This document shows, one piece after another, positions 1 to 32,906 of a DNA stretch of 32,906 nucleotides. Below the pieces are notes generated by a model. The model was not told the origin of the DNA and searched no databases. It saw only the letters and a list, made by a program, of their open reading frames with translations. Each line of letters opens with the position of its first letter. Within the stretch, counting starts at the first letter, position 1. A program made the translations under genes and the position numbers. Source of the DNA: an uncultured Gemmatimonadota bacterium (GTDB taxonomy: Bacteria > Gemmatimonadota > Gemmatimonadetes > Gemmatimonadales > Gemmatimonadaceae); the NCBI GenBank assembly GCA_946480295.1, contig CAMLIT010000038.1:1-32906 (forward strand), given 5' to 3'.

Positions 1-463
1 CGTAGTACTCGCACTGCACCGGGATGAGGAGAGCGTCGGCGGCCGCGAGCATGTTCAGCGTGATGAGGCCGAGGGATGGCGGGCAGTCGATGAGGACGAA
101 GTCGTACTGGCTCCGGATGGGCTGCACCGCGTTGCGCATGGCGCGATCGCGCTGCGGGTGATCGACGATCTCGACCTCGGCGCCAGCGAGGTCCGGCGTG
201 GCGGGTACGACGTCGAGGTGCTTGAACTGGACCTCGCGGATGATCGCGTCGGAGATCGGGATCTCGCCGAGGAGGGCGTCGTAGACGGTGGGGCCGAGCT
301 GCTCGCGGGTGAGGCCGATGCCGCTGGTCGCGTTCCCCTGGGGGTCGCCGTCGATGAGCAGGGTTCGCTGCTCGGCGACGGCGAGGCTGGCGGCGAGATT
401 GACGGCGGTGGTGGTCTTTCCGACGCCGCCCTTCTGGTTGGCGATTGCGATGATCCGAGCCAC
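1..463 (-). CDS. parA: ParA/Soj family chromosome-partitioning ATPase (3' part outside window)
   Basis: This is the N-terminal part (about 154 residues) of a ParA-type ATPase, which works with ParB bound to parS in origin segregation. The sequence begins MARIIAIANQKGGVGKTT, giving the deviant Walker A motif at residues 11-18. Walker A-prime (LLIDGDPQGNATSG) and Walker B (YDFVLIDCPPSLG) follow, and the frame runs off the window edge in VQCEYY, a typical ParA stretch. The start is a GTG at 461-463 chosen because the conserved N-terminus begins there; no strong Shine-Dalgarno is seen. parB would be expected just outside the window. A palindrome resembling parS lies 180 bp upstream, which supports a chromosomal ParA over other MinD-like ATPases. 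Family assignment is confident; the chromosomal role is inferred. Confidence 0.93.
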   Translation of the reverse strand, partial: MARIIAIANQKGGVGKTTTAVNLAASLAVAEQRTLLIDGDPQGNATSGIGLTREQLGPTVYDALLGEIPISDAIIREVQFKHLDVVPATPDLAGAEVEIVDHPQRDRAMRNAVQPIRSQYDFVLIDCPPSLGLITLNMLAAADALLIPVQCEYY

Positions 464-643
464 GAGAGCGGGGAAGCTGGTCAGGTGCGCCGAGTCCCGA
501 GGAGGGCGGAAGGGGCGCTGGATGCGAGGGCGCGCGCGGCCGCTCGACGGGGACGAAGATAGCGCGGGATGCCGTGTGGGACGAGGGACCGAGGCGGAGA
601 AGCCGGCCGAAAGCGGTGCCGGGAGGTGATCCTCGGACCTGAG

Positions 644-661
644 ATGTGCCACGTGGCACAT
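644..661. promoter_or_regulatory. Candidate parS site (18-bp perfect palindrome)
   Basis: ATGTGCCACGTGGCACAT is a perfect 18-bp palindrome. It keeps the CACGTG core and the outer TGT/ACA of the widely conserved parS consensus TGTTTCACGTGAAACA, differing at two symmetric positions in each arm. It stands 180 bp upstream of parA. Many genomes carry parS sites close to parAB, so ParB binding is the best reading; an E-box-like operator for another regulator cannot be excluded. Confidence 0.55.
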
Positions 662-723
662 TTTTCCACAGGCTCTCCACAAAGCCTGGCAGTTATCTAC
701 GACCGGGATCCGTACTCTCCACA
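662..723 (+). promoter_or_regulatory. Cluster of DnaA-box-like 9-mers; possible origin element
   Basis: Next to the parS-like palindrome are TTTTCCACA at 662-670 (one mismatch to TTATCCACA), CTCTCCACA at 673-681 and 715-723 (two mismatches each) and TTATCTACG at 693-701 (two mismatches). All four read in the same direction. The local sequence is less GC-rich than its surroundings, but no clear AT-rich unwinding element is seen. The mnmG and parA neighbours are typical of bacterial origins. The evidence is suggestive only. Confidence 0.3.
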
Positions 724-843
724 CGAAGTCCACGAGAGCGATCTCGGACTCAGTCCCGGATCGAACGCGCCACCGCGCTCGGTCGGTTCTCACTCCGGGC
801 CCGATTCGCAGGACCCGATGAGCCGATCGCACAGGGCGGACAG

Positions 844-881
844 GCCGGCGCTGGCGCATTCACGTTCGCGCCAGCGCCGGC
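844..881. terminator. Strong hairpin after the SIMPL gene
   Basis: A 14-bp perfect stem (GCCGGCGCTGGCGC at 844-857 against 868-881) with a 10-nt loop begins 8 bp beyond the SIMPL stop codon. There is no T-tract on the minus strand after the stem, so it could stop transcription or protect the 3' end. Confidence 0.5.
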
Positions 882-889
882 GTTCTTAA

Positions 890-1627
890 CTACCTGGACG
901 GTCCGACGAACGCCCAGCGTGCCGAAACCGACGCCTGAACGGTGATCTCGCCCGGCTCCACCGGCGTCGGAGCCGCGGCCCCCGCAATGCCGGCGCGCGC
1001 GACCTGAAACTCGAACATCGGCCTCGGATAGCCGCCGGACTCGGTCAGCTCGAGCAGGTCTCCGATTCGGCCCCCGGCAGCGGTGGCGAGCGCTTCCGCA
1101 TCCGCGCGCGCGTTCGCCACGGCCTCGGCGAGCGCGCGCCGGCGCGCCTCGTCCGCCTTGGAGGACGTGAACTGGAGGGAGTTGATCTGGTTCGCACCCT
1201 TGGTCAACGCCGCGTCCACGACCGGCCCGACCTGATCGACCTGGTGCACCTCCACGCGTACGACGTTGCTCACCACGTATCCGGTCACACGCTGCTGGCC
1301 GCTGTCTTTGTCGTAGCGGGTCTCCGGGAACACGTTGTAGCCGACGGTCGAGATCTGATTGGAAGGCACGCCCAGCGCCTTCACCGCATCGATCACCGCC
1401 TGCTGCTTCCGGGCGTTCTCCCTCCCGGCCGCCGCCGCCGTGGCGCCCCGCGTCTGGACGCCGATCGCGATCGTCGCGCGGTCCGGGGTGACGCGAACCT
1501 CGCTCTGTGCCGACGTCACGATCTGCGGCCGCTGCTCCGCGCCCGTCCCGGTCCCCTGTGCCCGCGATACCAGCGGCGCGGCAACCAGCAGCAATGCCGA
1601 TCCCATCCAGCGAAATCTCGAACGCAC
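890..1627 (-). CDS. SIMPL (DUF541) domain periplasmic protein
   Basis: The 245-residue product has an N-terminal signal sequence (MRSRFRWMGSALLLVAAPLVSRAQ) with probable cleavage after RA or RAQ, followed by a SIMPL/DUF541 domain. Typical family features are visible: an early VTSAQSEVRVTPDRATIAIGVQTRG segment is preceded by a short linker, then YNVFPETRYDKDSGQQRVTGYVVSNVVRVEV, and a late Ala/Arg-rich helix (ARADAEALATAAGGRIGDLLELTESG). SIMPL proteins are exported, often form large assemblies and have no known enzymatic activity. The start is a GTG at 1625-1627 with GGAGGGG about 7 nt upstream. The gene sits alone between mnmG and parA, where rsmG is often found. Family call is confident; function is unknown. 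Confidence 0.88.
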   Translation of the reverse strand: MRSRFRWMGSALLLVAAPLVSRAQGTGTGAEQRPQIVTSAQSEVRVTPDRATIAIGVQTRGATAAAAGRENARKQQAVIDAVKALGVPSNQISTVGYNVFPETRYDKDSGQQRVTGYVVSNVVRVEVHQVDQVGPVVDAALTKGANQINSLQFTSSKADEARRRALAEAVANARADAEALATAAGGRIGDLLELTESGGYPRPMFEFQVARAGIAGAAAPTPVEPGEITVQASVSARWAFVGPSR

Positions 1628-1779
1628 GGATGCCCCTCCAGTGAGTGATTGAGACTGCTACACCTTCGATGCGACGTGGTGACGGGCCAGCATGACGATA
1701 GCGGACCTCGATGCGCCAAACCGGGCAGACGATCCCGCAGGCACTGTCACGTTTGTGATGTGGCATCGCCGGCCCGCGG

Positions 1780-1950
1780 AGCTCTCCACGAGGGTGAACA
1801 ACGGGAACATGGATGTCACGGATGAACGGCACGGATGAAGGCCACGGATGAACTCTAGCCAGCGAGATGGACGCCGCCGCCGCCGTTCCCAGGCGCCGGC
1901 TACCCATCCGGAGTATCCGTGCCCTCCGTCCAATCCGTGTCGCATGGGGG
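1780..1950. repeat. Dispersed intergenic repeat rich in CACGGATG / CATCCGTG
   Basis: Read on the plus strand, the left part carries three close copies of the CACGGATGAA-type word at 1817-1850 and the right part carries more relaxed versions of ATCCGTG (about 1913-1943) in opposite orientation. The whole can therefore fold as an imperfect inverted repeat. The same word set and arrangement recur at 11681-12184. No coding sense is seen; boundaries are approximate. Confidence 0.5.
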
Positions 1951-2002
1951 TAATCGCCTCCCGAGCGAGCGCCCAGCGCACGGCGAGAGTGGCCCGCCCG
2001 GA

Positions 2003-2043
2003 CGCGTCCCTCGTCCCTCGTCCCGCCTCCCGCCCCCCGCCCC
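2003..2043 (-). repeat. G-rich heptad repeat (six units) abutting the mnmG stop codon
   Basis: On the minus strand, starting immediately after the mnmG TAG, six 7-nt units follow each other: GGGGCGG, GGGGCGG, GAGGCGG, GACGAGG, GACGAGG and GACGCG. In another register this is GGG plus four bases repeated, so four or more GGG runs are spaced for a G-quadruplex in the transcript. Related shorter arrays lie at 578, 11637, 12191 and 31231. Confidence 0.7.
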
Positions 2044-3972
2044 CTACCCCACCCGGCTCCGCTTCTGCACCTCGATCACCAGGTTCTGCAGGTCCGTGGG
2101 GCTCACGCCCGGGATCCGCGACGCCTGCGCCAGGGAGAGCGGTTGGAGTGCCGACAGCTTCTGCCGCGCCTCGAACGACAACGACCGCATCTCCGCGTAC
2201 GGCAGGTCCGCCGTCAGGGGGAACTGTCCCATGCGGCGCAGCTTCTCCGCCTGGTCGCGCTCGCGCGCGAAGTAGCCGGCGTACTTCAGCTCCAGCTCCG
2301 TCGTCACGACCGCGTCGGGCGCGAGCGACTCGCCGATTCCCGCGGCGCGCAGCAGCTCTCGCAGGGATACGCCCTGGCGCTTCGCCACCTCGGCGATGCG
2401 CACGGCGTGCGGCAGCTCGGAGCTCTCGGCTCGCGCCAGCAGCGGCGCCGCGGCGTCCGGCGCGATGCTCGTCGACTCGGCGAGGCGCCGCGCCTCCTCC
2501 TCGTCGGCGAAGCGGCGCTCGATCGCGGCGAGCTCGCGATCGTCGTACAGCCCGAGCTCCCGCCCCATCGGCGCCAGCCGCCGCAGGGCGTTGTCCTGCC
2601 GCACGGTGAGGCGAAACTCCGAGCGGGAGGTGAAGAGGCGGTACGGCTCGTCCACGCCGCGGGTCACGAGATCGTCGACGAGCACGCCGATGTAGGAGCT
2701 CTCGCGGCCGAGGACGAGCGACGGCCGCCCCTGCACCCACAGCGCGGCATTGACCCCGGCGACGACGCCCTGCCCCGCCGCCTCCTCGTAGCCGGTCGTG
2801 CCGTTGATCTGGCCGGCGAGGTACAGGCCGCGCATCGCCTTCACGCCTAACGATGCATCGAGCTGCGTCGGCGCGTAGTAGTCGTACTCGATCGCGTAGC
2901 CCGCGCGCGTCATCCGCACGCCCTCGAGGCCCGGGATGGTGCGCAGCACCGCCATCTGCACGTCGGCGGGGAGCGACGTGGAGAGGCCGTTCACGTACAG
3001 CTCGTGGGTGTCGTGCCCCTCCGGCTCGAGGAAGATCTGGTGCCGCTCGGCCGTCGGGAACTTCACGATCTTGTCCTCGACCGACGGGCAGTAGCGCGGC
3101 CCGCGCGACGCGATCGCGCCGCCGTACATCGCCGACTTCCCGATGTTCTCCTGGATGACGCCCTTCCCCGCCTCGCCGAGCCAGGTGATCCAGCAGGGAA
3201 GCTGCCGAGGGTGGCGCGTCGCACCGTCGTGCCGGCGCGGCTCGCTCCAGAAGTGCGACCACGAGTAGTCGAACTGCTCGATCTCGCTCTCCTGCCGCTC
3301 GAGTCGCGCGACGTCCACCGAGCGCCCGTCGATGCGCGGCGGGGTGCCGGTCTTGAAGCGCGACACCTCGAGTCCGAGGCGCTCGAGCTGCTCGGCCAGG
3401 TGCACCGTCGCCGACTCGCCGGCGCGCCCGCCCGAGAAGTGGGTGGTCGTGCCGATGTGGATCCGGCCGCGAAGGAAGGTGCCGGTGGTGATCACGACGG
3501 CGCGCGCGCCGAAGCGGCGCCCCTCGAGCGTCTCCACCCCGAGCACCTCGCCCCCCTCCTCGTCGAGGAGCAGACGGCCGACGGTCCCCTGGATGGTCTG
3601 CAGGGTCGGATGCTCCTCGAGCAGCGAGCGAACGGCCCGACGGTACAGGCCGCGATCGCACTGGGCGCGCGGCGCCCACACGGCGGGTCCCTTGCTGCGG
3701 TTCAGCATCCGGAACTGGAGCATGGCCAGGTCCGTCGCCCGGGCCATGATGCCGCCGAGCGCATCGACCTCGCGCACGACCGTGCCCTTCGCCACGCCGC
3801 CGATCGCCGGATTGCACGACATCTGGCCGATGGTCTCGAGCGCGCTCGTGACCACGGCGACCCTGGCGCCGAGCCGCGCGGCGGCGACGGCCGCCTCGGT
3901 GCCGGCGTGGCCGGCGCCGACGACCACGACGTCGAAATCGGCTTCGGTGGCGCGAACGGAGGGTGCGGTCAT
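2044..3972 (-). CDS. mnmG: tRNA uridine-5-carboxymethylaminomethyl modification enzyme MnmG (GidA)
   Basis: MnmG binds FAD and, with MnmE, builds the cmnm5 group on wobble U34 of certain tRNAs. The product is 642 residues, normal for the family. Visible landmarks are the FAD-binding [20 protein letters not shown] near the N-terminus, the signature [48 protein letters not shown], the second dinucleotide-binding segment [20 protein letters not shown] and a C-terminal helical domain ending [19 protein letters not shown]. The ATG at 3970-3972 is preferred over an upstream in-frame start at 3996. There is no clear Shine-Dalgarno; a TAGCTT sequence ends 7 nt before the ATG, so a leaderless message is possible. 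No rsmG follows. Confidence 0.97.
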
Positions 3973-4048
3973 CGTGCGAAAGCTAGAGCGCCCCACGCAC
4001 GCGGGGGAGCGGCGCGGCGGGGGCGGGGGGCGACATCGCCGGCGGCGG

Positions 4049-4054
4049 TATATT
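4049..4054 (+). promoter_or_regulatory. Candidate -10 element (TATATT) for the 4086 gene
   Basis: TATATT stands out in surrounding GC-rich DNA 31 nt before the ATG at 4086. No recognisable -35 hexamer lies 16-18 bp upstream. Similar TATNYT words precede several other genes in the window. Confidence 0.35.
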
Positions 4055-4085
4055 TGCCGGCATCACCACCGCGACGGGATGCACC

Positions 4086-4391
4086 ATGCCACTATCCGTA
4101 CCTGATGGAGCGCCGACGCTCTTCCTGCGCCGCGAGGCATACGAGCGCAGCGGCCTGAGCCGGGTTACCATCGACGAACGCCTCGGGCTCACCGCGGACG
4201 AGTTCCGCGTGGAGGGAGATCTCGTCGCGATCGGGCCGATCTACGAGGAGGACGCGCTCCAGGACGTGATCGCCGAGCTGGAGTCGCTGGGGCTCGCCTA
4301 CTTCGACGACTTCTTCGAGCTCACCGGCAACTGGCCGCAGTGGCTCGTGCTGCACGCCTCGGCGAACACGAGGCTCAACTCTTCTTCGTGA
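4086..4391 (+). CDS. Small conserved-looking hypothetical protein
   Basis: The product is 101 residues, soluble and acidic, without signal peptide or membrane segment. The first half reads LFLRREAYERSGLSRVTIDERLGLTADEFRVEGDLVAIGPIYEEDALQDVI in short helices and strands, and the second half has FDDFFELTGNWPQWLVLHA. I do not recognise a family. Coding support comes from a TATATT sequence upstream, a GC-rich third-position pattern and a non-random composition. The last 17 bp overlap the convergent zinc-ribbon gene tail to tail. The N-terminus might hold a helix-turn-helix-like segment (SGLSRVTIDERLGLTADEF), but this is weak. Confidence 0.7.
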   Translation: MPLSVPDGAPTLFLRREAYERSGLSRVTIDERLGLTADEFRVEGDLVAIGPIYEEDALQDVIAELESLGLAYFDDFFELTGNWPQWLVLHASANTRLNSSS

Positions 4392-4647
4392 GCTCCTTCG
4401 GAGCGGCGGTCGGGGTGAGCGGGCCCGCTCGCAGCAGCCCGTGCCACCCGCAATCGTAGCACCAGCTCGTCCGGAAGCGCGGAAGCAGGAAATTCCAGAC
4501 GGGGGACTTCACGCGGATGGTGACCGCGTTGCACTCCGGACAGCGATCCCCGTCCGGCAGGAGGACGAGGAAGAACACCGTGGCCGCGATCGCGCGCAGG
4601 ATGAAGAAGCCGACGAAGATGCACGCGAAGATCACTGCGTCCGACAT
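4375..4647 (-). CDS. Small membrane-anchored zinc-ribbon protein
   Basis: The 90-residue product has one N-terminal transmembrane segment (about residues 4-27, AVIFACIFVGFFILRAIAATVFFLVLL), then two CxxC pairs, CPECN and CYDCGW, that form a likely zinc ribbon. The tail is basic. The ATG at 4645-4647 has GAGGTG 7 nt upstream. It lies 11 bp downstream of the OB-fold membrane gene and reads in the same direction, so it is probably the last gene of a three-gene unit starting at 6058. Its 3' end overlaps the convergent gene at 4086-4391 by 17 bp. Function is unknown. Confidence 0.75.
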   Translation of the reverse strand: MSDAVIFACIFVGFFILRAIAATVFFLVLLPDGDRCPECNAVTIRVKSPVWNFLLPRFRTSWCYDCGWHGLLRAGPLTPTAAPKELTKKS

Positions 4648-4658
4648 GAGGCTCACCT

Positions 4659-5189
4659 CTATAGTCGCTGCTCGACCTGGTGCCACGGCTCGACGTAGGC
4701 AACGTCGTCCTCGATTCGATCGATGACCACGTCGGCTCCGATGCCGACGCTCTCTTCGCCCACGCTCCGCGCCCGCACGACGCGGCGTGCCGAGTCGACT
4801 TCGAATTCGATCTCCCCTTCCTCGCCGGCGCCGATCGGCCGGACCACCTGCGCGAGCTGCCCCTGGAGCGCGTAGCGCGGATCGATGGCATCGAACGCGG
4901 GGACGACGCGCGCCGACCGCGAAACCACCCAGACCGCCAGCGCCGCCGCGACGAGGCCGCAGAGGATCGCGATGACCACCGCCGTCCCGGTCGCGAGCCC
5001 GACCCGGGTCAGGAGGTAGCCGAGCAGGCCGAAAACGAGGGCGAAGGCCGCGATCGCGGGGTTCGCGAGCCGCACGCTGATCGCGTTCCCCTCGCTGGGG
5101 TGCGCGCCCGGGCGCTCGACTCCGAACATCATGACGCGAACACCGAGAAAGAGTCCGACGATCAGGCTGGCAATGAAGACGACTGTCAT
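4659..5189 (-). CDS. Membrane protein with C-terminal OB-fold-like domain (NfeD/YqiJ-like)
   Basis: The 176-residue product has an N-terminal hydrophobic segment (residues 2-20) and two more around 47-90 (ANPAIAAFALVFGLLGYLLT and TGTAVVIAILCGLVAAALAVWVV). A soluble domain follows, with LQGQLAQVVRPIGAGEEGEIEFEV and VGIGADVVIDRIEDDVAYVEPW, the short strand pattern of the OB domain in NfeD and YqiJ proteins. NfeD-type proteins usually accompany membrane stomatin/flotillin homologues; none is seen here. Start codon and the upstream stop overlap as ATGA (5186-5189), so translation is coupled to the dienelactone-hydrolase gene. The NfeD link is by domain architecture only. Confidence 0.7.
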   Translation of the reverse strand: MTVVFIASLIVGLFLGVRVMMFGVERPGAHPSEGNAISVRLANPAIAAFALVFGLLGYLLTRVGLATGTAVVIAILCGLVAAALAVWVVSRSARVVPAFDAIDPRYALQGQLAQVVRPIGAGEEGEIEFEVDSARRVVRARSVGEESVGIGADVVIDRIEDDVAYVEPWHQVEQRL

Positions 5190-6058
5190 GCTCCGAGGTG
5201 CGAGCGGAAGAAGGAGATCGTGAGAGGCCAAGCCTCCCGACTGGCATCGAGGTTCGCGGGCGAGACTTCCTGAGCACGAAGGAAGCCATGGCCCGCCCCG
5301 CGGAAGACGTGTGGGTCGTAGCTCTTCCCCATCGCCTTCATCGCGGAGTCCGCGGGCGGGATGGTGGCGTCGACCCGGGCATCGTTTCCGCCGTAGAGCC
5401 CGAGGACGGGAACCCGCACGCGGGTGAGCGCACTCGTGGCCGGAGAGGTGCCGTAGTACACGACGGCGGCGCCGAGGCCCTGGGGTGATTCGACGGCGTG
5501 GGCGAAGGAGATCCCACCGCCCCAGCAGAAGCCGACGATGCCGTAGCGGGGGAGCGCGGCCGGCAGCGCCATGGCGTAGCGCGCGGCAGCCTGAAGGTCG
5601 CGCTGCACCTCGGCGGGCTGGAGCCCGGCGATCAGCCGGCGTGCTTCGTCGAAGGAGAGGGTGTCGCCCTGTCGCGTACCCTTGCCGGTGAGGAGGTCGG
5701 GCGCGATGGCGATGTAGCCCTCGGCCGCGAGCTGGTCGGCCACGCCGCGTACCCACGTCGAGAGGCCGAAGATCTCGTGCACGACGACCACGACGGGCGC
5801 GCGCGTCGACCGCTCGGGGTAGACCACGTACGCGTGCAGGCTGTCCGGAGAGCCGGCGGCGATCGTGACCCACTCGCCGTGCCGTGGGGAGTGGGCGAGC
5901 CGCTCGGCCACCGTGGCCTCGCCGGCGGGGAGGCCTGCACTGCCCTGCTGTCCGACGACTTCGCCCGCGGCATCGCGGGTGGGCGTGGCCGGCTCGATGC
6001 GCCGCACCGTGCAGGCGGCGAGACCGGCGAGCAGCACGAAGTAGAGACGAGTACGCAT
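5186..6058 (-). CDS. Dienelactone hydrolase family lipoprotein
   Basis: The 290-residue product starts MRTRLYFVLLAGLAACTV, a lipoprotein signal with lipobox LAAC (Cys16). The alpha/beta-hydrolase domain shows VVVVVHEIFGLSTWVR (about 90-104), the nucleophile elbow GFCWGGG with Cys178, Asp226 in YGGNDARVD and His257 in GAGHGF. The spacings 48 and 31 equal those of the Cys123-Asp171-His202 triad known for Pseudomonas dienelactone hydrolase, so the catalytic machinery looks intact. The lipid anchor puts it in the envelope, unlike the classic cytosolic enzyme, so the substrate is probably different. It heads a coupled unit with the two membrane-protein genes downstream. Confidence 0.88.
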   Translation of the reverse strand: MRTRLYFVLLAGLAACTVRRIEPATPTRDAAGEVVGQQGSAGLPAGEATVAERLAHSPRHGEWVTIAAGSPDSLHAYVVYPERSTRAPVVVVVHEIFGLSTWVRGVADQLAAEGYIAIAPDLLTGKGTRQGDTLSFDEARRLIAGLQPAEVQRDLQAAARYAMALPAALPRYGIVGFCWGGGISFAHAVESPQGLGAAVVYYGTSPATSALTRVRVPVLGLYGGNDARVDATIPPADSAMKAMGKSYDPHVFRGAGHGFLRAQEVSPANLDASREAWPLTISFFRSHLGA

Positions 6059-6112
6059 CGCGGACTCCTCCGGCGTGAGGGGTGAGGAGAATGCGCGATA
6101 CCGTGGCTCAGA

Positions 6113-7102
6113 TCAAGCGCTATCGAGCTCGCCGGCGAGGAAATCGAGCACGCGCCACTCGGCGTAGTAGAACGGGCGCCAGGGCACGCGTCCGGCGACG
6201 AAGCCGACGTGTCCTCCCCTCTTCGTGAACTCCGGGTGCAGGAAGGGGTTCTCGCGGGCTACGGCGCGGACCTCGTCGAGGACTTCGGGCGGGAGGAAGG
6301 GATCGTCGCTCGAGCTGAGAAGCAGCGTGGGCCGCCGTATTCGGTGCAACCAACCGAGGGCGCTGGAGTGCGTGTAGTAGTCGAGCGCGTCGCGGAAGCC
6401 GTGCACCGGCGCGGTCACGGCATCGTCGAACTGGAAGATCGTGCGCGAGCGCCGGAGCGCCTCGGGGTCGAACAGGTCCGGGTAGCGCGCCAGCTTCTCC
6501 AACGCCTTGCGGCGCAAGCTGCCGACGAAGTTGGCCTCGTAGACGCGCGAGAAGCCCTGGGAGATGAAGCGTGCGCCGCGGGCGAGATCGAAGGGCACGG
6601 ACACCGCGGCCGCGGCGCGGATCCGTTCGGGCACGCGGTCGCCCAGCTCGCCGAGCCACTTGAGGAGCACGTTGCCGCCGAGCGAGACGCCGGCCATGCC
6701 GATCGGCGCGTCGGGATGATCCTCGAGAACGCGGCTCACGGCGAAGGCCACGTCGGTCGTCTCGCCGGAGTGATAGAAGCGGCGGGCCCGGTTGGGGACG
6801 GAGCCGCAGCCGCGAAAGAGCAGGAGGTCGGCGCCCCACCCGCGGACGCGCGCCTGCTCGAACAGCCCACCGACGTAGTGGGAGCGCACCGTTCCTTCGA
6901 GACCGTGTAGAAGGAAGAGACGCGGCCGGTCGGGGGGTGCGTCGAGCCGGTGCAGCTCTAGCTCGTCGCCGTCCGGCGTGCGGAGCACCTCGACGCGGGT
7001 GGGCAGCGGCGGCTTCCGTCGGAAGAACTTGCCCCAGAGCGTCTGGAGGTGGCGGCCCGGTACCCACCACGCCGGCCTGTAGGTATACTCGCTTCGACGC
7101 AC
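6113..7102 (-). CDS. YheT-family alpha/beta hydrolase
   Basis: The 329-residue product matches the YheT/ABHD1-3 hydrolase family: N-terminal PGRHLQTLWGKFFRR, then LFLLHGLEGTVRSHYV (oxyanion region), the family hallmark FRGCG and the nucleophile elbow GVSLGGN with Ser140. Asp267 (SSSDDPFL) and His298 (GGHVGF) complete the probable triad. Family members are esterase or lipase-like; the bacterial substrate is generally unknown. The start is a GTG at 7100-7102, read divergently from the gene at 7132 with 29 bp between. The gene stands apart from the trio downstream by 54 bp. Confidence 0.88.
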   Translation of the reverse strand: MRRSEYTYRPAWWVPGRHLQTLWGKFFRRKPPLPTRVEVLRTPDGDELELHRLDAPPDRPRLFLLHGLEGTVRSHYVGGLFEQARVRGWGADLLLFRGCGSVPNRARRFYHSGETTDVAFAVSRVLEDHPDAPIGMAGVSLGGNVLLKWLGELGDRVPERIRAAAAVSVPFDLARGARFISQGFSRVYEANFVGSLRRKALEKLARYPDLFDPEALRRSRTIFQFDDAVTAPVHGFRDALDYYTHSSALGWLHRIRRPTLLLSSSDDPFLPPEVLDEVRAVARENPFLHPEFTKRGGHVGFVAGRVPWRPFYYAEWRVLDFLAGELDSA

Positions 7103-7131
7103 GTGGCACGGATAACAGCGGCGGACCAGGA

Positions 7132-7479
7132 ATGGAAGTTCAGATCTTCGGGGTGAAGAAGAGCGCGGACACGCGCAAGGCGTTGCGGTTCTTCGCGGAG
7201 CGCCGGGTGAAGACGCATTTCGTGGATCTCGTCGAGCGCGCGGCGTCGCCCGGGGAGCTGCGCCGGTTCGTGCAGAAGTTCGGCACCGCGGCGCTGGTGG
7301 ATCGCGAGTCGAAGCGCTTCGCCGAGCTCGGGCTCGCGCACGCGCGGCTCTCCGATGACCGCTGGCTGGAGAAGCTGGCGGACGAGCCGCTCCTCCTTCG
7401 CATGCCCCTGGTCCGGAACGGGCACGCGCTCACCGTCGGCCTGGCCGAGGCCGAGTGGAAGCAGTGGGTATCGGCGTGA
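7132..7479 (+). CDS. ArsC/Spx-like thioredoxin-fold protein lacking cysteine
   Basis: The 115-residue product has the length and pattern of ArsC/Spx proteins: MEVQIFGVKKSADTRKALRFFAERRVKTHFVDL, then SPGELRRFVQKFG, LLLRMPLVRNG and a C-terminal GLAEAEWKQWV. In active relatives the first loop is typically NCDT or CxxC; here the position reads KKSADT and the protein has no cysteine at all, so redox or arsenate-reductase chemistry by the usual route is not possible. The start is an ATG at 7132. The stop overlaps the preferred start of the ABC-F gene as GTGA (7476-7479), suggesting coupled expression. A TATACT sequence at 7084-7089 may be its -10 element. Confidence 0.8.
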   Translation: MEVQIFGVKKSADTRKALRFFAERRVKTHFVDLVERAASPGELRRFVQKFGTAALVDRESKRFAELGLAHARLSDDRWLEKLADEPLLLRMPLVRNGHALTVGLAEAEWKQWVSA

Positions 7480-9428
7480 CCCAGCTCGCGGTTTCCGGGG
7501 TCGGAGTCGAGTTCGGGGCCACGCGGCTCTTCCGTGACATCACCTTCACGGTGGCGAGCGGAGAACGCTGGGGCATCATCGGGCGGAACGGCACGGGGAA
7601 GACGACGCTGTTCAAGCTGCTGACCGGCGAGATGCGCCCGAGCGAGGGCGCGATCGCGCGCCAGCCAGGCATTCGCGTGTCACTACTGGAGCAGCATCGC
7701 GACTTCGGGGACGCGGCGACGGTCTGGGAGGCGGCGGCCGGGCAGTTCGCGGAGCTGCTGGCGCTGGAGAAGTCGCTGGCCGATCAGGCCGCGGCGCTGG
7801 GGGAGCACTCCACGCCGGCCGCGCTCGATCGCTACGGCCGCGACCTGGAGCGGTTCGAGCGCGAGGGCGGGTACACGATCGCGCCCCGCGTGGACGCGGT
7901 GCTGCACGGCCTCGGCTTCGACCCGGCGGAGGCGCGCACGATGCCGCTCGCTCACCTGAGCGGCGGCGAACGCGGCCGCGTCGGCCTGGCCCGCCAGCTC
8001 GTGAGCCCGGCGGACGTCCTCCTGCTCGACGAGCCGACGAACCACCTCGACCTCGACACGACCCGCTGGCTGGAGCAGTACCTCGCCGAATCCACGGCCA
8101 CGGTGCTCCTCATCAGCCATGATCGCGCCTTCCTGGCGAACATCGCCGATCACATCCTGCACTTCGAGGGGGACTCGGCGACCGCGTACGTCGGCGGCTA
8201 CGAGGCGTTCGTGCAGCAGCGGACGGAACGCCGGCTCGCGCAGCAGCGCCAGTACGAGAAGCAGCAGAAGAACATCGCCCACGAGCAGGACTACATCGCC
8301 CGCAACATCGCCGGCCAGAACAGCAAGCAGGCGAAGGGGCGGCGCAAGCGCCTGGAGCGGTTGCCGAGATTGAGCGCGCCCGTGGGCGACGAGGACTCGA
8401 TGGCGCTCCGCTTCGACGTCGCCGAACGAGGCGGCGACCGCGTGGCGGACGCGGAGCACGCCACGATCGCCATCGACGAGCGGGTGCTCCTGCGCGACTT
8501 CACCGGCACGATCCTGCGCGGCGACGTGCTCGGCCTCATCGGCCCGAACGGCGCGGGGAAGTCGACGCTGGTGCGCACCCTGGTGGGCGAGCGCCCACTC
8601 GCCGCCGGCGAGCTGCGGATCGGTGCATCGATCCAGCCGGCGTACTACCGGCAGGACCTGTCGCAGGTGCCGCTGGACCGCACGATCTACCAGGCGATCG
8701 CGGACCTGCGGCCGCACTGGGAGCGGCGCACGGTCCAGGGGCACCTCGGGCGCTTCGGCTTCTCCGGCGACGAGGTGCAGCGGATCGTGGCCACGCTGTC
8801 GGGAGGCGAGCGCGCGCGGCTCGGGCTCGCGATGCTGATGCTCTCGCGCGCGAACCTGCTGATCCTGGACGAGCCGACGAACCATCTCGACGTCGAATCG
8901 ATCGAGGCGCTGGAGGACGCGATCGAGCGCTACGAGGGGACGGTGATCCTCGTGAGCCACGATCGCGCCCTGCTCCGCGCGCTGGCGACCCGCGTGTGGG
9001 TGCTGCACGACGGGCACATGACCACGTTCGACGGATCGTTCGAGGAGTGGGAGCAGGTGAGCGCGGAGCGCGAGCACGCGGCAGCGGTGCGAGCCTCCGA
9101 GGAGGAAGCGCTGCGGCGGGTGCGCGAGAAGCAGAAGACCGCGCGGAAGGAGAGCGAGGGGGAGTCGGCGCGACGCAACCTGCGCCGCGCGCGCGCCGCG
9201 CTGCAGGAGATCGAGGGGCAGATCGCGACGCTGGAAGCGCGCGTCGCCGAGCTGGGAAACGCGCTGGAGGATCCCGACCTCTACACGCGGGCGGACGGCA
9301 TAACGAAGGCGACCGAGCTCGGCGCGGAGCTCGAAGCGGCGAAGCGCGATCTCGATCGCACGCTGGAGCGCTGGGCCGCAGCCACGGAGGAAGTCGAGCT
9401 GCTGGGCGCGGAAGCGGCCAGCAGCTGA
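7476..9428 (+). CDS. ABC-F family ATPase (duplicated ATPase domains)
   Basis: ABC-F proteins have two ATPase domains, no membrane part, and act on ribosomes (translation factors or antibiotic protection). The 650-residue product shows Walker A GRNGTGKT (36-43), signature LSGGERGR (161-168), Walker B VLLLDEPTNHLD (181-192), a basic linker (about 250-296), second Walker A GPNGAGKS (356-363), signature LSGGERAR (441-448) and Walker B LLILDEPTNHLD (461-472). A Uup-like coiled-coil tail covers about 540-650. I chose the GTG at 7476, which gives MTQLAVSGVGVEFG; an in-frame GTG at 7455 would add seven residues. The Glu after each Walker B Asp is present, so both sites look active. Confidence 0.93.
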   Translation: MTQLAVSGVGVEFGATRLFRDITFTVASGERWGIIGRNGTGKTTLFKLLTGEMRPSEGAIARQPGIRVSLLEQHRDFGDAATVWEAAAGQFAELLALEKSLADQAAALGEHSTPAALDRYGRDLERFEREGGYTIAPRVDAVLHGLGFDPAEARTMPLAHLSGGERGRVGLARQLVSPADVLLLDEPTNHLDLDTTRWLEQYLAESTATVLLISHDRAFLANIADHILHFEGDSATAYVGGYEAFVQQRTERRLAQQRQYEKQQKNIAHEQDYIARNIAGQNSKQAKGRRKRLERLPRLSAPVGDEDSMALRFDVAERGGDRVADAEHATIAIDERVLLRDFTGTILRGDVLGLIGPNGAGKSTLVRTLVGERPLAAGELRIGASIQPAYYRQDLSQVPLDRTIYQAIADLRPHWERRTVQGHLGRFGFSGDEVQRIVATLSGGERARLGLAMLMLSRANLLILDEPTNHLDVESIEALEDAIERYEGTVILVSHDRALLRALATRVWVLHDGHMTTFDGSFEEWEQVSAEREHAAAVRASEEEALRRVREKQKTARKESEGESARRNLRRARAALQEIEGQIATLEARVAELGNALEDPDLYTRADGITKATELGAELEAAKRDLDRTLERWAAATEEVELLGAEAASS

Positions 9429-9447
9429 CGCATCGTCCCGAGGTCGG

Positions 9448-11625
9448 ATGCTGATCCTCGCGCTCGCGGCGCTGCTCGCGGTGCGGAGCGACAGCGATTC
9501 GGTGTACGCGAGTCCCGTGGTCCGCCAGGTTGTGGAGCGGAGCGCGGCGGCGAACGCCGCGCCCCCACCCGAGCTGCGCGGCTACCGCGCGCGGGTGGAG
9601 ACGGAGCTCTCCTTTCTCGTTCGCGACACGCTGGGGCGCGAGCACGCGACGCAGATCGAGCAGCTCGCCGCGAACGCGACGTGGACGCGCGGGGTGTGCT
9701 ACGACCTGCACGTGGTCAGCTTCCGTTCCCAGTCCGTGGGGGTGCCATTCTCGGCGCTGAGCTTCGTGCGCGGGTGGACCGTGCCCCTCCTCTACGGCAA
9801 CGAGCTGCGATTCGGGATCGAGGGTGGGGGGCGGGGCGCGCTCGGCGCGGGACGCGCGCGTGGCCGCCGCGACACCATTCCCGTGATCCATCCCCTGGGC
9901 GCGGAGCGCGAGCGCTACTACCGCTTCGGCGGCGGCGACACCGTGGCCGTCCTGCACACCGCCGCGCGCGAGGTGCCGATCGTCCGCATCACCGTCGTGC
10001 CGCGGTTCGACGTCGGCGCGCGCGTGGCGGGATTTCGCGGGGAGCTCGACGTGGACGGCGATCGCGGTGTCGTCGTGCGCATGCGCGGGCGAATCGTCTA
10101 TCCCGATCCATCGCGCGGACGGCGACTCGGCGCGCTCGTCGCGCGCGCCGCGGGGGTGGTGTCGGCGGCGTACGTGGAGTTCGAGATGGAGGAGGTCGCC
10201 GGGCGCTACTGGCTCCCGGTCTACGAACGCACCGAGTTCCAGGCGACGGCGGCGACGTTCGGCGCGGACCGCTCCGTCTTCCGCATCGTCTCGCGCTTCG
10301 CCGACTACTCGGTGGACACGGCGAGCGCGCCGGCCCCGACAGGTCCCGCGCTCGCGCTCACCCCGCGCGTGACCTTCGCGCCGGGAGACAGCATCAGCGC
10401 CTTCACCGGCTGGCGCGAGGGGCTCGGGCGCGAGACGGCGATGGTGACTGGCGGCGACTTCGAGGAGCTGGCCCCGGATCCCTGGCGGCCGACGGGCGCT
10501 CCGCGATTGTCGCCGTATCCACGCCGGCTGGACGAGGTGCTCCGCTACGATCGTGTCGAGGGGCCGTTCACCGGGCTGGCGGCCGCACTGCGCTTTCGCG
10601 ACGCGGCGCCCGGACTGACCGCGCGCGCGTTCGGCGGATGGGCGTGGGACGAACGCACCGTGCGCGGCGGGGCGGCGCTCACCCTGGCGCGCGCGCGGTG
10701 GACGTACGGGGTGCGCGTCGAGCGGTCGCTCGCCAGCACCAACGACTTCCGCTCAGCGCTGGAAGGAGGCGGCTCGCTCGCGGCGCTCCTCGCCTCGGTG
10801 GACGACGCGGACTACGTCGACCGGCGCACCGTCGCGGGGTCGGTGGTGCGCGACATCGGCTCGAGAGAGCGGACCATCGTCTCCGCCGAGATCGGCGTCG
10901 GCGAGGACCGGCCAGAGGTCGCGCGGGTGGCGCGCGGCCTGTTCGGCGGGCCGAGCTTCCGTCCGAACCGCGGGGCGACGGCCGGTCGCTATGCGCGCGC
11001 GGCCGCGGACATAGAGCTGCATCCGAACGTCAGCGGCGACTTCGTCGAGACCGGCGTCGGGGCGCGCGCGCGCGTCGAATACGCGCGCGGGGAGCTCGAG
11101 TGGACGCGCGCGGAGCTCTCACTCTCCGGGCGCGAGTACCGGGGCGACGCGTGGCTCGCCGCGCGGGCGCGCGGCGGGATCGTGCTCGGCGAGGCGCTGC
11201 CGCCACAGCAGCTGTTCGAGCTGGGCGGGAACGAGGGGCTCCCCGGCTACGGCTACAAGGAGTTCGGCGGGGACCGCGCCGCCGTCGCGGCGCTCGCGGC
11301 GGGCTATACCCTGCCCGTCCTTCGGTCGCCCCTCCGCCTGATTCGCGGCTACTACCTCCCGGGCTTGAGCCCCGGCATGGCGGCCGGCATCCAGGGTGGG
11401 TGGGCAGGGGCTGGAACCGCGGCAGCGTGGCGCGCCCTCCGCCTCCTCGGGCGCAGCGGACCCGCCCCGTACGCCACTCCGGTCTCGGTGCCGACCCACG
11501 GCATCCGCGCGTCGGTGGACTTGCGGCTCACGCTGTTCTCCGGCGCGGCGAGCGTGGGCGTCGCGCGGCCGGTGGATCACGGGGCGGGGTGGCGGGTGGT
11601 GGTGGGGGTGGGGGAGGGGTACTGA
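9448..11625 (+). CDS. Predicted outer-membrane beta-barrel protein (BamA/surface-antigen-like C-terminus)
   Basis: The 725-residue product has a short hydrophobic N-terminus (MLILALAALLAV) that could be a signal, an N-terminal region of about 300 residues rich in strands, and a C-terminal half of alternating short strands as in beta-barrels. Near residues 590-640 the segment LFELGGNEGLPGYGYKEFGGDRAAV resembles the GG..LRGY element of Omp85/BamA-type barrels, followed by strand pairs up to the end (WRVVVGVGEGY). No POTRA domain was recognised. It lies 19 bp after the ABC-F gene, ATG preceded by GAGGTCGG. Outer-membrane location is a fair inference; the transported substrate or partner is unknown. 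Confidence 0.75.
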   Translation: MLILALAALLAVRSDSDSVYASPVVRQVVERSAAANAAPPPELRGYRARVETELSFLVRDTLGREHATQIEQLAANATWTRGVCYDLHVVSFRSQSVGVPFSALSFVRGWTVPLLYGNELRFGIEGGGRGALGAGRARGRRDTIPVIHPLGAERERYYRFGGGDTVAVLHTAAREVPIVRITVVPRFDVGARVAGFRGELDVDGDRGVVVRMRGRIVYPDPSRGRRLGALVARAAGVVSAAYVEFEMEEVAGRYWLPVYERTEFQATAATFGADRSVFRIVSRFADYSVDTASAPAPTGPALALTPRVTFAPGDSISAFTGWREGLGRETAMVTGGDFEELAPDPWRPTGAPRLSPYPRRLDEVLRYDRVEGPFTGLAAALRFRDAAPGLTARAFGGWAWDERTVRGGAALTLARARWTYGVRVERSLASTNDFRSALEGGGSLAALLASVDDADYVDRRTVAGSVVRDIGSRERTIVSAEIGVGEDRPEVARVARGLFGGPSFRPNRGATAGRYARAAADIELHPNVSGDFVETGVGARARVEYARGELEWTRAELSLSGREYRGDAWLAARARGGIVLGEALPPQQLFELGGNEGLPGYGYKEFGGDRAAVAALAAGYTLPVLRSPLRLIRGYYLPGLSPGMAAGIQGGWAGAGTAAAWRALRLLGRSGPAPYATPVSVPTHGIRASVDLRLTLFSGAASVGVARPVDHGAGWRVVVGVGEGY

Positions 11626-11636
11626 GCGGGGGCGGC

Positions 11637-11653
11637 GCGGGACGCGGGACGCG
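11637..11653 (+). repeat. G-rich heptad repeat downstream of the beta-barrel gene
   Basis: GCGGGACGCGGGACGCG, two and a half heptads in the sense strand, begins 12 nt after the stop codon of the 9448-11625 gene. It belongs to the same GGGN4 family as the arrays after mnmG, murB and argH. Confidence 0.6.
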
Positions 11654-11680
11654 TGCAGCATCTTCGATGCATCCAGACTC

Positions 11681-11932
11681 CTCGCGCCGCCGCAGGCCCC
11701 TCTACCGAGCCGGTGTCATACGAGCCGACACGGATGACACGGGAACTGCGGATCGGCACGGATGGGCGCTGTGGCGGGGGAGCCGGTCCCCGGATCGGCC
11801 GGGGCGAGAGGCCCCGTCCCGCCACACGGAGCGATTCGCACGGATTCGGCAGTTCATTCGTGGTCATCCGCGCCTTCCCATCGTGTGATGCCGGCCCGAC
11901 CACGGAGCCCGACACACGGCGCGACTGGCCTT
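11681..11932 (+). repeat. Intergenic repeat unit A
   Basis: This unit begins CTCGCGCCGCCGCAGGCCCC and is matched by unit B 252 bp later (CTCGCGCCGCCGCTGGCCCC). Both then carry GGGGGAGCCGGT, a right part with TTCATNCGT and ATCCGCGC words, and the shared CACGGAGCCCGAC (11901 and 12152). Internally it reads CACGGATG words on the left and their complement on the right, as in an imperfect inverted repeat. The divergence between copies suggests an old duplication or a loosely maintained element. Confidence 0.65.
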
Positions 11933-12184
11933 CTCGCGCCGCCGCTGGCCCCTCTATCCGGCCAGCATCCAGAGAGACGACGCGAATTGAACGGAGATCG
12001 TGCGAATGGCGCGAATGGGGGCAGTGCTGGGGGAGCCGGTGCCCGGACTGGCCGTTGTGCATGGCGCCGTCGCGCCACCCGGAACGATCCGCGCCGATCC
12101 GTGCCGTTCATCCGTCGAATCCGCGCTCCCCTCCGTGTGGTGCCGCCCAACCACGGAGCCCGACGCACGCCGCGACGACGCCAG
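11933..12184 (+). repeat. Intergenic repeat unit B (tandem to A)
   Basis: Second copy, same order of blocks as unit A: CTCGCGCCGCCGCTGGCCCC at 11933, GGGGGAGCCGGTGCCCGGA at 12029-12047, CCGTGCCGTTCATCCGTCG near 12100 and CACGGAGCCCGAC at 12152. A third, more distant relative lies at about 1780-1950. No open frame is shared between copies. Confidence 0.65.
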
Positions 12185-12190
12185 CCCGAT

Positions 12191-12214
12191 CTCGTCCCTC
12201 GTCCCGCGTCCCTC
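12191..12214 (-). repeat. G-rich heptad repeat abutting the murB stop codon
   Basis: Immediately after the murB TGA, the minus strand reads GAGGGAC, GCGGGAC, GAGGGAC, GAG: three and a half heptads in the sense strand. The GGG runs are spaced by four bases, as in the mnmG array. Confidence 0.65.
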
Positions 12215-13171
12215 TCAGAACTCTCCGACGAACCCGATCTCCGGCTCCAGGTGCTGGCCGAACTTCTTCTCGACTTCGTGCTGGGCGAGGGCGATGAGAT
12301 CTCGGACGTCCTTTGCCGTCGCGTGTCCGAGGTTCACCAGGATGTTCGCGTGGATGAAGGAGATCTGGGCATCGCCGACGCGGTGGCCCTTGAGCCCGCA
12401 CTGGTCGATGAGCCGCCCCGCGCCGACGCCCTCGATCTTCTTGAAGATCGATCCCGCGCTCGGGTGCCAGTCGAGCCAGGGGTGCTTGCCGCCGCGCCAG
12501 CTCAGGTTCTCCTGCATCACCTTCTGCATCGCGATGACGTCCGCCTTCTGGAGCTGGAAGGTCGCGCTGAGGACGACGTCGCGATGCTGGTGCAGCACGC
12601 TCGTGTCGTAGCCGAACCGCATGTACTCCTTCCCGACCGTTCGCCGAGCGCCATCCTCGCCGAGGAGCTCGCAGGAGTCGAAGACTTCGGCGATGTACAT
12701 CGTGCGCTCCCGCTCGGGCGCCGGGGAGAGGAAGTGCAGGTTCTGCCAGAGCGCGCCGCCAACGGTGCTCGGGATCCCGACGTAATGCTCCAGCCCGGAC
12801 CAGCCGCGGTGGACGGCTTCGGGGATGATCTGGGCCATCGTCGCGCCGCTCTCCACCCAGAGCTTGCCACCCTCGCGGAAGTCGTAGCTCCGGGCGATGT
12901 TGCGGATGACGAGCCCGCGGAAGCCGCGGTCGCCGACGAGGATGTTCGCGCCGAGGCCGAGGACGAAGTACGGAACACCGAGCTCGCGCGCGGTTAGGAT
13001 CGATTGCGCCAGCTCGTCGCGCGTGGTCGCCTCGTAGAAGAGGTCGGCTGGTCCGCCGATGCGGAAAGTGGTATATGGACCGATCGGCTCGCCGCGGCGC
13101 AGGTGATCCGACGGGAGCCGCGACGCGAGGGCGTCGAGGGCGGAGGAGGCGGGAGTGGCGGCGCTGGACAT
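12215..13171 (-). CDS. murB: UDP-N-acetylenolpyruvoylglucosamine reductase MurB
   Basis: MurB uses FAD and NADPH to reduce UDP-GlcNAc-enolpyruvate to UDP-MurNAc in peptidoglycan synthesis. The 318-residue product has the family start YTTFRIGGPADLFYEA, FAD-binding VLGLGANILVGDRGFRGLVI, GIPSTVGGALWQN, the catalytic-serine segment SAGSIFKK and the C-terminal glutamate region LEPEIGFVGEF. The Tyr-containing loop and late segment fit a type I MurB. The ATG at 13169-13171 is only 16 bp from the start of the divergent M16 peptidase gene, so promoters must overlap coding sequence. MurB lies outside a mur/fts cluster here. Confidence 0.95.
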   Translation of the reverse strand: MSSAATPASSALDALASRLPSDHLRRGEPIGPYTTFRIGGPADLFYEATTRDELAQSILTARELGVPYFVLGLGANILVGDRGFRGLVIRNIARSYDFREGGKLWVESGATMAQIIPEAVHRGWSGLEHYVGIPSTVGGALWQNLHFLSPAPERERTMYIAEVFDSCELLGEDGARRTVGKEYMRFGYDTSVLHQHRDVVLSATFQLQKADVIAMQKVMQENLSWRGGKHPWLDWHPSAGSIFKKIEGVGAGRLIDQCGLKGHRVGDAQISFIHANILVNLGHATAKDVRDLIALAQHEVEKKFGQHLEPEIGFVGEF

Positions 13172-13187
13172 GACGAGGAAAGAAACA

Positions 13188-14630
13188 ATGGACGGTCATC
13201 GGGCGCCACCGCGCGCCACCGGGGTGCGGCGCGCGGCGCGGCGGCTCCTCTCCCGCGCCTCGCTGCTCGCAAGCGCGCTGCTCGTGCTCGGGCCGGGGAT
13301 GGTGCACGCCCAGCGCGAGGAGCTCGAGCGAAGCATCAAGCGCCGCGTCCTGCCCAACGGGCTGGAAGTGATCGTCGTGCCGAATCCCGGCGTGCCGCTC
13401 GTCACGATCGAGGCCGACGTGCGCAACGGGTCCTTCACCCAGGACTCCGCGTACGAGGGGCTGTCGCACCTGTACGAGCACATGTTCTTCAAGGCGAACG
13501 CCGAGTATCCGGAGCCGGACGAGTTCGTGGCGCGCGCGTCGGAGCTCGGTGCCGTGTTCAACGGGACGACGACGGAAGAGCGCGTGAACTACTATCTCAC
13601 GCTGCCGGCGGACAGCATCGAGGGCGGGATGCGCTTCCTCGGTGCCGCGCTCCGCACGCCGCTCTTTCGCAAGGACGAGCTGGAGCGCGAGCGCGCGGTG
13701 GTCATCGGCGAGTACGATCGCAACGAGTCGAACCCGATGTACCACTTCACGCGCGCGATGGACAAGGCGCTCTGGACCACCGCGTGGAGCCGCAAGAATC
13801 CACTCGGCGAGCGGGACGTGATCCTGAAGACCACGCCGGAGCAGATGCGTGAGATCCAGAAGCGCTATTACGTCCCCAACAACACCGCGATCATCATCAC
13901 CGGCGACGTGACTCCCGATAGCGCGTTCGCGCTCGCGACGGAGGTCTTCGGCGACTGGAAGCGCGCGCCGGATCCGTTCACCACCTACCCGATCCCACCG
14001 ATCCCGCCGCTGACGGCGAACAAGGGCGTGGTGGTCGAGGAGCCGGTGGGGGGCACGGCGGTGGTCATGCTCCAGTGGCAGGGGCCGAGCGCGCGCAAGG
14101 ACCCGGCGTCGACGTACGCGGCCGACGTCTTCTCCGACGTGCTGAACCAGCCGGGCTCGCGCTTCCAGCGCGACCTGGTGGACAGTGGGCTCTTCCAGTC
14201 GCTCTCCGTCAACTACTACACGCTCAACCACGTCGGCCCGATCACGGTGGCGGGCGAGACCTCGCCCGCGCGCGTGCGCGAGGCGGTGGCCGCGCTGGAG
14301 GCCGAGCTGGCGAAGGTCGTCCAGCCGGGCTACCTCACCGACGCCGAGCTGGAGAACGTGAAGCAGCAGCGCATCGTCGGCACGATGATGAGCCTCGAGC
14401 GCGCCTCGGGCTTCGCGCACCAGATCGGCTTCTGGTGGGCGGTGACGGGGCTGGACTATTTCTACGGCTACGTGGACACGATGGCGCGCCAGACGCCGGC
14501 CGACCTGGTGCAGTACGCCGATCGTTACATCGTCGGCAAGCCGCACGTCGTCGGCGTGCTCCTCTCCCCAGAGGCGCAGCAGGACGTGCACCTGACGCCG
14601 GCCGACCTCACCGGGAGCGCCACGCAATGA
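13188..14630 (+). CDS. M16 family zinc metallopeptidase, active subunit (exported)
   Basis: The 480-residue product has a basic N-terminus, a hydrophobic stretch and probable cleavage at VHA-Q (residue 41), so it is exported. The inverted zinc motif HLYEH (His94, Glu97, His98) and the third ligand Glu175 in VVIGEYDRNE are present, and the M16 C-terminal domain follows (about 240-450). Such peptidases are pitrilysin/processing-peptidase-like and cleave peptides in the envelope. The ATG at 13188 has AGGAAAG 5 nt upstream; upstream in-frame starts at 13155 and 13170 are less likely. The stop overlaps the next start as ATGA, pairing it with an inactive partner. Confidence 0.93.
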   Translation: MDGHRAPPRATGVRRAARRLLSRASLLASALLVLGPGMVHAQREELERSIKRRVLPNGLEVIVVPNPGVPLVTIEADVRNGSFTQDSAYEGLSHLYEHMFFKANAEYPEPDEFVARASELGAVFNGTTTEERVNYYLTLPADSIEGGMRFLGAALRTPLFRKDELERERAVVIGEYDRNESNPMYHFTRAMDKALWTTAWSRKNPLGERDVILKTTPEQMREIQKRYYVPNNTAIIITGDVTPDSAFALATEVFGDWKRAPDPFTTYPIPPIPPLTANKGVVVEEPVGGTAVVMLQWQGPSARKDPASTYAADVFSDVLNQPGSRFQRDLVDSGLFQSLSVNYYTLNHVGPITVAGETSPARVREAVAALEAELAKVVQPGYLTDAELENVKQQRIVGTMMSLERASGFAHQIGFWWAVTGLDYFYGYVDTMARQTPADLVQYADRYIVGKPHVVGVLLSPEAQQDVHLTPADLTGSATQ

Positions 14631-15994
14631 GAGCGCGCGTCATGGTTCTCGTCGCCACGGCGCTGTTCGGCGCCGGCGCCTGGACGTCGACGCGGGCCCA
14701 GCAGCCCGCCACCGCGCTCCCGCAGCGCTTCTCGCTGAGCGGCGACGGTGGTCCGGTGGACACGCTGACGGCGCAGTTCGACGTCGGCGGGCTCCGCGTC
14801 ATCCTGCGGCGCAACACCGCCAACGACGTGGTCGCGGCCAACCTCTACCTGCTCGGCGGCACCCAGCAGGTGACCCCAGCGACGCAGGGGATCGAGCCGC
14901 TGCTGCTCGCCGCGTCGGAGCGGGGCACGCGCAGCTATCCCGGCGACCGGACGCGCGAGCGCATCGCGCACCTCGGCAGCACGATCACGATCGATCCGAC
15001 GGTGGACTGGACGGTGTTCGGCCTGCGCGCGATCCGGTCGACGTTCGACTCGAGCTGGGCCGTCTTCGCCGATCGGCTGATGCATCCCACGCTCGACTCG
15101 GCGCAGGTCGAGACGGTGCGCGGCCTGATGCTCGCCGGCCTGCAGCAGCGGCGCGCCGATCCGGACGAGGCGCTGCAGTGGCTCGCCGACAGCGTGCTGT
15201 TCACCGGGCAGCCGTACGGACTCTCCCCGGAGGGCACGCCGAGCGCGATCGCGCGGATCTCGCTGCGCGACCTGCGCGATTACGAGCGCACGCAGATGGT
15301 GACGTCGCGGATGCTGCTCGTCGTCGTCGGCAACGTCAGCCGCGACGACGTCGAGCGCCTGGTGGGGAGCACGCTGGCCAGGCTGCCCCGCGGCACGTAC
15401 AGCTGGCGGCCGCCCGCGTCGCCGCGCGTGGCCGAGCACCGTCCCTTCGTCGAGCGCCAGTCGCTGCCGACCAACTACGTGCTCGGCTACTACGTGGGCC
15501 CGTCGGCGCAGTCGCGCGACTTCGACGCGCTGCGCCTGGCGGCGGCGGTGCTGGCCGGCCGCTTCTTCACCGAGATCCGCTCGCGGCGCAACCTCACCTA
15601 CGCCGTGGACGCGCCGTTCGTCAGCCGCGCGTTCGCGGTGGGCGGCGTGTACGTCACGACGGTGCAGCCGGACTCGGTGCTCGAGATCATGCGCAGGGAG
15701 ATCACCGAGCTCCAGCGCGAGGTGGTGGATCCGTCGGGGCTCCAGCGCCTGGTGCAGCAGTTCATCACGGACTACTACCTGAAGAACGAGACGAACGCGG
15801 ACCAGGCGAACCTGCTCGCCGAGGCGGCGCTGTACGACGGCGACTACCGCGCGGCGGGGCGGTTCGTGGAGGCGCTCCGGCACATCTCGCCGGAGGACAT
15901 CCGCCACGCGGCGCAGCAGTACATGCGCGACTTCCAGTTCGTCTACATCGGCGACCCGTCGAAGCTCTCGCCGGAGCTGGCGAAGGAGTTCTGA
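14627..15994 (+). CDS. M16 family peptidase-like protein, inactive subunit (exported)
   Basis: The 455-residue product has a signal sequence (MRARVMVLVATALFGAGAW, cleavage probably near TRA-Q) and the M16 fold, e.g. FDVGGLRVILRRNTANDVVAANLYLLGG and TNYVLGYYVGPSAQSRDFDALRLAAAVLAGRFFTEIRSRRNLTY. Where active members have HxxEH this one has ATQGIEPLLLAA, so zinc binding is lost. Known two-subunit M16 enzymes pair such a subunit with an active one, and the preceding gene encodes that partner with its stop overlapping this ATG (14627-14630). The role as regulatory or substrate-binding subunit is inferred. Confidence 0.9.
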   Translation: MRARVMVLVATALFGAGAWTSTRAQQPATALPQRFSLSGDGGPVDTLTAQFDVGGLRVILRRNTANDVVAANLYLLGGTQQVTPATQGIEPLLLAASERGTRSYPGDRTRERIAHLGSTITIDPTVDWTVFGLRAIRSTFDSSWAVFADRLMHPTLDSAQVETVRGLMLAGLQQRRADPDEALQWLADSVLFTGQPYGLSPEGTPSAIARISLRDLRDYERTQMVTSRMLLVVVGNVSRDDVERLVGSTLARLPRGTYSWRPPASPRVAEHRPFVERQSLPTNYVLGYYVGPSAQSRDFDALRLAAAVLAGRFFTEIRSRRNLTYAVDAPFVSRAFAVGGVYVTTVQPDSVLEIMRREITELQREVVDPSGLQRLVQQFITDYYLKNETNADQANLLAEAALYDGDYRAAGRFVEALRHISPEDIRHAAQQYMRDFQFVYIGDPSKLSPELAKEF

Positions 15995-16021
15995 GCCGCC
16001 GCGCGCCGCGGGCGCGCGACG

Positions 16022-16630
16022 CTACAGCGCGCGGCCGGCGAGCACGCGGCGCACGTCGGCCAGCCGCACGCCGATGGAGCGCAGCGCCGCGAGCGCGTGG
16101 TAGAACAGGTCGCCCGCCTCCTCCGCCGCGCGCTCGCGCTCCTCGTCGGCGATCGCGGTGACCAGCTCCGCGGTCTCCTCGCCGAGCTTCTTCAGCCGCA
16201 GGTTGCGGTCGCCGAGAAGCCGGCGCGTGTAGCTCGGCTTCGCGCCGGGCGCGTCCGGCGTGGTCGCGCGCCGCTCGATCGTCGCGTCGAGCTCGCCCAG
16301 GGCGTCGGCGCCGAGCGCGCCCTCGCCGAAGCAGGAAACGGCGCCCGTATGGCACGCGGGTCCCGCGGGGACGATGCGCGCGAGGACGGCATCGCCGTCG
16401 CAGTCGGCGGCGAGGGAGAGGACGCGCTGGGTGTTGCCGCTCGTCGCGCCCTTGTGCCAGAGGCCGCGCGTGCGTGAGCGGTAGTGCATCTCGCCGGTGG
16501 CGATCGTGCGCTCCAGCGCCTCGCGGTCGGCGTGCGCCACCATCAGCACGGCGCCAGTGAGCGCGTCCTGCGCGACGACGGTGACCAGACCACCGCCCTT
16601 GGCGAAATCGAGAGAATCCAGGTCGAGCAT
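16022..16630 (-). CDS. hisI: Bifunctional phosphoribosyl-AMP cyclohydrolase / phosphoribosyl-ATP pyrophosphatase HisIE
   Basis: Steps 2 and 3 of histidine synthesis in one 202-residue chain. The HisI domain (about 1-108) shows [24 protein letters not shown] with Cys77, and [10 protein letters not shown] with Cys93 and Cys100 as zinc ligands. The HisE domain (about 112-200) shows [16 protein letters not shown] and [14 protein letters not shown]. The start at 16630 lies 3 bp after the hisN stop, so it is the last gene of the his operon. Fusion of HisI with HisE is common in bacteria. Confidence 0.95.
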
Positions 16631-16633
16631 CGG

Positions 16634-17413
16634 CTATGTGGGAGAGGGGACGCCGAGGAGGTCGCGCACCGTGCCGGCGAGGACGGCATTCGTCGCCACC
16701 GCGCTGCCGCCGAATGCCGTCGGCGCGCCGGACCAGTCGGTGAAGACGCCGCCGGCTTCGACGATGAGCGGCATGAGCGCCGCGGAATCCCACGGCGACA
16801 GCACGGGATCCACCATCACCTCGGCGCGGCCGGTGGCGACGAGGAGATAGCCGTAGCAGTCGCCCCAGCTCCGGCTCACCGACGCCTCGCTCGCGAGTCG
16901 CCGCCAGCGCTCGCCGCGCAGCGGGTGCTCGCGGAAGCGCTCGTCGGTGGTGAGCACGGTGGCGCGGGTGACGTCGGCGAGCTGGGAGACGTGCGCGCGC
17001 GCGCCGTTCCACCAGCACCCCTGGCCTGGCGCCGCGGCGAGCATCTCGTCGAGCGCGGGGAAGAACGCGGCGCCGGCGACGACCGAGGTGCCCACGCAGA
17101 CGGCGACGAGCGTCCCCCACAGCGGCACGCCGCGCACGAAGGTCTTCGTGCCGTCGATGGGGTCGACGATCCACCGGCGCAGCGCGTCGGGCTGGTGGTC
17201 GCCGAGCTCCTCGCCGAGGATGCCGTCGCGTGGGAAGCGGTGCATGATCCACTCGCGCGCCGTCTGCTCGGCGGTGCGGTCGGCGACGGTGACGGGGGAG
17301 CCGTCGCGCTTCGCCTCGACGGCGAGATCGGAGCGGAAGTAGCGCATCGCCTGCGCGCCGGCGAGGCGCGCGACCTCCTCGACCGCCTCGAGCAGGAGCG
17401 CCTCGTCGCTCAC
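16634..17413 (-). CDS. hisN: Histidinol-phosphatase, inositol-monophosphatase type (HisN)
   Basis: The 259-residue product belongs to the Mg-dependent inositol-monophosphatase superfamily: DGSPVTVADRTAE, GEELG (67-71), WIVDPIDGTKTFVRG (81-95) and the late WDSAALMPLIVEAGG. HisB in this operon lacks a phosphatase domain and no PHP-type HisJ is present, so this gene is the natural candidate for dephosphorylating histidinol phosphate. The start is a GTG at 17411-17413 overlapping the hisF stop as GTGA. General IMPase activity cannot be excluded by sequence; operon position makes the histidinol-phosphatase call strong. Confidence 0.88.
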   Translation of the reverse strand: MSDEALLLEAVEEVARLAGAQAMRYFRSDLAVEAKRDGSPVTVADRTAEQTAREWIMHRFPRDGILGEELGDHQPDALRRWIVDPIDGTKTFVRGVPLWGTLVAVCVGTSVVAGAAFFPALDEMLAAAPGQGCWWNGARAHVSQLADVTRATVLTTDERFREHPLRGERWRRLASEASVSRSWGDCYGYLLVATGRAEVMVDPVLSPWDSAALMPLIVEAGGVFTDWSGAPTAFGGSAVATNAVLAGTVRDLLGVPSPT

Positions 17414-18174
17414 GCGCCGGTCCTCACGGGGATGCCGGCGCCGAGCATCTCGCCCTTGATCTCGCGCACGGTCGTGAGGCCGTCGTGCAGGATGCCGGCG
17501 ACGAGCGCCGCATCGGCGCCGGTCTCCTGGAGCACCTGCGGGATGTGGGCCGCCGTGCCCGCGCCGCCGGACGCGACGACGGGCACGTCCACCACGCCCG
17601 CGACGGCGCGCGTGAGCTCGAGGTCGTAGCCGGTACGCACGCCGTCCCGGTCGATGCTGGTGAGGAGGATCTCCCCCGCCCCGCGCCGCACGCACTCGCG
17701 CGCCCACGCGACGGCATCGAGGCCGGTCGGCTGCGTGCCCCCGCGGACGTACACCTCCCAGCCGCCGTCGCCACGTCGTTTGGCATCGATGCTCGCCACC
17801 ACGCACTGCGCGCCGAAGCGCGCCGCGGACTCCGTGAGCACCGCCGGCCGCGCCACCGCGGCGGAGTTGATGCTCACCTTGTCCGCGCCCGCGCGGAGGA
17901 CGCCGGCGACGTCGTCCGCGCTGCGGACGCCGCCGCCGATGGTCAGCGGGATGAAGAGCCGCTCGGCGGTGCGGCGCGCGACGTCGAGCAGCGTGCCGCG
18001 CTCCTCCGCGCTCGCCGAGATGTCGAGGAAGACCATCTCGTCGGCGCCCTCGCGCTCGTAGCGCTCCGCCAGCGCGACCGGATCGCCGACGTCGCGCAGC
18101 GACTCGAAGTGCACCCCCTTCACCACCCGTCCCCCCTTCACGTCGAGGCAGACGATCACACGACGGGTGAGCAT
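17410..18174 (-). CDS. hisF: Imidazole glycerol phosphate synthase cyclase subunit HisF
   Basis: HisF closes the imidazole ring using ammonia from HisH, yielding IGP and AICAR. The 254-residue beta/alpha barrel has [18 protein letters not shown] with Asp11, LTIGGGVRS, a phosphate-binding [11 protein letters not shown], the second catalytic Asp in VASIDAKR and [12 protein letters not shown] near the end. The ATG at 18172-18174 shares one base with the hisB stop. The position HisB-HisF-HisN in the operon fits. Confidence 0.96.
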
Positions 18175-18710
18175 CACTCCCCCTCGAGGACGACGGAGCC
18201 CTTCGTGCTGAACACGGCGCCCGTGTCCACCAGCGCGTCGCGCACGGCGAGGCCGAGCGCCTTGAACGCCGCCTCGACGACGTGGTGTCGATCGGTACCG
18301 CGCAGCACGCGCAGGTGCAGCGTGGCCTTCGCGTTGTCGGCGAAGGAGCGCATCCAGTGGTCGTAGAGCGAGCTGGGAAGCGGGCCGCGGTAGTACGGCC
18401 GGCCGCCGAGATCGAGCGCGCAGTGCACGAGCGCGTCGTCCATCGGGATCGTGCGGTCGCCGTAGCGCGCGGCCGTCGCGGGCAGGTAGCCGGCGAGCGC
18501 CGCGCCGACGGCGATCGCCACGTCCTCGATGAGGTGGTGCGGCAGGTCGCCGCGTCCGTTCACCACGACCCCCAGCCCCGCGTAGCGGGCGAAGGTCACG
18601 AGCATGTGGTCGAGGAACGGGATGCCGGTGTCGACCCGCGTCGCCCCCGCGTCGGCGAGCAGCTCGACCCGGACCTTCGTCTCCCTCGTCTCCCGCGTGA
18701 TGACGGTCAT
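18174..18710 (-). CDS. hisB: Imidazoleglycerol-phosphate dehydratase HisB (monofunctional)
   Basis: The 178-residue product dehydrates IGP to imidazole acetol phosphate. It shows the diagnostic metal-binding stretches: TGIPFLDHML (about 28-37), GDLPHHLIEDVAIAVGAAL and RGTDRHHVVEAAFKALGLAV, plus the opening TRETRETKVRVEL. It is slightly shorter than the typical 190-200 residues and lacks the N-terminal HAD-type phosphatase domain of enterobacterial HisB, in line with a separate hisN. The ATG at 18708-18710 overlaps the hisA stop as ATGA. Confidence 0.96.
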   Translation of the reverse strand: MTVITRETRETKVRVELLADAGATRVDTGIPFLDHMLVTFARYAGLGVVVNGRGDLPHHLIEDVAIAVGAALAGYLPATAARYGDRTIPMDDALVHCALDLGGRPYYRGPLPSSLYDHWMRSFADNAKATLHLRVLRGTDRHHVVEAAFKALGLAVRDALVDTGAVFSTKGSVVLEGE

Positions 18711-19420
18711 TCCGCGAACTCCTGCGCGACGGCGCGCGCATCGAGCGCGCCGGTGTAGAGTGCCATGCCGATGACGGCGCCGGCGACGCCGCGGTGCTCG
18801 AGCGCCCGCAGGTCGTTCATGCTCGACACGCCCCCCGACGCGATGACGGGAAAGCGCGACGCGTCCACCACGTCCTCCATGAGCGCGAGGTCGGTCCCGC
18901 GCATCTGCCCCTCGAGGTGCACCGCCGTGACGAGCAGCCCGCCGAGCGAGAGCGGGTTCAGCTCCTCGACGACGTCGAGGATGTCGAGCGGCAGCGTGCG
19001 CGCCCAGCCGCGCGTGACGATCTTCCGCTCGCGCACGTCGGCGGCGACGACGATCACGCCGGGATAGAGCGCGGCGAGGTCGGCGAGCCACTCCGCGTCC
19101 TCGAGCGCGCGCGTGCCGACGACGACGCGCGTGGCGCCGGCGCGGAAGAGCTGCTCGACGACCTCCGTGCGCCGGACGCCGCCGCCCACCTGCACGTCCA
19201 GGTGCGCCTCGCGCAGGATCTCCTCCACGACCGGGAGGTTCGAGCCGGCGCCGGTGGCGGCGTCGAGATCCACCACGTGCAGCCGGCGGAAGCCCGTCTG
19301 CTCCCAGTCGTGCGCCACGCTCACCGGATCGGGCAGCCGGATGCGCTCCTTCTCGTACGATCCGCCGACGAGCTGCACGCACGCGCCGTCGCGGAGGTCG
19401 ACCGCGGGGATGGCGATCAT
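18707..19420 (-). CDS. hisA: ProFAR isomerase HisA
   Basis: HisA isomerises the aminoaldose ProFAR to the ketose PRFAR. The 237-residue beta/alpha barrel has MIAIPAVDLRDGACVQLVGG with Asp8, VQVGGGVRRTEVVEQL, VVVGTRALED, the second catalytic Asp in TAVHLEGQMRGTDLAL and VIASGGVSSMNDL. PriA-type dual activity cannot be judged by eye. The ATG at 19418-19420 overlaps the hisH stop (ATGA). Confidence 0.95.
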   Translation of the reverse strand: MIAIPAVDLRDGACVQLVGGSYEKERIRLPDPVSVAHDWEQTGFRRLHVVDLDAATGAGSNLPVVEEILREAHLDVQVGGGVRRTEVVEQLFRAGATRVVVGTRALEDAEWLADLAALYPGVIVVAADVRERKIVTRGWARTLPLDILDVVEELNPLSLGGLLVTAVHLEGQMRGTDLALMEDVVDASRFPVIASGGVSSMNDLRALEHRGVAGAVIGMALYTGALDARAVAQEFAE

Positions 19421-20022
19421 CGCGCGCCTCCTCCCCCGCTGGCGAGGAATCCGCGCAGGAAGCGGACGCCCGCCGTCGAGCTCTTTTCCGGATGGAACTG
19501 CACGCCCACGGCGCTGCCGGCGCGGACGGCCGCCGCGAAGCGGTCGCTCTCGTGCTCGGTCCACGCGATCACGTACCGCTCCTCCGCCGGCCGGCAGACG
19601 AAGCTGTTCGCGTAGTAGGCGAGTCGGATCGGCGACGTCTCGAACAGCGGGTCGCGCACGTCGGTCAGGGTGTTCCAGCCGATCTGCGGGACGCGGACGG
19701 CGTCGAGCCGCGTCACGCGGCCAGGGATGATGCCGAGCCCCGCGCCCGGCCCCTCGTCGCTCTCGTCGAAGAGGAGCTGCATGCCGAGGCAGATGCCGAT
19801 CGTCGGCAGCCCGCCCCGGATCGCGGCGCGCATCGCGGCGCGGCCCGGCGCCAGCCGCTCGGCGGCGGCGGAGAAGGCGCCGACGCCAGGGAGGACGAGG
19901 ATGTCGGTGTCGACGGCGCGCTCCGGGTCGGGCTCGATGCGCACCTGCGCGCCCGGCACGTCCACCGCCTTCGCCAGCGAGTGCAGGTTGCCGGCGCCGT
20001 AGTCGAAGATCGTGACGATCAT
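19417..20022 (-). CDS. hisH: Imidazole glycerol phosphate synthase glutaminase subunit HisH
   Basis: HisH splits glutamine and feeds ammonia to HisF. The 201-residue class I amidotransferase has FDYGAGNLHSLAKAV, LPGVGAF, the nucleophile in GICLGMQLLFDES (Cys78) and the His177/Glu179 pair in VGVQFHPEKSS. The catalytic triad is intact. The ATG at 20020-20022 overlaps the hisC stop (ATGA). HisH and HisF are separated by hisA and hisB, so they are not fused or adjacent. Confidence 0.96.
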   Translation of the reverse strand: MIVTIFDYGAGNLHSLAKAVDVPGAQVRIEPDPERAVDTDILVLPGVGAFSAAAERLAPGRAAMRAAIRGGLPTIGICLGMQLLFDESDEGPGAGLGIIPGRVTRLDAVRVPQIGWNTLTDVRDPLFETSPIRLAYYANSFVCRPAEERYVIAWTEHESDRFAAAVRAGSAVGVQFHPEKSSTAGVRFLRGFLASGGGGAR

Positions 20023-21140
20023 CGCGCCGCCTCCGTGGCCAGCGCGGCGGCGAGCGCGTCGAGGCACGCCTGCATCATCGTCCACGGTCCGACGCCGATG
20101 CGGAGCCCCATCCCGTCGGCGGCCGCCAGCGCCGGCAGGTCCGTCGGCAGCTTGGTGTGCAGGCGCACGAGCACCCCCGCCTCGCAGAGCCGCGCGCTCA
20201 GCTCCGGCGCGCGGGGCGTGGGTACGAAGACGAAGTTCGCGTCCGACGGCAGTGGCTCGAGCCCGAGCGCGCGCAGCTCGCCGACGAGCCGGTCGCGCGT
20301 GTCGCGCGCCTGCGCCGCGTGCGCACGGACCCAGTCGAGCGCCTCCGGCCCCTCGTGCAGGACGGCGGTCGCCACGTGCTCGGCCACGACGTTCACCTTG
20401 TACGGCCCGCGCGCGCGCTCGACCAGCCCGATGAGGGCGCGGCTGCCGAGGCCGTAGCCGACGCGCAGCCCGGCGAGACCGAACGCCTTGGAGAAGGTGC
20501 GCGTCACGAGCAGCCGCTCCGACTGGTCGAGCAGGTCGGCGTGCGTGCGGGCCGCGAACTCCGCGTAGGCCTCGTCGAGGATGACGACGCCGGGCGCGTG
20601 CTCGACGACGTACTCGATCGCCGCACGCGACGCGGTCGTCGCCGTCGGATTGTTGGGCGCGCAGAGGTAGAGGATCTTCGCGCCGGTGGCGACGAGTCGT
20701 TCGGCGTCCACGTCGTAGTCGGGCGCGAGCGGGATCGCGACCGGCCGCAGCCCGTTGATCCGGGCGAAGGTCGGGATCATCGAGAAGGTCGGCGCCGAGA
20801 ACGCGATCGCGTCGCCGGGTGCGCCGAAGGCGCGCATCGCCGAGTCGAGGACGTCGTCGGAGCCGCAGCCGACGACGACGCCCGCGTCGGGCAGCCGGGC
20901 GTAGCGCCGGATCGCCTCCTGGAGCGACGCGCCGTAGAGCGACGGGTAGCGGGCGACGGCGCCCGCGGCGAGCTCGCCGAGCAGCCGCGCGACGACCGGG
21001 GGCGCCCCCCACAGGTTCGTGTTGTCGCTCAGGTCCACCGCGCACGCCGCCTGGTCCGGCGCGTAGAGCGGGAGCGCGCGCACCTCGGCGCGCGCCAGCT
21101 CGAACAGCGATGGCGGGACCGCGTCAGCGCGTGACGGCAT
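20019..21140 (-). CDS. hisC: Histidinol-phosphate aminotransferase HisC
   Basis: A 373-residue fold-type I PLP aminotransferase converting imidazole acetol phosphate to histidinol phosphate. Visible are the N-terminal VDLSDNTNLWGAPP, VVGCGSDDVLDSAMRAF, LCAPNNPTATT, VILDEAYAEF and the PLP lysine in TRTFSKAFGLAGLRVGYG. The start at 21140 lies inside the 3' end of hisD (17-bp overlap). Related aminotransferases (e.g. aromatic or cobalamin-type) look similar; the operon fixes the assignment. Confidence 0.94.
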   Translation of the reverse strand: MPSRADAVPPSLFELARAEVRALPLYAPDQAACAVDLSDNTNLWGAPPVVARLLGELAAGAVARYPSLYGASLQEAIRRYARLPDAGVVVGCGSDDVLDSAMRAFGAPGDAIAFSAPTFSMIPTFARINGLRPVAIPLAPDYDVDAERLVATGAKILYLCAPNNPTATTASRAAIEYVVEHAPGVVILDEAYAEFAARTHADLLDQSERLLVTRTFSKAFGLAGLRVGYGLGSRALIGLVERARGPYKVNVVAEHVATAVLHEGPEALDWVRAHAAQARDTRDRLVGELRALGLEPLPSDANFVFVPTPRAPELSARLCEAGVLVRLHTKLPTDLPALAAADGMGLRIGVGPWTMMQACLDALAAALATEAAR

Positions 21141-22485
21141 CGGCCGCGTCCTCCGTGCGCTTGGCGTCCCACGCGCGCGCCGCGCTGGCGTGGCCCGGGA
21201 GCGCCTCCGCGTCGGCGAAGGCGCCGACGTCGCCGGCCAGCGCCGACGCGGCGCGCGGGGAGACGCGCTGGTACGTCGTCCAGCGGAAGAAGTCGAGCAC
21301 GGACAGTCCGGAGTAGCAGCGCGCCAGGCCGCCGGTCGGCAGGACGTGGTTCGCGCCGGTCATGTAGTCGCCAAACGAGACGGACGCCGTCTCGCCGACG
21401 AAGATCGTACCCGCACCGCGCAGGCGCGGGAGCACCGCCTCGGCGGTGTCGAGCGCGAGCAGCAGGTGCTCGGCGGCGTACGCGTTCGCCATCTCCACCG
21501 CCTCGTCGAGCGTGTCGACCTGGAGGAGCCCGCCCTGGCCGGCGAGCGCGGCCTCGATGATCGCGCGCCGCGGCTGCGCCGGAAGCTGCCGCGCGAGCGC
21601 CGCGGCGATGCGCCGAGCCGGCTCCGCGCCCACGACGACGGCGACGACGCACGCGCGCGGATCGTGCTCCGCCTGCGCCAGCAGCTCCCGCGCGACGATC
21701 GCCGGATCCGAGCTGTCGTCGGCGACGACGAGCAGCTCGCTCGGGCCGGCCGGCGAGTCGATCGCCACGGCGCCAGACACCTGGAGCTTGGCCTCGGCGA
21801 CGTAGGCGTTGCCCGGTCCGACGATACGGTCGACGCGCGGGACGCTCTCCGTCCCGTACGCCATCGCCGCGACGGCGCCGGCGCCGCCCAACGCGAACAC
21901 GCGGTCCACGCCGGAGAGCTCCGCCGCGGCGAGGAGCACCTCGGAGGGCGCACCCTCCGGACCGGGGGGCGAGCAGAGCACGACCTCTCCCACCGCCGCC
22001 ACGCGCGCGGGCACCGCGCCCATGATCACGCTGCTCGGGTACGTCGCCCGGCCGCCCGGCGCGTACACGCCGACGCGGGCAAGCGGATCCGGCCGACGGC
22101 CGACGACGATCCCGGGTTCGGGCTCGGTCTCCATCGGCTGGGGGAGGAAGGCGCGGTGCACGGCGGCGACGTTCCGCACGGTGCGCTCCATCGCCCGCCG
22201 CAGCGCCGGGGCGGTCCGGTCGAGCGCGCGGCGCCATGCGTCACGCGGCACCTCCAGCGACTCGAGCTCCGCGCGGTCGAAGGTGCGCGCCAGCTCGCGG
22301 AGCGCGGCGTCCCCCTCGCGCCGCACGCGCGCGACGCTCGCCGCCGTCGCCTCGCGCCCCGCGGCGACGCTCGACGACGAGCGGTCGAGGAGCGCGGCGC
22401 GATCGGCGGCGCTCAGCGCCGCGGCCGGGCCACTGAAGCGGAGCCGCGGGGCCGACCCGGTGGCGGCGGCGGGGTCGGCGCTCAT
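21124..22485 (-). CDS. hisD: Histidinol dehydrogenase HisD
   Basis: HisD oxidises histidinol to histidine in two NAD-dependent steps using zinc. The 453-residue product contains RVGVYAPGGRATYPSSVIMGAVPARVA, ALGGAGAVAAMAYGTESVPRVDRIVGPGNAYV, the active-site LLAQAEHDPRA and AEHLLLALD, and SFGDYMTGANHVLPTGG near the end. Length and motif order are normal. The ATG at 22483-22485 overlaps the hisG stop as ATGA. Confidence 0.96.
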   Translation of the reverse strand: MSADPAAATGSAPRLRFSGPAAALSAADRAALLDRSSSSVAAGREATAASVARVRREGDAALRELARTFDRAELESLEVPRDAWRRALDRTAPALRRAMERTVRNVAAVHRAFLPQPMETEPEPGIVVGRRPDPLARVGVYAPGGRATYPSSVIMGAVPARVAAVGEVVLCSPPGPEGAPSEVLLAAAELSGVDRVFALGGAGAVAAMAYGTESVPRVDRIVGPGNAYVAEAKLQVSGAVAIDSPAGPSELLVVADDSSDPAIVARELLAQAEHDPRACVVAVVVGAEPARRIAAALARQLPAQPRRAIIEAALAGQGGLLQVDTLDEAVEMANAYAAEHLLLALDTAEAVLPRLRGAGTIFVGETASVSFGDYMTGANHVLPTGGLARCYSGLSVLDFFRWTTYQRVSPRAASALAGDVGAFADAEALPGHASAARAWDAKRTEDAADAVTR

Positions 22486-23366
22486 GGCATCAGCCTCTCG
22501 ATGCGCGTCACGAGGATCCCCTCCGCGCCAAGCGACTTCAGCTCGGCGATGGTGCGGTAGATGGTGGATGCATCCACCACGGCGTGCACGGCGACGTGCA
22601 CGCCGCCGTTCATGATGTCCACCACCGTCGGCCCGTTGAGCCCGGGGAGCACGCGGCGGATCTCGTCGAGCTTCGCCCGCGGCACGTTCGCCATGAGGTA
22701 GCGCTTCCCGCGCGCGCGCAGCACCGAATGGAGCGCCGTCACCAGCTCGTCCAGCGCGCGCCCCTTCTCCTGCAACGCCCCGTTGCCGTCGCGCTGCATG
22801 AGCGCGGGGCTCGTGACGAGCTGCGCGGTCGACGTGAGCACCGTCGTCACCTCGTGCAGGCCGTTGGTGCGCAGCGTGGAGCCGGTGGAGACGAGGTCGA
22901 CGATGATGTCGGCGATGCCGATGTGCGGCGCGATCTCGGCCGCGCCGGAGACGGGCACGATCTCGACGTCGCTCCGGTCGTTGCGGAGGAAGAAGCGCTC
23001 GGCGAGGCGGGGGAAAACCGTCGCCACGCGCGCCCGCGGCGGGATGTCGGCGACGGAGGCGATGCCGCTCTCGTCCTTGGCGGCGACGACGAGCCGGCAG
23101 CGGCCGAACTCGAGATCGGCGAGCACCTCCAGCGCGCGGTCGGATTCGGAGACGAGATCGAGCCCGGTGACGCCGGCGTCGGCGGCGCCGTCGGCGACGA
23201 ACTCGGGGATGTCCTGCGCGCGCACGAACAGCGCCTCGAAGATGCCGCCGAGCGACGCGGTGAGGGCGCGCTCGCTGCGCACCCGCACCTCGAGGCCGGC
23301 GTCGTTGAACAGCTCGCGCGCTTCCTCGGCGAGGCGTCCCTTGTTAGGCAGAGCGATGCGAAGCAT
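22482..23366 (-). CDS. hisG: ATP phosphoribosyltransferase HisG (long form)
   Basis: HisG performs the first, committed step: ATP plus PRPP to phosphoribosyl-ATP. The 294-residue product begins MLRIALPNKGRLAEEA, has GVTGLDLVSESD, the PRPP-binding VDLVSTGSTLRTNGL and a C-terminal regulatory domain (about 220-294, ending with the GGVHVAVHAVVDASTIYRTI segment). The C-terminal domain marks the hexameric long form, which binds histidine itself and needs no HisZ. The ATG at 23364-23366 has AGGA 5 nt upstream. Upstream the frame stays open, but the conserved start and the attenuator argue for this ATG. Confidence 0.96.
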   Translation of the reverse strand: MLRIALPNKGRLAEEARELFNDAGLEVRVRSERALTASLGGIFEALFVRAQDIPEFVADGAADAGVTGLDLVSESDRALEVLADLEFGRCRLVVAAKDESGIASVADIPPRARVATVFPRLAERFFLRNDRSDVEIVPVSGAAEIAPHIGIADIIVDLVSTGSTLRTNGLHEVTTVLTSTAQLVTSPALMQRDGNGALQEKGRALDELVTALHSVLRARGKRYLMANVPRAKLDEIRRVLPGLNGPTVVDIMNGGVHVAVHAVVDASTIYRTIAELKSLGAEGILVTRIERLMP

Positions 23367-23425
23367 GAAATCCTGAGCGAGAGCGTGGAGCGCAGGCGGC
23401 GGCGGCGACGTCCGGCGAGCGCAAC

Positions 23426-23454
23426 AAAAAGCGGCCCGTCGGGAGACGGGCCGC
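23426..23454 (-). terminator. Intrinsic terminator in the his leader (attenuator)
   Basis: Read on the minus strand: GCGGCCCGTC, loop TCCC, GACGGGCCGC, then TTTTTGTT. It is a perfect 10-bp stem with a 4-nt loop and a T-run, 39 nt after the leader-peptide stop and 60 nt before hisG. No gene lies just upstream that it could end, so it must act within the his transcript. An upstream leader segment (GACGGGTC, 23520-23527) can pair with its left arm GGCCCGTC (one G-U pair), giving an antiterminator. Confidence 0.85.
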
Positions 23455-23493
23455 GGCGCACACCTGCGTCGTTTCGAGAAGGCTGCCGAGCGG

Positions 23494-23577
23494 CTACCCG
23501 AACACGCGCATGTCGCCCCGACCCGTCGGGCCGTGGTGATGATGCGCATGGCGATGGGGGCGTGGCGCGCGCGGCAT
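23494..23577 (-). CDS. hisL: Histidine leader peptide of the his operon attenuator
   Basis: A 27-codon frame starting at the ATG 23575-23577 begins MPRAPRPHRHAHHHH and ends at TAG 23494-23496: six His codons within eight residues, four of them consecutive (CAT CAT CAC CAC). It is followed by an intrinsic terminator and then hisG. Within the leader, GCGCAT over the His codons can pair with ATGCGC near its end, enclosing CCCGAC/GTCGGG; this is the expected pause structure. Ribosome stalling on His codons when charged tRNA-His is scarce would free the antiterminator. No Shine-Dalgarno precedes the ATG; the promoter placement suggests a leaderless message. Confidence 0.85.
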   Translation of the reverse strand: MPRAPRPHRHAHHHHGPTGRGDMRVFG

Positions 23578-23583
23578 GGAGGA

Positions 23584-23613
23584 ATGCTAACGGGAGGGGG
23601 CGAGCCGGGTCAA
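23584..23613 (-). promoter_or_regulatory. Probable his operon promoter
   Basis: Minus strand: TTGACC at 23613-23608, an 18-bp spacer, TAGCAT at 23589-23584. A start 7 nt downstream of the -10 falls on the A of the hisL ATG (23577). The -35 hexamer equals that of the cspA promoter. Confidence 0.5.
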
Positions 23614-23629
23614 CGGTGGGGCGATCGCG

Positions 23630-23658
23630 TTGCGTTCGCCACGCCTTGTGAATACGTT
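23630..23658 (+). promoter_or_regulatory. Candidate promoter of the cupredoxin gene
   Basis: TTGCGT at 23630-23635, a 17-bp spacer and TACGTT at 23653-23658 would start transcription near 23665, giving a leader of about 66 nt. The -10 lies inside the palindrome at 23644-23665. Confidence 0.35.
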
Positions 23659-23665
23659 CACAAGG
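23644..23665. promoter_or_regulatory. Rex/CRP-type operator palindrome
   Basis: CCTTGTGAA, spacer TACG, TTCACAAGG: perfect 9-bp arms. The inner 18 bases, TTGTGAATACGTTCACAA (23646-23663), fit the Rex consensus TTGTGAAN4TTCACAA at every fixed position, and also fit the CRP core TGTGAN6TCACA. Rex senses NADH/NAD and commonly controls respiratory genes, which suits the cupredoxin gene 66 bp downstream. The site overlaps that gene's likely -10, pointing to repression. It is about 78 bp upstream of the his start site. Confidence 0.65.
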
Positions 23666-23730
23666 TTCGCGCGGAATCCCGCGCGGGCCAATTCCACCAA
23701 CTGCTAGGCTCTACTGGAGGCCTTTCAACG

Positions 23731-24264
23731 ATGCGGTTCTACGGTCTGGTGCTCGTCGCGAGCGCGGCGGTTCTCGCCGCCTGCGGCGGCGGTGACAAGG
23801 GCGCGGCGCAGACGGACACGGCGGCGGCTGCTCCGGCGGCGGCTCCCGCTCCGGGGGCGGCGGCCGGCGCGAGCACGGGCGCGAGCACGGCGGCTGCTCC
23901 GGCTGGCGCGGTCGCGCAGGCGCCCGCCACGGGCGCGACCCACGAAGTGAAGATGATCGGCGACGAGAAGGGCTACCGCTTCGAGCCGGCCAACCTGACG
24001 ATCAAGCAGGGCGACGCGGTCAAGTTCGTCATGGTCGCCGGCGGCCCGCACAACGTCGCCTTCGACAACGTCACCGGCCCCGCGCACGACCAGCTCTCCG
24101 CCAACATGGGTCCGAACCAGACGGGCGACCTCTCCAGCCCGATGCTGATGAACCCGAACGAGGCCTACACGATCTCGTTCGCCAAGGTCCCGCCGGGCAC
24201 GTACAACTACCACTGCACGCCCCACCTCGCGATGGGGATGAAGGGCACGATCACCGTCCAGTAA
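23731..24264 (+). CDS. Plastocyanin/pseudoazurin-like cupredoxin lipoprotein
   Basis: The 177-residue product is a small blue copper protein on a lipid anchor. MRFYGLVLVASAAVLAAC gives a lipobox with Cys18. An Ala/Gly/Pro/Thr-rich linker follows to about residue 70, then the cupredoxin domain (71-177). Type 1 copper ligands are His107 (GGPHNVAF), Cys162 and His165 in YHCTPH, and Met170 (GMKG), with plastocyanin-like C-x2-H-x4-M spacing. It is likely an envelope electron carrier. The ATG at 23731 follows GGAGG by 10 nt. It is divergent from the his operon, behind a Rex/CRP-type operator, and ends in its own terminator. Confidence 0.92.
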   Translation: MRFYGLVLVASAAVLAACGGGDKGAAQTDTAAAAPAAAPAPGAAAGASTGASTAAAPAGAVAQAPATGATHEVKMIGDEKGYRFEPANLTIKQGDAVKFVMVAGGPHNVAFDNVTGPAHDQLSANMGPNQTGDLSSPMLMNPNEAYTISFAKVPPGTYNYHCTPHLAMGMKGTITVQ

Positions 24265-24285
24265 CGGGCGATCGGTCGCGATACG

Positions 24286-24320
24286 ACGGAGCGGGGGCGC
24301 ATGCCTCCGCTCCGTTTGTC
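24286..24320 (+). terminator. Intrinsic terminator of the cupredoxin gene
   Basis: ACGGAGCGGGGGC (24286-24298), loop GCAT, GCCTCCGCTCCGT (24303-24315): a 13-bp stem with one G-T pair, followed by TTGTC. It begins 22 bp after the stop codon. Confidence 0.75.
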
Positions 24321-24394
24321 GCTCAGGGGGTGCCCCGCGCTGGCCCGGCCCCTGCTCCTTGCATCGGGCGAACGGCTCCCCGATACTCGCCAGG

Positions 24395-26125
24395 ATGACG
24401 ATGGTCACCTCCGAACACCGCCAGCACATCCCGCGGCCGGTCTGGATGTCCGCACGCGCCCGCAACGCGATGCGCCGGCCCGTCTTCATCGGGGCGGTGG
24501 GGGTCGGGACCTTCGTCACGGCGCTCGTGGCGATGGTCGTCATGCCGCAGTCGACCGAGCGCGCCGCGCAGGCCGTCGCGCCGAAGGCGTCGGAGTGGCC
24601 GGACACCGCGGCGCTCATCTCGGTGGTCGACACCGCCCGCGTGCACCTCGCCCGCGCGGACTCCGCGCTCGCCATCTCGCGGCAGCGCGCGCTCCTCATC
24701 GCGCAGGCGCCCCCCGACACCGTCGATTCCGCGCTCCAGGCGCGGCGCGACTCGCTCGACGCGAGCATCGCGGCGCTCAGTCGCCTGCTCACCCGCGCCG
24801 ACAACGCTCCCCTGCCCGCGTCCTATCGCGCGATCGCCGAAGCCCCGGCGCTCGCCGGCGATCCGCGGGTGAAGGCGCTCCTCGACTCGCTCGCCGAGAT
24901 CGACAAGGAGCGCGAGAGCGTCGGCGCGCTCGGCGGCGCCGACCCGACCTTCGTTGCCCTCACCACCCGGGCCACGGAGATCGGGCGCGAGATCCAGACC
25001 ATCGGGGCGACCAGGCGTGACGACATGCAGCGCACCCTGGCGACCCTCACGCCCGCCACGCCGCCGGCCAGCGGGGCGCAGATGGCCGCCGCCGACACGC
25101 TGACGCACACCGCGCAGCGCGACACCGCGCTCGCCGCGTACAGCGTCGCGACGGCCCAGCTCGCGCGCGCGCGCCAGAAGGCCGTGGTCCTCCAGCAGCG
25201 CGCCGACCGCGCGCGCGAGATCGCGACGACGAGCGCGCCGCCCCTCGCCCTCCTCGCCGCGGCGCTCGTCGTCGGCATCGTCCTCGGCTTCGGCGTCGCC
25301 CTCGCCGCCGAGATCCGCCGGCCGCGCATCGCCGACGAGCACGAGACCGAGTGGGCGGCCGGCGCTCGCGTCCTCGCGTCGGTGAGGCCCCAGCCGCCCG
25401 CGCCCGAACGCGCCCGGCGCTCCGCCGATCGCGCCGCCCCGCCGTACATCGATCCGGCGTCGGACGCGTACCAGCTCGTCTACCTCGCCGTCGCGACCGC
25501 GGGTGCGAACCTGCTGATGCTGACCGTGACGGGCAGCGAGCCGGCGATCAACGCCATCGTCGCCGTCAACTTCGCCGCGATCGCCGCTGAGGAGGCGCGC
25601 AACGTCCTCGTCATCGACACCGACGTCGCGACGTCGTCCGTCGCGTCGGCGCTCCGGCTGCACGCCGACCCCGGCCTCGTCGAGGTGCTCGACGGGCGCG
25701 CGGAGTGGCCGGAGGCGACCGTCCAGGCGACCGTTGGCCGCGACCGCACCATCGACGTCGTGCCGAGCGGCACGGGCCAGCCGCTGCCGGCCGCCGGCGA
25801 GATCACCGCGCTCCTGCGCCGCGACATCACGCGGCTCGCGCGGCACTACGACGCGATCATCGTCGTCGCGCCGATCGACCTGGCCACCGAGGGGCTGCCC
25901 GGCGCGCTGCCGATCGGCGACGCGGTCTACTGCGCGCGCCTCGGCTACACGCGCGTCAACGCGCTGCGCCGGGGGATGGTCGGACTCCGGCAGGCCGGGG
26001 GCAATCCCGTCGGCGTGGTGCTGTGGGACGCCGAGCCGCCGGTGCTGCTCACCCCCGAGGAGCTGGCCGCCGGACCGCGGCCGTGGCGCACGTCGGAGAT
26101 GCCGGTCGCGGGCGCGACTCGTTAA
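24395..26125 (+). CDS. Wzc/BY-kinase-like membrane protein with degenerate P-loop
   Basis: The 576-residue product has the plan of a polysaccharide co-polymerase/BY-kinase: TM1 at about 29-50, a long charged helical periplasmic part (about 70-275, likely coiled-coil), TM2 at 282-306, then a cytoplasmic ParA/BY-kinase-like domain. In that domain Walker A' (ARNVLVIDTDVATSSVASAL, 401-420) and a Walker B-like HYDAIIVVAP (484-493) are clear, but the P-loop position reads TGSEPAINAIVAVNFA, with neither the GK nor the following S/T. ATP hydrolysis or tyrosine kinase activity is therefore doubtful. No Tyr-rich tail is present. No polysaccharide genes are nearby. Start: ATG 24395; a TTG at 24359 is less likely. 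Confidence 0.8.
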   Translation: MTMVTSEHRQHIPRPVWMSARARNAMRRPVFIGAVGVGTFVTALVAMVVMPQSTERAAQAVAPKASEWPDTAALISVVDTARVHLARADSALAISRQRALLIAQAPPDTVDSALQARRDSLDASIAALSRLLTRADNAPLPASYRAIAEAPALAGDPRVKALLDSLAEIDKERESVGALGGADPTFVALTTRATEIGREIQTIGATRRDDMQRTLATLTPATPPASGAQMAAADTLTHTAQRDTALAAYSVATAQLARARQKAVVLQQRADRAREIATTSAPPLALLAAALVVGIVLGFGVALAAEIRRPRIADEHETEWAAGARVLASVRPQPPAPERARRSADRAAPPYIDPASDAYQLVYLAVATAGANLLMLTVTGSEPAINAIVAVNFAAIAAEEARNVLVIDTDVATSSVASALRLHADPGLVEVLDGRAEWPEATVQATVGRDRTIDVVPSGTGQPLPAAGEITALLRRDITRLARHYDAIIVVAPIDLATEGLPGALPIGDAVYCARLGYTRVNALRRGMVGLRQAGGNPVGVVLWDAEPPVLLTPEELAAGPRPWRTSEMPVAGATR

Positions 26126-26133
26126 GCTTCGGC

Positions 26134-26562
26134 ATGCTCGCCGATATCCTGCTGCGCGCGGAGCGGCTGCACCTGCTCCGCGTGATGACGTGGGGCGCCG
26201 GCAGCGTCGTCGTGGGCACCGCGCTCTTCGTGTTCCTCGCGGTCCGCGGCCTCCGTTCGCCTCTCCTCCGGGACTTCGGCGCCGCGATGCTCGTGCTCGG
26301 CGGGCTCGAGCTGCTCGGCGCCGCCATCAGCTATCACGGCCTCGCGCTGCGGGACTATGCCGCGGCCGTGCGACTCGATCACATGCTGTGGTTCGAGCTG
26401 GGCTTCGCCGTCGCCGCTGCCCTCGCGGGCATCGCGCTCGCCGTCACCGCCTGGCGCCTGGCGCGGCGGATCGGCGTCGTCGGGGGCGGCGTGGCGCTCA
26501 CCGTGCACGCGCTGGCCGTGGCGCTCCTCGACCTGCAACTCGCTCTCGCCCTCAGGCGCTGA
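26134..26562 (+). CDS. Small four-helix membrane protein, unknown family
   Basis: The 142-residue product has four hydrophobic segments: about 20-41 (WGAGSVVVGTALFVFLAV), 49-66 (FGAAMLVLGGLELLGAAI), 87-108 (LWFELGFAVAAALAGIALAV) and 115-137. The gene follows the BY-kinase-like gene by 8 bp, and the next gene begins 1 bp after its stop, so all three are probably cotranscribed. I do not recognise the family with certainty. The start is the ATG at 26134; no strong Shine-Dalgarno is seen. Confidence 0.75.
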   Translation: MLADILLRAERLHLLRVMTWGAGSVVVGTALFVFLAVRGLRSPLLRDFGAAMLVLGGLELLGAAISYHGLALRDYAAAVRLDHMLWFELGFAVAAALAGIALAVTAWRLARRIGVVGGGVALTVHALAVALLDLQLALALRR

Positions 26563-26563
26563 C

Positions 26564-27046
26564 ATGGCAGAAGTCACCCTCGACCTTCGCGGCCAGCCGA
26601 AAGCGGAAGCGTACGACCAGCTCGCGACCCACGTCGCCGCCGTCCTCGAAGGGATCACCGACGACGTCGCCGGCATGGCCACCATCGCCGCCTTGCTGCA
26701 CCACGGCTTCGGCCACCTGTGGACCGGCTTCTACCGGCTCGTCGCGCCCGACCTGCTGCGCGTGGGCCCGTATCAGGGCACCCTCGGCTGCCTCGACATC
26801 GCCGTCGGCCGGGGCGTCTGCGGAACCGCCGCCGCGCAACGGCGTACAGTCATCGTGCCGGAGGTGGCCGCGTTTCCCGGCCACATCACCTGCGACGCAC
26901 GGTCGCGGTCGGAGATCGTCGTACCCGTGCTCGATCGCTCGGGCGCCCTCGTCGCCGTCCTCGACATCGATTCCGAGATCCCGGCGGCGTTCGACGAGGA
27001 CGACCGGCGCGGACTCGAGCGGCTGGTCGGCTGGTTCCGGCACTGA
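26564..27046 (+). CDS. msrC: Free methionine-(R)-sulfoxide reductase (GAF-type fRMsr)
   Basis: A 160-residue single GAF domain. The three conserved cysteines of fRMsr are present: Cys76 (GTLGCLDIAVGRG), Cys86 (GVCGTAA) and Cys110 (HITCDARSRSEIVVPV). Other GAF landmarks are HHGFGHLWTGFYRL and ALVAVLDIDSEIPAAFDEDD. The enzyme reduces free Met-R-sulfoxide to methionine with thioredoxin-type reductants, so it belongs to oxidative damage repair. It begins 1 bp after the stop of the membrane-protein gene. Confidence 0.9.
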   Translation: MAEVTLDLRGQPKAEAYDQLATHVAAVLEGITDDVAGMATIAALLHHGFGHLWTGFYRLVAPDLLRVGPYQGTLGCLDIAVGRGVCGTAAAQRRTVIVPEVAAFPGHITCDARSRSEIVVPVLDRSGALVAVLDIDSEIPAAFDEDDRRGLERLVGWFRH

Positions 27047-27072
27047 CCCGTGCGTCGGCGGTGCGCCGGCGC

Positions 27073-27078
27073 TATCTT
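27073..27078 (+). promoter_or_regulatory. Candidate -10 element (TATCTT) for the HD-protein gene
   Basis: GCGCTATCTTGG lies in an otherwise GC-rich gap, 37 nt before the ATG at 27116. The same GCGCTATCTT occurs on the minus strand at 556-565 upstream of parA. No -35 hexamer at normal distance was recognised. Confidence 0.3.
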
Positions 27079-27115
27079 GGAGGCCCGCAGTTCCCGTCGT
27101 GCCTGATGGCCTGAG

Positions 27116-27745
27116 ATGACGATCACCGGGTATTCGGATCGGATCAACCACGCGCTCGCGTTCGCGGCGAAGCATCACGATCGGCAGGTGCGCAAGGGCA
27201 CGCGTCTGCCGTACATCACCCATCCCGCGAACGTCGCCATCATCCTGACGCGGTACGACCAGGACGAGGACACCGTGGTCGCCGGCATCCTGCACGACGT
27301 GATCGAGGATTGCGTCCGCGAGCACTACACCCGCGAGATGCTCGAGCAGCGCATCGCCGACAAGTTCGGCTCGGCGGTGCTCGAGAGCGTGCTCGCGGTG
27401 ACGAAGCGGGAAGTCGACGGCGAGGGCGTGCCCCTCTCCAGCGAGGAGCAGAAGGAGGACTACCTCCAGCGCCTCGCCCAGGCCGACACGCGGGCGCTCT
27501 GGGTCTGCGCCGCGGACAAGGTGCACAACGCGAACTCCATCCTCGCGGACCTCAAGCGGACGATCGATCCCGGCTCGGTGTGGAGCCGCTTCAACGTCGG
27601 CAAGGACGGCACGATCCGCTGGTACCGCGCCGTCCACGACCGGCTGCGCGAGATCGGCTTCGACGCGCCGATCATGGACGAGCTCGAGCAGGTCGTCGTG
27701 GCCCTCGAGCGGGAGATGGCGCCGGCGGGCTCGGCGCGGCACTGA
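27116..27745 (+). CDS. HD-domain protein of the RelA/SpoT hydrolase type (small alarmone hydrolase-like)
   Basis: The 209-residue product carries only the HD hydrolase half of the RelA/SpoT family: RKGTRLPYITHPANVAIIL with His36, VAGILHDVIED with His60-Asp61 and later VCAADKVHNANSIL. The synthetase and the TGS/ACT regions are absent. Related small alarmone hydrolases degrade ppGpp or act on other nucleotides. The conserved metal-binding residues look intact, so it is likely active. It lies 69 bp after msrC and ends before a bidirectional hairpin. Substrate is inferred from family only. Confidence 0.85.
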   Translation: MTITGYSDRINHALAFAAKHHDRQVRKGTRLPYITHPANVAIILTRYDQDEDTVVAGILHDVIEDCVREHYTREMLEQRIADKFGSAVLESVLAVTKREVDGEGVPLSSEEQKEDYLQRLAQADTRALWVCAADKVHNANSILADLKRTIDPGSVWSRFNVGKDGTIRWYRAVHDRLREIGFDAPIMDELEQVVVALEREMAPAGSARH

Positions 27746-27773
27746 GCGGCGAACGCGCCGCTCTCGAACGACG

Positions 27774-27800
27774 AGGGCCGCCCGGACGATGGGCGGCCCT
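27774..27800. terminator. Bidirectional hairpin between the HD-protein gene and ispG
   Basis: AGGGCCGCCC (27774-27783), 7-nt loop, GGGCGGCCCT (27791-27800). It sits between two convergent genes, 28 bp and 32 bp from their stops. The T-content after the stem is low on both strands. Confidence 0.6.
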
Positions 27801-27832
27801 TCGTGCATCCGGCATCCGCGCCGACCGCGGCG

Positions 27833-29062
27833 TCAGCGCACGGCGACGGGGGACGGGTAGCGCCGCTCGACGTAGTCCTCGAGGATGCGCAGGAACTCCT
27901 GCACGATCGTGTCGCCGCGCAGCGTCGTGAGCAGCTTCCCGTCCACGTAGACCGGCGCCTTCGGCTCCTCGAAGGTGCCGGGGAGGGAGATGCCGATGTT
28001 CGCGTGCTTCGACTCGCCGGGGCCGTTCACCACGCATCCCATCACCGCGACCTTCATCTCCTCCACGCCCGGGTGCTGCTCCCGCCAGACGGGCATCTGC
28101 TCGCGGATGTAGGTCTGGATGTCCTCCGCGAGGTGCTGGAAGAAGGAGGACGTCGTCCGGCCGCATCCCGGGCACGCCGTGACCTGCGGGGCGAAGCTCC
28201 GCAGCCCGAGCGACTGGAGGATCTGCTGCGCGACGAGCACCTCCTCGGTGCGATCGCCGTTCGGCTTCGGCGTCAGCGACACGCGGATCGTGTCGCCGAT
28301 CCCCTCGGCGAGAAGGATCGACAGCCCCGCCGTGCTCGCGACGATCCCCTTCATCCCCATGCCGGCCTCGGTGAGGCCCAGGTGCAACGGGTAGTCGCAG
28401 CGCGCCGCGAGCTTGCGATAGACCCGTACCAGGTCGGGGACGCCCGACACCTTGGCCGAGATGATGATCCGGTCGTGCCCGAGGCCGACCTCCTCCGCCA
28501 GCTCCGCGGAGCGCAGCGCGCTGGCGATCATCGCCTCAATGTACACGTCCTTCGCGTCCAGCGGCTCGGCGCGATGGGCATTCTCGTCCATGAGCTGCGT
28601 CAGCAGGTCCTGGTCGAGCGAGCCCCAGTTCACGCCGATGCGCACCGGCTTGCCGTTGGCGACGGCGATCTCGACGATCGTGCGGAAGTTCTCGTCGCGT
28701 CGCTTGCCGCCGACGTTCCCCGGGTTGATGCGGTACTTGGCCAGCGCCCGCGCGCACTCGGGGTATTTGGCGAGCAGCAGGTGCCCGTTGTAGTGGAAGT
28801 CGCCGACGACGGGGACGGTGCACCCCATGTCCGCGAGTCGCCGCGTCATCTCCGGGACCGCGGCGGCGGCTTCCTCGTTGTTCACCGTCACGCGGACGAT
28901 CTGTGAGCCGGCGCGGGCGAGCGCGGCCACCTGCGCCGCGGTGGCCGCCGCGTCCGCGGTGTCGGTGTTGGTCATGGACTGCACCACGACCGGGTAGGCG
29001 GATCCGACGGGGACGTCGCCGACCCAGGTGGTGACGGTCTGTCTGCGTTCCTGGAAGCTCAC
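27833..29062 (-). CDS. ispG: 4-hydroxy-3-methylbut-2-enyl-diphosphate synthase IspG (GcpE)
   Basis: IspG is the iron-sulfur enzyme of the MEP pathway that turns MEcPP into HMBPP. The 409-residue product has [12 protein letters not shown] near its start, [30 protein letters not shown], and the [4Fe-4S] cysteines in [11 protein letters not shown] and [10 protein letters not shown]. The short bacterial form, without the plant-type insert, fits. The start is a GTG at 29060-29062 with GAGGTG about 7 nt upstream; a TATATT sequence on the minus strand at 29088-29093 may be its -10. Confidence 0.96.
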
Positions 29063-29182
29063 GTGAAGGCACCTCGCTGCTGGGTGGAATATACCCGGCG
29101 ATACGGCGGGGGGCAGTCGCCGCTAGGCGTTTGGCGTCGGAAGGCGTAGCTTGCGGCAGCACGCACTTCCGGAGCGAGGCAC

Positions 29183-29605
29183 ATGGCGCAGGAAACCGAA
29201 GCAGCCGAACGCAGCACGCCGCCGAGACGGCGGCACTGGAAGCGGTGGGTCGCCCTCGTGATCGCGATCGTGATCCTGGTGCCGATCGCGTACATCAGCC
29301 TGAAGACCGTCGTGGCGCTGCATTACACGTATTCGCACGGGCGCCGCGCCGGGTACGTGCAGAAGTTCTCCAAGAAGGGGTGGATCTGCCCGACGTGGGA
29401 GGGCGAGCTGGCGATGGTGAACGTGCCCGGCGCCATGCAGGAGAAGTGGGAGTTCAGCGTGCGGAACGACAGCGTCGCGAACGTGATCCTGAAAAGCATG
29501 GGAAGCCGAGTATCGCTGACGTACGACCAGCACAAGGGCGTCCCGACCTCCTGCTTCGGCGAGACGGAGTACTTCGTGGACAGCATAGAGGTCCTGGGAC
29601 AGTGA
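29183..29605 (+). CDS. Single-TM protein of unknown function
   Basis: The 140-residue product has a basic N-terminal cytoplasmic segment (RRRHWKRW), one transmembrane helix (about 22-44, WVALVIAIVILVPIAYISLKTVV) and a probable periplasmic domain with YSHGRRAGYVQKFSKKGWICPTWEGELAMV and a second cysteine in TSCFGETEYF. The two cysteines could form a disulfide. The YxxGxRAGxxQKFSKKGxxCxTxEGEL pattern appears to me to be conserved in a family sometimes labelled 6-phosphogluconate dehydrogenase in databases, a label this short protein does not support. The start ATG is at 29183; a TAGCTT word lies 30 nt before it. Confidence 0.8.
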   Translation: MAQETEAAERSTPPRRRHWKRWVALVIAIVILVPIAYISLKTVVALHYTYSHGRRAGYVQKFSKKGWICPTWEGELAMVNVPGAMQEKWEFSVRNDSVANVILKSMGSRVSLTYDQHKGVPTSCFGETEYFVDSIEVLGQ

Positions 29606-29612
29606 ACGGCTA

Positions 29613-29641
29613 TTGACCCCTCGCCGACTCAACACTACTTT
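29613..29641 (+). promoter_or_regulatory. Probable cspA promoter
   Basis: TTGACC (29613-29618), 17-bp spacer, TACTTT (29636-29641): a good sigma-70-type promoter. Transcription would start near 29648 and leave a 5' leader of about 140 nt before the cold-shock gene. Confidence 0.6.
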
Positions 29642-29655
29642 CGCCAGCGCTGGAT

Positions 29656-29768
29656 ACCGGATTCCGGCTTCCGTCGGAGTCCGGTTTCAGTCTGCACGGC
29701 CCGCGGAACACGGTGTTCTTGCGGTCAGGACATTGTCAGGGTACGGCGCGTTCCGCTCCCTCGACAAT
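29656..29768 (+). promoter_or_regulatory. Structured 5' leader of the cold-shock gene
   Basis: Two hairpins lie in the leader. The first pairs ACCGGATTCCG (29656-29666) with CGGAGTCCGGT (29675-29685), an 11-bp stem with one T-G pair and an 8-nt loop. The second, 29732-29768, pairs ATTGTC with GACAAT, then GGG with CCC and CGG with CCG. It ends 9 nt before the AGGAG ribosome site (29778-29782). Long folded leaders are typical for cold-induced csp messages. Confidence 0.45.
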
Positions 29769-29788
29769 CGTACTTTCAGGAGTGGGAC

Positions 29789-30001
29789 ATGCGTACGACC
29801 GGCAAGGTGAAGTGGTTCAACGACGCGAAGGGTTTCGGCTTCATCACCCCCGACGGTGGTGAGAAGGACTGCTTCGTGCACTACAGCTCGATCCAGGGCA
29901 GCGGCTTCAAGACGCTGGCCGAAGGCGACTCGGTGGAGTTCGACCTCGTGCAGGGCCAGAAGGGGCCGGCTGCCGAGAATGTCGTGCGCGCGTCCCGCTG
30001 A
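29789..30001 (+). CDS. Cold-shock protein (CspA family)
   Basis: The 70-residue product is a single cold-shock domain: [20 protein letters not shown] (RNP1 KGFGFI) and DCFVHYSSI (RNP2), with [20 protein letters not shown] at the end. It is a nucleic-acid chaperone binding single-stranded RNA and DNA. AGGAG lies 6 nt before the ATG. The gene has a probable promoter at 29613 with a 140-nt leader and a strong terminator 19 bp downstream, so it is monocistronic. Whether it is cold-induced cannot be read from the sequence. Confidence 0.97.
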
Positions 30002-30020
30002 CAAGCGGACCGAAAACGGC

Positions 30021-30058
30021 ACCGGGGCGCTCTCGAAAGAGGGCGCCCCGGTTTTTTT
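30021..30058 (+). terminator. Intrinsic terminator of the cold-shock gene
   Basis: ACCGGGGCGC ... GCGCCCCGGT forms a 10-bp stem, extended by TCT/AGA around a CGAA loop with a small bulge, followed by seven T (30052-30058). This is a canonical terminator; it ends 4 bp before the convergent gene at 30063. Confidence 0.92.
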
Positions 30059-30062
30059 CTAC

Positions 30063-30437
30063 CTACCGGCGCCGCGGCGGCCGACCTCGCCTGGGAGGCG
30101 TCGCGATCTCCACCGCCTCGCGCAACGCGGCCGTGAGGTCGGCGCGCACGGCGCCGAGGTCGATCCGCAGCGTCCCGTGCTCGCCGATGGCCGTGGTGCC
30201 ATCGCGGGCGCAGAGCTCTCTTGCAAGATGCACCGCTCGCTCGACCGGCAACGCCAGCTCGTCGATGAGGGTCTGGACTACTGCCAGGTGGACGAGCGCC
30301 TCGAAGGAGACCTCGCGCGTGATCCCCTGGCGCTCGCGGACCACACCCGGTAGCTCGTGTCGAGACAGCACGTTGTCCACCCACTTGGTGGGGCAGGAGA
30401 GCGCAACAGACACTGTTGCAACGTGATACGATCTCAT
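30063..30437 (-). CDS. Small predicted DNA-binding protein with basic AT-hook-like tail
   Basis: The 124-residue product begins MRSYHVATVSVALSCPTKWVDNVLSRHELPGV, then REVSFEALVHLAVVQTLIDELALPVERAVHLARELC; the pattern resembles the helix-turn-helix modules that precede DUF433-type or MerR-like regulators. The C-terminus PPRRGRPPRRR has the GRP core of an AT-hook. The start ATG is at 30435-30437, with GAGG about 10 nt upstream. Just before it and again 58 bp further lie two palindromes of the form TCCTCTTNNNNGAGGA, so autoregulation and control of the divergent beta-barrel gene are likely. The exact family is not recognised. Its 5' DNA is clearly less GC-rich than the rest of the window. Confidence 0.7.
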   Translation of the reverse strand: MRSYHVATVSVALSCPTKWVDNVLSRHELPGVVRERQGITREVSFEALVHLAVVQTLIDELALPVERAVHLARELCARDGTTAIGEHGTLRIDLGAVRADLTAALREAVEIATPPRRGRPPRRR

Positions 30438-30446
30438 GAGAAATAA

Positions 30447-30462
30447 TCCTCTTCAGAGAGGA
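30447..30462. promoter_or_regulatory. Operator copy 1, TCCTCTTCAGAGAGGA
   Basis: With flanks the palindrome is ATCCTCT-TCAG-AGAGGAT (7-bp arms). It shares TCCTCTTNNNNGAGGA with copy 2. It starts 10 bp from the ATG of the DNA-binding protein and sits directly before TATAAT (30463-30468), the likely -10 of the divergent transcript, i.e. in the promoter spacer. Confidence 0.6.
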
Positions 30463-30468
30463 TATAAT
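30463..30468 (+). promoter_or_regulatory. Candidate -10 element TATAAT
   Basis: A perfect TATAAT, rare in this GC-rich window, directly abuts operator copy 1. It would start a transcript near 30475, giving a 140-nt leader for the gene at 30618. No good -35 is visible, suggesting an activator or an atypical spacer. Confidence 0.45.
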
Positions 30469-30504
30469 TGCACGTGCCAGTCATGAGGGTCGGTGGCACA
30501 ATGT

Positions 30505-30520
30505 TCCTCTTACGTGAGGA
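30505..30520. promoter_or_regulatory. Operator copy 2, TCCTCTTACGTGAGGA
   Basis: Palindromic TTCCTC-N6-GAGGAA, matching copy 1 in 12 of 16 positions, including both TCCTC/GAGGA arms. The copies are 58 bp apart centre to centre, about 5.5 helical turns. It lies downstream of the TATAAT and would fall inside the transcript leader. Confidence 0.55.
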
Positions 30521-30617
30521 ATATTCCGCTCCGCCTCACCCCGCGCCAGGGGCTGCAACGGGATCTGGCACGGATCTGGAGACCGACCCCGCCGAACTTC
30601 CTTCCACGGAGTCCCCC

Positions 30618-31145
30618 ATGTCCCTCCGCATCACGGCCGCCCTGGCGCTGGCGCTCTCCGCCGCAGCGTTCCCCGCTGCCCGCGCCCAGAGCATGACCTC
30701 CATCGGCATCGCCGCCGGCGCCACCGTGCCCACCGGCGACTACGGCGATGCGACCCAGACGGGCTATCACGGGATGGTCACCCTCGACGTCCATCCCCCC
30801 CTCGCTCCGGCCGGCCTGCGCATCGACGGCATGTTCAACGAGCTCGCGTACAAGAGCTCCGTCTCGTCGGGCAAGTCGCGCGTCTGGGCCGCGACCGCGA
30901 ACCTCGTCGTCAACCCGTCCGGCTTCGTCGGGCCCTACCTCATCGGCGGATTGGGCGTGTACCACCAGACCTACCCGTCGTCGCTCCTCGGCGGCTCGGA
31001 GTCGACCACCAAGGCGGGGCTCAACGGCGGCATCGGCTTCCGCTTCGGCCTGACCGGCTTCTACGCCTTCGCCGAGGCGCGCTACCACAAGGTGCTCGAC
31101 CAGCCGACCAGCTTCGTACCGATCTCGTTCGGGCTCGTGTTCTGA
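30618..31145 (+). CDS. Small outer-membrane beta-barrel protein
   Basis: The 175-residue product has a signal peptide (MSLRITAALALALSAAAFPAARA, cleavage likely before QSM) and about eight amphipathic strands, e.g. MTSIGIAAGATVPTGDY, GMVTLDVHPP, GLRIDGMFNEL, GPYLIGGLGVYHQTY and FYAFAEARYHKV, ending in the aromatic FGLVF typical of outer-membrane barrels. Short 8-strand OmpA/OmpX-like barrels fit this size. The ATG at 30618 is chosen because the signal starts there, though the frame is open further upstream. Regulation by the divergent DNA-binding protein is suggested by the shared operators. Confidence 0.85.
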   Translation: MSLRITAALALALSAAAFPAARAQSMTSIGIAAGATVPTGDYGDATQTGYHGMVTLDVHPPLAPAGLRIDGMFNELAYKSSVSSGKSRVWAATANLVVNPSGFVGPYLIGGLGVYHQTYPSSLLGGSESTTKAGLNGGIGFRFGLTGFYAFAEARYHKVLDQPTSFVPISFGLVF

Positions 31146-31154
31146 AAAACAGTA

Positions 31155-31182
31155 GCGGGGCACGCCTTCCGGCGTGCCCCGC
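31155..31182. terminator. Bidirectional terminator hairpin
   Basis: GCGGGGCACGCC, loop TTCC, GGCGTGCCCCGC: a perfect 12-bp stem. On the minus strand it is followed by TACTGTTTTTC, so it fits as the terminator of the argGH transcript; on the plus strand it follows the beta-barrel gene by 9 bp. Confidence 0.8.
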
Positions 31183-31230
31183 ACTGGTCCCATAGTCCGA
31201 CGCTGGCGCGTCGGGACGAATCGGAGGGCG

Positions 31231-31245
31231 CCTCCCGCCTCCCGC
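31231..31245 (-). repeat. G-rich heptad repeat abutting the argH stop codon
   Basis: Immediately after the argH TAA the minus strand reads GCGGGAG, GCGGGAG, GC. This is the same heptad design and the same position, relative to the stop, as after mnmG and murB. Confidence 0.55.
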
Positions 31246-32697
31246 TTAGTCCTTCACCAACGCGATCGGCCCCGTGTTCCGGCCGAAGCCCTCGACGCGG
31301 ATCGCGTCGCGTGCCGCGTCGAGCTGGGCGTGCACCGCCGCGGGCCCGGTGCCCCCCTCGACCTCCCGCTCCTCCAGCGACTGGCGCGCCGAGAGCGCCT
31401 GGAACACGTCCTCGCCGAAGAGCGGGTGCGCGTCGGCGAACGTCGCGTACGGCAGCTCGTGCAGGTCGCACCCGTTCGTCTCCGCCGCGCGCACCAGCCG
31501 CCCGACGGCGCCGTGCGCCTCGCGGAAGGTCGCGCCGCGGCGCACGAGGTAGTCGGCGAGGTCGGTCGCCATCATCGTGCTCGACACCGCCTCGCGCATG
31601 CGGTCCGTCCGGAAGGTGCACTCCGCCACCGCGCCCGCCACCGCGGGGAGCACGAGGAGGAGCATGTCGACCGAGTCGAACAGCGCGCGCTTGTCGTCCT
31701 GCAGGTCCTTGTTGTAGCTCGTCGGCAGTCCCTTCAGCGTCGCGAGGAGCGTCGTCAGGTTGCCGAGCAGCCGCGCCGCGGAGCCGCGCGCGATCTCCAG
31801 CGCATCGGGGTTCCGCTTCTGCGGCATCATGCTCGAGCCGCTCGTGAAGCGGTCGCCGAACTGCACGAAGCCGAACTCGCTCGAGCCGTAGATGATCAGG
31901 TCCTCGGCGAAGCGCGACAGGTGCGTGGCGATCGTCGAGCAGGCGAAGAGCATCTCGGCGATGTAGTCGCGATCGCTCACCGCGTCGATCGAGTTGGGCG
32001 AGAGCGACGAGAAGCCGAGGCTTCCCTGGAGCAGCACGCGCGAGATCGGGTACGCGCAGCCGGCGACGGCGCCCGAGCCCAGGGGGAGCACGCCAGCGGC
32101 GCGCTGCGCGGTCTTGAGGCGCGCGCGGTCGCGCTCGAGCGGCCAGAAGTGCGAGAGGAGCCAGTGCGCCGCCGCGACGGGCTGCGCGCGCTGCATGTGC
32201 GTGTACGCCGGCATCAGCGCCGACTCGAGCCCCTGCGCCTGGTCCACGATCACCTGCTGCAGCCCGCGCACGGCGCCGTCGAGGCGCGACGCCGCGTCCA
32301 TCGTCCACATACGCGCGGCGGTGGTCACCTGGTCGTTGCGGCTGCGGCCCGTGTGCAGCTTCGACGCGACGTCGCCGACCGCCTCGTGCAGCAGCCGGTC
32401 GATCATGGTGTGGACATCCTCGTCGCCGGGCGCGGGCTGCTCGCCGGCGGCGATACGCTCACCGACGGCGTCGAGCCCCTCCTGGATCCGGCTGCACTCG
32501 TCGAGGGTGAGGACGCCGGCGCCCTGGAGCGCCATCGCCCACGCCTTCGACAGCTCGATGTCGAAGGGCCAGAGCCGGAAGTCGACGCCGATGGAGCTGT
32601 TCAGCGCGTCGAACTCCGGCGCCGGACCGCCGCCGAAGCGCCCGCCCCAGAGGCGGTGCGCCTTGGCGGCGGCCTCGGCGAACGCCGCCGTGGTCAT
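31246..32697 (-). CDS. argH: Argininosuccinate lyase ArgH
   Basis: ArgH splits argininosuccinate into arginine and fumarate. The 483-residue product begins with [21 protein letters not shown], and shows [57 protein letters not shown] and the superfamily signature [18 protein letters not shown], containing the catalytic Ser of the mobile loop. Length is normal to slightly long. Its ATG at 32695-32697 overlaps the argG stop as ATGA, so argG and argH form a coupled unit. Confidence 0.97.
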
Positions 32698-32906
32698 GCG
32701 ACGACCAGCTCCTCGTCGTCGAGCGACGACTTCGGCGCCTGCGCCGCCTTGGCCGCGGCGAACGCCGCGATGTCGTTCGCCGCCGCGAGCTCCATGTCCT
32801 TGATGGCGCGGACGCGCGCCGGGAGCGCGAAGAGGCGGATGAAGCCGGCCGCGTCGCTCTGCTGGTAGACGTCGTCCTCGCCGAAGGTGACGAAGCGCTC
32901 GTCGTA
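32694..32906 (-). CDS. argG: Argininosuccinate synthase ArgG, C-terminal end (5' part outside window)
   Basis: The last 70 residues are present: [37 protein letters not shown] and a charged/Ala-rich tail ending LDDEELVVA. The [28 protein letters not shown] pattern fits the C-terminal helix and multimerisation region of ArgG. The stop overlaps the argH start, and the pair catalyses the last two steps of arginine synthesis. The catalytic N-terminal part lies outside the window, so the call relies on this end and on argH. Confidence 0.9.

Follow-up and report, generated by a model that had tools for sequence, protein, structure and literature searches.

What controls the his operon in this stretch of DNA? 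The window, by which we mean the whole 32,906-nucleotide stretch analyzed, carries on its minus strand a short His-rich open reading frame (ORF) and a hairpin with a T-run, followed by hisG. On the basis of the sequence, we consider it very probable that this element acts as a ribosome-mediated transcription attenuator of the his operon, a judgment that concerns attenuation as such. The genes downstream are as follows.

22482..23366, minus strand: hisG, long form with C-terminal domain, ATG at 23366
21124..22485, minus strand: hisD
20019..21140, minus strand: hisC (best match, under its curated cut-off)
19417..20034, minus strand: hisH
18707..19429, minus strand: hisA, approximate start
18174..18710, minus strand: hisB (IGPD domain), approximate start
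17410..18177, minus strand: hisF, approximate start
16634..17413, minus strand: inositol-monophosphatase-family gene, perhaps the histidinol-phosphate phosphatase (inferred)
16022..16633, minus strand: hisIE

A preliminary description of this DNA had spoken of a full his operon. The genes hisG-D-C-H-A-B-F-IE were indeed found, but they make up the whole pathway only if the inositol-monophosphatase-family gene encodes the histidinol-phosphate phosphatase. The order hisG-D-C-H-A was the same in all 44 loci longer than 10 kb (from Gemmatimonadota, Myxococcota and Eisenbacteria, plus a few records with other titles; hisB was left out of the comparison), with hisF downstream of these genes in 43 and its place unclear in L038.

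Does the short ORF have the makings of a histidine sensor? Its features are the following.

23494..23577, minus strand: His leader peptide ORF, 27 codons plus stop, from ATG 23577 to a stop ending at 23494; peptide MPRAPRPHRHAHHHHGPTGRGDMRVFG
23533..23556, minus strand: His codons (codons 8, 10 and 12-15)

Residues 8 to 15 read HRHAHHHH, six His in eight with four of them consecutive, and the 27-codon leader of the preliminary description was thus borne out from the minus-strand sequence. Tandem codons for the operon's own amino acid, the leader feature of the attenuator class, are present. We then asked about chance. In a test set of 80 hisG loci and the window (1.68 Mb over both strands), ATG ORFs of 10 to 70 codons with at least five His in eight residues numbered 47, with 46 upstream of hisG versus 1 elsewhere. 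The His-rich ORF upstream of hisG exceeds chance. Two observations concern the annotation of this region. The hisG frame is open back to an ATG at 23549, within the His-codon region (22482-23549, minus strand), and a gene caller might add 61 false residues to HisG from this ATG, masking the attenuator. A divergent gene with a plastocyanin/cupredoxin domain lies at 23533-24264 on the plus strand; its longest ORF overlaps the His leader on the opposite strand, and its true start is probably the in-frame ATG at 23731, the beginning, by eye, of a lipoprotein-like signal.

Is the leader conserved? We collected 80 related hisG loci as the best 80 matches, a sample therefore tilted toward close relatives, in which L001 and L008 are cut too near hisG. 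The nearest relatives among these matches were Gemmatimonadaceae metagenome-assembled genomes (MAGs), at most 76% identical in hisG. The preliminary description had named loss of the leader frame or of its His codons in relatives as grounds for doubt; instead, 77 of the 78 related loci with enough upstream sequence have kept, no more than 500 nt ahead of hisG, a short ORF in which eight residues include four or more His. The exception, L078, reads HHHAHAHH and then runs into bases masked by N. A second sample comprised 61 Gemmatimonadota genomes, 49 of them with hisG above the cut-off. The leader was found in 22 of the best-scoring 30 of these 49 loci, and in all 22 the hisG was at least 61% identical to that of the window. 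Eight loci had no leader (L187, L189 and L196-L201); six of these carry a hisG 42-45% identical to the window's, and L187 and L189 one of 55 and 60%. The remaining 19 genomes score lower, and the share of the whole phylum with a leader is probably below 22/30. In L198, L200 and L201, the ORF before the distant-type hisG resembles hisZ by eye.

To follow the element as an RNA, we built a covariance model from alignment A1 and counted matches at E≤0.001. The model matched 129 of 346 Gemmatimonadota (a sample from a larger group, some aromatic leaders being among the matches), 70 of 195 Myxococcota and 7 of 47 genomes in the phylum of L015's genome, titled Candidatus Eisenbacteria. Strict filters and the few candidates scored per genome lose weak matches from these counts; conversely, at least some of the weak matches that were counted are aromatic leaders. 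A His leader preceded hisG in all 71 best-scoring matches (L081-L151). Myxococcus xanthus AM003 (L058) carries the attenuator. One contig (C210 of G340) has two similar His leaders about 9.5 kb apart (L153 and L154), one ahead of hisG and the other ahead of a hisC-like aminotransferase; the his operon there is apparently split and carries two attenuators.

By sequence, HisG places the window among Gemmatimonadota, beside the Gemmatimonadaceae MAG L014 (support 86/89). One clade of the HisG tree held 19 Myxococcota rows together with one titled Comamonas, and the Myxococcaceae MAG L072 was placed elsewhere. The forks between groups were poorly resolved, and both transfer and shared ancestry are thus compatible with the tree. 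Two records in it, L046 (titled Comamonas, with a Myxococcus-like his operon) and L040 (titled Kuenenia, with a Gemmatimonadota-like one), are probably mislabelled or mixed assemblies.

Where would transcription of the leader start? The window holds one candidate promoter.

23608..23613, minus strand: -35 element TTGACC, part of the only promoter-like site on either strand in 16000-25500 (mean in shuffles, 0.1)
23584..23589, minus strand: -10 element TAGCAT, ending 6 nt before the leader ATG

The spacer between the two elements is 18 nt (TTGACC-18-TAGCAT). The usual distance from a -10 element to the transcription start is 6 to 8 nt, and from the position of this -10 element the mRNA would therefore begin at the leader start codon or a few nucleotides from it, with A23577 or a base within a few nucleotides as the predicted start. 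Is this arrangement general? In the window and in 78 relatives, we scanned a region reaching 250 nt upstream and 100 nt downstream, ignoring the start codon. No promoter was found in 11 of the 79 loci. Among the 68 with any site, the best promoter lay 2-12 nt before the leader start in 62 (ties counted) and elsewhere in 6; counting only loci with a unique best promoter, 53 of 58 fell in that interval. The TTGAC/TANNNT promoter usually ends 5-11 nt upstream of the leader start codon, a position kept in loci of two phyla. Shine-Dalgarno-like words at the leader starts occurred in only 2 of 79 loci, both within a TAGGAT -10 element. A promoter 5-11 nt before the start codon, with no Shine-Dalgarno sequence, suggests that the leader mRNA is leaderless, and on these two grounds we hold this to be likely, with good confidence.

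The leader could instead be translated behind an ordinary 5' UTR made from an unseen upstream promoter, which would leave the attenuator as it is and make only the leaderless part wrong. The promoters are, after all, consensus matches only, with the 11 siteless loci and 6 displaced best sites given above, and the gaps of 9-12 nt seen in 27 of 79 loci (in a scan restricted to gaps of 2-12) would imply a 5' UTR of a few nucleotides. An ordinary UTR nonetheless seems improbable to us, given that TTGAC/TANNNT holds its position before the start codon in two phyla and that no Shine-Dalgarno sequence is kept.

We next consider the hairpins of the putative leaderless attenuator.

23431..23454, minus strand: terminator hairpin of 10 bp, GCGGCCCGTC-TCCC-GACGGGCCGC, 9 G-C pairs
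23426..23430, minus strand: terminator T-run, TTTTT
23542..23550, minus strand: strand 1 of hairpin 1:2, CATGCGCAT, over the His codons
23503..23511, minus strand: strand 2 of hairpin 1:2, ATGCGCGTG, complementary to CATGCGCAT
23520..23532, minus strand: inner hairpin within 1:2, GGCCC-GAC-GGGTC

The terminator stem begins 39 nt past the leader stop and is followed by hisG, as the preliminary description had it. By sequence, then, an intrinsic terminator of the kind that defines the attenuator class is present between the leader and the first gene. No second terminator-like site occurs in 9.5 kb, but shuffled sequences average 1.1 and the lone match is hence not significant by itself. Conservation is more telling: a terminator was present in 77 of 79 loci (the window and 78 others), ending 20-124 nt ahead of the hisG match, and its stem sequence GGCCCGTCC/GGACGGGCC is largely retained across phyla. 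Helix statistics were computed on a 58-sequence alignment with 500 shuffles; the shuffles leave relatedness in and the window itself served as the source of the helices, so that shuffle figures for helices are not probabilities. Terminator cells were paired in 94.4%, with covariation above all 500 shuffles. The outer helix of hairpin 1:2 had changes on both sides at 7 of its 9 pairs, and for hairpin 1:2 with its inner hairpin the paired cells were reached by 0 of 500 shuffles and the covariation score by 1 of 500. We rejected unusual fold stability as evidence, the leader's fold energy being ordinary for its composition (z -0.72). The evidence for the attenuator is conservation, not stability.

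Could the leader act without an intrinsic terminator, through Rho or by hiding the ribosome site of hisG? Translational versions of attenuators are known, according to passages of PMC9413887. The GC-rich covarying stem with its T-run in 77 of 79 loci, ending 20-124 nt before the hisG match, speaks for transcription termination, and we regard action through Rho or translational attenuation as very unlikely.

Transcription attenuation also calls for an alternative to the terminator. Its candidate strands are the following.

23520..23527, minus strand: antiterminator strand, GACGGGTC
23445..23452, minus strand: antiterminator partner, GGCCCGTC, shared with the 5' arm of the terminator

Pairing GACGGGTC (23527-23520) with GGCCCGTC (23452-23445) gives 7 Watson-Crick pairs and 1 G-U pair. 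The three alternative pairings proposed at the outset (over the His codons, between 23520-23527 and the terminator arm, and in the terminator) are all present in the window sequence. In the 58-sequence alignment, antiterminator cells were paired in 82.3%, compared to 30-49% when slid. Covariation of the antiterminator within the His family was not above shuffles (40 and 83 of 500 reach it), and both of its arms vary little. Support for the antiterminator comes from the retention of GGCCCGTCC/GGACGGGCC across phyla, which the terminator alone does not need. The reading frame of the segment points the same way. The GGG of the antiterminator strand stands in codon phase 2 in 47, phase 0 in 20 and phase 1 in 5 of 77 leaders, 5 not being placed; the segment is read as GPTGRG in many Gemmatimonadota and as PDG or HDG in most Myxococcaceae. 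Its persistence across codon phases suggests that the RNA, not the peptide, is conserved, and we rejected conservation of GPTGRG at the peptide level for the same reason.

Can the antiterminator form when a ribosome stalls? We folded nascent leaders, masking all of the RNA as far as 15 nt beyond the first His codon. In this state, 58 of 58 leaders, compared to 42% of shuffled controls, had 60% or more of the terminator 5' arm sequestered. When a ribosome was placed on the first His codons of the nascent window RNA, the fold was one long antiterminator, GACGGGTC to GGCCCGTC, continuing through ATGCGCGTG. The other states were not set cleanly apart from the stalled one: the same mark of 60% or more was reached in 36 of 58 leaders when the ribosome stood on the stop codon and in 26 of 58 when no ribosome was present. 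In full-length window RNA, the terminator was retained in 5 of 6 stalled folds, and timing during transcription must thus decide. In these models the antiterminator can form, and equilibrium folding separated the stalled from the terminating state only in part.

How might the element work? A ribosome would initiate on the 5'-terminal AUG of the leader. When charged tRNA-His is plentiful, it would reach the stop codon and shield strand 2, and the terminator would form. When His is scarce, it would stall on the His codons and cover strand 1. The stretch running from GACGGGTC to ATGCGCGTG, now free, could then pair with the segment up to GGCCCGTC, no terminator would form, and hisG-D-C-H-A-B-F-IE would be transcribed. 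If the leader were not translated at all, formation of hairpin 1:2 could leave the terminator free, which is the least supported step.

Is the design confined to histidine? Weak second matches of the model proved to be Tyr/Phe-rich leaders of the same RNA design (L152, L155-L160 and L167). Leaders such as MTSRASFYYGFYIYGFTLTGRGRSRTRE precede DAHP synthase in L157 (by Pfam) and in L158 and L167 (by eye, from the protein start); Tyr-rich leaders precede a biopterin-dependent aromatic amino acid hydroxylase in L152, L156, L159 and L160 (by Pfam); and L155 is counted among the eight with its downstream gene left without assignment. A TTGAC-like/TANNNT promoter stands at a leaderless distance in 6 of the 8 (L155, L157-L160 and L167, by eye). 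All eight share an ACGGG segment, and the GGCCCGTG terminator arm is found by pattern in 7. These leaders bear on the antiterminator. By pattern, the strand reads CACGGG in 7 of the 8 and the terminator arm CCCGTG in 7; in the His leaders, G faces C in 45 of 77, and the simple pattern fails in 32 of 77, with C facing C in 11 of those. The partners differ together in the related Tyr/Phe leaders, and this putative compensated base-pair swap supports the antiterminator.

Among 30 DAHP synthase loci, 13 had a leader holding three or more Phe/Tyr within eight residues and 17 had none; 7 of the 13 leaders have a promoter at a leaderless distance. Those of L265, L267, L272, L280 and L281 also carry Trp codons (e.g., YSWYWY), and such leaders may sense all three aromatic amino acids. 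Tyr control of the hydroxylase would be sensible if the enzyme makes Tyr from Phe. A search for leaderless attenuators before leuA and ilvB gave two weak candidates in 30 leuA loci and none in 30 ilvB loci; these genes may be operon-internal, and the scan is no disproof.

Might the ORF encode a functional His-rich, metal-binding peptide instead of a sensor? His-rich peptides can bind metals, and a cupredoxin-domain gene lies divergently next door. Three findings make such a peptide extremely unlikely: the conserved segment that follows the His residues (GPTGRG in many) survives elsewhere at the RNA level in different reading frames; the ORF lies upstream of hisG and, in one split operon, of hisC too; and related leaders in which Tyr/Phe replace His precede aromatic genes. 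Returning to the attenuator, one ancestral leaderless RNA may have been reused in Gemmatimonadota for several amino acids, with the sensed codons swapped and antiterminator and terminator changed together, the His version, together with the order of the his genes, being common to Gemmatimonadota and Myxococcota. We give this reading an even chance. It would cover leaders with His codons upstream of hisG and of a separate hisC-like operon, leaders rich in Tyr/Phe/Trp upstream of DAHP synthase, and leaders with Tyr codons upstream of the phenylalanine-hydroxylase-type gene. If it is true, Tyr attenuation of phenylalanine hydroxylase would be a new attenuation target, none having appeared among the matches listed.

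How does this element compare with known systems? It had been described at first as lying outside the groups where such attenuation is known. This was a fair statement: the window had no match to the Rfam His_leader family (RF00514; gathering threshold, 49 bits) at gathering or at E≤5, nor did any of the 12 related loci tried match at gathering, while Escherichia coli as the control scored 131.6 bits. Among the matches listed in a literature search that left subscription journals mostly outside, there was no report of such an attenuator in Gemmatimonadota or Myxococcota. A T-box riboswitch was rejected, the window having no Rfam match at gathering.

The gammaproteobacterial his leader (E. coli hisL) likewise has a leader ORF with His codons and hisG as the first gene, and passages of PMC9413887 and PMC3896937 give it a terminator and alternative hairpins as in the window. 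Model R1 aligns to E. coli hisL over its full length but weakly (18.4 bits, E 0.009). Unlike that leader, the window's family is probably leaderless and has its own antiterminator/terminator sequence, common to several phyla. In Firmicutes, His attenuators have been predicted in the Bacillus cereus group, Peptostreptococcaceae and Erysipelotrichales, and as described in passages of PMC9413887 they resemble the window in having three to five consecutive His codons, a terminator and an antiterminator. They belong to another phylum, and the word stem "gemmatimon" does not occur in PMC9413887. A 2010 survey, in its excerpted text, names no leader-peptide system outside Proteobacteria and Actinobacteria except ermC and the survey's own His leader in bacilli (PMC2965389). 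Leaderless attenuation is not a new principle: excerpts describe leaderless leader peptides with ribosome-mediated attenuation for trpL1, leuL and ilvL of Streptomyces lividans (PMC8079986) and for rnTrpL of Sinorhizobium meliloti (PMC7298713). Those systems differ in serving Trp, Leu and branched-chain amino acids in other phyla, and no His leader was found in the excerpts; a leaderless His attenuator was not found reported.

For the aromatic relatives, the comparison, drawn by title only, is with attenuation in aromatic amino acid biosynthesis in Corynebacterium glutamicum. An aromatic attenuator was reportedly described there by Neshat in 2014. The Gemmatimonadota aromatic leaders have RNA segments in common with the His attenuator and are found before aromatic amino acid hydroxylase genes as well.

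Our results add a conserved attenuator RNA family that had no Rfam 15 match in the loci tested and that occurs in two phyla as well as in some genomes of a third. Beyond the preliminary description go the probable leaderless start, the second phylum and the aromatic relatives. The results predict histidine sensing through leaderless translation in myxobacteria and Gemmatimonadota, and the aromatic relatives point to a natural series, with a single RNA scaffold retuned to different amino acids. Most likely, the element works by the classical mechanism known from enteric his operons and belongs to a new RNA family, in groups for which no report was found; its less ordinary features are the probable leaderless start and the reusable RNA scaffold.
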